IMG/VR virus record: IMGVR_UViG_3300046519_000180
Location: 1 to 47,457 of that record
Source: a virus
Strand: one strand, 5' to 3'
Length of the DNA: 47,457 bases
Position 1 is the first letter of the stretch; each line of letters begins with the position of its first letter. The position numbers and the translations under genes were made by a program. The notes under the pieces were generated by a model. The model worked only from the letters and a program-made list of their open reading frames with translations, was not told the origin of the DNA and ran no database searches. Of this stretch, positions 1 through 47,457 are shown in pieces.

Positions 1-10
1 CCCGAAGCAT

Positions 11-40
11 GAAAAAGCCCAACCTGAAAAGATTGGGCTA
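11..40 (-). terminator. Rho-independent terminator of host tRNA-Pro
   Basis: On the minus strand AGCCCAA (from 39-33) pairs with TTGGGCT (22-16) and is followed by a run of T. It lies 16 bases beyond the CCA end of the tRNA-Pro fragment, so it is the natural terminator of the host tRNA gene and marks host DNA at the left edge. Confidence 0.8.
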
Positions 41-55
41 AGTCATTGAAAAATA

Positions 56-105
56 TGGTCGGGACGGAGTGATTCGAACACTCGACCCCTAGCACCCCAT
101 GCAAG
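56..105 (-). other. attL-type site: 3' part of tRNA-Pro(GGG)
   Basis: Read on the minus strand this is the 3' part of a tRNA: anticodon arm with loop ATGGGGT (anticodon GGG), a variable region, T arm GAGTG-TTCGAAT-CACTC, acceptor strand CGTCCCG, discriminator A and CCA. The anticodon arm matches the layout of E. coli tRNA-Pro(GGG), including a T-T mismatch in the stem. Beyond about base 105 the sequence is no longer tRNA and there is no D arm or 5' acceptor strand (CGGGACG), so it is a fragment. A tRNA 3' end next to its own terminator and followed by phage genes is the classic outcome of phage integration. The exact core cannot be fixed without the other att site. Confidence 0.8.
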
Positions 106-251
106 CGGACTGGCCTACAGCCCGCATAAAATAAGGCTCTCCGGCTTGGCGTTCGCTGCAACGATGCCTAACCGCGTTTTACTGTAATTCACTATGTCAC
201 TCGGAAAGTCACTGTGGCTTTTTAGCCATGTCCCCGGCGTCCTGCCGACGT

Positions 252-530
252 TCACCCTCTCCCTCTTATTATCTGAATGCCATCCTCCGGATGCCTGCCG
301 CCATCGAAAAGACCGAGGAGTTCGGCCTCCTCCCATTCGAGCAATCCCCAGAGCCTGGCCGCATCCGAACGCTCGAGCATTTCGTTCAGCTCTTCGGCGC
401 AGACCTGGTTCCGGCGGCGCGCGAGCATTGCCAGTTCGACCAGCTTGCGCCGGTGAGCCTCCGGGTCTGTGACCAGGTCGTCGCGTGACTTGATCGCCGA
501 CCACCAGTCGGCCAGCGGGTTCTCACTCAA
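252..530 (-). CDS. Small phage/prophage protein of unknown function
   Basis: About 92 residues, starting MSENPLADWW. I chose a TTG start at 528-530 because it overlaps the TGA stop of the upstream gene (TTGAGTGA), suggesting translational coupling; an in-frame TTG at 569 would add 13 residues. The protein is charged, helical and rich in E, L and A, with no membrane segment or motif that I recognise. It is the last leftward gene before the tRNA att site and is the second gene of a two-gene unit under a LexA box. Function unknown; its position next to attL suggests accessory cargo. Confidence 0.6.
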   Translation of the reverse strand: MSENPLADWWSAIKSRDDLVTDPEAHRRKLVELAMLARRRNQVCAEELNEMLERSDAARLWGLLEWEEAELLGLFDGGRHPEDGIQIIRGRG

Positions 531-822
531 GGCGACACCACCACGATTGTGCATAAAGTGCGTCGTCAATCATCTCGACCCCGGTCAGGTTCATCCCGCC
601 AGTGGCCATGCCTGTTATGCGCACGTCCAGCAGTCTTGGCAGAATGTTCTCTCCAGGCGCCGAGCTGAATATCCATGCGGTGGTCGTCGTGCGGCCAAGC
701 AGATTTTCATGCGACTCGATGATCTGCACGTCTCCGCGGATCGGTGGGATTTTCGCCAATTCCTTTTTATCGACGGCCACGCCGAGGCGCCGTCTGGGTG
801 TGATTAAGAAATACATAGCCAT
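523..822 (-). CDS. SOS-controlled small protein of unknown function
   Basis: A 99-residue protein starting MAMYFLITPRRRLGV, with no signal peptide and no recognisable catalytic motif. Its ATG lies only 8 bases from a perfect LexA box, so transcription should be repressed by LexA until DNA damage. The ribosome-binding site is poor and the next Met (residue 3) is an equal candidate start. It overlaps the downstream gene by 8 bases. The family is not recognised; a lysogenic-conversion or induction-linked role is inference from the operator only. Confidence 0.6.
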   Translation of the reverse strand: MAMYFLITPRRRLGVAVDKKELAKIPPIRGDVQIIESHENLLGRTTTTAWIFSSAPGENILPRLLDVRITGMATGGMNLTGVEMIDDALYAQSWWCRLE

Positions 823-830
823 ACTCGATA

Positions 831-846
831 CTGTATATGTGTACAG
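831..846. promoter_or_regulatory. LexA (SOS) box
   Basis: CTGTATATGTGTACAG fits CTG-N10-CAG with an AT-rich alternating core. It is directly upstream of the leftward gene starting at 822 and 163 bases upstream of the rightward gene at 1009. The second LexA box of the window (40729-40744) has the same layout. Confidence 0.85.
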
Positions 847-1008
847 TTAACGAGAAGCGATGGTGCAGGGTCAATACTGTATGGGATGACCGTCGACAGA
901 TCGCATTCGCAGGGATCGGCGGAAGCTACGCTCCTTAAGTCGGCAATTATGTGACGCTGGCTACTCTGCTACCCTTCGTCTTCAATCATTGAAAAAAAGG
1001 AATAATCA

Positions 1009-1455
1009 ATGGCAGCTTACGACAACGCGGACACCGCACATCGGGACTTCTTGTACTTCAACGGGAAATTCCAACGGGTATGCAGCAACTTCGTTTCTTT
1101 TTTTGAGCAGTTTACGACTGATCAATTGAGGATCGATGGCCTTTCGACGACCCTCGAAAAGGACGCAATGAAATTAACCGTGACCGTTTATGGTCGAGAG
1201 TTTGTAGCGGAGATGGCGGCCCTGACCAATGGATCTGATATCAACGGGCAAGTCGACTTTTCGGAGGTGAATGGATCTTCCCGCCGCTGGGTCGACAGTT
1301 TCATCATAACTTCTGGTGGACATATTACTGACCAAGCGGGCAAGACTGTCATGCCTGTCCACGATTGGTCCAGAAATCAGTGCCTCTTTTTCTTGAACCT
1401 CGTCCATCAAGGACTGAGCAAGCCTCTGGATAGATACGCCCCGGCCAACGGATGA
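1009..1455 (+). CDS. Unrecognised rightward gene (moron candidate)
   Basis: 148 residues, preceded by AAAGGAAT seven bases before ATG. It is transcribed against the late genes, flanked by its own terminator (1469-1499), and less GC-rich than its neighbours, all features of a moron. The protein is soluble in appearance, with several aromatic and acidic stretches and a C-terminal segment (residues about 120-140) containing HDWSRNQCLFFLN. I do not recognise the family. No clear promoter could be assigned in 850-1000. Confidence 0.65.
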   Translation: MAAYDNADTAHRDFLYFNGKFQRVCSNFVSFFEQFTTDQLRIDGLSTTLEKDAMKLTVTVYGREFVAEMAALTNGSDINGQVDFSEVNGSSRRWVDSFIITSGGHITDQAGKTVMPVHDWSRNQCLFFLNLVHQGLSKPLDRYAPANG

Positions 1456-1468
1456 TCTCTGCACTATG

Positions 1469-1499
1469 GCGCCGCCCTTCCATCGGGTGGCGCTTCTTC
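1469..1499 (+). terminator. Rho-independent terminator after the rightward moron gene
   Basis: GCGCCGCCC (1469-1477) pairs with GGGTGGCGC (1485-1493) over a 7-base loop, nine pairs with one G-T, followed by TTCTTCATTT. It ends the rightward gene and touches the stop of the convergent holin gene. Confidence 0.75.
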
Positions 1500-2088
1500 A
1501 TTTATCCGGCTTAGTCACTGTGCCCGGCTCAACAGCGAACTGAGTGACGATGGCGTTCTGTTTCTGCGACTCCTTGGTCACGCCGAAGTAGAAGCCAAGG
1601 GTCTGCTTTAGTTCGCTGAACCACAGCCCGATCAGTAGTGAGATCGTGCTGGCCGCCACTGGGTTTTGCAGTGCTTCCAGACCGATGCCTGTGAAGATGC
1701 ATACCAGGATCGACAGAGCGCCCAGCAGCAGAATGATCGTTACGGCTGGCCTGATCAGGTCATTCGGCTGCTGCGCGGCAAGCTTTCGGGCACTGTCCCG
1801 GTCGGCTGCTTCGGCGGCGAACTGGGCGCCCTCTGCCTGCAACCGATTGTTCTCCGCTGTCACGGCCAACTGCTGCAGCTGAACCTTGGCGTTGATCTGC
1901 AGTTCCTGAATCTTTGCCAGAGCGTCTGGGTTTCCGGCCAGAACTGCATTCACCGACTCAGGATCGTTCGGCACGTTCAGGGCGCTGGCCACGAGTGCGC
2001 CTACCGCTGCACCGGCCGGGCCACCGAGTAGTGTGCCGACAACTGGTGCCGCACGACCTACCATGCTTCCAATATCTGACCAGTTCAT
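1498..2088 (-). CDS. GTA-type 3-TM holin
   Basis: 196 residues. Layout: N-terminal small-residue-rich segment (about 12-38), a long charged and Gln-rich middle with coiled-coil character (about 60-105), then two hydrophobic stretches (about 112-135 and 143-160) and a hydrophilic tail. This matches the family named holin of 3TMs for gene-transfer release. It should permeabilise the inner membrane so the endolysin escapes. It overlaps the endolysin stop/start by 4 bases (ATGA) and is the last leftward late gene. Confidence 0.8.
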   Translation of the reverse strand: MNWSDIGSMVGRAAPVVGTLLGGPAGAAVGALVASALNVPNDPESVNAVLAGNPDALAKIQELQINAKVQLQQLAVTAENNRLQAEGAQFAAEAADRDSARKLAAQQPNDLIRPAVTIILLLGALSILVCIFTGIGLEALQNPVAASTISLLIGLWFSELKQTLGFYFGVTKESQKQNAIVTQFAVEPGTVTKPDK

Positions 2089-2594
2089 GCCAGCACCCCG
2101 CCCGCTGCCTTGTACTGGGCCAGAAGATCCTCAAGCTTATGCTCGCGCTGACCGTATCCCGCCCCGGGCAGACTGGCCCAGATGTTCCGGCACTTCTGGA
2201 TCGCGCTTTCGATCCTGCCAGCCTTGATGTCGTCCAATGCCCGGCGCTCTTTGATCAGTTGGATAGCCCAGCGGTCCTGACTGACTGGACCGAAGTCCGG
2301 CAGCTTCAACTGGTCCCGGTAGTGCGCATAATCCCTCAGCATGAACTGATAACGACCTGATGCATTCGAGGTTTGCCCGGATTTGCTGAAGACCTTGGAT
2401 TTTCGCCCACTGGCAAATGGGTGAGTGCTGTAATCGGTGAACAGCTCAAGCTTGCCGTCTGTCCCGGTCACGATGACGTTGTAGCCATCATCGGAACGCT
2501 TCAGGTAGTCGCTTCCCAGTTCAGACCATGCGAGAAGATCGAGAAAGGCAAGGACGTTTTGCCCGCCAGCCGCTTCCGCTGAGATTCTTGCCAT
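2085..2594 (-). CDS. Lambda R-type endolysin (lytic transglycosylase)
   Basis: 169 residues from the ATG at 2594, which has GGAGGAAAAC before it. Strong resemblance to lambda R along its length: LLAWSE (Glu is the catalytic acid in lambda R), GYNVIVTG, LFTDYSTHP, SGRYQFMLRDY, QIKERRAL-like IKERRAL and the C-terminal NIWASLPGAGYGQREHK. It cleaves the MurNAc-GlcNAc bond of peptidoglycan. No signal sequence, so it needs the adjacent holin. No Rz/Rz1 spanin gene was found next to it. Confidence 0.93.
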   Translation of the reverse strand: MARISAEAAGGQNVLAFLDLLAWSELGSDYLKRSDDGYNVIVTGTDGKLELFTDYSTHPFASGRKSKVFSKSGQTSNASGRYQFMLRDYAHYRDQLKLPDFGPVSQDRWAIQLIKERRALDDIKAGRIESAIQKCRNIWASLPGAGYGQREHKLEDLLAQYKAAGGVLA

Positions 2595-2610
2595 GTTTTC
2601 CTCCAGACAC

Positions 2611-2635
2611 AAAAAAGCCCGCTCGTAAGCAGGCT
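2611..2635 (-). terminator. Terminator overlapping the lysis-gene promoter
   Basis: Minus-strand AGCCTGCT-TACG-AGCGGGCT followed by TTTTTT (8 pairs, one wobble). It lies between the upstream virion gene and the endolysin. The -10 of the promoter at 2631-2658 overlaps its upstream arm. Confidence 0.8.
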
Positions 2636-2658
2636 CTGTGACTGGCCGATCATGTCCA
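2631..2658 (-). promoter_or_regulatory. CAGTCACA-family promoter 1 (lysis genes)
   Basis: Minus strand: -35 TGGACA (2658-2653), 16-bp spacer ending CCAGTCACA, -10 GAGCCT (2636-2631). The expected start site is inside the terminator stem, so transcripts begun here would lack half the hairpin and read into the endolysin. Same architecture as eight other elements in the window. Confidence 0.65.
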
Positions 2659-2662
2659 GCGA

Positions 2663-3112
2663 TTAAACGGTGCCGATCTGCTCCTGAACCACACCCTCAC
2701 TGGTCAGCGTGGTGTTTGATATAAGCGCTTTCAGTCGTTCAATTTCGGCGTTCGCAGCTGTCAGTTCAACGTTCAGGCTATCGATCGCCGCCTCGGCCTC
2801 TGACAGATCCGTGGTCATGGATTCCGTCTTGCCCTGCTCCGCAGCTAGCGCGGCTGATAGGGTCTGGTTTTGGATGATCGTATTAGCGTTGACCTCGCCA
2901 AGAACATCGCTGAGTTTCTGACCGGATTCCCCATCAACAAGTGCCAGTTGTTTTGGCCCGTTGTCAGACGTGGCGATTACGTTGCCGTCCATCAAGGTCT
3001 GCGTCAGTGTCTGAAGGTGGGCTCCTGTGAGATGTCCCCTGTTGGCCTTTTGATCGCCAAAGCGAAGCAGAACTTCATAGAAGAATGTGACCTGCTCGAA
3101 TACTGGTGGCAT
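2663..3112 (-). CDS. Virion/tail-associated protein with C-terminal coiled coil
   Basis: 149 residues. The first 50 contain aromatic and basic residues (FFYEVLLRFGDQKANRG); residues about 70-135 are a continuous coiled coil rich in A, E, L and N. It follows the last tail-fibre gene by four bases in the same transcription unit. A fibre-assembly or trimerisation role is possible, but there is no diagnostic motif. It is separated from the lysis genes by a terminator. Confidence 0.6.
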   Translation of the reverse strand: MPPVFEQVTFFYEVLLRFGDQKANRGHLTGAHLQTLTQTLMDGNVIATSDNGPKQLALVDGESGQKLSDVLGEVNANTIIQNQTLSAALAAEQGKTESMTTDLSEAEAAIDSLNVELTAANAEIERLKALISNTTLTSEGVVQEQIGTV

Positions 3113-3116
3113 GGGT

Positions 3117-3812
3117 TTAGCTCACTGTGGTGGTGGTATTAAGGATTTGCCAAACCGTGCCGTTCGAACGACAACGTTTTGAGCCGCCAGTGGCGTTGGT
3201 GACGTCGATTTCATAGCCGCTGTAAAGAGACGCTGACGGAAGCGTGGTTAGGGTGTATTGGCCTGGCTTGACCGGGCCAGACGCGGAGACAGACATGGTC
3301 TGCGTTTCGCCGGTAGCGCGGATGATGCGCAACGCGACATCAATTCCGCTGCCGTCATCAGCAAACCGGGAAACCCAAAAATCACTGCCGGCATTTGACC
3401 CGCTTTCCGCCCCGTTACTTTTACCAAACGTCCACCGCGCTGAAAGGTTTGTGTAGAAGGCCACTCGACACTGATTGCCAGCCGGACCATTCAGATTGAA
3501 CGCAGTATTGCCGCTTGTCCGTGTAGCAGTGAAATCGCCGTAATTCGTGATTACTCCGGCGAGCACCTGCGTAGATCCGCCGAAAATGGCGATGCCGGAG
3601 GCTATGGGGTTTGCGGCATTGAGCTTTAAATCCAAAGCCGCTTGCTGGGCCGTACTGACCGGCTTATCAGCGTCCGCAGTGTTCGTAGCGTTGCCCAGCC
3701 CGACCATCGCCTTCGTGACTTGCTGCCAGCTTGTCGTCGCCTGATTCCAGACGAACTGCCCCGCTACCGACGGGATCGGCGTCAACTTCCCGAGGTCTCT
3801 ATTGACCGTCAT
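3117..3812 (-). CDS. Tail fibre protein (distal)
   Basis: 231 residues. The N-terminal third contains a coiled-coil-like trimer segment (VSTAQQAALDLKLNAAN), followed by Gly/Ser/Thr-rich beta sequence ending NTTTTVS. Last of a run of fibre-like genes, so probably part of the receptor-binding apparatus. Start ATG at 3812; the next gene upstream ends at 3816. Confidence 0.65.
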   Translation of the reverse strand: MTVNRDLGKLTPIPSVAGQFVWNQATTSWQQVTKAMVGLGNATNTADADKPVSTAQQAALDLKLNAANPIASGIAIFGGSTQVLAGVITNYGDFTATRTSGNTAFNLNGPAGNQCRVAFYTNLSARWTFGKSNGAESGSNAGSDFWVSRFADDGSGIDVALRIIRATGETQTMSVSASGPVKPGQYTLTTLPSASLYSGYEIDVTNATGGSKRCRSNGTVWQILNTTTTVS

Positions 3813-3815
3813 AAA

Positions 3816-4526
3816 TCACCTGTCGAACAAATAGCCGCGCACCTGAATGGTCAGGCCGCCGAGCGTGATAATTCCGTTGAGGAAGTAGTTGAGGAGCTGA
3901 TTACCGTTCACTTCCACGTCGAACTGGCCTGCTTGGTTCGCCTTCACGAAAAGCAGGTAGTTCGTGGTCGACAGAGTTCCGTTGTCGGGCGTGCCGATAT
4001 ACGCATCACTGGTCGATGTGTTGTTGATCAGGGTGTACATCAGGCGGCAGGTCATGGGGACGACGGCTGACGCGTCAACCAAAGTCGGCGTGGTGCCGGT
4101 CGCGATGTTGAGCAAGCGCGATTGCGCGATAGCGGCTCCACCGGGCGGCACGAAGCTGATGCGGTTCGCTCTGTCACCGACCCGGCTGTGCAAGAAGGCG
4201 AGAGTTACGCCACTGGCGTTGAAATACAGCGACCCGAGATATCGGCGGGTCGGATCGTTCGACTTCGTCCGGGCTGTACCTTGGTATGGATCTGCCGGGG
4301 CGGTGGCCGAGTATTCGAAGGCCAGCACACCGTTGTCGTTTGCCAGGTAGAAGTGGCGCCAAGCGCTGGTCACCCCGCTCACGACCACGCTCAGGTCACT
4401 CTGCAGTAATGCCCTTCCTTGGTTCGGCAGGTAGGCATATCCACTGGACACGCTGACTGTCTGCCCATCTGAAGCCACGCTGAGCTTCAAGCCACGTATG
4501 TTAGCGTCGTTGACGTTGTATGCCAT
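3816..4526 (-). CDS. Tail fibre/appendage protein
   Basis: 236 residues from the ATG at 4526, which overlaps the TAA of the previous gene (TAATG). Starts MAYNVNDANIRGLKL. Polar, beta-rich, rich in S, T, N, Y and G, without membrane segments. The N-terminal half (GYAYLPNQGRALLQSDLSV) resembles bacteriophage fibre and carbohydrate-contacting domains in composition only. Part of the translationally coupled fibre cluster 3117-6529. Confidence 0.6.
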   Translation of the reverse strand: MAYNVNDANIRGLKLSVASDGQTVSVSSGYAYLPNQGRALLQSDLSVVVSGVTSAWRHFYLANDNGVLAFEYSATAPADPYQGTARTKSNDPTRRYLGSLYFNASGVTLAFLHSRVGDRANRISFVPPGGAAIAQSRLLNIATGTTPTLVDASAVVPMTCRLMYTLINNTSTSDAYIGTPDNGTLSTTNYLLFVKANQAGQFDVEVNGNQLLNYFLNGIITLGGLTIQVRGYLFDR

Positions 4527-5482
4527 TACGTTGTCACCACCGTTAGGTCTTGGACTCGAACCCAGTTCGTGCCGTTGCTGACTACCATCTGCGGTCCGCC
4601 GCTGACGTCGCTGCACCAACGGACCTTTCTCGCGTTGGCTGCTGCCCCCATCGTATTGAGCTGGGCCACTGTGTAGCTGAGCAGGGCATCGTCCTGGGCG
4701 CGAACGGACCCGATTACCAGGACGGACATGATGTCGCTGGTTGTCAGTGCGCCAGAGGCCAGAACGATGTTGGCGCCGTCGGTTGCGGTGTAGTCGCCCG
4801 GGGCCAGCAGTACGCCGTTGAAGAATGCGACGATGGATCCGGCGGTGTAGCCATTCGGTACTGCGTATGAGGTCTGGCCGACCGACGTCGTGGTGATTGT
4901 TTCGGTGCGGAATACGCCGGTGCTCAGTTGCGCTTGGAGCTTGCCGACAGCGGCCAGGAGGGTGTCAGCGGCTACGACCGGGGTCTTGTCGGTGAAGACG
5001 ACACCCGTCATCGGTGTGGTGCGGACCTGCGCTTCGGTGAAACCTGCTCCTGCTACCAACGCAGTGCCGTCAGCCTTGGTGTACCAGAGGCACTGCCATC
5101 GCGAAGAACCGCGATTAATGAACTTGGCCTTATCTCCAAGCGCAGTTGTTCGGTCGACGTTTCCGGGCAACTCTAAAATACTGGCTGCATGGGTAAGCAC
5201 AGTACCGGCAGCAAAGACTAGGGTTCGGCGAGCCCCGGTAGGTGCCCCAGTCATTGAGGATATGTTGCCCGACAGAACAATGCCGAAATCAGATGTTGCT
5301 GGGGTCCAGTCAAGAATTCCCGATCCAGACGGATTGCCTGTCGCGAAGGTGTAAGGGGAGGCTTGGTTGAACGGCCCAGTCATCTGGACGGAGCCGTCCT
5401 TTTTGAAGTCGCCGGTGCCGCCACCCAGTTGTTCTTGGGATGCTATATCCTTTGGATCAGATCTAACGCCGACGTGCTTCAT
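4526..5482 (-). CDS. Tail fibre protein
   Basis: 318 residues. Begins MKHVGVRSDPKDIASQEQLGG, then DGSVQMTGPFNQ, a segment common in phage fibres that build repeated beta modules. Contains further repeats around residues 190-245 (YAVPNGYTAGSIVAFFNGVLL, DYTATDGANIVL) like structural phage domains that end in a knob. Its ATG overlaps the stop of the preceding fibre gene. Receptor-binding role inferred. Confidence 0.7.
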   Translation of the reverse strand: MKHVGVRSDPKDIASQEQLGGGTGDFKKDGSVQMTGPFNQASPYTFATGNPSGSGILDWTPATSDFGIVLSGNISSMTGAPTGARRTLVFAAGTVLTHAASILELPGNVDRTTALGDKAKFINRGSSRWQCLWYTKADGTALVAGAGFTEAQVRTTPMTGVVFTDKTPVVAADTLLAAVGKLQAQLSTGVFRTETITTTSVGQTSYAVPNGYTAGSIVAFFNGVLLAPGDYTATDGANIVLASGALTTSDIMSVLVIGSVRAQDDALLSYTVAQLNTMGAAANARKVRWCSDVSGGPQMVVSNGTNWVRVQDLTVVTT

Positions 5483-6204
5483 TACGCGATTACCGTTACG
5501 CGGTACTGCCCCGTGGTTGGGGCTGTGCCGAAGGTGAGCTGAACGGTGTTTACAGTATTTGCCACCCAGTCGGCGATGACACCTGCGTTGGTCGAGACTT
5601 CTTTGACGCTGACTGCAACGTCCTGAGTGTTGAGGCCGTGAGTGATGGTAAGCGTGGTGGCGGTACCGTCGCCGATGGTGGCGCTGGACTTGCGTGCTAC
5701 GACGGCCGGGTCGGCAGAGATGACGCCGCCGGAAATGAGGATTCCGTTGCCCGCGCTGTAAGCCGAACCGCCGCCTACCTGAACGAAAGACAGAACAGTC
5801 GTGCCGATGGTGATCGGCCCATCCGTGCCGTTTAGCCAGACCTGATTCCCTTGGCTCGCGCCTTCGCTGACGAAAGTAGCTGCTCCGAGTGCTTCGGCAC
5901 CGGTATCGAAGTCAGTCGAGCGAGTCCAGGCGCCAGTAGCGGCGACGTAAATGCCATTTGCCGCGCCGGCCGTTTGGTTCTTGACCAGCACCCGATCGCC
6001 CGCCACAACGCTGACGCCGTCGATAGTCTGGGCGCCAGAAAGCGTGATGTTCGCAGTTGTCGCGACTCGTACAGGCTGCTTCCATGAGTAGCCCTGCACG
6101 GCAGCGTTGAGCTGAGCAACCGTGGCTGCGTCTTGAGGGTTCGTCCCGTCAGCCAGATTTACAACCTTGAACCCATTGGCGTCGAACTGGTTTGTGATTT
6201 TCAT
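5482..6204 (-). CDS. Tail fibre protein, N-terminal adaptor type
   Basis: 240 residues. MKITNQFDANGFKVVNLADG followed by DAATVAQLN is a typical phage-fibre attachment opening, then a module (VVAGDRVLVKNQT, NGIYVAATGAWTRSTDFD) seen in many phage tail fibres. Residues about 175-240 form a Thr/Val-rich beta domain. It is the longest-recognised fibre piece here and probably anchors to the tail, with the next genes supplying distal domains. Confidence 0.75.
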   Translation of the reverse strand: MKITNQFDANGFKVVNLADGTNPQDAATVAQLNAAVQGYSWKQPVRVATTANITLSGAQTIDGVSVVAGDRVLVKNQTAGAANGIYVAATGAWTRSTDFDTGAEALGAATFVSEGASQGNQVWLNGTDGPITIGTTVLSFVQVGGGSAYSAGNGILISGGVISADPAVVARKSSATIGDGTATTLTITHGLNTQDVAVSVKEVSTNAGVIADWVANTVNTVQLTFGTAPTTGQYRVTVIA

Positions 6205-6214
6205 GCGTGCCGCC

Positions 6215-6529
6215 TCAATTTAGATACGCCACGCCCGCGAACGGGATGCCGTGGGTTACTTGAACAATGTCACTGCTGACGTAGGTGATATCTGGCTCGA
6301 CCTGCCTTCCCTGCCCATCAGTCACGGTCACTGAGGGGAACCGATCAAGGTTGTGCGGAATAGTCCAGGTGGTGAGAGGTATGTTCTGTGGCCAGACGAA
6401 GGTTGAACTTGCACCAGCGCCTGATTTACCAGGCGCGCCGCGCTGACCAGCCATGATCGTGAAAGAGCCGCCGTACTCGCGACGGATCAGGCATCCGGTC
6501 GAGCCCCGCACAACGAACGCGGAATTCAC
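6215..6529 (-). CDS. Small fibre-associated protein
   Basis: 104 residues from a GTG overlapping the upstream stop; an internal ATG at 6454 (MAGQRGAPGKSGAG) would give 79 residues with a short collagen-like Gly-X-Y start. The remainder (WTIPHNLDRFPSVTVTDGQG) is a beta domain found in phage tail-tip and fibre proteins. Start uncertain. Lies between the T4-baseplate-like domain protein and the fibres. Confidence 0.6.
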   Translation of the reverse strand: MNSAFVVRGSTGCLIRREYGGSFTIMAGQRGAPGKSGAGASSTFVWPQNIPLTTWTIPHNLDRFPSVTVTDGQGRQVEPDITYVSSDIVQVTHGIPFAGVAYLN

Positions 6530-7131
6530 TTTGTGACCTCGGCGCCGATCGTGACCTTGCTCACCTCGGTTACCGGATAGACGTTCCCATCAGGCGTGAT
6601 CAGCTCAAGGTCATACACGCCGCGCGACCAAGTGATGCCGGCAGTGACGGCTGGGGATAGCCGGACAATGAGCGAGGCTAGGCTGGAATCGACTTCAATT
6701 TCGCCGTCAGGCGCGGTTGATGGGTCCGAGTTCAGGGTCAGAAGCAGGCTTCCGTCGACACGATCACGAATCTGCATGCGTGCAGAGCAGCCCGTCAGAT
6801 CGAATGGGTGGTTGAAGATCACCGAGCCGCCGCTGGAATACGGGCGCCATTCATCCGCACGGACTGTGTTCAGTTCAATGGTGTTGGCGTCTACAGTGGT
6901 CGCGATGTAGTAGGCGTCGTCCTCGGTATTCAGCTCAACTGGCTGGCGAACGCCTTCAATGCGGATCGGCCAGCCATCAGGGATCGAGTGAGCGGGTACT
7001 GTGAGGCGAATCGGCGCAATGCTTGGCATGGCCGAAATGGGCTTGTAGACCAGGTCATGATCGGCGTACCGATACATGAACTCGAAAGTCTTGCCCTTGA
7101 CGATGTTGATGTCGACGACGGGGGCGCCCAT
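6526..7131 (-). CDS. Virion appendage protein
   Basis: 201 residues, ATG with AGGAGATTTCC before it. N-terminal DINIVKGKTFEFMYRYAD resembles the opening of phage upper-baseplate/appendage proteins; middle residues about 40-105 look like a small beta insertion (YYIATTVDANTIELNTV), followed by ARMQIRD and a C-terminal beta domain. First gene downstream of a CAGTCACA promoter, so it heads the fibre unit. Confidence 0.6.
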   Translation of the reverse strand: MGAPVVDINIVKGKTFEFMYRYADHDLVYKPISAMPSIAPIRLTVPAHSIPDGWPIRIEGVRQPVELNTEDDAYYIATTVDANTIELNTVRADEWRPYSSGGSVIFNHPFDLTGCSARMQIRDRVDGSLLLTLNSDPSTAPDGEIEVDSSLASLIVRLSPAVTAGITWSRGVYDLELITPDGNVYPVTEVSKVTIGAEVTK

Positions 7132-7155
7132 GGAAATCTCCTGCGATTTCCGGTG

Positions 7156-7183
7156 AGCGTATGTGACTGGATTGCTAGGGGAA
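7156..7183 (-). promoter_or_regulatory. CAGTCACA-family promoter 2 (fibre unit)
   Basis: Minus strand: TTCCCC (7183-7178), 16-bp spacer ending ATCCAGTCACA, TACGCT (7161-7156). 25 bases upstream of the ATG at 7131, leaving room for a short leader with AGGAGAT. Confidence 0.65.
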
Positions 7184-7216
7184 GGGTCCTATTTAAGGGC
7201 GTGCCCATTCAAGCCA

Positions 7217-7495
7217 TCAGTAACAGGACAAGCGACCGAAGCCTTTGTCCCGGCACTCGAAGGGCTGGCGAGCAGGGGGCGTATACTGAGGCGCCTGGCG
7301 GATGATGATCACTGGCGGCGGCTGCTCGATCCCGGCAGCGATTCTCGCTTGCCGCTCAGCCCGAGCCTTTTCTGCGGCTTCCCTCTTCTGCTGCTGGATG
7401 CCCATTGAGCTAGTGCTGTCGGGGATGATGGTGAGAGTGCCAGCGTTCGTCATGGCGGATGCCAGTGCGAGACATAAGAGGATGATGTACTTCAC
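7217..7495 (-). CDS. Small exported protein of unknown function
   Basis: 92 residues, GTG start with AAGGAA seven bases upstream. Residues 1-18 are a clear signal peptide (MKYIILLCLALASAMTNA) with likely cleavage before GT. The mature part has a charged helix (QQQKREAAEKARAERQARI), a Pro-rich stretch and two Cys near the end (FECRDKGFGRLSCY) that could form a disulphide. Periplasmic location expected. Lies between ejection-protein and fibre genes; not a recognised spanin (no lipobox). Confidence 0.7.
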   Translation of the reverse strand: MKYIILLCLALASAMTNAGTLTIIPDSTSSMGIQQQKREAAEKARAERQARIAAGIEQPPPVIIIRQAPQYTPPARQPFECRDKGFGRLSCY

Positions 7496-7609
7496 GACTC
7501 AGTTCCTTGTCGAGACTTGATGAGGCGCCCAGGCTTAGAGGCGCCGATTATCATCAGTATCGGCAAGTCGGTTTGGATCTTGAGATTTAGGTGGTGTGCG
7601 GCCCAGCGC

Positions 7610-7834
7610 CTATCGATCAGCGCGTGCAAAGCCTTCGATGCTCCAGACGAAGGCCACGCCAAGAAGATATAGGACCACTACCGGAACTGCGCCGAACAGG
7701 AAGAATGACTGCAGGGCGCCATCCCTGTACTCAGACACCACTGCAATGGTGCCAATCAGCCAAATTACTGACAGAACGAACCACAGTCGGCGAAATCCTG
7801 TCTTGTATGCAAACTTCACCTTCACTTCGTGCAT
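7610..7834 (-). CDS. Small two-TM membrane protein
   Basis: 74 residues with two hydrophobic helices (about 15-34 and 42-65) joined by a charged loop EYRDGALQ. Family not recognised. Its ATG is embedded in a perfect 10-bp inverted repeat, which may limit translation. Such proteins in late operons may be morons, holin-like or exclusion proteins; no evidence decides. Confidence 0.6.
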   Translation of the reverse strand: MHEVKVKFAYKTGFRRLWFVLSVIWLIGTIAVVSEYRDGALQSFFLFGAVPVVVLYLLGVAFVWSIEGFARADR

Positions 7835-7860
7835 GACGCCCCCAAGGTTAGGGCGTCATG
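7832..7860. repeat. Perfect inverted repeat covering a start codon
   Basis: CATGACGCCC (7832-7841) and GGGCGTCATG (7851-7860) separated by nine bases. The left arm contains the start codon of the leftward gene 7610-7834. No T-run follows, so it is not a normal terminator; an mRNA hairpin hiding the start codon or a protein site is possible. Confidence 0.7.
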
Positions 7861-7867
7861 ATAGCCC

Positions 7868-10276
7868 CTAAGGCGAGACGACGGTAGGCGGTAGCTCAAT
7901 CGCCTCATTTGGCGGTTGTGTGTTCGTAGTGAAATAGGCAACTGGACCAATTGCACGCACCTGAGCCTTCGTGTTCTCGCCGGCTGCTGCGAACCATTTC
8001 TTATAAGCCAGCGTTTTCATCAATTGTGCCTCTCGCGCCCTCATACGACCGAGCTGCGCACCGTCAGTGTTGGCGGCTGTGTAGATTGCGTCCCGGAACT
8101 TGGGGCTGGCAAGTAGGCTTTCAGCCGCATCCTTGATGGGCGTTTTTTCCCTTGAGAAGACTTTGGTCATAACGCCTACAGTCCCTGCGCCGGCAAATCC
8201 TAAGCTGCTAGTGACACCTTCGGCCACACCCACCTTTTTCACCGTGTCGTAAACCTTTGCGAGCAACCCGCCCTCATCAGCGAAGTTCTGAAGCAGATTT
8301 ATGGAATTCAGCCGGCCGGTAGTGATGCGCTCTTTTGAAGCTTCACGCATACCCCTGGCAACTGTAGCTATATCGTCCAGTGTCTTGGCGGCAGCAGGCG
8401 GCAGGTACTGGGTTAGACGGCTCTTTGCAGCCTCATTTCGGCTGAGGCTGTCGTACCAGTCCACGAACCCCGGCGCGCTGAGCTGCTGCTGAGCCCCGCT
8501 GCGCTTTGTAAAGGCGTTATGCAGGGCGGTGAGTACGGCCTCTTGGCGAAGATTGTTGGGGATCAGGGTGACCAGTTTGTCGAAATCCTTGAAATTGCCG
8601 CTTCCCAGCTTCTCGACCGCGCTGCCGAAGGTGGAGCTGATCGCGCCAGTCATGTCTTTACCGATCGCCTGAACCAGCCCGTCTTCCAGGTTCTTGCGCT
8701 GGGCGACGACAGACTTTGCTGCAGTGAACGCATCCCCTACCCCGGCTGCGTCAGCCACTGCCTGCTGATCCTTGCTCAGATTCGCATAAAGAGCATCCAG
8801 AGTCCGAGAACTGGATGACGCGAACGGCCCTCGACCCTTGTAACCGTCGCCTACCGACTTTCTGACCGAGTCAAGTGCGGCGTAGGTCGGGTAGGTAGTT
8901 ATGGTTTGCATTGTTCCCGGAACGAGAGGATTGGGAACGGTCTCTACCTTTGGCGACAGAATTCTCAGGGCCTTACTTTCATCACCGGAAAGCAGCGGCG
9001 CGCCGCCGAAGTCTGCCGATCTGCCTTGTATGTAGGCGATAGTCGAATCCGCAGGCGCCGGAGTGCGAACTGGTATAGCTTTTTGCACATGGGTGTACAG
9101 GTCTTCGGCCTGTTTATTGAGTCCAGAAATCGTGGCTTGGCTCTGAATTCGAAACTTGTCTGAAAACTGACTCTTGTCGAGCGATCCGCCATAGTCGGTG
9201 ATGAGGTCGTCGGCCTTCTGGGCCAGGGCCTGTGTTGCCTCTTTCTGTTGAGCGTTGAGCGTGCTACCAGGTATGGACGCCAGGGCCTGCTCAACCTCAC
9301 GATATGATTGGCTGCGCGAGTATTGGGATGGAATCAGTTGGTCTTTGATGCCCAGCCGCTCAGCAGCCTCAAGGATTTGCTGATTGGGCGCTACCTCATC
9401 CGCCAGCCCTGCGAGCTTTTCAGCCTGGGTGCGCGGCGCAGCCTGTGCGGCCTCCCCAAGCGCTTGGACTGCTCCGGCACGATCTGACGCTACATCACTG
9501 GTCCCGCCGGCAAGATTCGCTGCATCCTGAGCGTCTTTAGTCGTCTGGATTGCGGTGCGCTGAGTGGCGAGCTCCGTCTCAGTCTTGTTCGCTGCCGATC
9601 GGGCGAGTTTCCCAGCACCGCCAAGAACGGCTGGGAGCGCTCCGCCGAGTGCAGCTCCTACAGCCGCCCCGGTCGCCGTTTCAGGCAGGCGCTCAAGTGC
9701 ATCGCCCTCGGCCGAGCCGAAGCCGTATGCCCCACCATAACCTGCCCCGTAAAGTGCGCCCTTACCGACATTCGCTGCTAGAGACGCGCCTGCTGTGGTG
9801 CCGCCCGTGGCGAGTGCCGGAACGACCCCTCCAATTAACCCACCGGCTACAGATGCAACGGGGTGCTGATCCTGTCCAGCCTTCAGCAGCGCACGCTGAT
9901 TCGCCACGTTTTCGTCGTAACGCTGACCAAATGTAGATGCTGCAGATCCGTTCGCCTCAATGGGGATAATGGGCTGAACTGCAGCGTCCAGGCCGGCCAG
10001 TATCTCGTCTTGAAGGCCAAACGTAAGGCCGTCTCCCGCTCCGCGCACAAATGCCTCGCCTGTTCCGACATCTGGGGGATTGGCGGCTGGCGGAGGGGGC
10101 TGGGAATTGGTGGCGCCTGGTCCCGTAGCGGCAGACTCAACCGGCGTAAATGCACTGAGCCACGAATGATCATCCGTACCCGTAGTCGCATTGCTCGCCC
10201 CGGGTGTCGAGGGAGCGAGAGTTGCGGGCAGGGCATCCACTGGAGCGTAATCTTTTAGCCAGTCATTATCTGCCAT
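7868..10276 (-). CDS. Large probable DNA-ejection (internal virion) protein
   Basis: About 802 residues from MADNDWLK (ATG at 10276, AGGAA six bases upstream; an ATG two codons earlier overlaps the upstream stop). Ala/Gly-rich, with a repeated N-terminal motif: DWLKDYAPVD at 5-14 and SWLSAFTPVE at 38-47. Glycine-rich small-residue segments (about 140-220) could insert into membranes; residues 225-620 are helical and Gln/Ala-rich. No lysozyme motif. Size, composition, and position between head and tail genes fit a podovirus ejection protein. Confidence 0.65.
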   Translation of the reverse strand: MADNDWLKDYAPVDALPATLAPSTPGASNATTGTDDHSWLSAFTPVESAATGPGATNSQPPPPAANPPDVGTGEAFVRGAGDGLTFGLQDEILAGLDAAVQPIIPIEANGSAASTFGQRYDENVANQRALLKAGQDQHPVASVAGGLIGGVVPALATGGTTAGASLAANVGKGALYGAGYGGAYGFGSAEGDALERLPETATGAAVGAALGGALPAVLGGAGKLARSAANKTETELATQRTAIQTTKDAQDAANLAGGTSDVASDRAGAVQALGEAAQAAPRTQAEKLAGLADEVAPNQQILEAAERLGIKDQLIPSQYSRSQSYREVEQALASIPGSTLNAQQKEATQALAQKADDLITDYGGSLDKSQFSDKFRIQSQATISGLNKQAEDLYTHVQKAIPVRTPAPADSTIAYIQGRSADFGGAPLLSGDESKALRILSPKVETVPNPLVPGTMQTITTYPTYAALDSVRKSVGDGYKGRGPFASSSSRTLDALYANLSKDQQAVADAAGVGDAFTAAKSVVAQRKNLEDGLVQAIGKDMTGAISSTFGSAVEKLGSGNFKDFDKLVTLIPNNLRQEAVLTALHNAFTKRSGAQQQLSAPGFVDWYDSLSRNEAAKSRLTQYLPPAAAKTLDDIATVARGMREASKERITTGRLNSINLLQNFADEGGLLAKVYDTVKKVGVAEGVTSSLGFAGAGTVGVMTKVFSREKTPIKDAAESLLASPKFRDAIYTAANTDGAQLGRMRAREAQLMKTLAYKKWFAAAGENTKAQVRAIGPVAYFTTNTQPPNEAIELPPTVVSP

Positions 10277-10278
10277 GG

Positions 10279-12000
10279 TCATTTCCTGTACTGCTTACCG
10301 TCGGGGCCAATGAAGACGCTACCAGCCGGAAGCGCGTCGGCCTGGGCTTTTGACGTAATGGTTGGAATCGCAGGTGCGGCTTGGGAAACTGCCGCAGTCG
10401 ATCCGGATGGCTGGGAAGCGGCTGCCGGCGCGCCGATGCGATCGCGGGATGCAGCAAAGGTTGAACGAATGTCTGCAAGCGACTTGCGGAAAGCGTCTTC
10501 ACTCATCTTCGGCGAAAGCGCTCCGATGGAGTCTGAGAGCTTTTTGCCCTCAGCGTCTGATAAGGCTCCGGCGCCCTTGAGTAGAGCGACCTGCGGCAAG
10601 AAGCTTTGCGCTTTCAATGTATCGAGCCGAGCCTCGAAGTCTGCTGCCGCCGAACCGGGTCGCGTCGGCAGAATCGAGGAAAGTCCCACGGCAGATGCCA
10701 GTCCCGGATCTTCGTCAATGCGAGGGCCGGTCGGATTCTTCGGATCGACTTTTGTGCCAAGAAGGGAGTCAACCGATGAAAGCGCCTGATCTATAGTCGC
10801 GACCTGTCCTGCTTGGGTTCGCGTTCTGTCCTGGGCCGCTTGCTGCTGGGCCTGAGTGTTCTGAGCCAGCTGCTGCTGCTTTAGCTGTCCGTCAGCCTGG
10901 GTGTTTGCCAGTTGGGCCTGTGCCTGCTGAGTCTTCAATGAGTTGGCGCCGGTAGGGTCAACCAGCGTCTGGTAACGCTGCTTTTGCTCCGGAGTGGCGT
11001 TCGGCGCAGTTGCTGCAGTGAATGCATCCTCAAGGCGCTGGGCCTGCCGGGTTTGGGTGGCAGCTGCCTGACCAGTTCGCACGCTTTCGAGCGATTGTTG
11101 GGCACGGGCTGCATTCTGATCCAGACCTGCCTGCCTTTGCTGATCGAGTCCGGCCGCGGCCAGGTCAGAACGAGTCAGGCGTTGACTGCTATCGCGGACG
11201 ATCCCCAGTTGTGCGCCTTGATTGGCTCGGTAGTTAGCGAGGTCAGCACGGTCCTGAGCCTGATATGCACTGCGTAGGTCATTGGCGCGCTGGAATCGGG
11301 TCAGTGCCAGTTGAGAATCCCCTGCCTGACCCTGACTGAACGTCCCAACGCCATCACCCAGGTTTGCTGCTGAGCCCAGCGATGAAAGAGGAGCAGATGG
11401 GTCAGCACTTCGCCCGCCCGGAGATAGGTCGGCGAGCGATGTTGGCATCTGTGGGCCGTTGCCCAACGGCGCAACTGCTGCGGCACTGGACAGGTCTGCC
11501 GGCTGGTTGCTGAATTGCGGAACGCCGCCGGCGCCAACTCTGCCGACGATCGCATTGCCACCGGCGCCGACGCCTGTCGAACGGTAGGCCGAATCAAGCC
11601 CTATTGGCTGAGCGGTCTGTGTTGAGAGTGAGCTTGTACCTTGGGGCGCAGCATCAGCGAGGCTGGCCGGCTGCTGGGAGGTTTGCGCTGTGGCAGTGGC
11701 TGGCTGGCCGGGAACAACTGGCGCCAACGACGACAGGCTCTGCGGTGCAGCGACTTGCGCGGGAGCACCGAACTGGGCCGAGTTAATAAATCCGCTGGAC
11801 GCTTGAGCTGAAGGGGCGCCCTGCTGATCGGCGACGACCGGCGCTGCGGCGGCCAACCCGGCCACCTTTGGCAATTGGTCAGATGCCCGCGCAATCGGAC
11901 CTCCGGTCAATGATTGGACGCCTTTCGCCGCTTGGGCAGCGCGCTGTGCAGGCGTCAGATACGCCGTGGCCAGGTCTCCGATGAGATCGCCGACTGCCAT
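10279..12000 (-). CDS. Probable internal virion/ejection protein, Gln/Ala-rich
   Basis: 573 residues from ATG at 12000 (GGGAG eight bases upstream; a GTG at 12009 lies in frame). Low complexity: Ala, Gln and Ser dominate, with long helical Gln-rich blocks (about 230-400) like TQAQQQAAQDRTRTQ. The C-terminal third (ADFEARLDTLKAQSFLPQVALLKGAGALSDAEGKKL) is a conserved-looking helical domain found in phage DNA-transfer proteins. Stop overlaps the next ejection gene (ATGA). Confidence 0.65.
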   Translation of the reverse strand: MAVGDLIGDLATAYLTPAQRAAQAAKGVQSLTGGPIARASDQLPKVAGLAAAAPVVADQQGAPSAQASSGFINSAQFGAPAQVAAPQSLSSLAPVVPGQPATATAQTSQQPASLADAAPQGTSSLSTQTAQPIGLDSAYRSTGVGAGGNAIVGRVGAGGVPQFSNQPADLSSAAAVAPLGNGPQMPTSLADLSPGGRSADPSAPLSSLGSAANLGDGVGTFSQGQAGDSQLALTRFQRANDLRSAYQAQDRADLANYRANQGAQLGIVRDSSQRLTRSDLAAAGLDQQRQAGLDQNAARAQQSLESVRTGQAAATQTRQAQRLEDAFTAATAPNATPEQKQRYQTLVDPTGANSLKTQQAQAQLANTQADGQLKQQQLAQNTQAQQQAAQDRTRTQAGQVATIDQALSSVDSLLGTKVDPKNPTGPRIDEDPGLASAVGLSSILPTRPGSAAADFEARLDTLKAQSFLPQVALLKGAGALSDAEGKKLSDSIGALSPKMSEDAFRKSLADIRSTFAASRDRIGAPAAASQPSGSTAAVSQAAPAIPTITSKAQADALPAGSVFIGPDGKQYRK

Positions 12001-12033
12001 GTTTGTCACTCCCGCAGGGTTTTCGATGCCCCT

Positions 12034-12061
12034 ACGCTATGTGACTGGTGCTACGGGTCAA
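12034..12061 (-). promoter_or_regulatory. CAGTCACA-family promoter 3 (ejection unit)
   Basis: Minus strand: TTGACC (12061-12056), 16-bp spacer ending ACCAGTCACA, TAGCGT (12039-12034). The -35 is close to consensus. It sits immediately after the stop of the upstream virion gene and 34 bases before the ATG at 12000. Confidence 0.7.
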
Positions 12062-13099
12062 TCAGACGGCTTCATAGGAAAGGATGTTCTCTTTCCAGAA
12101 CAATGGATTCTCCGGAGGCGTGTCTCGTGGTCCGAGTATTGGCTGAACGCCGGCCCTGGCAGCCTCCACTCCCGACAATGCATCGCCCTGATTGTTGCCG
12201 TCGTTGTTGCTCCACTTCACCTGGCCGGTCACCACATCGAAGCCCACCAGAAGCGTACGCGGAAAGGCTGCTTGGCTGAGTAGCGCGGTTGTGTCGTCGA
12301 GCATTCCCTCGAAGATCATCGTGCTGTTGTCGCCAGACAATGGTAGAACGGCGTCCATCGGCACGATGGTCGGGCCCGCTCCGAGCATTCCCCTACCCAT
12401 CGTATTCGGCCCTGTCTTCATGACATACCGAAGTCCATCACTGGTAAACCCAATGACCATTGACGCGCCTTCACCCGCGCCGCGCATTGGGCCTACCTGC
12501 GCCTCATTTGCGCCCGTGGCGTAATTCCACTGTCGAACGCCGTAGCCGATGGAGGTCAACGATCCGAAAACATGCTGGCTCTGGGTGTCGACTTGATATG
12601 CGGTCGGTATCGCGACATCGGCGCCCAATGTCCCTGTTTTCAGATTGAACTGATAGAGTCCCCCATCGCCTGTGTTTGGATCACTGACGAAGGCCAGGGC
12701 CTTGGTAGAGTCTTGGCATGGGATGATGCCGATATCGTCAGCGAAAAAGAATGTCGTTGCTTGGGTGTAAGGGGGATCGATCTTCAGGTATTTGCGAGTC
12801 AATCCTACATAGAACGATCCGTCGGCATCAAATCCGACTGTCGTGGTGATGTCGTCGAGCTCAACGGTCGTTTCGGCATTCGTCACCAGATTCAGAAACC
12901 ACACCTTGGTGTAGTTGAATGTGGAATGCAGGGCGATGATGTTCCCGTCATAGCTCATGGTCACGCGGCAGCTGAAACCGCTATTGCTGACCAGTTGGGA
13001 CGGAGGTGAATATTCATTGATGAGATCGCCGGTCGCGCCGTCGAACAGCTTCAATGGATCGGTGGTGTCGCTGGTCACAATCGCGAATCGCTGACTCAT
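12062..13099 (-). CDS. Beta-propeller-like virion protein
   Basis: 345 residues. Repeating beta blades of about 45 residues can be read: KLFDGATGDLINEY, SYDGNIIALHS, GFDADGSFYVG, GGLYQFNLKTG, VRQWNYATG, GFDVVTGQVKWS. This resembles PQQ/WD-type propellers. No enzyme motif. Adjacent to another probable propeller gene; a tail-hub or sheath-like structural part is inferred. Confidence 0.6.
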   Translation of the reverse strand: MSQRFAIVTSDTTDPLKLFDGATGDLINEYSPPSQLVSNSGFSCRVTMSYDGNIIALHSTFNYTKVWFLNLVTNAETTVELDDITTTVGFDADGSFYVGLTRKYLKIDPPYTQATTFFFADDIGIIPCQDSTKALAFVSDPNTGDGGLYQFNLKTGTLGADVAIPTAYQVDTQSQHVFGSLTSIGYGVRQWNYATGANEAQVGPMRGAGEGASMVIGFTSDGLRYVMKTGPNTMGRGMLGAGPTIVPMDAVLPLSGDNSTMIFEGMLDDTTALLSQAAFPRTLLVGFDVVTGQVKWSNNDGNNQGDALSGVEAARAGVQPILGPRDTPPENPLFWKENILSYEAV

Positions 13100-13100
13100 A

Positions 13101-15215
13101 TCAAACCCTCACCACAGGCTCTGATCGAGCCTGAGCAATATTTCCGCAGTGAAATGCGCCCACAGGTGAGCCGTAATCGAGCATTTGAACCCAGGTTTCG
13201 CCGGAGTCGTAACTGATCCAAGTCTGGCCGTAGGTGATGTCTTGGCCCTCCTGGCTATCGAGGGTGATTGCCGCCGCTCCCTTTCCCCGGGTAACAATCA
13301 GCGTTGCAGGGTTTCCGATCCCCTCATCGCGGTTATAACCGTCGCTCTCCTTCCTCAAAACCTCGATGTTGCCAAGGCGGCTGCCGAGATAGAGCTGGGT
13401 GAGCGCAGAACTGGCGGTGGTGCCCGACGAGCTCAACGCAGGATCAATGACACCTACCCCCTGTACGCTGCGGTCGGTGTGGTTGTAGACGGCCAGAGCC
13501 AAGTTTCCCGACGTCACGAAGCTGGTCGCGCCATCTGGCGGTAGCGACCATTCGCTTGAGCAATAGAAGCAGTACTTGCCATTCCCGAGATACGCGACCT
13601 GGTTGTCACTCGTCATCCACGCCCAGAAACGCTGCTCATCGGGGTTTTCGGGAGCTTCGACATACCCGACCGATACTGTTTCATCACCACCGGAACCCAT
13701 CATCATCGAGAAACCCGGGGTTCCAGAGTAGGTGACGATGCTGGAATCGTTAGTTGACGCGATAGCCGTCAATTTGGGGACATCGCCCGGACGGAATGCA
13801 GAAAAGACGAGCGATATCGCCACAACCCCATCGGTTGCGGTGCCTATGACACATCGATTTTCATCAAGGCCAGCGTCGAACATGGCCACGCCGCCGGCAT
13901 ACTCGGTGTCACCTTCAGGGAATCGGGAAAGGATCCTGGTCACCTTCGTGGTGGAGATGTTTTCTCTACTCAACCCGCCTTCTGACATGCGGAAGACGTC
14001 GCAAAACAGCCAGTAGCCCTCTTCGTCCGGGATTGGCGGCTCAGATTCCGATCCGCCCGCCTTTCTGGTGACAAATGACGAAGCAGCCACAATCATCGTC
14101 CCGTCGTTGAGGGTTACTGGCGTAGCTTTGTAGGCCACGTTGCCTTCGTAGGCGATACCTTCGTTAGGATTAACGAAGGTTCTGCTCCATGGCTGCCGGC
14201 GAGGATCGTCATCGTTCAGACCGTTGTGACCTGCTTGGTTGATTATCGATGCCTCGCCTTTGAGGACTTGAATCTGGGCAAACCACAAACCCCGAGCGCC
14301 GGCAGCCGGTATCTGACTGTTCTCCGCGAACGGGTAGAACACTGCTTCAGGGTCAACTTCGTAGGGGCCACCCTCTTCGTAAACGACCTGGGCGCACACA
14401 TGCACCCTGTACCCCACATTTCCGTCATCATCGAAGAACTGGCGAGGAGCGGAAAAGCCTATCCATGGGTACTGGACCACGTCCCAGAAGGTGATGATGT
14501 TGTCGTTCTCAGGGGTGATCAATGAGCGGTCGATATCCAGACGGATGAACGACTTGGCGTTCGATATCAGCGACTCGGGGATCTGCAGCGTCCAGCCGGT
14601 AGGCGCCGCAGTCGGATTCTCGGGAATCACGGTTTCAGCTCCGTTGACGCTTTCGCTACGCACGTATGTGGGCGTGAACACCGCGAGCCTGTAAGCAAAC
14701 GGATCAGACGGCAAAGCATTCCCCAAAGCCAGCCGGTCGTCAGGGGATGTCAGATAAACAGCCCCATAACCGTACATGCACCCCGTGCCGGAAAACGGCT
14801 GTGCAACACCCCAAAGTCTGGTAGCCAGACGATTTCCGGAAAATGGCTGACCAAAATCAATCTCGTTCCAAACCAAAGCCATCAGAAGCGGATTTGTCTG
14901 CGGTGCAATAATGTGCGTTACGCCGCCCGGAAGGTAGGTGTCACGACCTGGGTAGAGCTGCTGCACGTACGCCCTCTCAATGTCGGCAGACCCTGCATCG
15001 TAGTAGCGTCCAGGCAGGCACAAATAAGCCGGCAGATCCATTACTACCGCGCTCATGGCTTGCCCGGATTTCTTGGCAATAAGGAGATAACCTTCGATGA
15101 TCTGCTTCTTGGTTCCGCCTACTACCCCACCCCTTGCCATGGACTGCGCTAGCTTCATCACTCGGCGCAGAAGCCAAATTCCCGAGGTTGATACGGAGCG
15201 CCTGACTACGCCCAT
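13101..15215 (-). CDS. Large virion structural protein
   Basis: 704 residues; start ATG overlaps the stop of the upstream gene (TAATG). N-terminal basic helix (1-35), then a long beta-rich region with repeated SxDxGxTW-like (YDSGETWVQM near the end) and NLAL/AVYNHTD pieces, reminiscent of BNR/propeller repeats. No recognised enzyme. Positioned in the tail/ejection block; structural role inferred. Confidence 0.6.
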   Translation of the reverse strand: MGVVRRSVSTSGIWLLRRVMKLAQSMARGGVVGGTKKQIIEGYLLIAKKSGQAMSAVVMDLPAYLCLPGRYYDAGSADIERAYVQQLYPGRDTYLPGGVTHIIAPQTNPLLMALVWNEIDFGQPFSGNRLATRLWGVAQPFSGTGCMYGYGAVYLTSPDDRLALGNALPSDPFAYRLAVFTPTYVRSESVNGAETVIPENPTAAPTGWTLQIPESLISNAKSFIRLDIDRSLITPENDNIITFWDVVQYPWIGFSAPRQFFDDDGNVGYRVHVCAQVVYEEGGPYEVDPEAVFYPFAENSQIPAAGARGLWFAQIQVLKGEASIINQAGHNGLNDDDPRRQPWSRTFVNPNEGIAYEGNVAYKATPVTLNDGTMIVAASSFVTRKAGGSESEPPIPDEEGYWLFCDVFRMSEGGLSRENISTTKVTRILSRFPEGDTEYAGGVAMFDAGLDENRCVIGTATDGVVAISLVFSAFRPGDVPKLTAIASTNDSSIVTYSGTPGFSMMMGSGGDETVSVGYVEAPENPDEQRFWAWMTSDNQVAYLGNGKYCFYCSSEWSLPPDGATSFVTSGNLALAVYNHTDRSVQGVGVIDPALSSSGTTASSALTQLYLGSRLGNIEVLRKESDGYNRDEGIGNPATLIVTRGKGAAAITLDSQEGQDITYGQTWISYDSGETWVQMLDYGSPVGAFHCGNIAQARSEPVVRV

Positions 15216-16165
15216 TACACGTTTCCGGATCCGGAGATGATCTGTGCGTCCAGCGTTCCTACAGCGTTCGCTGCCTGGGCGGCAATTTGGCCGAATGCAC
15301 CAGCCGCGCCAGCATGTGCGCTGCCGGTGGAGTCAGCCGCGTAGTTCCTGATGCGGTTGCCATCGATTTCGTTATCGATTCCAGCCTTGGTCTCGGCAGC
15401 TCGCAACTTGAGTTGTTCCATGCTCACTTCCACGTTGTAGTAGCTGGACAACGCGTTGTAGAAGGACTGGTAAGCCGATGCTTTGATTTGGGCCGACTGG
15501 GAGTCCAGCTGATAAAGGCTGGTATACGCGCGGAACAGGTCAGCGGCAGTGTTCAGAATCCCCAGTTTTAGCTGTGTGGCGAGCTGCACTGCCTGTTGCA
15601 GGATCTGAAGCTTGATATCTGCGTCCTTGATCGCCTGCTCACGGTTCACGTCGAGCACCGCATCAGTGGCCCGTCGTTCGGACTGGGCCAACTGATCGAT
15701 GAGTGCGCCAGGCGGGAGGGAGAAACCCCTTGCTGAAAACGTCGAGGAAAGCGCTGCGCGCTCAGCACGAACAGTGCGCCCGGCTCGATCCCTGGATTGC
15801 TGCCAGACGGCTTCGAAAACGGTGCTGGCCATACCGAAAGGTGTTACGCCGCTGATCACCCCGACCAGGTAATCCTCCGGAACGTTCTTGAAGCCACCGT
15901 TGATTGATGGAAAGTAGGTGGCGAGCCACTGCTCGACATCTCCATTGACGCTGGCAATGTTTGACGCAGCATTGTCGGTTCCACCGAACAGGTCGCTGAA
16001 CTTCGGCGGCTCCTGCAGATTGATGTTGCCAACCGAGTAGTTGAATTGCGTTTCCTTCAGCGTTGGCTTGGAAACGATGTTGATTCGCCCGGCGCTCCCT
16101 GATGCGTAACTGAGCGCCTGCTGTGCGAGCGAAAATAGCTGGCTGTTCGTGCTGTCAATGCTCAT
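15215..16165 (-). CDS. Helical virion protein (possible ejection protein)
   Basis: 316 residues from MSIDSTNSQ (ATG at 16165, GGAG upstream). Mostly helical: residues about 140-280 are an amphipathic, Ala/Gln-rich helical region (LQILQQAVQLATQLKLG), and the tail is Gly/Ala-rich (HAGAAGAFGQIAAQAANAVG), like membrane-active phage proteins. Overlaps both neighbours by 1-4 bases. Candidate third ejection protein by analogy with the three of P22; not proven. Confidence 0.6.
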   Translation of the reverse strand: MSIDSTNSQLFSLAQQALSYASGSAGRINIVSKPTLKETQFNYSVGNINLQEPPKFSDLFGGTDNAASNIASVNGDVEQWLATYFPSINGGFKNVPEDYLVGVISGVTPFGMASTVFEAVWQQSRDRAGRTVRAERAALSSTFSARGFSLPPGALIDQLAQSERRATDAVLDVNREQAIKDADIKLQILQQAVQLATQLKLGILNTAADLFRAYTSLYQLDSQSAQIKASAYQSFYNALSSYYNVEVSMEQLKLRAAETKAGIDNEIDGNRIRNYAADSTGSAHAGAAGAFGQIAAQAANAVGTLDAQIISGSGNV

Positions 16166-17898
16166 CGCTTTGTTCTCCGGGCGCCGGTGGCAGCGACCCA
16201 TTCAATGTTGTCGATCTCGGCAAAGCTGGCATCTACCCCTTCGAGGCGCAGCTGCCAGTATCGCGATGAGGCCCCTTTTGCCGTGTTGATTCTCGCCTCT
16301 GAGCTGTCACGCTGAATAAGGCGATAGCTCTGCTCGCGGCCGAAGTCATCCGTCAGGCGCGCATAGGTCTGGCCGTCGGTGGCAATTCCGAAGAAGACGT
16401 TTTCTAGCCGCTTGGTGCGGGGGCTTCCCTGATCATCCGCAGCAAAGTCGATGAGGAATGAGAGCAGTTGTCCGTCGTCTGTCTCTCCGCCGACCTTGTA
16501 CAGGCCGTCAGGCCTTGTGGCCCATAGATCAGTGCCGACGCGACAAAAACTGCTGAAACCGAAGCCGCTGTAACGCGTCACTGCTCCTGTTGCTATGTTG
16601 GTCGCGTACTGGAGAGCCTCATTTCTCGCCTGTGACGAGTAGTCGCTGATCGATATCCCGCTGGACAGAATCGTTTCGAGCACCAGGTTGGCCGAGGCTG
16701 CCGTGGGTAGCGCGAGGATTTCAAAAAGCTTGGCATCGATCGCGATGACCAGGTCAATCACTGTGCCGACGGAAAGGGTTTCTGTGATCGTCGCGAAAAT
16801 GATCGGCAGATAATCAATTGCGGACTCGGGCATCAGGCCTTCGAGTATCGTAAATTCCAGCAGAGAATCGGTGTCGTAACCGGTTGCCATGGGGTCATCC
16901 AGCACCAGCTTGACTGAGGTGTAATTATCTTCAGATGCGTTCAGCCCAACCGGGAGGTCGGTCAGCTGCACACCGATATCGTTATTGACGCCATGATCCA
17001 CAGCCGACATGGCAAGGTCGAAGGCCGTTGCCACCCCGTCGATGCTGATCACTGGCACGGTCGCGCTTGCATTGTCTTTCCCTGAGGCAGAGCCAAGCAA
17101 AATCGTCGTTTCCCGCGATGTAATCTCAGGCGGACGCCCAGCCAGCTCGCCAAGGCTCAGAGGTGCGCGCGATGCTCCAGAAGACGCACCGCCGATGACT
17201 GGATTGTCGACGTAGTCGCCGGAGGCGTACAGCGCTGCTGTGAGCGATTTCGTTCCTGTGGACCGCGTTCCACTGACGTAGACCTCGCCGTCCACGACCG
17301 CCGTGACCACGCCTCCAACTCGCTGAATAGTGAGCTTGGGATTCGAGCCCGGTCCGGACGAGAATGTATGGCGCTCCACGCCTGACTCGTAGAACTTGAT
17401 CGACACGCCAGAGGTATAGAGTCCGTGCTCCACTGCCGCGAAACTGCCGATCTGGGAGTTCGTGGTGGATATTCCGCAGATCACGGCGCCGGCAGGAAGC
17501 TGAGGAAAGGAAAAAGAGAACGAGAAATCCCCAGCAGGTGCGGCAAAGCTGCGCGCTCCAGAGTTCCAGCCTAACAGCTGGTCAGTGATGACAGACGCCT
17601 CAACGCCTTGCACCCGCCGCTTTGCCGGGAAGCAGGTGGTGACGTCGCTCGGCACCAAAACTGGGATAAGGACCTGATCGAAGACGGTCCTGCCTTTAAC
17701 GTCGACGTGCGTCTTTACGATGACGGGATAACCACTCGCCGAATCGATACCGCTTACGCCCTTGGTTGAAAGCTGTTTCGCATCAACGTACGAAACGGCA
17801 AATCCTGGCTGCGTTACGCAGTATCCAAACGTGGCAACTTGGGCAGGGATGGCCGGGATGTAGGTGGTTTTTGACCGCTTCGTGAGACGGTTGGACAT
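16162..17898 (-). CDS. Large virion/tail protein
   Basis: 578 residues. N-terminal TTYIPAIPAQVATFGYC segment, then a carbohydrate-binding or SPRY-like jellyroll (about 115-225: LPAGAVICGIS, VEHGLYTSGVSIKFYESG, VTAVVDGEVYVSG), and a C-terminal beta/helical part. The string LYTSGVSIKFYE and similar blocks suggest a concanavalin-like fold. Likely a tail or head-fibre component; overlaps the next gene by 4 bases. Confidence 0.6.
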   Translation of the reverse strand: MSNRLTKRSKTTYIPAIPAQVATFGYCVTQPGFAVSYVDAKQLSTKGVSGIDSASGYPVIVKTHVDVKGRTVFDQVLIPVLVPSDVTTCFPAKRRVQGVEASVITDQLLGWNSGARSFAAPAGDFSFSFSFPQLPAGAVICGISTTNSQIGSFAAVEHGLYTSGVSIKFYESGVERHTFSSGPGSNPKLTIQRVGGVVTAVVDGEVYVSGTRSTGTKSLTAALYASGDYVDNPVIGGASSGASRAPLSLGELAGRPPEITSRETTILLGSASGKDNASATVPVISIDGVATAFDLAMSAVDHGVNNDIGVQLTDLPVGLNASEDNYTSVKLVLDDPMATGYDTDSLLEFTILEGLMPESAIDYLPIIFATITETLSVGTVIDLVIAIDAKLFEILALPTAASANLVLETILSSGISISDYSSQARNEALQYATNIATGAVTRYSGFGFSSFCRVGTDLWATRPDGLYKVGGETDDGQLLSFLIDFAADDQGSPRTKRLENVFFGIATDGQTYARLTDDFGREQSYRLIQRDSSEARINTAKGASSRYWQLRLEGVDASFAEIDNIEWVAATGARRTKR

Positions 17899-17913
17899 AG
17901 CGGTCTTCCCGGT

Positions 17914-18354
17914 TTAACCCGCGGCGATAGTGACGGTGAAAAAGTTGAGCTTGCGCTCATCACCAGCAGTCCAGGTCAAGGAACTGACGACCATGTCTGC
18001 GTCTTGCAGGCCGACGGTCCCCTGCAGGCGGTTTTGCGTCAGGCTCGCAGCGCCACTGTCGGCAATGACCTGCATCCTGAAGAAGGATGGCGTGCCCGAG
18101 GCTACGATTTGACCTTGCCAGACCTCGGCGGCGTTTTTCTGAAGCGTCCCGTCCACTGCAGACGCTTCGAAGCTGATCGCCCCGCCTGCTCCATTCAAGG
18201 AGTAAGTGAGCAGCTTGACGGCATCGGCTGGGATGGCCGCATCTGCGGATGCCGGTGGAGTGCCCGACCACACGGTGATAATCGAGCCGGCCATTGCCTG
18301 CTTGAAGGAACCGGAGGACAGCATGCTGTTGCGAAGACCCGTGCTGCGCTTCAT
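17914..18354 (-). CDS. Small beta-rich structural protein
   Basis: 146 residues. Begins MKRSTGLRNSMLSSGSFKQAM; followed by beta-rich sequence with IITVWSGTPPASADAAIP. Forms a pair with the next gene, which has the same style (short opening LRNS/ARNS, alternating beta strands), suggesting related folds. Similar modules accompany phage tail-fibre or neck proteins. Function not assigned. Confidence 0.55.
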   Translation of the reverse strand: MKRSTGLRNSMLSSGSFKQAMAGSIITVWSGTPPASADAAIPADAVKLLTYSLNGAGGAISFEASAVDGTLQKNAAEVWQGQIVASGTPSFFRMQVIADSGAASLTQNRLQGTVGLQDADMVVSSLTWTAGDERKLNFFTVTIAAG

Positions 18355-18713
18355 CAGACGTTACCTCCCGTGGTGATGTCGCCAGCGGCGATGGTGAATG
18401 TTCCGCTCGTTACCTGAACCGGCGCGGTCAGTGGCTGCCGATTGAACGCTGCTCCACCGGTGGCCGCTGACCACATGGAGATATGCGTCAGGGTGACCGA
18501 GGAACCGACGGTGAAGGTCAGTCCGGCGCCGAGAATCGCGGTACCGGTACCTGAATCGACGTTGAACGTGGCTGGCTGGCGAGCATATCCACCGCCAGAC
18601 AGTTCGTTGGCTGTCGCCGAGTCACCCGGGTTTCCGTTGTGCAGTGCGATGTAGACCGTCCCTGCGAACAGAGCCGGCAGCACGGAATTTCGCGCAGAGA
18701 GTGTCAGGCTCAT
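18354..18713 (-). CDS. Small structural protein, fibre-like module
   Basis: 119 residues from ATG at 18713, two bases after the upstream stop. LSARNSVLPALFAGTVYIALHNGNPG and GGGYARQPATF resemble a small phage tail-fibre/neck family with a short helix and a beta sandwich. Overlaps the next gene stop. A longer frame start at 18848 is not supported because it would run deep inside the upstream gene. Confidence 0.55.
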   Translation of the reverse strand: MSLTLSARNSVLPALFAGTVYIALHNGNPGDSATANELSGGGYARQPATFNVDSGTGTAILGAGLTFTVGSSVTLTHISMWSAATGGAAFNRQPLTAPVQVTSGTFTIAAGDITTGGNV

Positions 18714-18715
18714 GA

Positions 18716-19231
18716 TCAGGCCGCCGAGAGCAGTGAGATGGAGATGCCCAGGCGGAAAGTAGATCCGGCTGGAACGTCGTATGGCGAAGCGAATCGCGCG
18801 ATCGAGAGCAGAATTCCGCTGTTGCTTCCCTTTCCGGAGTTTGAGCACAGGAAGCCGCTGTACAGCCGAGTAGCTGCGGTAAAGGTGAATTCGGCCTTGG
18901 TGTCCAAGTTGCCTACCATCGACGTTCCGTCGTAGGTGTTGGACCAGATCGGCCGCGTGGTCTGGGAGTAAGCGGTCGCCTCGCCCACTGCGCCGGGAAG
19001 ATCGGCGCTCGTGGTTGCGCTGCTGGGGACGTAGTTCGAAGCCCCCACGCCGACATACCAGCTTGAATTGAGCGTACCTGTGCCACGCAACAGGCCGACA
19101 ATGTGGTCAATCCCGGATTGGGGGATGATGTTCTGGTCTGTAAAGGTGACGATCACCTCGCCTTCAGGCGAAACGACCTCACCTTTGAAGACAAAGCCGA
19201 ACTTTGCCAGGCCTTCTGGAATGTTGGTCAT
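18716..19231 (-). CDS. Virion structural protein
   Basis: 171 residues, FVFKGEVVSPEGEVIVTFTDQNIIPQ followed by GIDHIVGLLRGTG and a beta-rich C-terminus. Overlaps the upstream gene by four bases. The fold looks like the small beta-sandwich proteins of this cluster (17.9-19.2 kb). No enzyme motif. Confidence 0.55.
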   Translation of the reverse strand: MTNIPEGLAKFGFVFKGEVVSPEGEVIVTFTDQNIIPQSGIDHIVGLLRGTGTLNSSWYVGVGASNYVPSSATTSADLPGAVGEATAYSQTTRPIWSNTYDGTSMVGNLDTKAEFTFTAATRLYSGFLCSNSGKGSNSGILLSIARFASPYDVPAGSTFRLGISISLLSAA

Positions 19232-20424
19232 GGGGTGACAATCTCCGCTTCGTAATAGTCGCTGGCGGCCAGCGGGTTCGGGCCTTTCTGTCCGCGCATG
19301 GTGGTGACAACCATCTGATTGCCGTTGTGATCGACGACGCCAGATGCGCCGTATTGCGCCATTTCTGGCACGAAGTTGTTCTGGCTCAGCAGCGTGACGC
19401 TGCCATCCAGCGCGCCGACGGCGAGGCCGTACTGGGTCATCCAGCAGGCGCGGCCATCAGGCAGGATTGAACCGGTACCGGGAACGGCGCCGAATTCGAG
19501 CTTTGTGTTTTGCACGACGTCGCCCGACTCAGGCGACTGGAGGAAATAGGTCTTGTCAGCGCAGACGAACACGCCGCCATCAACCTGCAGCACAACAGTG
19601 ATCGGCGCCGGGTACTGGAAGAAGTTTTTCGACATGTCGATCAGGTGCGGGCTCATGGCTACGGTGTGCCAGAGGGTTTTGCCGTCGGCGACCAGCAGGA
19701 CAGAGCCCAGGGACGCGATTTGGTCACCGCCAACAGGAGCACGAAGATTCAGCGTATCGAGCCTTGCGGTATCGTCACGAAGGTTCGTCACGGCGAATGC
19801 GCCGACACCTTCGTACTGGAGATAAAGGGTCTCACCGCTCGATGACCCGACGTAAAGACGATAGGTATGCCCTGCTGGCAGCCCTTGCGGATCGAACAGC
19901 AGGCCAGCCCCATCGGTCACCGTGACCTGGATCGGGTTGACGGTGCCGCCCTCCTCACCTGAGGCATTCACCAGCGTAATCGCGCACTGATAAGTGCCAG
20001 CGAACAGTGAACCGGCGACGATCGCAGGCACCGGCTGATCGGTGACGGTTTGGACTCCCCACTGCCGAAGGATTGAACCGTCAAACCTGAGCGTTTCGGT
20101 AGCCGTGCACAGGAAGAGTTCGTAGTTCAGTACTGCTCCGACAAGCCGTCCGCTGGACGCGATCTGTGCAAGCGTATGGATTGAGCTTGTGAGGGTGTCG
20201 TAGCAGAGCAGCGAAGCGCCATCAGCGAAAACGATGCTCGAACCCACGCTAAGCGCGCCTCGGGCATCATTCGCCGGGTAACGCTGGTCGTAACCAGTGC
20301 GCAGGCCAAGCTCACCACCCACCAGCGGGTCGAGGTTGACCAGATCGCGAACAAACCCGTCCGGCACAGACTTGGAGTTTGCCCGGTTGTGGATGCCGTT
20401 CGACCAAGCGCTGTTGCTCGCCAT
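19228..20424 (-). CDS. Beta-propeller virion protein (possible tail hub)
   Basis: 398 residues from ATG at 20424, with GGAG upstream. Contains successive beta blades (SIVFADGASLLCYD, LVGAVLNYELFLC, SVLLVADGKTLWHTV, GGVFVCADKTYFLQS, GLAVGALDGSVTLLS). It lies next to the adaptor gene, where P22 has gp10, the propeller-type tail hub. The placement and fold suggest a similar hub; sequence identity to gp10 is not evident. Confidence 0.65.
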   Translation of the reverse strand: MASNSAWSNGIHNRANSKSVPDGFVRDLVNLDPLVGGELGLRTGYDQRYPANDARGALSVGSSIVFADGASLLCYDTLTSSIHTLAQIASSGRLVGAVLNYELFLCTATETLRFDGSILRQWGVQTVTDQPVPAIVAGSLFAGTYQCAITLVNASGEEGGTVNPIQVTVTDGAGLLFDPQGLPAGHTYRLYVGSSSGETLYLQYEGVGAFAVTNLRDDTARLDTLNLRAPVGGDQIASLGSVLLVADGKTLWHTVAMSPHLIDMSKNFFQYPAPITVVLQVDGGVFVCADKTYFLQSPESGDVVQNTKLEFGAVPGTGSILPDGRACWMTQYGLAVGALDGSVTLLSQNNFVPEMAQYGASGVVDHNGNQMVVTTMRGQKGPNPLAASDYYEAEIVTP

Positions 20425-21086
20425 CACCAGTTACTCCTGATCGGGCGAGTACAGGAACCGCGGCGCAGAATTGAGGCTTCGCGCGCGTCCTGGCACTTCA
20501 CAAGGAATTCGGCGTAACGGTTGTTGGATTTGGTCTTATCGAAGGTCTCAGCATCACTGACGTTGTAGGCCTTGTAGGCCAGGTACAGCAGCAGATGGCG
20601 ACGATCAGAAGGGAGCATGTCAGGGATCTTGTCGCACTTGTCCAACTCGCGGACCGGGCGGCGGATCACGCGAAGGCGGACCGCGCCGGATGCGGTCGGT
20701 TTCGGGCTCAGATTGAACTGGCCAGCACCGTCGAAGTAGAAATGGGATGAGCAGCCGTTGTAGGCAAGGCAATACCCGCCGCGCCATGCGTTGCTAAACG
20801 ACCAGATCGAGCGCTCAAGGCAGCAGTGCGGCTGACCATCCACCCATGCACCTTTCACATCAATGATGCAGGGATCGAGGTCGAAGCGGGTTTCACCGAC
20901 ACCGTAGGGGATCAGCGTTACGTCGCTTTCGTCGTCGTAGAAGCTTTGGGTTTCGTCGGCGAATTCCGTCAAGCCCTCATTCGTCCACCGCACCAACTGG
21001 CTGTCGCTCCAAAAGTACGGTTGCACGTTGTCCTTCTCGTCTTCACGGAAGGCCTTGATGAGAAGCTCGACGGTTTCGTAGGCCAT
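20424..21086 (-). CDS. Head-tail adaptor (SU10/gp4-like)
   Basis: 220 residues. N-terminal helical segment LIKAFREDEKDNVQPYFWSDSQLVRWTNEGLTEFADE-like pattern is typical of the phage adaptor proteins that bind under the portal (helical bundle with DxLVRWTNEAL). C-terminal part has KCDKIPDMLPSDRRHLLLYLAYKAY. Downstream of capsid genes, upstream of the propeller hub, the expected site for a connector. Confidence 0.75.
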   Translation of the reverse strand: MAYETVELLIKAFREDEKDNVQPYFWSDSQLVRWTNEGLTEFADETQSFYDDESDVTLIPYGVGETRFDLDPCIIDVKGAWVDGQPHCCLERSIWSFSNAWRGGYCLAYNGCSSHFYFDGAGQFNLSPKPTASGAVRLRVIRRPVRELDKCDKIPDMLPSDRRHLLLYLAYKAYNVSDAETFDKTKSNNRYAEFLVKCQDAREASILRRGSCTRPIRSNW

Positions 21087-21089
21087 GAC

Positions 21090-21485
21090 TTACGCCAACG
21101 AGTCTTGGAAGTGGTCCCACGCGTCGTTTGCCTGGGCGCGGGTCACGTTAAAGCCTGCCTGCGCCTTCAAAGCTTTCAGGGTTGGCTTGCCGGTATTGTC
21201 CAGGTCATCCGCTTCGTCTCGCTCGATGATGGCCTCAATAGCCTTGATGATCAGTGCGCCGTTCTCGGAGCCTGACTGGTCATCGCTCTCATCTTCTTCG
21301 TACGCGGCACCCAGGTAAATGCAGCCTGCCTTCAGCGCATTCTTGTGGAACTTGTTCGGGATCACGCTTCCCTGTTCGCCATCGGAAGGATCCGTTTGAT
21401 AGACGCGGATGCTGTGCCCGGACGGCAGGAAAACTGGATAGGATTCTTCGCCCTTAGGCGGGAGGATACGGAGTGGTTCAGCCAT
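21090..21485 (-). CDS. Small acidic head protein
   Basis: 131 residues. Residues 1-35 beta (YPVFLPSGHSIRVY), then an acidic linker (EEDESDDQSGSENG) and a helical C-terminus (KPTLKALKAQAGFNVTRAQANDAW). Between the capsid-associated and adaptor genes, so a head or completion protein. Family not named with confidence. Confidence 0.6.
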   Translation of the reverse strand: MAEPLRILPPKGEESYPVFLPSGHSIRVYQTDPSDGEQGSVIPNKFHKNALKAGCIYLGAAYEEDESDDQSGSENGALIIKAIEAIIERDEADDLDNTGKPTLKALKAQAGFNVTRAQANDAWDHFQDSLA

Positions 21486-21539
21486 GGTTATTGCCCCTTC
21501 ACATGTTGAAGTGCCCCGGCGGACCGGGGCGGTTTGGTA

Positions 21540-21932
21540 TTACTCGGAGATTTCGTCACCTTTGCGGTCCACGACGTACTCGATGTACACGCGGGCGGCG
21601 CCGGCGGTTGCTGCTGCGCCGGTCTGAGCGAAGGTCACAGTTACCGGGCCTTGGCCTGGGGTGATGTAGCCGGTCGGGGTCAGCGCTTTGATGCCAGCGG
21701 TCTTCAGGTCGATACCCGCGCCGTAACGGGCCGGCGTTGCTGCATCACCCACGCTAAACGTCGCAGTCGTTGCCGAGTTGTACGGAGTGGTCACCACAAC
21801 AAATGCGCGGATGACCATCGCCCCCTCAGGAAGCACCACCACGTTCTGCGTCGCGACAGTGGCGAAGTCAGCGGAGAGCATTTCGTTGTAGCCAATAACC
21901 GGCCACTGATGGTCGTAATGGAAGTAGTTCAT
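21540..21932 (-). CDS. Capsid-associated (decoration-like) protein
   Basis: 130 residues. MNYFHYDHQWPVIGYNEML followed by a compact beta domain rich in V, T and A (VVTTPYNSATTATFSVGDAATPARYG). Directly downstream of the major capsid gene with a nine-base gap and a GGAGG site, a typical position for a decoration protein. Confidence 0.65.
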   Translation of the reverse strand: MNYFHYDHQWPVIGYNEMLSADFATVATQNVVVLPEGAMVIRAFVVVTTPYNSATTATFSVGDAATPARYGAGIDLKTAGIKALTPTGYITPGQGPVTVTFAQTGAAATAGAARVYIEYVVDRKGDEISE

Positions 21933-21941
21933 GAGGCCTCC

Positions 21942-23060
21942 TTAAGCGCCCGAGTTCGGCAGATAGTGGTCGACAGCGACCACGCCAAAGTCTTGAACCG
22001 ACTTGTCGTAGATGCTGTAGAACTGAGGTTTTTTGAAGCCGATGAAACGGTCGAGGGAGACGCCCATCTGGGTGTCGTAGTTGAACAACTTCTCAACCCA
22101 GCCCGCGCCGCCCTGATCGATGTCAGCGAAGCCCAGAGCCTGCGAACCCAGCAGCAGCGTGCGGGTACCGTTGATGTTGCCGCCGGCGCCCCACTTGCTG
22201 CCCGCAGGTGCGCCCAAGGTGGTGTAGACCTTGTTCGACTCGTGGATGATTGCGCCGTCAACCGTGATGGTTGCACCGGTGAACCATGGGTTGTTGTCGC
22301 CACGAACGCCTGCGTTGGTGATCCCGTTCTGCCACAGCGGGTCCATTTTCAGGGCCGCCAAGGTGCCAGGCTGGACCAGCAGCACGAAGTACTCTTTGCC
22401 ACCGGAGATCACAGGACGGATGTGGTGCGACTTCGCGTATGCGATGAGGTCCACGATCATCTTGTATTTCGGGATGCCGGTAGCGGCGATCGCGGCGGTG
22501 CTGCCGGCGATCAGATTAGAGCCGTCCCAGGTCAGATACCGTTTCGATGAGGGGGCACTCACGTCAGCGGCAAAGGCCAGACCCGGGAAGGCGGAACCGA
22601 CACGAGCCGAGCCGTCAGTATTGAAGTTGTAGGCGATGCCCGACAGGGTCAGGATTGCCAGTTCATCAACACGTTGAGCCAGCCAGTTGGAGAGGCGGCC
22701 GCGAGCCATGCGGCGGAAGTCGATCACGGACTTCTGCTCGGCCAGCTTGCCTTTGCTGCGCACTGCGTTGGAGATCAGATCAATCTGGATCTCCTGGAAG
22801 TACGCCTGCATTTCTTCTTCGTTGCCTTCACGCCAGTTGTCACCGGTGACACCGTCGCCAACAAGGTCAGCAACCAGGTTCATGATGACCTGAGTACCCT
22901 TCTCGGTTTTGGTCAGCTCGGTGATGTGCTGGATGATTGCGGATTCGCCGTCGCCCAGGAATTTGTTCAGGAACATGTCGTCCCGAGCGGATTCCCAGGT
23001 CTTTTTCGACCAGTAGACTTTTTGCTGCGGCTGAAGGGCCGCGAAATTGGTAGTTGCCAT
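21942..23060 (-). CDS. Major capsid protein, N4-gp56 type
   Basis: 372 residues from MATTNFAALQPQQ (ATG at 23060, AGGAA upstream; an upstream in-frame start at 23108 lacks an RBS). HK97-like fold family: VYWSKKTWESARDD, TQVIMNLVADLVGDGVTGD, the long helix with LAEQKSVIDFRRMARGRL, and the C-terminal FGVVAVDHYLPNSG. This matches the N4-gp56 major capsid family. It follows a scaffold gene and a roughly 200-base structured leader with its own promoter. Confidence 0.88.
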   Translation of the reverse strand: MATTNFAALQPQQKVYWSKKTWESARDDMFLNKFLGDGESAIIQHITELTKTEKGTQVIMNLVADLVGDGVTGDNWREGNEEEMQAYFQEIQIDLISNAVRSKGKLAEQKSVIDFRRMARGRLSNWLAQRVDELAILTLSGIAYNFNTDGSARVGSAFPGLAFAADVSAPSSKRYLTWDGSNLIAGSTAAIAATGIPKYKMIVDLIAYAKSHHIRPVISGGKEYFVLLVQPGTLAALKMDPLWQNGITNAGVRGDNNPWFTGATITVDGAIIHESNKVYTTLGAPAGSKWGAGGNINGTRTLLLGSQALGFADIDQGGAGWVEKLFNYDTQMGVSLDRFIGFKKPQFYSIYDKSVQDFGVVAVDHYLPNSGA

Positions 23061-23262
23061 GAGGGCATTCCTATAAAGGTGGCTTTGTGGTTCTGGGTAT
23101 GTCGCCACCCTCGCGAGGACAGGTTTGGGCGCTCCTGATGCGCTTGAAACGGGTCAGCTTTACGCCCTGCTGGCGAGAGACACCGTGACTCGGTGAGCGA
23201 GCTACTCGGGTCGGCCATCCACTGTGAAAGCCGGATGACGTCCTTGTCCCGATGGCGCAGCA
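23061..23262 (-). promoter_or_regulatory. Long structured 5' leader of the capsid gene
   Basis: From the predicted start near 23262 to the ATG, about 200 bases without a gene. Minus strand shows hairpins such as CACCG-AGTCA-CGGTG (about 23179-23193) and the CCTCGCGAGG palindrome (about 23110-23119). Other genes in the family have leaders of under 60 bases, so this one may control capsid dosage. No known riboswitch recognised. Confidence 0.45.
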
Positions 23263-23268
23263 GTTACG

Positions 23269-23296
23269 AACTTATGTGACTGGATCGCTCCGTCAA
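23269..23296 (-). promoter_or_regulatory. CAGTCACA-family promoter 4 (capsid)
   Basis: Minus strand: TTGACG (23296-23291, overlapping the scaffold stop codon), 16-bp spacer ending ATCCAGTCACA, TAAGTT (23274-23269). Allows capsid protein to be made in excess of the upstream packaging genes. Confidence 0.7.
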
Positions 23297-24258
23297 CTCA
23301 CAACATCACCAGCCAACGCCGCTTCATCCTCGGCAGAAAGGTTCTTCAGTTCCTTGCCTGTCATCTTGGAAACGTCCAAGCTCGATGCTCGCGCTCCAAC
23401 ACCTGATGGCTTGTTCGGCACTTTGGCTGCACGATCCAAACCTTTCTGCAGATCAGGCTTAACCGCTTCCGGCTTTTTGGCCTCTGGCTCAGTCTTGGTC
23501 GCAGCGTAGCGCGGACCAATCTTGGCAGCGGCCAGTTCTAGAGCCTCGGCGGGTGTCTTGCCTTTGGCGACGAAGTGCTGATGCCAGACCAGTGTTTCGT
23601 CGATGGCATCCTGATTCTTGTCGTCGCTTTCCGCGCTGAGAAATGGGTACGCTGCATACGCCTTGGTCAAGGCGAGCTCGAACTCGAGCTTTGTCCGCTT
23701 GGCGTCGTCGGTGGCTTTGTTAGCCTGATACCGGCGATCCGCGACCTGCTCCGCCTCAGCAATAGCCGCCTTTCGTTCCTGTGCGCGAATTTCGGCCCGA
23801 ATCTGTTTGGCTTTGGTGCTGTCGCCGTCCAGGAACGCAGCCTGATAGCGGTCCTCAGCGTCGTCGAAGTCATATTGAGGCGCCACTTCCTCCTTCTTCG
23901 ATTCAGCGGCCGGGGCCGAGCCTTTGGCGCGAGCAAGCTCCTCTTCCAGTTCAAGGACGCGCGCACGGTGCAGCTTGGCCTCTTCGTTTACCTCGTTGAA
24001 ACGGGCGTGCGGGATCATCTTCGGCTTATCGTCGCCGGCGATAGAAGCCAACGTGTCGGCGCTGTACTGCGGCTGGTCATTGTCCAGCTCACCGCTACCT
24101 GGCTCGGACTGGTAATCAGGCTTTACTGACTGTTGTGCTACGGCGCCTTCAGGATCATCCTGCGGCGGCACGTAGTCTTCCCCGCTCAGTGCGGCCTCTT
24201 CGGCCAGTCGAGCGTTGATGTCTTCTTGCGACTCTTGTACTGCTTCAGCTTTACTCAT
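23293..24258 (-). CDS. Scaffolding protein
   Basis: 321 residues, very acidic and helical. N-terminal 100 residues disordered (EDYVPPQDDPEG), central coiled coil (HRARVLELEEELARAK, KQIRAEIRAQERKAAIAEAEQVADRRYQ), basic-rich tail with Ala/Pro/Lys (KTEPEAKKPEAVKPD). Composition and location between portal and capsid are those of a phage scaffold. No protease domain, so it is probably expelled or cut by another enzyme. Confidence 0.8.
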   Translation of the reverse strand: MSKAEAVQESQEDINARLAEEAALSGEDYVPPQDDPEGAVAQQSVKPDYQSEPGSGELDNDQPQYSADTLASIAGDDKPKMIPHARFNEVNEEAKLHRARVLELEEELARAKGSAPAAESKKEEVAPQYDFDDAEDRYQAAFLDGDSTKAKQIRAEIRAQERKAAIAEAEQVADRRYQANKATDDAKRTKLEFELALTKAYAAYPFLSAESDDKNQDAIDETLVWHQHFVAKGKTPAEALELAAAKIGPRYAATKTEPEAKKPEAVKPDLQKGLDRAAKVPNKPSGVGARASSLDVSKMTGKELKNLSAEDEAALAGDVVS

Positions 24259-24281
24259 GGTCTGCCCCTGGGTGTGCGTGA

Positions 24282-24446
24282 TTACTTGGCGATCTTCTGG
24301 AGTTCGGCCATTTTCTCTTTGGCCAATGCCTGGGCGGCCTTCAGCCGTTTCGGGTCTTTTTGAATCTCAGCGGCCTCGGCCAGCGAACGAAGGTCCTGCT
24401 CGACCTTCCATTTCATGTCTTCGGCGGCCATGTCGGACTTGCTCAT
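24282..24446 (-). CDS. Small helical protein between portal and scaffold
   Basis: 54 residues: starts MSKSDMAAEDMKWKVEQDLR and ends AELQKIAK. Its ATG overlaps the portal stop (ATGA) and it ends 23 bases before the scaffold start. Charged and helical, no membrane segment. Its place in a dense coupled operon and regular codon use support a real gene; possible head-assembly helper. Confidence 0.7.
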   Translation of the reverse strand: MSKSDMAAEDMKWKVEQDLRSLAEAAEIQKDPKRLKAAQALAKEKMAELQKIAK

Positions 24447-26620
24447 GCGGGTACTCCTTCGATGCGCTGGGTTTCGATACCGGTATCCATGCCTACAGCA
24501 GGACTTGCCGGTGTGAGCGGGTTGGTGTTTTTGGGTAAGTCAGGCCCAGCCAATACCGTGCCGGTGTACTCAGGCACGATTGGCGCGGCGTTGTGATCGA
24601 CGTAGCCGGCCGACAGCAGCAGTGCGTCGGCCAGGTTTGCGGTGGCTGGTGTCTGCGCAATGGTTGCGGCGGTCTGAATAGCGCTGAACTGGGCTGTCAC
24701 GGACTTGGCAACGGTGTCTGCGCGCGTGTCGTCGGCCTGAGCCTTGAGCAGGTCCAGGCTTGCGGCTGACTTCGCAGCATCTGCCTGTGAGCGGGTGGTT
24801 TCGGCCTGTGTCTTCTGCGCCTGGGCGGCCAGTAGTTCGGCCTTGGCCTGCAAGGTAGGATCCACTGGCGGCGCCGGCTGCTGCGACATCGCGTCGACGA
24901 TTTCCTGCTTATTGGCGAGGTTCGAGTAGCCGATGATGAAGGACCACGGAATGTTCGCCCCCTTCTCTTTCAGTTCGATCGCCTGCAGGAACTGGCTGTT
25001 CTCGAACGTGATCTGCGCCGGCGCCTCGGTGACGATGACGTCGTACTCGCCGATGGTCAGGTCATTTAGGATGCGCGCGTCAGCTTGCGGCCAGTTCAGC
25101 GGGATTTCGGTGGTGGTTTCGCGTCCGGACGGATCAGCCTCGGTGATGCGCAGGATGCGCGGCTGGTCGTAGTACATCTGGACCAACTCCAGCATGCGCG
25201 TGGCAAGCATGGAGCGAGTCCTAGCCAGGTTGTCCAGCGGCACGGCTAGTTGCTGTTGTGCCGCGAACTGTCGGGTCTGTATGGCAATTCCCGAGACTTC
25301 ATTGCTCTGAGCACCGGACATCGCCTGATTGACGCCTGTGGCTGTCTCTAGCAGGGCCGTGGCTCGATCGATCACCCGATCCATGCCGGTCGGTACCTGA
25401 TTCGGCTGGATCTTCTGCGGGCGGTCAGCGACTGCGGTTTCTTTCTTCACCACCAGGTGCAAGCCGGTCTCGGCGCCGCGATCAGCGAGCTCCTCATCGG
25501 TCATGTTCACAAGTGACCCAGCAGTAGTGATCCACCCGCTGTTCGCCGTTGTGTTGATGATGTGCAGCATTTGGCTCATCGACTTGTTCAGCAACTGCTG
25601 CGGACCAATGGCGTCATCCACAAGGCCACGAGTTTTGCCGCGGCGAAACGTCGGGAAGAACGGAACAACGGTGAAGTGGTTGAACGGCGACCAGTCATCA
25701 TGCAGCACCCTATCCTTGGTGGTGATCAACCAGCGCACGCGGCGGACTTTACGTTTCTGGCGAATCCCGCCGGCGGCGATCATCTCTTCAACGGCATTTG
25801 GGTTGATGTCCTCTACCAGTCGGATGTCGCCGGTCGCGCTGATCACGACGTCAGCCGTATCCATCTGCCAGAACTGCCGATCAATGATTCTGTAGCGCTT
25901 GGTGGACTTGTCGTCCTCGTCTTCGCCGTAGAACTCTGGAAAGAAGGCGTCGGCATCACCGAACTTGGCGCGTTTGATGTCGTCAGCCACCGGCAGGAAG
26001 GTGTCGCCGGAGTAATCGTTCTCGTCCAGAGCCTTGAGCGCCTTGGTGCCCATCAGCATCTCAATCTCGACCTGGGTGAGCATTCGAGTGATGGTTACGT
26101 CAGCCCAATCGTCAGGGTCGTAGCTGTTCGCGTCGGGATCAGGGATCACATCCATCGGGTCAAGGATGTCAATCTTGATCTCGCCGAGGATTGTGTCGGC
26201 GTAGCTCATGCGGATGTCGAAGAACCCGCGCTGCTGGATTACTCCATCACTAAAGACCTGAGTTTCCTTGAAGTGCAGCTGGTTGTTGTCGGCGATCTGC
26301 ATGGCAAGCTTGGAAAGGGTGCTGGCTGTTTCTGCGTCTGCTGCACCTGCGCGCGGACGGAATCCGATGTCCATGCGGTTTCCAATCTGGTAGCCGACGG
26401 CCGCATTGATCTTGTTTTTTATCTGGTTGAACTCGAGAGCTGGACGGCCAGCCTCGGCTAGAATCTGCCGGTCGATGTCTTTCCACTGGCAGCCCCCGCC
26501 CAGGTAATAGTTCTCGCACTCGCGAGCCTTCTCGACGTAATCGCGATGACCGCGGTTAAGGCCGTACTCGTAGCGCGACCAGTTGTCCGTCGCTTTCTGG
26601 TTTTCGGTGGCTTCAGCCAT
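24443..26620 (-). CDS. Portal protein (P22 type)
   Basis: 725 residues from ATG at 26620 (GTG at 26629 also in frame). P22-type portal features: N-terminal MAEATENQKATDNWSRYEYG, the EFNQIKNKINAAVGYQ pattern, GFFDIRMSY, ILDPMDVIPDPDANSYDPDDW, FRRGKTRGLVDDAIGPQQLLNK, and ANTATLLETATGVNQAMSG-like stem and crown helices. Long C-terminal Ala/Gln helical barrel (about 590-680). Forms the dodecameric DNA portal; follows terminase by two bases. Confidence 0.92.
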   Translation of the reverse strand: MAEATENQKATDNWSRYEYGLNRGHRDYVEKARECENYYLGGGCQWKDIDRQILAEAGRPALEFNQIKNKINAAVGYQIGNRMDIGFRPRAGAADAETASTLSKLAMQIADNNQLHFKETQVFSDGVIQQRGFFDIRMSYADTILGEIKIDILDPMDVIPDPDANSYDPDDWADVTITRMLTQVEIEMLMGTKALKALDENDYSGDTFLPVADDIKRAKFGDADAFFPEFYGEDEDDKSTKRYRIIDRQFWQMDTADVVISATGDIRLVEDINPNAVEEMIAAGGIRQKRKVRRVRWLITTKDRVLHDDWSPFNHFTVVPFFPTFRRGKTRGLVDDAIGPQQLLNKSMSQMLHIINTTANSGWITTAGSLVNMTDEELADRGAETGLHLVVKKETAVADRPQKIQPNQVPTGMDRVIDRATALLETATGVNQAMSGAQSNEVSGIAIQTRQFAAQQQLAVPLDNLARTRSMLATRMLELVQMYYDQPRILRITEADPSGRETTTEIPLNWPQADARILNDLTIGEYDVIVTEAPAQITFENSQFLQAIELKEKGANIPWSFIIGYSNLANKQEIVDAMSQQPAPPVDPTLQAKAELLAAQAQKTQAETTRSQADAAKSAASLDLLKAQADDTRADTVAKSVTAQFSAIQTAATIAQTPATANLADALLLSAGYVDHNAAPIVPEYTGTVLAGPDLPKNTNPLTPASPAVGMDTGIETQRIEGVPA

Positions 26621-26621
26621 G

Positions 26622-28160
26622 TCAGGCACTCATCGCAGATTTACGAGCGTTCCGGCGCAGTAACTTCGCCTTCCAGTCATCGATGTGTTGGTCGTCAGCG
26701 GAAACTGGCTCAGCGAATGTCAGAGCCAGTGCATCGCCGTCGTCAGGAGAACGACCGATTTCCTTTTTGGCGTCTTCCTTTGGCTTGAGCTTCAGCTGGC
26801 CGTTGCTGGTGTACTTGTCCTTTGAGACGGATGTGAGGTCGCCATGCAGCTGGTCGTCGTCAGGGATTGATGGGGTTATGTCGTCGTGTATCCACTCAGC
26901 CATCTCGCCCCACATCTCACAGCGCTTGTTGGCGTATTTTCGGGTATCGGATGCGTTCGATCCGAAGTTAACGGCTGTCACCCGTTCGCCGAAATTCAGT
27001 TCGACCAACCGGTCGTATATCCCGGCACCCAAGCCACCGATGTCGATGAACATCATGCGAATGGTCTTGTCGTCCATCAGCATGCGGGCGGCCTGCCCTG
27101 CTACAGCCATGGTGTCAGGGACGTTGTTGCGCTCGATCCCCCAGGCAACTCGGCCTTGGCGGTGGATGAACGTCGAGGTGTCGCCACCGCGCGCCGGATC
27201 GAGGCCCACAACGTGAGCGCCGATGCGCTGCATGTGCTTGATCTGCTTTTTGCGGGCGAGCGACACCTTGACGGTCTTGATCAGGGGCTTGTGGCCGACC
27301 TTCTGGAATGCCAAGTCAGGCGTGGCCGGGTATTCCTGGTTGAACCAGTCTTCATCGCCAGCGAAGTCGGTTGCAATCTTCGCCGCGCGCCAGGCCATCT
27401 GCTCTTCATCGAGGTCATAGGCCTCCATGTATTCGTAGTCTTCCTCGCTCATCTCGAAATCTTTCGGGACGGCGCGACGGTAGCCACGCTCTACGAACCA
27501 CGGGATGAAGACGGCCATGTAGTCGGACTTTCCAGCGACGGCCAGGGTCCAGAACTGGTGATACAGGTTGCCCATGCCGTCGGCGGTTGATTCGATAATG
27601 GCTTCGCTGCCTTCGATCAGCGGGACAGTCTGACCAAGGCCGGCCATGATCTTCTTGGCGTTGGGCCAGAACGCCATTTCCGAGGCGTGCAGGTATTGGA
27701 TGGTGTCTGACCGTCCAGCGCCTGGGCTCCCTGCCGTTGCGACCTTGTAGCCACTGCGCAACTTGGCGAATGAAAGCTCGGTGCCGGAGTTCGCCTTGAT
27801 GGCTGGGCGCAGCGTGTCGTCGCTCAGCTCGAAGAACGTCTTCGCCATGCCGAACAGGTTCTGCGTGGCTCCGTCCAGGTGGGTGAGGATCATCGTGCGC
27901 TTGCCGAAGCCCATGCAGGTGCGCTTGTAGAAGCGAGCTGCGACGTAGGTGCTGATGCCCTGTTGGCGCCCCTTCAAGACAATCACGCGAACCCAGCCAA
28001 GCTCGGCGCGCTGCTCCTCGATACGCGCATGCAATACCCGCTGCGCGTCGTTCCACACGAACGGGAGGATTTCGCCTTCCTTCGTGCGGATCTTCAGATT
28101 GCGCGCGCAGTACAGCTCATCATCGGTGATGAGTTGGGTGAGCATGGCGTCAGCTGACAT
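26622..28160 (-). CDS. Terminase large subunit
   Basis: 512 residues. ATPase: Walker A-like LKGRQQGIST (about 62-71), a hydrophobic beta strand with Glu for Walker B (IQYLHASEMAFW). Nuclease domain: VVGLDPARGGDTS (acidic metal ligand), MMFIDIGGLGAGIYD and GDALALTFAEP. It packages DNA through the portal and cuts concatemers. Unusually, about 2 kb of cassettes separate it from the small subunit at 30131. Confidence 0.93.
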   Translation of the reverse strand: MSADAMLTQLITDDELYCARNLKIRTKEGEILPFVWNDAQRVLHARIEEQRAELGWVRVIVLKGRQQGISTYVAARFYKRTCMGFGKRTMILTHLDGATQNLFGMAKTFFELSDDTLRPAIKANSGTELSFAKLRSGYKVATAGSPGAGRSDTIQYLHASEMAFWPNAKKIMAGLGQTVPLIEGSEAIIESTADGMGNLYHQFWTLAVAGKSDYMAVFIPWFVERGYRRAVPKDFEMSEEDYEYMEAYDLDEEQMAWRAAKIATDFAGDEDWFNQEYPATPDLAFQKVGHKPLIKTVKVSLARKKQIKHMQRIGAHVVGLDPARGGDTSTFIHRQGRVAWGIERNNVPDTMAVAGQAARMLMDDKTIRMMFIDIGGLGAGIYDRLVELNFGERVTAVNFGSNASDTRKYANKRCEMWGEMAEWIHDDITPSIPDDDQLHGDLTSVSKDKYTSNGQLKLKPKEDAKKEIGRSPDDGDALALTFAEPVSADDQHIDDWKAKLLRRNARKSAMSA

Positions 28161-28163
28161 GGG

Positions 28164-28580
28164 TTAAACGATCATCCAGTCATCAGCCAGCATATCGGTC
28201 TGCGAAGCAAGCCACCCCGGCTGCATTTCGCCGGTAGCCGTCTTCATGTCGATATGCGGGTTGATGGTGAATGAGCCAGTCACGCCGGCTTTGTGGTATG
28301 CACTGCCTTCGCGAACTTCGGAAACGACGGATCCGGGATCTAGGACGAGCCACATCCCCTTGCCATTCCAGCCGCTGCGAGCAACACGCTTGCCCATCTT
28401 CAAAGCTTCAACGGCAAGACCAAAGCTCAGTCCAGTGACGGGCCGATACGCCTCTTCGAATATCGCCTTCGGGCTCCAACTGGTGTACCCATCGGAGTAC
28501 TTAACAGCGTAACCGTCTGCACCATCCTTCTGCTGCACCCAAGCGGTGACTTGCTTGGTGCCAAGGTAATCTTGAGTCAT
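28164..28580 (-). CDS. DUF2829 protein, Tad2-like anti-Thoeris candidate
   Basis: 138 residues. A short N-terminal domain (1-45, DYLGTKQVTAW, YSDGYTSWSPKAIFEEAYRP) precedes a DUF2829 domain from about residue 50: LSFGLAVEALKMGKRVARSGWNGKG, NPHIDMKTATGEMQPGWLASQTDMLADDW. Tad2, the founding anti-Thoeris member, is of this family and is known to sequester the Thoeris signal gcADPR; other members may bind different nucleotides. It has its own CAGTCACA promoter and a terminator upstream. Anti-defence activity of this copy is inferred. Confidence 0.8.
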   Translation of the reverse strand: MTQDYLGTKQVTAWVQQKDGADGYAVKYSDGYTSWSPKAIFEEAYRPVTGLSFGLAVEALKMGKRVARSGWNGKGMWLVLDPGSVVSEVREGSAYHKAGVTGSFTINPHIDMKTATGEMQPGWLASQTDMLADDWMIV

Positions 28581-28618
28581 GCCCTGCCCCTATCTCGATG
28601 ATCGAAATGACAGGAGCA

Positions 28619-28646
28619 ACGCTATGTGACTGGATTTCCTGTGCAA
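28619..28646 (-). promoter_or_regulatory. CAGTCACA-family promoter 5 (Tad2-like gene)
   Basis: Minus strand: TTGCAC (28646-28641), 16-bp spacer ending ATCCAGTCACA, TAGCGT (28624-28619), 39 bases before the ATG at 28580. Confidence 0.7.
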
Positions 28647-28652
28647 CAGGCG

Positions 28653-28680
28653 TGAAAAAGCCCGCAGCGTCGCGGGCTCC
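28653..28680 (-). terminator. Terminator between cassettes
   Basis: Minus AGCCCGC-6-GCGGGCT followed by TTTTTC. It closes the 28695-29030 gene unit just upstream of promoter 5. Confidence 0.85.
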
Positions 28681-28694
28681 GGCATCTACCAAGA

Positions 28695-29030
28695 TCAGGA
28701 CACAGTCAGTGTCTCGATCAGGGCGGCAACTTCTGCATCAACCTTCGCCCAGTAGGCGTCGGAAAATAGAAAGTACAGCTTCACATTTTGCGGCTCGGTC
28801 TCAACCATCCCGCTGATCCACTGCTCGCCGGCGCGATGCTTCTGAGCGATTTCCTCGATTTTGTCTACCAAGCCTTCATGCTGCCTTGTCAAGGATCTTT
28901 CGACGCCGTATGTGGTGTTTGTGGCTATGCGCTCTTTCTCGTCTTCCAGCATTTTCAGCAAAACAGCCTTGTCCGGCAGCGGCTGTTCGCTGGAGAAGTA
29001 AGTGTTTTCGTCTGTCTTAAGTCTGTACAT
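28695..29030 (-). CDS. Accessory-island protein of unknown function (111 aa)
   Basis: Acidic helical protein starting MYRLKTDENTYFSSEQPL, with a coiled-coil middle (about 25-70) and a tail with YFLFSDAYWAKVDAEVAAL. Family not recognised. It sits in a self-contained cassette (own promoter at 29067-29094, terminator at 28653-28680) beside the Tad2-like gene, so it is an anti-defence candidate by association only. Confidence 0.65.
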   Translation of the reverse strand: MYRLKTDENTYFSSEQPLPDKAVLLKMLEDEKERIATNTTYGVERSLTRQHEGLVDKIEEIAQKHRAGEQWISGMVETEPQNVKLYFLFSDAYWAKVDAEVAALIETLTVS

Positions 29031-29066
29031 GTCATGCCCCTGATGTGATTGTCGAATGACGTGATC

Positions 29067-29094
29067 AGGATCTGTGACTGAGGCAGAACGACAA
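29067..29094 (-). promoter_or_regulatory. CAGTCACA-family promoter 6
   Basis: Minus strand: TTGTCG (29094-29089), 16-bp spacer ending CTCAGTCACA, GATCCT (29072-29067), 37 bases before the ATG at 29030. Confidence 0.7.
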
Positions 29095-29096
29095 GC

Positions 29097-29130
29097 ACAA
29101 AAAAGCCCCGTCGACGCAGGGCTTTTTCTT
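29097..29130 (-). terminator. Terminator between cassettes
   Basis: Minus AGCCCTG-6-CGGGGCT followed by TTTTTTG; a T-run also lies on the opposite side, so it could work both ways. It closes the 29147-29443 unit upstream of promoter 6. Confidence 0.85.
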
Positions 29131-29146
29131 TGGTTCGGGCTTCGTA

Positions 29147-29443
29147 TTAGGCGGCGATTGATTCGCCGTCAGCCGGTTCAGGTTGGAGCCTGGCTGAGCT
29201 CATTACGAAGTGGTTGCCCTCGGCGCGCAGATTGGAAGCAACGCTGGTTGTGGTCGGTTCGCCACCGGATCGCCAATGCACCAAGGCGATGTCGAGTCGC
29301 GCGACAGAGGCACCGTGAAACTCACCGATGGACTTCAGGCTGGACAGCACATAACTGGGCTTGTCCATGGTGGATGCGAAGGCTGAGCCGAAACAAGCGC
29401 AGAGCGCGAGGCAGGCGAAGGACAGGAAGCGTTTGATCATCAT
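29147..29443 (-). CDS. Small exported protein of the accessory island
   Basis: 98 residues from ATG at 29443 (GGAG eight bases upstream). Signal peptide MMIKRFLSFACLALCACFGSAFA, likely cleaved before ST, with no lipobox. The mature 75 residues are hydrophilic (PSYVLSSLKSIGEFHG, ALVHWRSGGEPTTTSVASN) with no Cys pattern. Family unknown. Periplasmic location suggests exclusion or envelope modification. Confidence 0.65.
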   Translation of the reverse strand: MMIKRFLSFACLALCACFGSAFASTMDKPSYVLSSLKSIGEFHGASVARLDIALVHWRSGGEPTTTSVASNLRAEGNHFVMSSARLQPEPADGESIAA

Positions 29444-29486
29444 GGTTGAGTCTCCGGGCATGCAGGGAATATCAAATGGAGAACTC

Positions 29487-29514
29487 AGGATTTGTGACTG
29501 GCAGGGCGATGCAA
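29487..29514 (-). promoter_or_regulatory. CAGTCACA-family promoter 7
   Basis: Minus strand: TTGCAT (29514-29509), 16-bp spacer ending GCCAGTCACA, AATCCT (29492-29487), 44 bases before the ATG at 29443. Confidence 0.7.
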
Positions 29515-29518
29515 GCAA

Positions 29519-29546
29519 TAAAAAGCCCGCTGGTTTAGGGCGGGCT
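29519..29546 (-). terminator. Terminator between cassettes
   Basis: Minus AGCCCGC-9-GCGGGCT followed by TTTTTATT. It lies downstream of the ORF-like segment 29552-29827 and just upstream of promoter 7. Confidence 0.85.
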
Positions 29547-29551
29547 GCCGG

Positions 29552-29827
29552 TTACCCTGATCCGGCGCCGCGCAGATGATCAGCCTGTTTGGCGGTGTTG
29601 TAGTCCAAGTCCGCCTCGCTAGCTGCGCGAGACACCCTAAGGTTAGCGCCTGTCTTTCCAGGCTGTCCGCCTAAAACATGCCAGCGCTGGCACCCATCCG
29701 CACCAGTCTCGCCTTCCGATCCCGCGCCACCCCATGGATTGAGGTGCGCGGGCTGCCGGTGTTCAATTGCCACCGAACTACCGGTTGGCAGTGTCCAGGC
29801 CTCCCGTATGGTCCGCCCTGGCTGCGG
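29552..29827 (-). other. Open but unassigned frame after a TGA
   Basis: After an in-frame TGA at 29828-29830 the minus strand is open for 91 codons (TIREAWTLPTGSSVAIEHRQ, then AHLNPWGGAGSEGETG, ending ADHLRGAGSG). There is no ATG or good RBS; the first usable start is GTG at 29773. Its frame continues that of the repeat upstream (EPAPRNVINANRGAQHS-stop). It could be a broken gene, a recoded extension or a non-coding relic; nothing else is visible here. Confidence 0.4.
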
Positions 29828-29839
29828 TCAAGAGTGTTG

Positions 29840-29879
29840 CGCGCCACGATTTGCGTTGATGACGTTTCGTGGCGCGGGC
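29840..29879 (-). repeat. Copy A of a 40-base repeat containing a 9-bp inverted repeat
   Basis: Minus GCGCCACGA (29875-29867) and TCGTGGCGC (29849-29841) form a stem. The whole segment, GCCCGCGCCAC...CGTGGCGCG, is shared with copy B at 38500-38538, in the same orientation, differing mainly in the loop. It starts at the stop codon of the 84-residue gene upstream. Confidence 0.7.
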
Positions 29880-30134
29880 TCACATGTTTTCCATTCCCCG
29901 GAAAGCTTCCTGAACCCTGTCTCGCCACTCAGCTTTGGGAAACGGATAGGCATACAGGAAGCCTATCAGTTCGCCGGAACTGAAACCGCCTCTGCATCCG
30001 CCAGTTACCATCGCTTCCTGTTTGCCGTACAGGTGGCAATAGACCTCATAGGCACGCATGGTCACGACTGTTGGCGCCTTGGCATTGCCGCGCCGAGTTG
30101 TCTGGACTGGGTGAACTTGCACTGAATCATTCAT
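29880..30134 (-). CDS. Small phage protein downstream of TerS
   Basis: 84 residues, ATG overlapping the TerS stop (ATGA). Contains MRAYEVYCHLYGKQEAMVTGGCRGGF, LIGFLYAYPFPKAEWRDRVQEAF; soluble, Tyr-rich, two Cys. The style is common among small Pseudomonas phage proteins, but no function is known to me. Translationally coupled to TerS; followed at once by repeat copy A. Confidence 0.65.
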   Translation of the reverse strand: MNDSVQVHPVQTTRRGNAKAPTVVTMRAYEVYCHLYGKQEAMVTGGCRGGFSSGELIGFLYAYPFPKAEWRDRVQEAFRGMENM

Positions 30135-30739
30135 GCCTTCCCCTCCATCAGCCGCGCAAGGCGGTCTTCGTAGGATTCTTCGCTGCCCGCCTCGTCCAGG
30201 TTGAAAGCCTGACGCTCGAGGGCGACTAGATTCTTCATCGCGGTGGACAGGTCACGCAGCACGGCAGCATTGCTCGGCAGCGAGATGGCCTTATTCATTC
30301 GGTACCGGCGCTGGCCGTTGTCGTCGTCCTTCGTCTCGATCTCGATGTCGTTTTCAATCGACTCGCGGTTGACGGCGGTGTCGATGAGCTGGCCCATCAG
30401 CAGGCTGACGATGTCCTGCCCTTGGCCGATGTCCTTGCGATGTCGCTTGATGACTGCCAGGTTGGTCTGGACTGCTACTGCAACGTCTTCCCGTGTAGGG
30501 GTGTTAACAGTGTTAACACCGTTAACTGAATCATCCTCCTTGCCTGTCTGAGCGATCAGTGCGGCACGGGTTCGCTCTCTTACTTCCTGTGTCGCATCTT
30601 TGACCCAGCTCTTCTCCTTCGCCTTCTTGCTGATCGCGGCCGCGGTGCAGTTGTGCTTGGTGGCCAATGCTCGCATGGAGAGCTGACCAACCCGGTACTC
30701 ACTCTCTACAGCCTCCCAGTCGACCTTCTTGGCGCTCAT
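30131..30739 (-). CDS. Terminase small subunit
   Basis: 202 residues. N-terminal helix-turn-helix (about 10-45: WEAVESEYRVGQLSMRALATKH, CTAAAISKKAKEKSW) as in small terminases that bind pac DNA, a middle linker and a long helical oligomerisation region, then a C-terminal acidic tail (GSEESYEDRLARLMEG) that would contact TerL. Overlaps the upstream exonuclease gene by 4 bases. Confidence 0.85.
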   Translation of the reverse strand: MSAKKVDWEAVESEYRVGQLSMRALATKHNCTAAAISKKAKEKSWVKDATQEVRERTRAALIAQTGKEDDSVNGVNTVNTPTREDVAVAVQTNLAVIKRHRKDIGQGQDIVSLLMGQLIDTAVNRESIENDIEIETKDDDNGQRRYRMNKAISLPSNAAVLRDLSTAMKNLVALERQAFNLDEAGSEESYEDRLARLMEGKA

Positions 30740-31185
30740 GATCTTCCCTGCATGTCCATGTGCGACTCTACGAAGAACTTGAGGATTGCCAGGTCTTTGA
30801 TCGCGCGCGCATCAGCCAAAGCGTTGTGCGGAATCTCAGACACAGCATCAAGATCACGTCGGATTTCCATCGTCAGCGGTGGCGTGTTGATTCGCATCCC
30901 TGGGCCAGTGATCAGCGACTGACAGAAGTGCTGAATGTCCTCCGGCCAATCGGCGATCAAATGAACCTCGGGGAATTGGGCAAGCCAGTGCTGTAGGCGA
31001 AGCTGCAGTGCCTCTTTGGAGATGGGCGCCTTGAAAAGTATCGGCATCACGTTCTCGGCCACCCAAGGCCCTGGGTTCTCGCAGGGCAGCACCTCGTAGA
31101 ACTCCTGACCGGACTCTGCCACAAGAGCCATCGAAATCAGTTCGCCCTGAAACTCGTTAAATTCGGTATCGATGTAAATTTTCAC
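30736..31185 (-). CDS. DEDDh 3'-5' exonuclease (Rv2179c-like)
   Basis: 149 residues. Exo I: IYIDTEFNEF (D6, E8); Exo II: HLIADWPEDI; Exo III: IPHNALADARAI (His and Asp). This is the small DEDDh fold of the 3'-5' exoribonuclease family common in phages. Cytoplasmic; role could be RNA turnover or DNA end processing. Overlaps both neighbours by ATGA, so translated with the terminase genes. Confidence 0.85.
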   Translation of the reverse strand: MKIYIDTEFNEFQGELISMALVAESGQEFYEVLPCENPGPWVAENVMPILFKAPISKEALQLRLQHWLAQFPEVHLIADWPEDIQHFCQSLITGPGMRINTPPLTMEIRRDLDAVSEIPHNALADARAIKDLAILKFFVESHMDMQGRS

Positions 31186-31508
31186 TGTGCTGGCCCTCCT
31201 TGGATCATCTGCCCAAGGCGCTCCTCGAAGCCAACTTCTTGGGGCATGAACTCGGCCTGGAACTCCTCGTCACTCATCACTCGTATGCCGCCTTCGCCAT
31301 AAACGACCCACTGCCCTTTCTTCACTTCTACCGGCCGACCATCTAACTCGACGCTGACCTCGTGCCGCAGCTTGCCGTAACCTGTGTTCCTGATGAGGCA
31401 AGATGCGCCGGCGCGCAAAGATCGGACAAACGCCTCTGCACTACTGCCATCGAACTGGTAGGCGTTGAATGTGGGCTCTACTGGCGGCCGCTTGATGAAA
31501 GACGTCAT
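31182..31508 (-). CDS. Conserved-looking phage protein of unknown function
   Basis: 108 residues from ATG at 31508 (GGGAG upstream); a longer frame to 31649 would overlap the membrane gene upstream. MTSFIKRPPVEPTFNAYQFDGSS then RSLRAGASCLIRNTGYGKLRHEVSVELDGRPVEVKKGQWVVYGEGG, the latter a beta domain with an aspartate/glycine-rich turn. A degenerate CAGTCACA-like site may lie in the gap upstream. No function known. Confidence 0.6.
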   Translation of the reverse strand: MTSFIKRPPVEPTFNAYQFDGSSAEAFVRSLRAGASCLIRNTGYGKLRHEVSVELDGRPVEVKKGQWVVYGEGGIRVMSDEEFQAEFMPQEVGFEERLGQMIQGGPAQ

Positions 31509-31534
31509 ATGCACTGCTCCCGTGCTTGATGTGA

Positions 31535-31858
31535 TCAGTTCTGCTTGTCGGTCGACTGGATGCAGTGCTCGCAGTTGAGCTTCCTGCACAACCAGCGTTT
31601 GACCTGCGGCCACCAGGTGACCATGAAGATATGCCTCATACCTGCGCATGCCAGTGATGCATGGAACGTGACTCCTGCGACCGTAGGGGTGATGTAGAGG
31701 GTTTCTGCACGGGTAACGATGGCGTAGCCAGACAGGGCAATGGATGCGTAGATCACCTTGCCTATCACCCCGTCACGCACCCTGCGGCTGAACACGGACC
31801 AGATCGCCCATACCACGATCAACGCGATGAAGAATGTGCTGAAGTTCTGTGTGGTCAC
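31535..31858 (-). CDS. Small membrane protein (holin/antiholin-like)
   Basis: 107 residues; GTG start with GGAGG upstream overlapping the stop of the next gene. Hydrophobic segments at about 6-24 and 36-55, then a Trp/Cys-rich basic tail (WWPQVKRWLCRKLNCEHC). It follows a LydA/holin-like gene, a common holin-antiholin layout. Confidence 0.65.
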   Translation of the reverse strand: MTTQNFSTFFIALIVVWAIWSVFSRRVRDGVIGKVIYASIALSGYAIVTRAETLYITPTVAGVTFHASLACAGMRHIFMVTWWPQVKRWLCRKLNCEHCIQSTDKQN

Positions 31859-32181
31859 GGATTGCCTCCTCCAAACTTGGAGCGAATCAGCGCCCAGATG
31901 TCGGCCGCCTTGATGGCTCTGTAGACAGCGATCATTAGAGATCCGCCAAAGGCACCAAGGAGAAATCCGACGCCTGCCACATTCCCAGGGTCGGTGATGC
32001 TCAGATGGTTGCTGACCATGCCAGTCAGGTAGAAAGCGCAGGCTACGCCGGTCAGCATGAAGATTGCCCAGCCCTTCCAGTTGTCCAATTCACCCTTGTG
32101 CCACCAGCTCGCGATAATGGAACCTATGAACCCGGCGATGAGGACATCAACCTTGTCAATCACGCGGGACAGGTACTCCAT
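31855..32181 (-). CDS. Putative holin, LydA-like
   Basis: 108 residues, ATG with GGAGGTGAGG before it. Hydrophobic stretches at about 12-27, 35-55 and 63-85 with short polar loops, starting MEYLSRVIDKVDVLIAGFIG. The fold matches small phage holins with three TMs. It is far from the endolysin and has its own promoter. Either a second holin with a separate role, or an exclusion protein. Confidence 0.7.
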   Translation of the reverse strand: MEYLSRVIDKVDVLIAGFIGSIIASWWHKGELDNWKGWAIFMLTGVACAFYLTGMVSNHLSITDPGNVAGVGFLLGAFGGSLMIAVYRAIKAADIWALIRSKFGGGNP

Positions 32182-32254
32182 TCCTCACCTCCGCCGTGGT
32201 ACTGCTGATTTCATTGGTCATGTTCGGCCCTTGGGCTGATTGCGTCTTGCCATC

Positions 32255-32282
32255 AGCCTATGTGACTGGATTCTTTGGGCAA
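32255..32282 (-). promoter_or_regulatory. CAGTCACA-family promoter 8 (holin pair)
   Basis: Minus strand: TTGCCC (32282-32277), 16-bp spacer ending ATCCAGTCACA, TAGGCT (32260-32255). About 75 bases before the ATG at 32181. Confidence 0.7.
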
Positions 32283-32285
32283 GGC

Positions 32286-32314
32286 TTGCACGGCTACCGT
32301 CAGTCACATGGACT
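32286..32314 (+). promoter_or_regulatory. CAGTCACA-family promoter 9, rightward
   Basis: Plus strand: TTGCAC (32286-32291), 17-bp spacer ending TCAGTCACA, TGGACT (32309-32314). Back-to-back with promoter 8, -35 elements three bases apart. The only rightward copy, upstream of the only rightward gene in the late region. Confidence 0.65.
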
Positions 32315-32342
32315 GGATGCTCAATCACACGGGGCACTTCAC

Positions 32343-32609
32343 ATGACTGCGAAAAACTTTATCGGCTCTACCCGCGACTCGGCGTACATGGCGATCACAG
32401 AGGTGATGGGCATTGCTGCTGATGCCATGGATCAGAATCCGTCCGACGCCCTGCTGGTGATCAGCCTGTCAGGCTCCAGCGAGAGCGCCATCGTCGGCGG
32501 CACGCTGGACTCCGAGAAGATCACCCGCCTGCAATCCTTGGTCGACGAACTGAAGTGGCGTGCCGCCGCGGAAGGCGACGGCGACAAGGTTCTGCACGTC
32601 TGGCGTTAA
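32343..32609 (+). CDS. Rightward moron-like protein of unknown function
   Basis: 88 residues from ATG at 32343 with GGGGC upstream. Acidic, starts MTAKNFIGSTRDSAYMAITEVMG, with a serine-rich middle (VISLSGSSESAIVGG) and a helical C-terminus ending LHVWR. It opposes all neighbours, has its own promoter and ends by overlapping the convergent gene by four bases. Family unknown. Confidence 0.65.
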   Translation: MTAKNFIGSTRDSAYMAITEVMGIAADAMDQNPSDALLVISLSGSSESAIVGGTLDSEKITRLQSLVDELKWRAAAEGDGDKVLHVWR

Positions 32610-32878
32610 CCGTGCATTTTCCAGCCTGACATGAAGGTGCTGCGCCTCAGCTCTGGGGCCAGCGCCTCTTTCCAGTTATCCCCGCGCAGTCGCCGCATCT
32701 TCACCGTCTGCCACTTCAATCCCCTTCTGACTGCCCATTCCATTGCGGGCATGGTTACGCCATCCAGAGTGACCAGCGTGGCGCCAGCACAAATCGTGCT
32801 GCGTATCGGCCTGCGAGGGATCTGGATAACCAGGGCGGTGAAGTCGATGGTGAGTTGCTGCGGCGACTGCTGGATCAT
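32606..32878 (-). CDS. Small basic protein, possible DNA binding
   Basis: 90 residues from ATG at 32878. N-terminal half hydrophobic-beta (QLTIDFTALVIQIP), C-terminal basic HTH-like helix pair (MEWAVRRGLKWQTVKMRRLRGDNW). The helix pattern is seen in small phage regulators. As the last leftward gene before the late region it could be a late regulator, but this is untested. Confidence 0.6.
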   Translation of the reverse strand: MIQQSPQQLTIDFTALVIQIPRRPIRSTICAGATLVTLDGVTMPAMEWAVRRGLKWQTVKMRRLRGDNWKEALAPELRRSTFMSGWKMHG

Positions 32879-32924
32879 GGTTAACCCGCCTTCATCGGTA
32901 GAATTTGAACGCGCACAGCCTCTT

Positions 32925-33095
32925 TCACGACTGCAGGCCTCGATCGCGCGAATCCGTAAGCAACGGCTTCTGGTCCTTTTCCAGATTCCATGCTTCGGTG
33001 TACGGGCAGCCGGTGCACATGCGAACGAACTGGCTTGCGAGACTGGACATAGGCTCACCGCAGGCTGGGCAAGGCTTACCCTTCGCCGAATCCAT
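32925..33095 (-). CDS. Small zinc-ribbon protein
   Basis: 56 residues from ATG at 33095 (overlaps the upstream TGA). Contains CPACGEPM and CTGC, two CxxC pairs 20 residues apart, a likely zinc ribbon. Role unknown; typical of the nin-like small-gene block. Confidence 0.7.
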   Translation of the reverse strand: MDSAKGKPCPACGEPMSSLASQFVRMCTGCPYTEAWNLEKDQKPLLTDSRDRGLQS

Positions 33096-33316
33096 CACGC
33101 CACCGCCTTGGCGGGAATACCCGCACTGCTCAGCCAATCAAGTTCGTAATCGGCTATGGCCTGGGTGTATTCCGTGCAGTTGGCGAGCATGGTTGCGACG
33201 ACGGGCTCTGGCGTGAAGGTGCCGACGAGGATCAGCGCCCCTCGGCACCGAACGATCATTCCCGGCAGCAATTCTTCCGGCGCGCCCTTGCTCCACTTCA
33301 AATTCAGAATGGTCAT
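33095..33316 (-). CDS. Small protein of nin-like region
   Basis: 73 residues, beginning MTILNLKWSKGAPEEL, with LPGMIVRCRGALILVGTF, a small beta-barrel pattern, and an acidic helix (AIADYELDWLSS). Overlaps NinG upstream by 4 bases and the zinc ribbon downstream by 3. Unknown function. Confidence 0.6.
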   Translation of the reverse strand: MTILNLKWSKGAPEELLPGMIVRCRGALILVGTFTPEPVVATMLANCTEYTQAIADYELDWLSSAGIPAKAVA

Positions 33317-33930
33317 GCTGCTTGCTCCTTCAGGGCTCGGGTCAGCGCGCGGTAATGCGCCTTGATGGCTTTCAAATCGTCGACGGTGTACTTCTTCACG
33401 GTCTGGTCGGACTCCAGCGCCTCAACCTCGGCGAGACCGATGCGCGCAATGAGGCCGATGCGGTAATCGACGGCGTTGCCCGACAAGAACCGATTGTCCT
33501 GTTTGCTCTGGGCGTGACAGTTGCGCTCGTCGAAGCGGAGGTGCGGCGCTGAGCCAACGCTGCGGTAATGCCCGGCGTCTACGGCGTTCCCGCTCCAGTC
33601 CAATGGCTTGCCGCTGGAGATGCACAAATGCCCGGCCAATTGGTCACGCCAGCGGATGAACTCGTTGAACGCCTGCTGAGCCTCACGGAGATGATCGCCG
33701 CGGCACTTCAGCTTCTCCTTGCGCACCTTGATGTCCTGACGGTTCAGCTCCGCGAGCGCCTTGCGGGCTTTCTCCTGATTCGCAGGGTTCTTGGCCTCAG
33801 CCAGAGCGCAGGATGGGCTGCACACCTTTTGCCCGAGGCGTTGGGGTATGAACGCGGTCCCGCATTCGGCATTCACGCAGCGCTTCTTCCGGCGCGCTGG
33901 CGGCGACTTCTTGACTGCCTGTCCGATCAT
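33313..33930 (-). CDS. ninG: NinG/Rap-family recombination protein
   Basis: 205 residues. Zinc site: RCVNAECGTAFIPQ, VCSPSCA (about 17-45); coiled coil (about 55-90); then the NinG core DAGHYRSVGSAPHLRFDERN, HAQSKQDNRFLSGN with HNH-like histidine and asparagine. Lambda NinG (Rap) is a Holliday-junction/structure-specific endonuclease that aids RecA-independent recombination. In the same block as NinB, as in lambda. Confidence 0.9.
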   Translation of the reverse strand: MIGQAVKKSPPARRKKRCVNAECGTAFIPQRLGQKVCSPSCALAEAKNPANQEKARKALAELNRQDIKVRKEKLKCRGDHLREAQQAFNEFIRWRDQLAGHLCISSGKPLDWSGNAVDAGHYRSVGSAPHLRFDERNCHAQSKQDNRFLSGNAVDYRIGLIARIGLAEVEALESDQTVKKYTVDDLKAIKAHYRALTRALKEQAA

Positions 33931-34262
33931 CGTCCGAGCCCCTCAAGCTGCTCTTCGTACGCTGCTCGCTTGGCTTCGTTTAACTTTTGCTGCGAGTAGC
34001 CAACGAGCGAGTCGAGGCGGCGCATTGTTCGAAGGGAGGGACGGAACTCCAAACCGGCTCCGTATTGAAAGCCGTAGGCGTAGAAGGCATTGCTGATCCA
34101 GACCTTAACGTCTCCAAGCACTGCGTAGTGGTCTTTAACCTCAACGGTTTCCCAATGCTTATCGATCAGTCGATTTAGGGCGGCGTCCCATTCGACTGAA
34201 TACTCTTTTTGATACGACGTGCCAAGGAAGGTCGACGAAGCCCATCGGAGGTAGAAATTCAT
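33927..34262 (-). CDS. Phage protein of unknown function
   Basis: 111 residues from ATG at 34262. Contains WASSTFLGTSYQKEYSVEWD, a tyrosine-rich middle (AFYAYGFQYGAGLEF), and a helix (LDSLVGYSQQKLNEAKRAAY). Overlaps NinG by 4 bases and the 35-residue gene upstream by one. No family recognised. Confidence 0.55.
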   Translation of the reverse strand: MNFYLRWASSTFLGTSYQKEYSVEWDAALNRLIDKHWETVEVKDHYAVLGDVKVWISNAFYAYGFQYGAGLEFRPSLRTMRRLDSLVGYSQQKLNEAKRAAYEEQLEGLGR

Positions 34263-34369
34263 CACAACCCACCCCCGATTTGGCAGGCCGTAGGCTGGGC
34301 GTGATACCCAGCCTCAAGCATGCTGACGATGCAGCGGGCGACACTTTTGAGGGCCTGATAAGTCTTCAT
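34262..34369 (-). CDS. Very small protein (35 aa)
   Basis: ATG at 34369 with GAGGT six bases upstream, overlapping the previous stop (ATGA), and a TGA that overlaps the next start (TGATG). Starts MKTYQALKSVARCIVSMLEAG; helical. The coupling on both sides suggests a real gene. Confidence 0.5.
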   Translation of the reverse strand: MKTYQALKSVARCIVSMLEAGYHAQPTACQIGGGL

Positions 34370-34677
34370 GCTGGCACCTCGCGGGATTTTGTTTGCTCAG
34401 GTGCGAAGTCACCCAGAAGCGGTCGAAGGTGGCGCGGCTCGCACAGCCCCCATTCGCTTTGCTCGATAGATCCATCATCGAACCGACGGCAAAGCCCATC
34501 TCCTGTCACAATCCAGCAAGGGACGTCAGCGTGCTGATACGTGACTCCGTTGGGTCCGACATAGAACTCATCCATCCGGACAAACTGAATCAGTTCGCAC
34601 GACTTCCCAATGTTCTGGACCATGCTGTTTGCGCCGACGATTAGCGCCGGGTCACCCGCCTTGAATTGATTACTCAT
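34366..34677 (-). CDS. Small protein of nin-like region
   Basis: 103 residues from ATG at 34677. MSNQFKAGDPALIVGANSM then CELIQFVRMDEFYVGPNGVTYQHADVPCWIVTGDGLCRRF: a compact beta fold (SH3-like in pattern). Coupled to NinB upstream (overlapping TGATG-type junction). Family seems common in phages, function unknown. Confidence 0.6.
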   Translation of the reverse strand: MSNQFKAGDPALIVGANSMVQNIGKSCELIQFVRMDEFYVGPNGVTYQHADVPCWIVTGDGLCRRFDDGSIEQSEWGLCEPRHLRPLLGDFAPEQTKSREVPA

Positions 34678-35093
34678 CAGTACCGGCCCTCCCACAGATC
34701 CTTCTGCGTCCACCGCACCTGGTGCTCGGCGCCAAACGCGGAAACCCACTCGATCAACTCGGCGCACTTGCTCACGGTGAGCTTGCTTGTGCGCTCGTAC
34801 AGGACGTCGATGCCCTTCCCGTCGATAGCCGGGATCATCTGGATGGTTTCGCCGCTCTCGCGCAGCCATGCGGCGGTGCAGAGCCGTTTCCAGACTGTGA
34901 CGTCCCACTTCCGACCGGCGTGCTCAACCTGACGGGAGATGTCGGCCAACATGGCGTGCAGTTTCTTGTTCTGTTCGCCGTTGCGGTCCGGCTCCTTGAT
35001 CAAGATCAACTTCGGCTTGCTGAAGTCCGTACCGCGCAATGCGCCGAATAGTCGGCTGGTGTCTTGGGCGTTTTGCATGAGGATCTCGATCAT
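34677..35093 (-). CDS. ninB: NinB (Orf)-family recombination mediator
   Basis: 138 residues from ATG at 35093. Core of the family: LILIKEPDRNGEQNKKLHAM, LADISRQVEHAGRKWDVTVW, KRLCTAAWLRESGE and SKLTVSKCAELIEWVSAFGAE. Lambda Orf/NinB is a single-strand-binding mediator that substitutes for RecFOR. Works with NinG, and fits the RecT and YqaJ genes of the rightward operon. Confidence 0.93.
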   Translation of the reverse strand: MIEILMQNAQDTSRLFGALRGTDFSKPKLILIKEPDRNGEQNKKLHAMLADISRQVEHAGRKWDVTVWKRLCTAAWLRESGETIQMIPAIDGKGIDVLYERTSKLTVSKCAELIEWVSAFGAEHQVRWTQKDLWEGRY

Positions 35094-35416
35094 GACTGCG
35101 CCTCCTTGCTCATGGCGACTGCCGCATTCCAGACCTTGCACCACCCGCATTCGGTGCCTGCTTTCGCCCCGTTGTCGCGATCCCATATCCCTGGAATGGT
35201 GTGGCAATGCCCTGGTGCATTCCCGTCGCGATGCGTGTAACGAGGAATCTCGTTAACCACACACGACATCACTTCGCGCAGCCGCTCAATCTCCGCGATA
35301 AGCTCCAGCACTGCGGCGGGTTCGACAGAGATCACGCGCACGGCATCGATTGGATCGGTTGCATCCAGTTCCACGCATCTTTGCGCGTAAGCCGTCAATT
35401 TTGGGATGTCGATCAT
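35090..35416 (-). CDS. Phage protein with Cys/His cluster
   Basis: 108 residues from ATG at 35416 with GGAGGTG. Helical N-half (VLELIAEIERLREVMSCVVNEI), then RYTHRDGNAPGHCHTIPGIWD and ECGWCKVWNAA (a potential metal site). Such proteins are widespread in pseudomonad phages. Overlaps NinB by 4 bases. Confidence 0.6.
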   Translation of the reverse strand: MIDIPKLTAYAQRCVELDATDPIDAVRVISVEPAAVLELIAEIERLREVMSCVVNEIPRYTHRDGNAPGHCHTIPGIWDRDNGAKAGTECGWCKVWNAAVAMSKEAQS

Positions 35417-35529
35417 CGGAACACCTCCTGCAGATTCGCAGGCGCAGTGACCCGCTGAACTTTGTGGTGCGCGCCATAACCGGCAACCACGACGATAATG
35501 GTCAGAACGATCCAGATTCGGTTGGTCAT
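35413..35529 (-). CDS. Small single-TM protein (38 aa)
   Basis: ATG at 35529 with a strong AAGGAGG seven bases upstream. Residues 4-18 are a hydrophobic helix (IWIVLTIIVVVAGYG) with a polar basic tail. The stop overlaps the next ATG. Probably real; unknown membrane role. Confidence 0.7.
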   Translation of the reverse strand: MTNRIWIVLTIIVVVAGYGAHHKVQRVTAPANLQEVFR

Positions 35530-36161
35530 GCTGCTGCCTCCTTTGCCCGGATGACTTCGAAGAACTTGATGAGCGCCCACTCAGCGGGACTGAGCTGGGA
35601 GTGGCGCGCAGACTTTTCCTCATTGAGCGGTTTTGCGATGGATCCCAGAAAACGCTCCTGGTCACTGCGATCCATCAGGTTCATCAGGTATTCGTCCATC
35701 AACTCAGTGACCATCATTCCGCCCGGGTGGGCTTTCTTCATACCTGCGCGCAGGTAACGCTTGTAGGAGTCGTCGCCAAGTCCAGCCAAGATGACCTGGT
35801 GGAACTCGAACGTGCTGTAGGGGATGGCGCCGCGCTTGCAGCAGACGAATATCTCTCCACCGCCGACGCCCGGATAACAGAGGTTCATGTCTCCGCAGAC
35901 GATCACCACGGGTTTCCCGGTGGACGTTCCTGCATCGGTGGCTTTTTCAATCTCGATCTGCGTTGGGCGCGGACCCTTTACTTCCACGAAGATCCCGGCC
36001 TTTGGCAGATAGAAGTCAGGGAGGTAGTAACCGTGGCGGGTATTCACCAGGCGCGGTTCGTAATGCCAATCAATGCGCAGCGCATCCATCATCCCGGCCC
36101 ACCGGGTTTCTGAGTGAGAGCGCATGAGGTAGCCGTCTTTCTGGAAGATGGTCTGGTTCAT
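35526..36161 (-). CDS. PD-(D/E)XK-type nuclease
   Basis: 211 residues from ATG at 36161. Motif PDFYLPKAGIFVEVKG (Asp, then ExK), as in restriction-like folds and VSR/Holliday-type nucleases, preceded by HYEPRLVNTRHGYY. C-terminal helical domain. Between DnaB and NinB it is suited to processing replication/recombination intermediates. It could instead be a homing-like nuclease; no group is defined. Confidence 0.75.
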   Translation of the reverse strand: MNQTIFQKDGYLMRSHSETRWAGMMDALRIDWHYEPRLVNTRHGYYLPDFYLPKAGIFVEVKGPRPTQIEIEKATDAGTSTGKPVVIVCGDMNLCYPGVGGGEIFVCCKRGAIPYSTFEFHQVILAGLGDDSYKRYLRAGMKKAHPGGMMVTELMDEYLMNLMDRSDQERFLGSIAKPLNEEKSARHSQLSPAEWALIKFFEVIRAKEAAA

Positions 36162-37540
36162 GAGCGAGCACCTCGCATCATGCTGCGCGCCGACGGCCTT
36201 TCTTGTGGGGCCTGATGAGCCTCTGGGCGGGCGTAAGAGGACGGGTCTGCATTCACGAACCGGGCGAACTCGCCCTGGAACTGCAATACGCAATCATTGG
36301 GGTGCGCATGCCGAACCTTGACCACGTCGACGTCGGTGATTCCTCTGCCGCCACGATCCGGTTCACTATCCCGGTGCGCCATGATGATGACGTCCGCGTC
36401 CTGCTCGATTTCGCCTGAGTCACGAAGGTCGCTCATCTTTGGCTTGGGATCGGCGCGGTTCTCAATGCTGCGGTTCAGCTGGGCCAGCACCACCACGGGA
36501 ATGCCCAGTTCTTTCGCCAGCGCTTTGAATCCTCGGGTGTACGAACCGAGTTCAAGGTTGCGGTTCTGGATTTTGCTGTTCGGGTCTGTTGCGATCAGAC
36601 TGAGGTAGTCGACAACGATCAGGCTGAGCTTCTTGGCACGGTGCTGAAATCGAGCAATGCTGCAGATCCGAGAGAATGTCAGGGCTCCCTTGTCGCAGAT
36701 ACGAACATCGGCTTCTGCAAGTCTTGCGACGGCAACAGTGAGACGCGCACTGGCATCGTCGTCTCCAAGCGCTTCGCCGGTTTCGATCAGTTCCTGGCTC
36801 ACCCCGGCTTGCGCAGCGAGGGAGCGTTTTGCCAGCTCCTTCGTAGGCATCTCCAACGAGAAGATCAGCGACGAACCGCCTTTGATGGCGACTCTATCTG
36901 CTACCCCGGTGCCCAGCACGGTCTTGCCGGTGCCTGGACGTCCGGCGATGATGACGAGGTTGCCCGGACGGAGCGTTTTGACGATCTTGTCGAGGTCAGC
37001 CAGGCCAAAGTCTTCGCCCATTACCTGAGTACCAGCGCGGCGTTCTTCCATGTCGTCAAAGACCGGGCCAAGGGCCTGCCTCATCGTCACAACGTCCGGC
37101 GTTTCTTCCTCGGCATTCAGGCCCATCATCAGAGCCTGCGCGGCCGACAGCTGATCAGCAATCGTGCCCATGCTCATCGCCATGTCCATGATTTCGCTGG
37201 CGGCTCGGTACATCTGCCGCGCCTTGGACCGCTCACGGATGATCTTCGCGAAGTGCTTTACGTTCGATGCACCTGCAACGTTGCGCATGATCTCCACGGC
37301 GTACACAAAGGTGCTGTCACCGTTCGGAAGTTCGGCACGGATCTCGGAGAGAGCAATCGGGTCTGGCGATACCTGCTTGGAGTGACAGCCGAGGATCAGC
37401 GAGTAAAGCGCGCCGTTGCACTCATTGCCGAAATCCTCCGCGCCGAGGAATGCGCCGACATCCTCACACAGAGAGGGTTCGTGCATCAGGCCACCCAATA
37501 CGCCGTGTTCGGCTTCAAGCGCGATCAGAGGACGTTCCAT
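36158..37540 (-). CDS. Replicative DNA helicase, DnaB-type
   Basis: 460 residues from ATG at 37540. N-terminal domain (LEAEHGVLGGLMHEPSL), linker, RecA core: Walker A AGRPGTGKT, Walker B LIVVDYLSLI, arginine-finger area and QLNRSIENRADPKPKMSDLRDSGEIEQDADVI-type motif. Unwinds DNA at the phage fork. Adjacent to the O-type initiator, as in phages that encode both loader and helicase. Confidence 0.95.
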   Translation of the reverse strand: MERPLIALEAEHGVLGGLMHEPSLCEDVGAFLGAEDFGNECNGALYSLILGCHSKQVSPDPIALSEIRAELPNGDSTFVYAVEIMRNVAGASNVKHFAKIIRERSKARQMYRAASEIMDMAMSMGTIADQLSAAQALMMGLNAEEETPDVVTMRQALGPVFDDMEERRAGTQVMGEDFGLADLDKIVKTLRPGNLVIIAGRPGTGKTVLGTGVADRVAIKGGSSLIFSLEMPTKELAKRSLAAQAGVSQELIETGEALGDDDASARLTVAVARLAEADVRICDKGALTFSRICSIARFQHRAKKLSLIVVDYLSLIATDPNSKIQNRNLELGSYTRGFKALAKELGIPVVVLAQLNRSIENRADPKPKMSDLRDSGEIEQDADVIIMAHRDSEPDRGGRGITDVDVVKVRHAHPNDCVLQFQGEFARFVNADPSSYARPEAHQAPQERPSARSMMRGARS

Positions 37541-38364
37541 CACGCACCCTCCAGAACGCGCAGCACGTTCTCTTCGCGAGTCAGGAACTCAAGGTGAGCA
37601 CGCCAGCCGCGATCGTTCGCGCCAGTCCAGTGGGTGTTAGTCAGGCAGTCGTTGAAATAGCCCTCCCAGAACTCTCCCTTGCGGAATGGCTTCTCGCCGT
37701 TGATGTTCAGGTTCCAGCACTTGCGAATGTTGGCCTTGCGCTTGTCGTTGAGCTTCAGGCACTGAGGGAGCTTTTCGCCGCAGATCCGGTTGTACAGGTC
37801 CTGAATGCGAGTGAACGGGATGCGCTCGGCTTTGGCTGCTTCAGGTTGATCATGGATCGAGGTGTCTTGCTGTTCCGCTTCATGCTGGTCATCGGCATCG
37901 GTCGAAGCGTCAGCGGCGACAACTGCGTTAGCAGTAAGATTTGTATTTCTTTCTTTTATGTGTGTAATTTCCAACACAGTGGCAGGTGTCTTTTTTACAC
38001 ACTGTGTAGATTTCAACACGGTTCGTTTTGGCTCAAGTTTCCACTCGTTTGCTGGCAGGAAACTGATCGGATCACGACTGCCCCCATCGCGGTACAGCAC
38101 TCGCTGACGGATCAGGTCGTTGATAGCCCGAGAAACGTTCGCACGCTCCTTCTCAGCCAATTCATCGGTGCCATACATCATCTTGGCGATGTACAACGCC
38201 GCTACCTTCACAGCCTCCTGGTTGTAGCCAACAGTCAGTCGATGAATTGCCAGGGCAACACGAAGCTCACGCCCTGACAGGTCGGCCCCTATCAGGGCCT
38301 CGTAGAGGTCGTTATCCATACGGGTGAACCCGCCGGTATTGCGAAGTGAGATGACATTGCTCAT
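37540..38364 (-). CDS. Phage replication initiator, O-type
   Basis: 274 residues from ATG at 38364 (GGTGAG upstream). Winged-helix N-domain (about 12-100: GFTRMDNDLYEALIGADLSGREL, AIHRLTVGYN, SRAINDLIRQRVLYRDGG) like lambda O, a low-complexity middle and a DnaC/helicase-contact type C-domain (IRKCWNLNINGEKPFRKGEFW). Contains iteron-like sequences in the gene itself. Overlaps DnaB. Confidence 0.85.
   Translation of the reverse strand: MSNVISLRNTGGFTRMDNDLYEALIGADLSGRELRVALAIHRLTVGYNQEAVKVAALYIAKMMYGTDELAEKERANVSRAINDLIRQRVLYRDGGSRDPISFLPANEWKLEPKRTVLKSTQCVKKTPATVLEITHIKERNTNLTANAVVAADASTDADDQHEAEQQDTSIHDQPEAAKAERIPFTRIQDLYNRICGEKLPQCLKLNDKRKANIRKCWNLNINGEKPFRKGEFWEGYFNDCLTNTHWTGANDRGWRAHLEFLTREENVLRVLEGA
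37950..38030. other. Predicted replication origin within the O gene
   Basis: An AT-rich island (T-runs on the plus strand) with three GTGT-N-ACAC elements: TGTGTAATTTCCAACAC (37961-37977), GTGTCTTTTTTACAC (37986-38000) and TGTGTAGATTTCAACAC (38003-38019). The first and third match at 13 or more of 17 positions. Lambda has iterons inside its O gene at the equivalent place. It interrupts otherwise ordinary GC content. Confidence 0.6.
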
Positions 38365-38576
38365 GCGCGCGCTCTCACCAGGGAGGCCTTGAGGCTGTTC
38401 ACGCACTCACGACGAAACCGATTCTTTGCCTCGGTTGAGTACTGGAATCGGATCATCTTGGCGGCGAGCATGGCTGCTGATTGGTGGTCGGCGATTTCTC
38501 GCGCCACGTTTTGCGATTCGGAGTTTTGTGGCGCGGGCTTTTTCAGGGCCTGTACATCGTGATTCTGTGTGTGCAT
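38361..38576 (-). CDS. Small protein of unknown function
   Basis: 71 residues from ATG at 38576 (GGAGCTGATT before it). N-terminal KKPAPQNSESQNVARE is encoded by repeat copy B; then a helical, basic C-terminus (FQYSTEAKNRFRRECVNSLKASLVRARA). Overlaps the O gene by 4 bases. Lies beyond the terminator 38611-38640. Confidence 0.6.
   Translation of the reverse strand: MHTQNHDVQALKKPAPQNSESQNVAREIADHQSAAMLAAKMIRFQYSTEAKNRFRRECVNSLKASLVRARA
38500..38538 (-). repeat. Copy B of the 40-base repeat
   Basis: Minus GCCCGCGCCACAAAAC...CGTGGCGCG; 7-bp stem GCGCCAC/GTGGCGC. Same orientation as copy A (29840-29879). On the plus strand it is followed by GGGCTTTTT, so it could terminate rightward RNA. Confidence 0.65.
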
Positions 38577-38610
38577 AATCAGCTCCAGAACGTTGTGCAA
38601 ACAGCTGTAG

Positions 38611-38640
38611 AAAAAGCCACCCTTGCCCGGTGGCTTTTTT
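38611..38640. terminator. Bidirectional terminator after early leftward genes
   Basis: AGCCACC (38615-38621) and GGTGGCT (38629-38635) with T-runs on both sides (TTTTTC minus, TTTTTT plus). It closes the cro-RHH-82aa unit and precedes the replication genes, like lambda tR1. Confidence 0.85.
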
Positions 38641-38663
38641 GTGCCTGCGATTTGGTGATCCAG

Positions 38664-38912
38664 CTATTCAAGGTCTTCATCAGCCCCTCCCTCTCCCTTT
38701 TCAGGGCCTGTTGAGTCCCGGCATGGGTCTCGCTTTGGTACTGGCAGGTTCCGGACTTTTCCGGCCCCTCTTGGCCTGGTCTTCTCGAAGAAACGCTCTG
38801 TTCCAAGCTTTGCGGCGTATTGTTCAGGCGTCATGCCTGCTGCTTTTGCCAAACGTTCAAGCTTTTCGTAGAGCCGCCCCTCGATCCCGTGGCAGATCGT
38901 GGTTTCGGGCAC
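38664..38912 (-). CDS. Small early protein
   Basis: 82 residues, GTG start with AAGGAGG seven bases before it. N-terminal helix pair (EGRLYEKLERLAKAAGMTPEQYAAKLGTERFF), then a disordered basic/acidic tail. The helical half could be a DNA-binding or toxin-antitoxin-like RHH; not decisive. Third gene of the Cro operon. Confidence 0.65.
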   Translation of the reverse strand: MPETTICHGIEGRLYEKLERLAKAAGMTPEQYAAKLGTERFFEKTRPRGAGKVRNLPVPKRDPCRDSTGPEKGEGGADEDLE

Positions 38913-38932
38913 GTAGGCCTCCTTCCGGGCCT

Positions 38933-39124
38933 TCAGGCCAGCTGGCGTTTGTCGGTAACATCGGTCTCGATGATGCTTTCCAGCTTTTCCTCAACGCACA
39001 TGCGCACGAAGACAGCGAGCTGAAGCTTGTGAAGCTTCGCGACGGCCTTCAGGGCCTCGTAGGTTTCATCGTCGTAGCGGGACTTGATCTCCCGGTCTTT
39101 CAAATGGCGCGGCTCGTCGTACAT
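38933..39124 (-). CDS. Ribbon-helix-helix (Arc/CopG-like) regulator
   Basis: 63 residues from ATG at 39124 (AAGGA upstream). Motif DREIKSRYDDETYEALKAVA is a beta strand plus two-helix RHH, with C-terminal acidic helix. Likely a small transcription factor in the early leftward operon; targets unknown. Confidence 0.75.
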   Translation of the reverse strand: MYDEPRHLKDREIKSRYDDETYEALKAVAKLHKLQLAVFVRMCVEEKLESIIETDVTDKRQLA

Positions 39125-39152
39125 AGGTTTTTCCTTGTGGCTGATGAGATGG

Positions 39153-39377
39153 TTAAGCGGCAGTAAGGGGTTGCTTTTCAGGAGGGAACGCATCATCGAG
39201 TCCGCATTTGGCCCCTAGAGCGTTCAATGCCTTGACGATGAGGCGGGCCTCGCTAAGCCCAGGGCTTCGCAGGCCGGATTCGTAGTTCGCCAGGCGGGAC
39301 TGATTCCAGCCGAGCGCCCGGCGTAGCGCGGCCTGAGTTACCCCAGCCCTCTCGCGGATCATTCGGACTTGATTCAT
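39153..39377 (-). CDS. Cro-like HTH repressor
   Basis: 74 residues from ATG at 39377 (GGAGG upstream). Helix-turn-helix: RERAGVTQAALRRALGWNQ, SRLANYESGLRSPGLSEA. The divergent S24 repressor gene begins 104 bases away and the shared region contains matching operators, the usual cro-cI layout. Confidence 0.85.
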   Translation of the reverse strand: MNQVRMIRERAGVTQAALRRALGWNQSRLANYESGLRSPGLSEARLIVKALNALGAKCGLDDAFPPEKQPLTAA

Positions 39378-39402
39378 TTGGTGCTCCTCCATAGTTGAAC
39401 AC

Positions 39403-39431
39403 AGGATAAACACGCATCGTGTTAAAGGCAA
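39403..39431 (-). promoter_or_regulatory. Leftward early promoter with operator (cro side)
   Basis: Minus strand: TTGCCT (39431-39426), 17-bp spacer, TATCCT (39408-39403). The perfect dyad AACACGCATCGTGTT (39409-39423) fills the spacer, so repressor binding blocks cro transcription. A weaker site AACACAATAAGTGAA is at 39431-39445. Confidence 0.85.
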
Positions 39432-39453
39432 ACACAATAAGTGAAAGCTGGTT

Positions 39454-39473
39454 ATTTCATTTCGTGATGAAAT
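39454..39473. repeat. Inverted repeat near the repressor start
   Basis: ATTTCAT-TTCGTG-ATGAAAT, 7-bp arms, ending eight bases before the ATG of the S24 repressor. No strong RBS lies nearer, so it might be an extra operator or a leader hairpin. Confidence 0.55.
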
Positions 39474-39480
39474 CCCGCGC

Positions 39481-40347
39481 ATGACTGAATCGTTGGGTGA
39501 GCGCATCAAGCGCCTAAGAAAAGAGAGAGGGCTGTCGCAGGCTGCGTTGGCAGAGGCTTGCGGCTGGAAATCACAATCCCGCGTCGGAAACTACGAGGTT
39601 GGCACCAGAGAACCAACATTCGCCGATCTGCAGACAATGGCTCGGGCGTTAGGGGTTAGGCCGACGGAACTGGTGCCTTTCGTATTGGTGGATGAGGTGC
39701 ATCGTTCAGAGTATGTCGATCCACTTCCATCACCGGCTAAAGCTGTACCACCAATAGGGTTTACCGCAACTCCGATGACGGCCGGCGATTTTGTCCGAGA
39801 CATGCTCGGAAAGGCTGCAAAGCTGCCCGATGATCTCAGGGGAAAAATTCTTGCTGCTGCGGAACACGCCGACAACGCACAGAACGTTGTGACCGGTGAC
39901 TTCTCAAGGCCAGGCTTAGTCGGTGATGAGGTGTGGATTGCGCATTACGACGTGCGCGGTGCGATGGGCGGAGGTCAGTCAATTCAAGACTTCCCGGAAA
40001 TGCTGAAAGACATACGCGTGAGCCCGAGTCACTTGCGCGAGATGGGTGTGGAGTTTGAGGAGTACTACCATCTGAAACTTGTCACGGGTTGGGGCCAGTC
40101 GATGGAGCCGACGATCAGGCATCGCGACCCTCTTATCGTGAACGCTCACATCCGAGAATTCGCTGGCGATGGCATATACGTATTTTTCTGGGATGACCAC
40201 GTCTATATCAAGCGATTGCAGGTTGCCGATGAGGATCACTTTGAGATGATCTCCGACAACCCCAAGCACAAAGATCGACTGATCCGCAGAGATATGACGT
40301 ACATACAGGCTCGGGTCCTGCTTGTTTGGAATGCCCACCTCGTGTGA
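39481..40347 (+). CDS. Phage repressor, HTH plus S24 peptidase (CI/LexA-type)
   Basis: 288 residues. HTH (about 5-60: LGERIKRLRKERGLSQAALAEACGW, TREPTFADLQTMARALG), linker, S24 domain with the Ser of TGWGQSMEPTI and the Lys of VYIKRLQ. Such repressors hold the prophage silent and self-cleave with RecA after damage. A candidate cleavage area is GAMGGG near residue 160. Start has no strong RBS, possibly leaderless. Followed by a bidirectional terminator. Confidence 0.9.
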   Translation: MTESLGERIKRLRKERGLSQAALAEACGWKSQSRVGNYEVGTREPTFADLQTMARALGVRPTELVPFVLVDEVHRSEYVDPLPSPAKAVPPIGFTATPMTAGDFVRDMLGKAAKLPDDLRGKILAAAEHADNAQNVVTGDFSRPGLVGDEVWIAHYDVRGAMGGGQSIQDFPEMLKDIRVSPSHLREMGVEFEEYYHLKLVTGWGQSMEPTIRHRDPLIVNAHIREFAGDGIYVFFWDDHVYIKRLQVADEDHFEMISDNPKHKDRLIRRDMTYIQARVLLVWNAHLV

Positions 40348-40360
40348 TCGCGAAAAAGCA

Positions 40361-40390
40361 AAAAGCCCGCCGGTCGTGCGGGCTTTTTTA
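40361..40390. terminator. Bidirectional terminator after the repressor
   Basis: GCCCGC (40365-40370) and GCGGGC (40378-40383) flanked by A-run and T-run; serves the rightward repressor gene and the leftward DUF1654 gene. Confidence 0.9.
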
Positions 40391-40396
40391 TGCCTG

Positions 40397-40711
40397 TTAA
40401 AAAGGCGCTGGGGCCTCCGTAAGCTCTGCGTCATCAACCTGGACCGGATGATCATCATCACTGGCCGCTTCCCACTGCAAGGTTATCGATTCTTCCTCGT
40501 CGTTTATCGTCAGGTCGATGCCATCTGTGTCTGACAGAACCCCAAGGATCTCGTCCCACTCCCGCTGACCGTCCGTGTCCAGGCGATGAATCGTCACCCG
40601 TCTATCCAGCTGCGCGACTGGGTGGTTGACCATGTTTGAGACCCTTATTACCAAGCGTTCCATGCCAGTCATGGGCTTGGTTTCACGTTGCTGTTTCTGG
40701 GGCTTTGCCAT
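40397..40711 (-). CDS. DUF1654-like protein, LexA-controlled
   Basis: 104 residues, ATG with AAGGAGTAGCTG before it. Residues about 14-85 (MTGMERLVIRVSNMVNHPVA, RRVTIHRLDTDGQREWDEIL, LQWEA) match the style of the DUF1654 family of Pseudomonadaceae. The acidic tail is disordered. A LexA box is 17 bases upstream of the start. Function unknown; presumably made in SOS and prophage induction. Confidence 0.8.
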   Translation of the reverse strand: MAKPQKQQRETKPMTGMERLVIRVSNMVNHPVAQLDRRVTIHRLDTDGQREWDEILGVLSDTDGIDLTINDEEESITLQWEAASDDDHPVQVDDAELTEAPAPF

Positions 40712-40728
40712 CAGCTACTCCTTGATTG

Positions 40729-40744
40729 CTGTATGCATATACAG
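40729..40744. promoter_or_regulatory. LexA (SOS) box
   Basis: CTGTATGCATATACAG, CTG-N10-CAG with near-perfect dyad symmetry, upstream of the DUF1654-like gene. Confidence 0.9.
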
Positions 40745-40817
40745 TTGTTTCAAAAAGCATATCCCACCTTTGCAGAACACGTCACCAGATTTTTTCTCTG
40801 TGTTTATTTCAAATAAA

Positions 40818-40859
40818 ATCACATTACGTGTTGACGAAATAAACACGATGCGTGATAGT
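40818..40859 (+). promoter_or_regulatory. Rightward early promoter with two operators
   Basis: Plus strand: TTGACG (40831-40836), 17-bp spacer, GATAGT (40854-40859). Operator AACACGATGCGTGAT (40842-40856) sits in spacer/-10; a second, ATCACATTACGTGTT (40818-40832), overlaps the -35. Both resemble the perfect operator of the cro promoter (its reverse complement is AACACGATGCGTGTT). This is the lambda PL counterpart. Confidence 0.85.
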
Positions 40860-41185
40860 TCACCCATCGCAGCGACAAACCAACGGTGCGACAGGGCCTC
40901 AAGAGACCCGCCGCTCTTTAACAACCAGCGCCATGAACGACTACCCGGCCAAACCGGTTAGGTCACTCCCGGCACCATCGGTGGGAGGTCAGTAAACCGA
41001 AGGAAACAAACCGCTGCGCTTGTGAGGCGACCGGCGCCAGATGAAAGCCATTGAGGGGCTAAGTCTGGCGAGGTGATGACCGAACTGTGCGAATGACCCT
41101 GACGGGCGCAGTGAGTGATAAGACAGATTTCACTGGCTGGCCTTGGCGACAGGGCCAGACGGGAAATCAACCGGAGGGATTCGCA
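40860..41185 (+). promoter_or_regulatory. Structured leader of the rightward operon
   Basis: About 325 bases without a gene. It contains a boxA-like site (40912-40923), a hairpin CTCCC-CACC/GGTG-GGGAG (about 40967-40988) and a two-tier stem: CGCCAGA (41035-41041) with TCTGGCG (41064-41070), inner AGCC/GGCT. Likely an antitermination or translation-control leader. Confidence 0.6.
40912..40923 (+). promoter_or_regulatory. boxA-like antitermination element
   Basis: CGCTCTTTAACA differs at one base from the rRNA boxA consensus TGCTCTTTAACA and lies 53 bases beyond the predicted -10, where phage nut sites are placed. NusB/S10 would be expected to bind its RNA. Confidence 0.7.
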
Positions 41186-41377
41186 ATGACCATTCGCAAC
41201 GACAAAGGCCAGTTCGTCAGCACCCAGCAAGCGCTCATCGCTGACCTTGAAGGCTTCATCGCAGATTGGACGCACTGGGCGAAGCAGGCGCTTCGCAAAG
41301 GCGACAAGGCTGAAGCGCAGCGTTGCGCCGCCGAGGCGCGTGACTGCCGCCAGAAGTTGGAAGCGCTGGCCGCCTGA
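41186..41377 (+). CDS. Small early protein
   Basis: 63 residues from ATG at 41186 with GGAGG upstream; an upstream ATG (41087) has no RBS. Starts MTIRNDKGQFVSTQQAL; a single long amphipathic helical region with basic residues and two Cys. Unknown; first gene of the rightward operon. Confidence 0.65.
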   Translation: MTIRNDKGQFVSTQQALIADLEGFIADWTHWAKQALRKGDKAEAQRCAAEARDCRQKLEALAA

Positions 41378-41445
41378 ATGATTTGCTGAAGCGCCTTCGA
41401 TGAGGGCGCTTTGGAAATCAAACAACCCCGCACGGAGCATGATCA

Positions 41446-42207
41446 ATGGAACAAACCCTTCAGCAACTGCTGGCTGAACGCGTTACCGCATTTGCGAACA
41501 GCGAAAAGCCAGTCGAAATCATCGACGAGCACGTTAAGAAGATGTTCACCAGCGTGATAGACAGCTGCTTCGGTCGATATGGCGAAATGGGCAAGCACGT
41601 GGAAGAGGCTATCAAGACGGCGCTTCCCGCCAACCTGACCGAAATCTTCGAACTGACTCGTTACAACACCATGATCGCCGCAGCGCTCAAAGAGAAGTGG
41701 GAAAACAGTGGCGTCGAGGCCGACATGGTGCGCCATGCGCAAAAGCAGATTGAAGAGGTGCTGAACAAAGACGCGCTGCCCGCAGTGATCAGTTTGCAGG
41801 ATCTGATGGAAGCTTTCGTAGAGGATCACAAAGAGTCGGCTGCCGAAGAGCACTGGGAACATCCAGATATTCGGTTCCAGCCTTCCGACTACGGCGGCTT
41901 GCACATCTACTTCGATAAGAAGCCAAAGGATCATGGCATTTCGAGCTACTCAAGGAGCTCGGAGCGTAGCGAGTACGATCTCGACAATGCGATCCACATC
42001 AGCTTCGACCGCCATGGCAAAGATCGGGATGAGAAAGGCCGCGAAGTTGGCACCGTTTACTCGGCAAAGATCGACAACGAGAAGATCAGCCAGACGCTGA
42101 AGTTTCGCACCTCGTTCGAAAAGATGGTCGCCGCACTGTACTTCGGCTCTTCGAAGATCGTCGTTGACTGCGATGAAGACGATTTCAGCTACGGAATTTA
42201 TGACTGA
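41446..42207 (+). CDS. Conserved-looking phage protein of unknown function
   Basis: 253 residues, ATG with GGAG eight bases upstream. N-terminal helical bundle (about 1-110), acidic helix around HKESAAEEHWEHPD, and a C-terminal mixed domain (PSDYGGLHIYFDKKP, HISFDRHGKDRDEKG, KIVVDCDEDDFSYGIYD). No motif assigned. Precedes the large gene-free region. Confidence 0.6.
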   Translation: MEQTLQQLLAERVTAFANSEKPVEIIDEHVKKMFTSVIDSCFGRYGEMGKHVEEAIKTALPANLTEIFELTRYNTMIAAALKEKWENSGVEADMVRHAQKQIEEVLNKDALPAVISLQDLMEAFVEDHKESAAEEHWEHPDIRFQPSDYGGLHIYFDKKPKDHGISSYSRSSERSEYDLDNAIHISFDRHGKDRDEKGREVGTVYSAKIDNEKISQTLKFRTSFEKMVAALYFGSSKIVVDCDEDDFSYGIYD

Positions 42208-42872
42208 ACCATCCTCCTGCGCATTCACAGAGTGCGCAGCGGGATGCGGACGAAACTGCGGCCTATAACCGCCCACCTGCATCAATGCGCAGAGCCGATC
42301 TGCGAAGCCAGTGTTCTAGCGCTGGCCGGTATCTCCGAACCTAGCCTTGCCGGGTATCGGTAGCAAGGAATGGCATCCCTGTTGGTAGCAGGGCCTTCGA
42401 ACCACCTGCTTGCGGTGGGCCAAAGAGCAAGCCCGATCACTTGGCGGTCTCACCCGCCAGGCTGTATCGGAGGTGGCCTTCAGTCCCGCAAGGGTCTAAG
42501 GGCGTCGAGCTGTAAGGTCATGCCACGCGGTCCTTAGGGGCGACACATGCGGCGTGGTTCCTGATCGGGCGGTATGAACCCTGCCCGACGGAAAGGCGGA
42601 CCTGGCCACAGCACTGAAGACCACCCCCGATGCAGATGAAGCAACAAGCGCAGGCTGATGCGTGGGTTTGAAAACTAACAGTTCCCGAGAGTGATCGCTG
42701 ACCGGCTAAGTACTATTTTATGCCCGCGCGGTACCGGCTCGTAATAACTGGCATTGCGGTAGGCGAAAGCCGCTGACCGCGGCATGACTCTCAACCCGGA
42801 GATCAGCACCGGGCTCTGCATCATCTATGCTGTCGATTCGCTAAATTCCAGCGGATAGACTTGAGGACGCTT
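42208..42872 (+). ncRNA. Candidate large structured RNA, gene-free region
   Basis: No supported ORF in about 665 bases. Many stems: CTGCGCA/TGCGCAG (42217-42239), GCGG/CCGC inside GATGC/GCATC (42243-42283), CCTTGC/GCAAGG (42345-42368), CCACC/GGTGG (42402-42418), TGGCGG/CCGCCA (42442-42459) within CCGAT/ATCGG, TCGGGC/GCCCGA (42565-42588), a GAAA tetraloop (42762-42771) in GCGGT/ACCGC, and CCCGG/CCGGG (42795-42813). CTAAGG/CCTTAG (42496-42537) interlocks with CCACGC/GCGTGG (42523-42557), a possible pseudoknot. Class (GOLLD/ROOL-like by size) not determined; boundaries are the flanking genes. Confidence 0.5.
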
Positions 42873-43115
42873 ATGAAAGTGAAAGAATTAATTACACTGC
42901 TTTCTAAACTAGATCCAGAGATAAGCATCTACGGATCCTGTGAAGACGGCGATGTCCTTGAAAATAACCAAGCTGTTAGGCTTTTCGATTTCGACCAGGC
43001 TGATGCGCTAGATGCAGTGCTGACCAGATTGCCTGACGGCACGCTGCAGGCAGATCTAGTCTCCTCTGGAGAAGGCAGAAAGATCGCCTTTCTCGGTATG
43101 ACCACTGCTCGATAG
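42873..43115 (+). CDS. Small phage protein
   Basis: 80 residues from ATG at 42873 (GAGGA upstream). Starts MKVKELITLLSKLDPE with an acidic EDGDVLEN, LFDFDQADALDAVL; a helical/beta small fold widespread in phages. Followed by a terminator. Function unknown. Confidence 0.7.
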   Translation: MKVKELITLLSKLDPEISIYGSCEDGDVLENNQAVRLFDFDQADALDAVLTRLPDGTLQADLVSSGEGRKIAFLGMTTAR

Positions 43116-43153
43116 CGCCGGGGATGACCTAGCCATTCAGCGCCTCCGTACCT

Positions 43154-43178
43154 AACCCGGTTAATTCCGGGTTTTTAT
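43154..43178 (+). terminator. Strong terminator in the rightward operon
   Basis: ACCCGG-TTAATT-CCGGGT followed by TTTTATT. It stands between the putative RNA/80-aa gene and the downstream operon, so downstream genes need read-through (boxA) or another promoter. Confidence 0.85.
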
Positions 43179-43254
43179 TGCCCGAAATTCAGAGATCAAC
43201 CCCGTTCAACAGGTAGCCACTGCCTTCCCAGTGAGCGAGTAATAGGAGATTGCG

Positions 43255-43401
43255 ATGAGCAAAAAGCAAATTGCTGTGAACACTGCGCGGTACCACAGCC
43301 GTATGGCGGTACGGGCAGTCCGGATATTTCACTGCCCAGCCCAAGCTGTGGCATCCCGCGCTCGTCGTGACGAATTTATGCAAATGGCTCGTTCCGCGTA
43401 A
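43255..43401 (+). CDS. Small basic protein (48 aa)
   Basis: ATG with TAGGAGATTGCG before it. Starts MSKKQIAVNTARYHSRMAVR, strongly basic throughout (ARRDEF near the end). Likely nucleic-acid binding; family not recognised. Confidence 0.65.
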   Translation: MSKKQIAVNTARYHSRMAVRAVRIFHCPAQAVASRARRDEFMQMARSA

Positions 43402-43517
43402 CACCCCTCCCACACCCTCCCGAACACACCCACATGCAACCCCTCCGCTGCCACTTGGCCGTTCGCGTTCTTGTGGTTGCAGCTGAGTGTGTTTGGTTAA
43501 TCAGCAAGGAGATCGTC

Positions 43518-43796
43518 ATGCATGACTGCACGGATACCCAGGCGGTCTGCCGGGGTTGCGGCTTGAAGCTGCGTGGCTCGCCATCCTGGAAAGGCGGGCT
43601 GGCATATCACCCCGAGCCGAAAGGTGAAGTCCACCGGTGCCACTACGGCGGCTGGGCTTGCTCACGACGCTGCGATATCCGCGCCTGCGTCGAGCTGGAA
43701 GGAACCATGCCCGGGTGCGGATCGGTGAACGACTATTCGCGCCTGTCTCCATATGCCAAAGAAAGCATCAATCGCCACTGGTCGGAGGCGGCATGA
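43518..43796 (+). CDS. Zinc-binding small phage protein
   Basis: 92 residues from ATG at 43518 (AAGGAG upstream). Cys/His pattern: CRGCGLKL, HRCHYGGWACSRRCDIRAC, probably a zinc ribbon-like fold. This type is frequent in pseudomonad phages. Overlaps the next gene by 4 bases. Confidence 0.7.
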   Translation: MHDCTDTQAVCRGCGLKLRGSPSWKGGLAYHPEPKGEVHRCHYGGWACSRRCDIRACVELEGTMPGCGSVNDYSRLSPYAKESINRHWSEAA

Positions 43797-44014
43797 GCGG
43801 CTGGATCAAGTGCGATGAGCGCATGCCTGAGCTGCCTAAGGGCGGCGGCAAGGCCTGGGTAATCGGCTACACCCCAGCTCGAAAAGCCCAAAGCAACGCC
43901 AATGGCGCCCGCTTCCTCTACTGGAATGGTATCGACTGGCGTTACGGCGATGGCTCTCGCTTCGAGCACCGCGTCACACACTGGCAGCCACACCTCGCTA
44001 CACCCACCGAATAA
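43793..44014 (+). CDS. DUF551-like protein
   Basis: 73 residues from ATG at 43793. WIKCDERMPELPK, YTPARK, WNGIDWRYGDG and ending HWQPHLATPTE match the DUF551 shape (W-x-x-x-x-x-R-M-P at start, HW-x-P-L near end). Common in phage early regions; role unknown. Confidence 0.75.
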   Translation: MSGWIKCDERMPELPKGGGKAWVIGYTPARKAQSNANGARFLYWNGIDWRYGDGSRFEHRVTHWQPHLATPTE

Positions 44015-44131
44015 CCCCACTCAATCGACCGCATCGGCGGATGCCAGATCTGTGTCCTCACACGCACAGAGGTTGGTCACCCGCGTCTGGCACCCGACCA
44101 ATGCGGTTGCACAGCGCCTACGGAGGCGACC

Positions 44132-44416
44132 ATGACATACGAAGTGATCATCGAGGACTTCGTCCTTGAAGTGTTCATCACCACCATCGTCGACGTGAAG
44201 CCTTCGCCGGGCACCTGGGCAAGCGATTGGGACCACAGCGGCTATCGCGAGCTGGAGTTCGAAGTCTGGTCGGGCTTCACCTACGACGATGACCGGGTGC
44301 CAATGGATATTGGCAAGAACGCCTGCGCAGCGGTTGCCGAACAGTACGCTGAAGAGATCGAGACCGAACTCTGGCGCCAGATTGACGAAGTGAAGAAAGG
44401 TCGGAGGGCAGCATGA
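44132..44416 (+). CDS. Small phage protein
   Basis: 94 residues, ATG with GGAGGCGACC before it. MTYEVIIEDFVLEVFITTIVDVKPSPGTWASDWDHSGYREL: beta-rich, acidic, then helical tail. Unrecognised family, operon with the next three genes. Confidence 0.65.
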   Translation: MTYEVIIEDFVLEVFITTIVDVKPSPGTWASDWDHSGYRELEFEVWSGFTYDDDRVPMDIGKNACAAVAEQYAEEIETELWRQIDEVKKGRRAA

Positions 44417-44631
44417 CACCTCATGACATCGCGATTCACCGGATTGAAAGCGAGCTCAAGTACATCCCGACCTCGATCCTTCCTGTACACATTGCAGAGA
44501 GGGCCTGTATGGCCGCCTACCTGTCCTACGAACTCTCAGTCATTACAGCTCAAGAGCGTGACGATCTGGTGAAGCGTATCCGCGCCGCCGAGATGATTCG
44601 CTTTCGTGAGCTTCTGGAGGCTGCAGCATGA
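44413..44631 (+). CDS. Small helical phage protein
   Basis: 72 residues, overlapping both neighbours by 4 bases (ATGA). Starts MTPHDIAIHRIESELKYIPTS, helical throughout. No motif. Confidence 0.6.
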   Translation: MTPHDIAIHRIESELKYIPTSILPVHIAERACMAAYLSYELSVITAQERDDLVKRIRAAEMIRFRELLEAAA

Positions 44632-44801
44632 CCACGCCAATCGTTCCATCCCTGATCGACGAGCAGCTTGAAGAAGTCACCGCCAGGGTGCGCGGTACCT
44701 TCAGCTTTCCGCCCGGCATGCGCGTTGCTGATCTGCCCTTTCCCATGAAGGCTGATTGGCTGAAGCGTCGACTGATTGCCAGGCCAAAGCCATGTCAGTG
44801 A
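44628..44801 (+). CDS. Small phage protein (57 aa)
   Basis: ATG overlaps the upstream stop. Sequence starts MTTPIVPSLIDEQLEEVTAR and ends KRRLIARPKPCQ. Coupled on both sides; its stop overlaps the next gene. No function known. Confidence 0.6.
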   Translation: MTTPIVPSLIDEQLEEVTARVRGTFSFPPGMRVADLPFPMKADWLKRRLIARPKPCQ

Positions 44802-44902
44802 CCCGGCAGCAAGCCCGCCGCATCGCATTCTGGCGCGGCAGTTTCTTCACTCTGATGTTCTGCTCTGCCTGGATGATCGCCAGCGCTTACGCACCGCACT
44901 GA
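44792..44902 (+). CDS. Very small TM protein (36 aa)
   Basis: ATG inside the previous gene, about ten bases overlap. Residues about 16-32 (SFFTLMFCSAWMIASAYA) are hydrophobic with a basic N-terminus (RQQARR). Plausible small membrane peptide. Confidence 0.5.
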   Translation: MSVTRQQARRIAFWRGSFFTLMFCSAWMIASAYAPH

Positions 44903-44963
44903 TTCAACCACTACCCCATTCAATCGCAGCGCCCCGGCACACGGATGGCGCGGGAGACTCCGC

Positions 44964-46067
44964 ATGTCTGCAACTCAGCAGCTCGTCAGCATTGACGACA
45001 TCAACGAATCAAACGCTCCGGCCATTTACGTGCTGGGCGGGCTGAAGCCTTTCCTCGATCACGCTAAGGCGGAGGTCTCCGGCGAAGTACCAGACCTCAC
45101 CACCCGCAAGGGGCGTGAGCGCATCGCTAGCCTGGCTGCAAAGGTCAGCAAGTCGAAGACGGCGGTCGAGAAACCGGGCCGCGACTACCTGCGCCGCCTG
45201 AAGGAAATGCCGAAGGTTGTCGAGGCCGAGCTGCGCGAGTTCGTCACCGAGATGGACGCACTGCGTGACCAGGTGCGGCAGCCGCTGACTGAATGGCAAG
45301 CCGCAGAGGACGCCCGGGTTGATCGCCATAACGACCGAATGGAATGGCTGCGAGGCCTGCCACTGAACTTGGCGGGCCGGACATCTGCCCACGTCGAAGG
45401 CCTCATCGCTGAGGCGGAAGGCGTCGAAATTGGCGAGCAATGGGAAGAGTTCGAAGCGGAAGCCGCGCGCACCAAAGACCTGGCCGTGAAAGCGCTGCGA
45501 GCGGTGCTGGCTGAGTTGCAGCGGTATGAGGCTGAGCAAGCTGAGCTTGCCCGCCTCCGCGCCGAAGCCGAGGCCCGCGCACAGCAGGAACGTGAAGCGC
45601 AGATCGCCCGCGATGCCGAAGAGCGCGTGCGCCGTGAAGCAGAAGCTGCCGCCCAGGCTGAGCGCGAAGCCGCAATCCGCCGGGAAGCAGACGCCAAGGC
45701 GGCCGCAGAACGCCGCGAATTGGAACTAAGGCTGCAGGCCGAGCAGGCAGAACGCACGGCTGCACAGGCAGAAGCCAACCGCATCGCCGCTGAGCAGCGC
45801 GCCGAGCAAGAACGTATCGCCGCCGAGCAGCGTCAAGCTCAGGCCGTTGAGCGCGCTCGCCAAGATGAGCTTGACCGCCAAGCGGCCGCTGTGGCCTTCG
45901 AGCTTCAGCAGGCCCAAGCGCGCGAGGCAGACAAGGCGCACAAAGGCGCCATCTACAAGGCCGCCAAAGAGGCATTCATGCAGAACGGCATGACCGAAGA
46001 CTGCGCACGCCTGGCCGTGAAGCTGATCGCCAGCAACTTCATCCCTGCCGTCAAAATCGAATATTGA
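44964..46067 (+). CDS. Coiled-coil protein preceding RecT
   Basis: 367 residues. N-terminal ordered domain (1-120: VLGGLKPFLDHAKAEVSGEVPD, KSKTAVEKPGRDYLRRLKEM) followed by a long Ala/Glu/Arg/Gln coiled coil (about 175-310) and an HKGAIYKAAKEAFMQNGMTEDCARLAVKLI tail like DUF1351-type partners of phage recombinases. Likely helps RecT or the exonuclease. RecT starts seven bases later. Confidence 0.65.
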   Translation: MSATQQLVSIDDINESNAPAIYVLGGLKPFLDHAKAEVSGEVPDLTTRKGRERIASLAAKVSKSKTAVEKPGRDYLRRLKEMPKVVEAELREFVTEMDALRDQVRQPLTEWQAAEDARVDRHNDRMEWLRGLPLNLAGRTSAHVEGLIAEAEGVEIGEQWEEFEAEAARTKDLAVKALRAVLAELQRYEAEQAELARLRAEAEARAQQEREAQIARDAEERVRREAEAAAQAEREAAIRREADAKAAAERRELELRLQAEQAERTAAQAEANRIAAEQRAEQERIAAEQRQAQAVERARQDELDRQAAAVAFELQQAQAREADKAHKGAIYKAAKEAFMQNGMTEDCARLAVKLIASNFIPAVKIEY

Positions 46068-46074
46068 GGTCGCC

Positions 46075-47019
46075 ATGAATCAGGCAGTCACCACTATCAC
46101 GCAGGACATTTACGCGCAGCGGAATCAGTTCGCGAATGTCCTGACCGACCGGTCGCTCAACTTCGAGCGCGAGGCCGAGTTCGCCATCCAGGTGATCACA
46201 GCCAACGAGTACGCCACCAAGATAGCCTTGCAGAACCGCCAGTCGGTGGCCAACGCCATCACGAACATCGCCGCCATCGGCATCAGCCTGAATCCGGCGA
46301 AGAAGCAGGCCTATCTAGTCCCTCGCGACGGGAAGATCTGCCTCGACATCAGCTACATCGGCCTGATGGATCTGGCCATGTCGACCGGCGCCATCCGCTG
46401 GGCCCAGGCTGAACTGGTCTACGCAGCGGACTCCTTCTCTCTCAACGGCTTTGACAAGCCGCCATCCCACTCCTACAACCCGTTCGCCAAGGATCGCGGT
46501 GAGCCGATTGGTGTGTACGTGGTGGTCAAGACAGCCGACGGCGACTACCTCACCGAGACGATGAGCATCGACGACGTGAACGCCATCCGTGATCGGTCAA
46601 GCGCCTGGAAGGCCTGGATTGGCAAGCAGAAGAGCTGCCCGTGGGTAACCGACCCTGGCGAGATGGCCAAGAAGACGGTGGTCAAGCGCGGCTACAAATA
46701 TTGGCCGAAGACGGACCGCCTTGAACAGGCCATCCACCACCTGAACACAGACGGCGGCGAGGGGCTGGCCGGGATGCTGGGTTCGGCGCCAAGCGATCCC
46801 GAGTTGGTAAACAACTGGATCGACCTGGCAATGAAGGCTGGCAGCCTCGAATCACTGGCCGACGTGTACCACCAGGGCACGGCAGCTATGAAGCAAGCCA
46901 AAGACGCTGCTGGCCATGCCCGCTTCAAGGCGGAAGTGACCAAGCGCAGCGAAACCCTTAAAGCAGAAGCCGCGCCCATCGAAGGCGAGGCTGAGGAGGT
47001 GTTAGATGGAGCAGCGTAG
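46075..47019 (+). CDS. recT: RecT-family single-strand annealing protein
   Basis: 314 residues. Core: AITNIAAIGISLNPAKKQAYLVPRDGKI, LDISYIGLMDLAMSTGAI, VVKTADGDYLTETMSIDDV and KSCPWVTDPGEMAKKTVVKR. C-terminal 80 residues acidic and flexible. Catalyses strand annealing with the adjacent exonuclease, in the lambda Red/RecET manner. Stop overlaps the exonuclease start. Confidence 0.95.
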   Translation: MNQAVTTITQDIYAQRNQFANVLTDRSLNFEREAEFAIQVITANEYATKIALQNRQSVANAITNIAAIGISLNPAKKQAYLVPRDGKICLDISYIGLMDLAMSTGAIRWAQAELVYAADSFSLNGFDKPPSHSYNPFAKDRGEPIGVYVVVKTADGDYLTETMSIDDVNAIRDRSSAWKAWIGKQKSCPWVTDPGEMAKKTVVKRGYKYWPKTDRLEQAIHHLNTDGGEGLAGMLGSAPSDPELVNNWIDLAMKAGSLESLADVYHQGTAAMKQAKDAAGHARFKAEVTKRSETLKAEAAPIEGEAEEVLDGAA

Positions 47020-47457
47020 CGCGGAATGGTTTGCGGCTCGGCTGGGCTGCGTGACCGCCAGCAAAGTTAAGGATGTGATGGCCAGCGGTCGCGGTGGAGC
47101 GCCGTCAGCCACTCGCAAGAATTACATGATGGAGCTTCTGTGCGAGCGCCTCACCGGCCAACAAGGCGGCGCGGATCTCTCCCGGAATGCTGCCGTGCAA
47201 CGCGGTGTCGAGTTGGAGCCGTTCGCAGGCATGGCCTACGAGTCGGACAAGGGGATCATGATCGTCGAGTCCGGCCTGATCATGCACCCAACTATCGCCC
47301 GCTTCGGCGCTTCGCCTGACGGCCTCATCGGTGATGACGGTGTGTTGGAGATCAAATGTCCCAACACGGCCACTCACATCGCAACCATGCAGTCCGGCAG
47401 GCATGACCCCCAATACGAGTGGCAGATGCTTGCTCAGATGGCCTGTACCGGTCGCCA
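47006..47457 (+). CDS. YqaJ-type viral exonuclease (partial)
   Basis: Starts at ATG 47006 with GAGGAGG upstream and runs off the window. MEQRSAEWFAARLGCVTASK is the YqaJ opening; GVELEPFAGMAYE and SPDGLIGDDGVLEIKCPN give the Asp and ExK of the nuclease. 5'-3' exonuclease partner of RecT. At least 150 residues, no stop seen. Confidence 0.9.
   Translation, partial: MEQRSAEWFAARLGCVTASKVKDVMASGRGGAPSATRKNYMMELLCERLTGQQGGADLSRNAAVQRGVELEPFAGMAYESDKGIMIVESGLIMHPTIARFGASPDGLIGDDGVLEIKCPNTATHIATMQSGRHDPQYEWQMLAQMACTGR

What the first reader, a model, noticed from the sequence alone, without database searches (positions are those of the whole stretch)
42208..42872. Candidate large ornate ncRNA in the early rightward operon
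665 bases without a supported ORF in an otherwise packed genome, with at least ten stable stems, a GAAA-capped hairpin, nested multiloops and a plausible pseudoknot (42496-42557). Size and phage location recall GOLLD/ROOL-type RNAs, but none of those families is identified. It could bind capsids, act in replication or regulate the operon.
Basis: partly seen in the sequence, partly recalled or inferred. Interest (0 to 1): 0.85.

Follow-up and report, generated by a model that had tools for sequence, protein, structure and literature searches.

The report
Phage tRNA-framed RNAs with exchangeable cores
The gap is a chain of small folded RNAs, not one big RNA; its best-supported member has the outer shape of a transfer RNA with the decoding arm replaced by an exchangeable core, a design shared by RNAs in many phages, including coliphage P1, that no database or paper we could search describes.

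Summary
The gap is truly non-coding and structured, but it is not one 665-nt RNA. It is a chain of separately exchangeable units: A 42210-42246, B 42243-42283, C/D 42285-42431, linker hairpin 42433-42470, E 42472-42625, F 42629-42822. Covariation is strong for F (13 pairs with two-sided changes in 17 sequences; 0/500 shuffles) and E (12 pairs in 5 sequences; 0/500). Rfam has no match.

F is tRNA-like: a closing stem, a D-arm-like and a T-arm-like hairpin with complementary loops; a pseudoknotted core replaces the anticodon arm. The same frame holds 46 unrelated core clusters in other phages, including P1 (547 of 5426 complete E. coli genomes carry that copy). In low-GC phages the F core sits, in the same register, inside a real tRNA acceptor/D/T frame, which itself holds 88 core clusters without anticodon arm. 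T4 stable RNA C is a possible relative.

Most likely: trans-acting phage RNAs, the frame serving maturation and stability, the swappable core acting on host factors in takeover or counter-defence. The class is well supported; expression here and function are inferred.

The parts
42210..42246 (+). Unit A: hairpin CATCC..GGATG, directly after the stop codon of the upstream gene
   Evidence: Folds at -24.3 kcal/mol; 94-98% identical copies directly after unrelated gene ends in MR13/MR15, L016, L021, L023, L040 and L047
42243..42283 (+). Unit B: small closed unit GATGCGG..CCTGCATC with one inner hairpin
   Evidence: 95-100% identical in L004, L005 and L030; other phages keep the closing stem with a different inner hairpin (L016, L023, L031)
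42285..42431 (+). Units C/D: stems including CCAGTG/CGCTGG, CCTTGC/GCAAGG and CCCTG/CAGGG; boundaries uncertain
   Evidence: About 88% identical in L023 and L044; only three contigs in IMG/VR carry its core 17-mer; too few homologues for a covariation test
42433..42470 (+). Linker hairpin CCGAT..ATCGG
   Evidence: Folds at -21.4 kcal/mol; the same hairpin with other inner sequence precedes units in L016, L022, L031, L040 and L047
42472..42625 (+). Unit E: 154-nt structured RNA closed by GGTGGCCTTCAG/CTGAAGACCACC
   Evidence: 5-sequence alignment A3: 12 of 31 pairs with two-sided changes, 95.4% of cells paired, 0/500 shuffles
42629..42822 (+). Unit F: 194-nt tRNA-like-framed RNA with pseudoknotted core
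   Evidence: 17-sequence alignment A2: 13 of 43 pairs with two-sided changes, 98.5% of cells paired, 0/500 shuffles; model R1 scores the window copy 208.6 bits
42629..42636 (+). F: 5' strand of closing (acceptor-like) stem P1, GATGCAGA; pairs with 42815-42822
   Evidence: Unrelated but complementary stems in other copies, e.g. GTGTGATC/GATCACAC and GATTGG/CCAATC; control
42648..42663 (+). F: D-arm-like hairpin P2, loop GGCTGA
   Evidence: Stem pairs covary (helix 1; fifth pair AU to GC)
42654..42658 (+). F: loop strand GCTGA, complementary to TCAGC at 42803-42807 (kissing of the D-like and T-like loops)
   Evidence: Core invariant; outer pair G-C, G-U or A-U; no alternative complementary loop pair found
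42679..42683 (+). F: P3 5' strand CAGTT, pairs with AACTG at 42746-42750; crosses P4 (pseudoknot)
   Evidence: Invariant complementarity, also in the tRNA-framed copy L017; no covariation possible
42687..42692 (+). F: P4 5' strand GAGAGT, pairs with ACTCTC at 42787-42792
   Evidence: 4 of 6 pairs with two-sided changes; GCAAGC/GCTTGC, GCGAAC/GTTCGC and GGATTA/TAATCC in homologues
42702..42737 (+). F: P5 CCGG (42702-42705)/CCGG (42734-42737), CCAG/CTGG in homologues
42756..42780 (+). F: P7 hairpin with the GAAA loop
   Evidence: Covaries (helices 7 and 8)
42795..42813 (+). F: T-arm-like hairpin P8, CCCGG-AGATCAGCA-CCGGG
   Evidence: 3 of 5 stem pairs covary (helix 9)
42815..42822 (+). F: 3' strand of P1, TCTGCATC

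Best explanation
The gap encodes a chain of small RNAs, co-directional with the operon, that act in trans. Unit F belongs to a broad class of phage RNAs in which a tRNA-like frame (closing stem, D-like hairpin, T-like hairpin joined by loop-loop pairing) holds an exchangeable, often pseudoknotted core in place of the anticodon arm. SHOWN: the fold and frame of F; covariation of F and E; many unrelated cores in one frame; the F core in a true tRNA frame in the same register; frequent neighbourhood to phage tRNA genes. INFERRED: (1) the units are transcribed with the operon and cut into separate stable RNAs, with the tRNA-like frame recognised by host tRNA-end-processing enzymes and protecting the ends; (2) the core is the active part and binds a host protein or ribonucleoprotein, most likely as a decoy or inhibitor in host takeover or counter-defence; (3) units are swapped between phages by recombination in their shared stems.
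For: Covariation in F and E, with slid controls far lower. The model of F, built without the low-GC phage copy, finds that copy full length at E = 3e-17; there the core lies between a tRNA D stem and T stem, in the same register as in the kissing frame. Frame survey: 87 distinct inserts in 46 clusters in the kissing frame, 102 in 88 clusters in the tRNA frame. 97 of 102 tRNA-frame elements keep the acceptor pairing, but only 3 have an anticodon-type arm (2.4 expected by chance). Closing stems match their own partner in 84 of 108 cases against 12% for mismatched partners. Kissing frames lie near tRNA genes more often than random points (14/115 against 25/535), same strand in 13 of 14; 53 of 95 tRNA-frame loci also hold ordinary tRNA genes. 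The same units follow unrelated genes, arguing for action in trans. A possible relative, T4 RNA C, is a known stable phage RNA seen by Northern blot (PMC9697503).
Against: No expression data for this phage. No partner, target or phenotype is known for any unit. Processing by RNase P/Z is an analogy: no CCA or processing site was tested. Hypervariable cores fit an arms race but also relaxed constraint, except for the F core, which is conserved. Kissing rests on complementary invariant loops with only two compensatory cases. C/D, A and B lack a covariation test.
Confidence: 0.5

Rival explanations
1. The frame itself is the active part: the RNAs are anticodon-less tRNA decoys that titrate host nucleases, toxins or modifying enzymes that attack or recognise tRNAs, and the core only blocks use in translation or changes specificity.
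For: A true tRNA frame (acceptor, D arm, T arm) kept almost unchanged over 102 elements while the cores differ; neighbourhood to phage tRNA genes; phage tRNAs have been proposed to counter tRNA-targeting defences (PMC10264068, abstract seen).
Against: The F core is conserved in sequence and structure between Pseudomonas, Proteus and low-GC phages, so the core is under its own selection. Many defence nucleases cut the anticodon loop, which is missing here (own knowledge).
Confidence: 0.2
2. Cis-acting RNA: the chain controls transcription or processing of the early operon (antitermination of the put type, attenuation, or RNase processing spacers).
For: The chain lies inside a co-directional operon between the repressor and recombination genes; unit A begins at the upstream stop codon.
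Against: The same units follow unrelated genes and lie in tRNA clusters; no terminator-like site was found between 42208 and 42872; unit number and kind vary widely at one place.
Confidence: 0.15
3. DNA-level element: the closing stems and hairpins are ends of mobile or recombining DNA units (IS200/IS605-like ends, attC-like sites or recombination linkers).
For: Units are exchanged and share short boundary sequences such as GATGCGG and GTGATCTG.
Against: Internal helices covary as RNA helices do, far from the boundaries. In the low-GC phages the F core carries tRNA arms instead of the hairpin 'ends'.
Confidence: 0.07
4. One large ornate RNA of GOLLD/ROOL type, as first proposed.
For: Size of the gap and low folding energy; GOLLD and ROOL also lie in phages, often near tRNA islands (PMC12286853).
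Against: No Rfam match; separable units; proposed pseudoknot not conserved.
Confidence: 0.03

Closest known systems
tRNA (Rfam RF00005)
   Same: Closing stem, D-arm and T-arm positions, D-loop/T-loop contact; in the low-GC phages true tRNA acceptor, D and T sequences
   Different: No anticodon arm; a 23-163 nt core in its place. Unit F is not called by ARAGORN or by Rfam at the gathering score
Phage T4 stable RNA C (rnaC, species 1 RNA)
   Same: 139-nt stable phage RNA of unknown function at the end of a tRNA cluster; canonical T arm CCGGG-TTCGAAT-CCCGG next to a 7-bp acceptor-like stem; seen by RNA-seq and Northern blot (PMC9697503)
   Different: Acceptor-like stem has two U.U mismatches; no D-like hairpin recognised; core unrelated in sequence; rnaD shows no T arm
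GOLLD and ROOL RNAs
   Same: Phage-borne, pseudoknotted, often near tRNA islands, function unknown (PMC12286853)
   Different: Single RNAs of about 660 to over 800 nt; no Rfam match here; the units here are about 40-194 nt and exchangeable
tmRNA
   Same: A tRNA-like domain combined with pseudoknots
   Different: No Rfam match in the window; D-like hairpin present; no tag frame looked for or seen
Y RNA-like YrlA
   Same: A tRNA-mimicking part fused to another RNA part (own knowledge)
   Different: No Rfam match in the window
Type III antitoxin RNAs (ToxI)
   Same: H-type pseudoknots with a proposed role against host toxins (own knowledge; analogy only)
   Different: Not a tandem array of one short repeat; no toxin gene recognised among the neighbours annotated

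Membership tests
tRNA-framed exchangeable-core RNA (class proposed here) | Closing stem with independent but complementary sequence | tested here: met
   GATGCAGA/TCTGCATC in the window; 84 of 108 own partners against 12% of mismatched ones
tRNA-framed exchangeable-core RNA (class proposed here) | D-like and T-like hairpins with complementary loops | tested here: met
   P2, P8 and loop pairing; stems covary
tRNA-framed exchangeable-core RNA (class proposed here) | Core interchangeable between kissing frame and true tRNA frame | tested here: met
   F core in the L017 group, same register, up to 83% identity. Shown for the F core only
tRNA-framed exchangeable-core RNA (class proposed here) | Expressed as a separate stable RNA | not testable with these tools
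   No transcriptome of this phage
tRNA | Anticodon arm and recognition by tRNA finders | tested here: not met
   ARAGORN and Rfam find no tRNA at 42629-42822; no anticodon arm; in the tRNA-framed set 3 of 102 against 2.4 by chance
GOLLD / ROOL | Match to the Rfam model | tested here: not met
GOLLD / ROOL | Single large RNA | tested here: not met
   Separable units
tmRNA | Match to the Rfam model | tested here: not met
YrlA / Y RNA | Match to an Rfam model; Ro60 homologue nearby | tested here: inconclusive
   No Rfam match; a Ro60 homologue was not specifically searched for
T4 RNA C type | Acceptor plus canonical T arm around a long core, no D arm | tested here: inconclusive
   T4 rnaC has a T arm and 5 of 7 acceptor pairs; unit F has an acceptor-like stem and a non-canonical T-like hairpin
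Type III toxin-antitoxin | Tandem antitoxin repeats next to a toxin gene | tested here: inconclusive
   No repeat array is evident in the sequence, and no toxin family appeared among the 10 neighbouring proteins scanned with PHROGs and 4 with Pfam; not searched further

The most novel reading that the evidence does not exclude
Phages of several bacterial groups use a tRNA-shaped frame as a general display scaffold: one processed, nuclease-resistant outer frame into which unrelated folded RNA cores are swapped, each core antagonising a particular host factor or defence. The P1 RNA, unit F of this phage and possibly T4 RNA C would be members.
Probability: 0.45. Interest if true: 0.95.

Novelty: categorically new. 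Interest (0 to 1): 0.88.

Why it matters
It points to a large, apparently undescribed kind of phage RNA: a constant tRNA-like shell with a variable core, comparable in layout to a scaffold with interchangeable heads. It occurs in model phages such as P1, and the P1 copy sits in 547 of 5426 complete E. coli genomes, so its function can be tested in K-12 laboratory strains. It may also give a lead on the function of the T4 stable RNAs, which PMC9697503 still lists as unknown. Annotation tools miss such RNAs or call them odd tRNAs with impossible anticodons, so phage tRNA counts may be partly wrong.

Tried and rejected
Rfam at permissive threshold gave only chance-level matches. BLAST of the gap or parts in plasmids, E. 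coli genomes and (unit E) phages found nothing. The class-wide search of 369 gammaproteobacterial genomes found F only in the P. abietaniphila genome used as centre, so it is rare and phage-borne. A self-cleaving ribozyme was considered because unit B holds GGACGAAAC, but the core motif of a hammerhead is incomplete; rejected by eye. The single-sequence fold was rejected as a guide because it crosses unit borders. A search for alternative complementary loop pairs in the frame gave none, so the loop contact is supported by invariance and two compensatory cases, not by broad covariation. T4 rnaD shows no T arm. Full-text searches found no description of this class; the library lacks most subscription papers, so earlier description cannot be excluded. 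An H-type pseudoknot as common layout of the tRNA-frame cores has modest support only: terminal helix scoring 6 or more in 30% against 11% of shuffled cores. P6 (ATGCC/GGCAT) and a local UGCC/GGUA hairpin are both invariant and cannot be told apart.

Full report
WHAT IS THERE. The stretch 42208-42872 has no ORF of 60 aa or more lying wholly inside it, and the longest open stretch in six frames is 69 codons. The + strand folds better than dinucleotide shuffles (z = -3.2). Rfam 15 gives no match at the gathering score and only chance-level matches below it. It lies on the + strand between a CI-like repressor gene (39481-40347) with a phrog_2600 gene (41446-42207) and a RecT-like gene (46075-47019). 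The window is a virus record. So the basic observation, a structured non-coding gap in an operon, holds.

NOT ONE RNA BUT A CHAIN. BLAST against phages and fetched loci shows that the gap is modular. Hairpin A (42210-42246) lies directly after unrelated gene ends in MR13/MR15, L016, L021, L023, L040 and L047. In L001 and L021 it is joined directly to unit F. Unit B, units C/D, a CCGAT..ATCGG linker hairpin and unit E each occur with or without the others; other phages hold yet other units at the same place. Units are bounded by stems of a few recurrent sequences (GATGCRG..CTGCATC; GTGATCTG..CAGATCAC), which would let homologous recombination exchange them (inference).

UNIT E. Five diverged copies (A3) give 12 of 31 pairs with two-sided changes, 95.4% of cells paired, covariation 0.394 against 0.163 in shuffles (0/500) and at most 0.10 in slid versions. 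The closing stem changes from GGTGGCCTTCAG/CTGAAGACCACC to GTGTACCGCC/GGCGGTACAC.

UNIT F. Seventeen copies (A2) give 43 named pairs with 98.5% of cells paired, 13 pairs with two-sided changes, and a covariation score of 0.274 against 0.107 +/- 0.010 in shuffles (0/500) and at most 0.051 in slid versions. Helices: D-like hairpin P2, T-like hairpin P8, P4, P5 and P7 all covary; P3 and P6 are invariant or nearly so. P3 crosses P4, so the core is pseudoknotted if P3 forms. P6 cannot be told from a local hairpin (UUCG-capped in L002). The closing stem P1 has a different but complementary sequence in each phage group. P1, the D-like and the T-like hairpin stand as in a tRNA: the T-like hairpin abuts the 3' strand of P1, a linker follows the 5' strand, and the two loops carry GCTGA and TCAGC. 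The outer loop pair is G-C, G-U or, in two elements with different cores (L032 and L235), A-U; the inner pairs are invariant, which fits pairing but also fits protein recognition.

THE FRAME HOLDS MANY CORES. The model of F found in Pseudomonas genomes not only four full copies but also about a dozen hits that share only the frame. Own closing-stem partners match in 84 of 108 cases, mismatched partners in 12%. Elements lie near tRNA genes more often than random points (14/115 against 25/535), in the same strand in 13 of 14. The 15-mer used for the scan fixes the T-like loop, and the filter fixes CTGA and CAG, so the invariance of these letters is partly by selection.

TRUE tRNA FRAME. In 373-kb and related low-GC phage contigs (L017 group) the F core lies between a D stem and a T stem of tRNA type, with acceptor AGTCAGG/CCTGACT. 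The model built without it scores it at E = 3e-17 over its full length; the core starts at the same distance from the D stem in both frames, and P4 is GGATTA/TAATCC there. Among 102 distinct cores, in 88 clusters, 97 elements keep the acceptor pairing, 3 have an anticodon-type arm (2.4 by chance), and ARAGORN calls only 15, some with impossible anticodons. In 53 of the 95 loci ordinary tRNA genes lie nearby (a few of those calls may be framed elements themselves). The hosts of these phages were not determined. No core other than F was convincingly shared between the two frames.

MODEL PHAGES. The kissing frame occurs in phage P1 (record NC_005856, about 69815-69920, + strand, antisense to the unknown ORFs plp and upl, about 300 nt after tRNA-Thr) and in mEp460. 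The P1 element is in 547 of 5426 complete E. coli genomes, nearly always on plasmid records, as expected of P1-like phage-plasmids. T4 rnaC has a canonical T arm beside an acceptor-like stem with 5 of 7 pairs; it is a stable RNA of unknown function confirmed by Northern blot (PMC9697503). I count it as a possible relative only.

HOW IT MAY WORK. Shown: fold, covariation, modular exchange, two interchangeable frames for the F core, tRNA-gene neighbourhood. Inferred: transcription with the operon, release and end protection through the tRNA-like frame, and action of the core in trans on a host factor. The diversity of cores, their exchange between phages and their place among accessory early genes and tRNA clusters fit host takeover or counter-defence. 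The conserved F core points to a conserved partner. The main rivals are a pure tRNA decoy and a cis-acting operon element; a DNA-level element is unlikely because internal helices covary and the hairpin 'ends' are replaced by tRNA arms in the low-GC phages.

COMPARISON. tRNA, tmRNA, GOLLD and ROOL fail at least one tested defining feature. The full-text library, which lacks most subscription papers, has no description of the class. On that basis I rate the class as categorically new, with the caveat about unsearched literature; the tRNA mimicry by itself is a known principle.

LIMITS. No transcript or phenotype data. F alignment rows are mostly from related phages; the slid control and the distant copies (L002, L017) argue against a pure relatedness effect. 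Units A, B and C/D have no covariation test.

Noticed in passing
window 29751-29827 (-): Rfam Proteo-phage-1 RNA (54.7 bits) in another part of the phage; the same family lies in L022 at 11511-11589.
   Followed up: no
window 56-124 (-): ARAGORN calls a tRNA-Pro (ggg) at the very start of the record; its length of 69 nt and place suggest a phage tRNA remnant or an attachment site.
   Followed up: no
window 43199-43257 and 43407-43520: Two further short non-coding stretches conserved at 84-97% in other phages with the chain (L023, L031, L040, L047); a terminator-like hairpin lies at 43154-43173.
   Followed up: no
NC_005856 (L363) about 69063-70340: The P1 tRNA region holds several further stem-closed units on the + strand, one (69502) with a T-arm-like hairpin AGGG-TTCGAAT-CCCT, opposite the doubtful ORFs plp and upl.
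   Followed up: partly
L017 5600-7740 (-): The low-GC large phage carries about five tRNA-like elements in a row with near-identical acceptor, D and T parts and different inner parts.
   Followed up: partly
L016 and L040: A further unit with conserved loop ATCAAATGTCGTTA and changing stems (CCTG/CAGG, CCGG/CCGG).
   Followed up: no
L002 2561-2713: Annotated ORF BROOKERS_41 overlaps the F copy of Proteus phage Brookers and is most likely spurious.
   Followed up: partly
L246 5468-5866 (-): A phage-borne tmRNA (63.1 bits) in a contig that also has a tRNA-framed element.
   Followed up: no
L320, L347: ARAGORN reports framed elements as 'tRNA-???' with a four-base anticodon: a likely source of false phage tRNA annotations.
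   Followed up: partly
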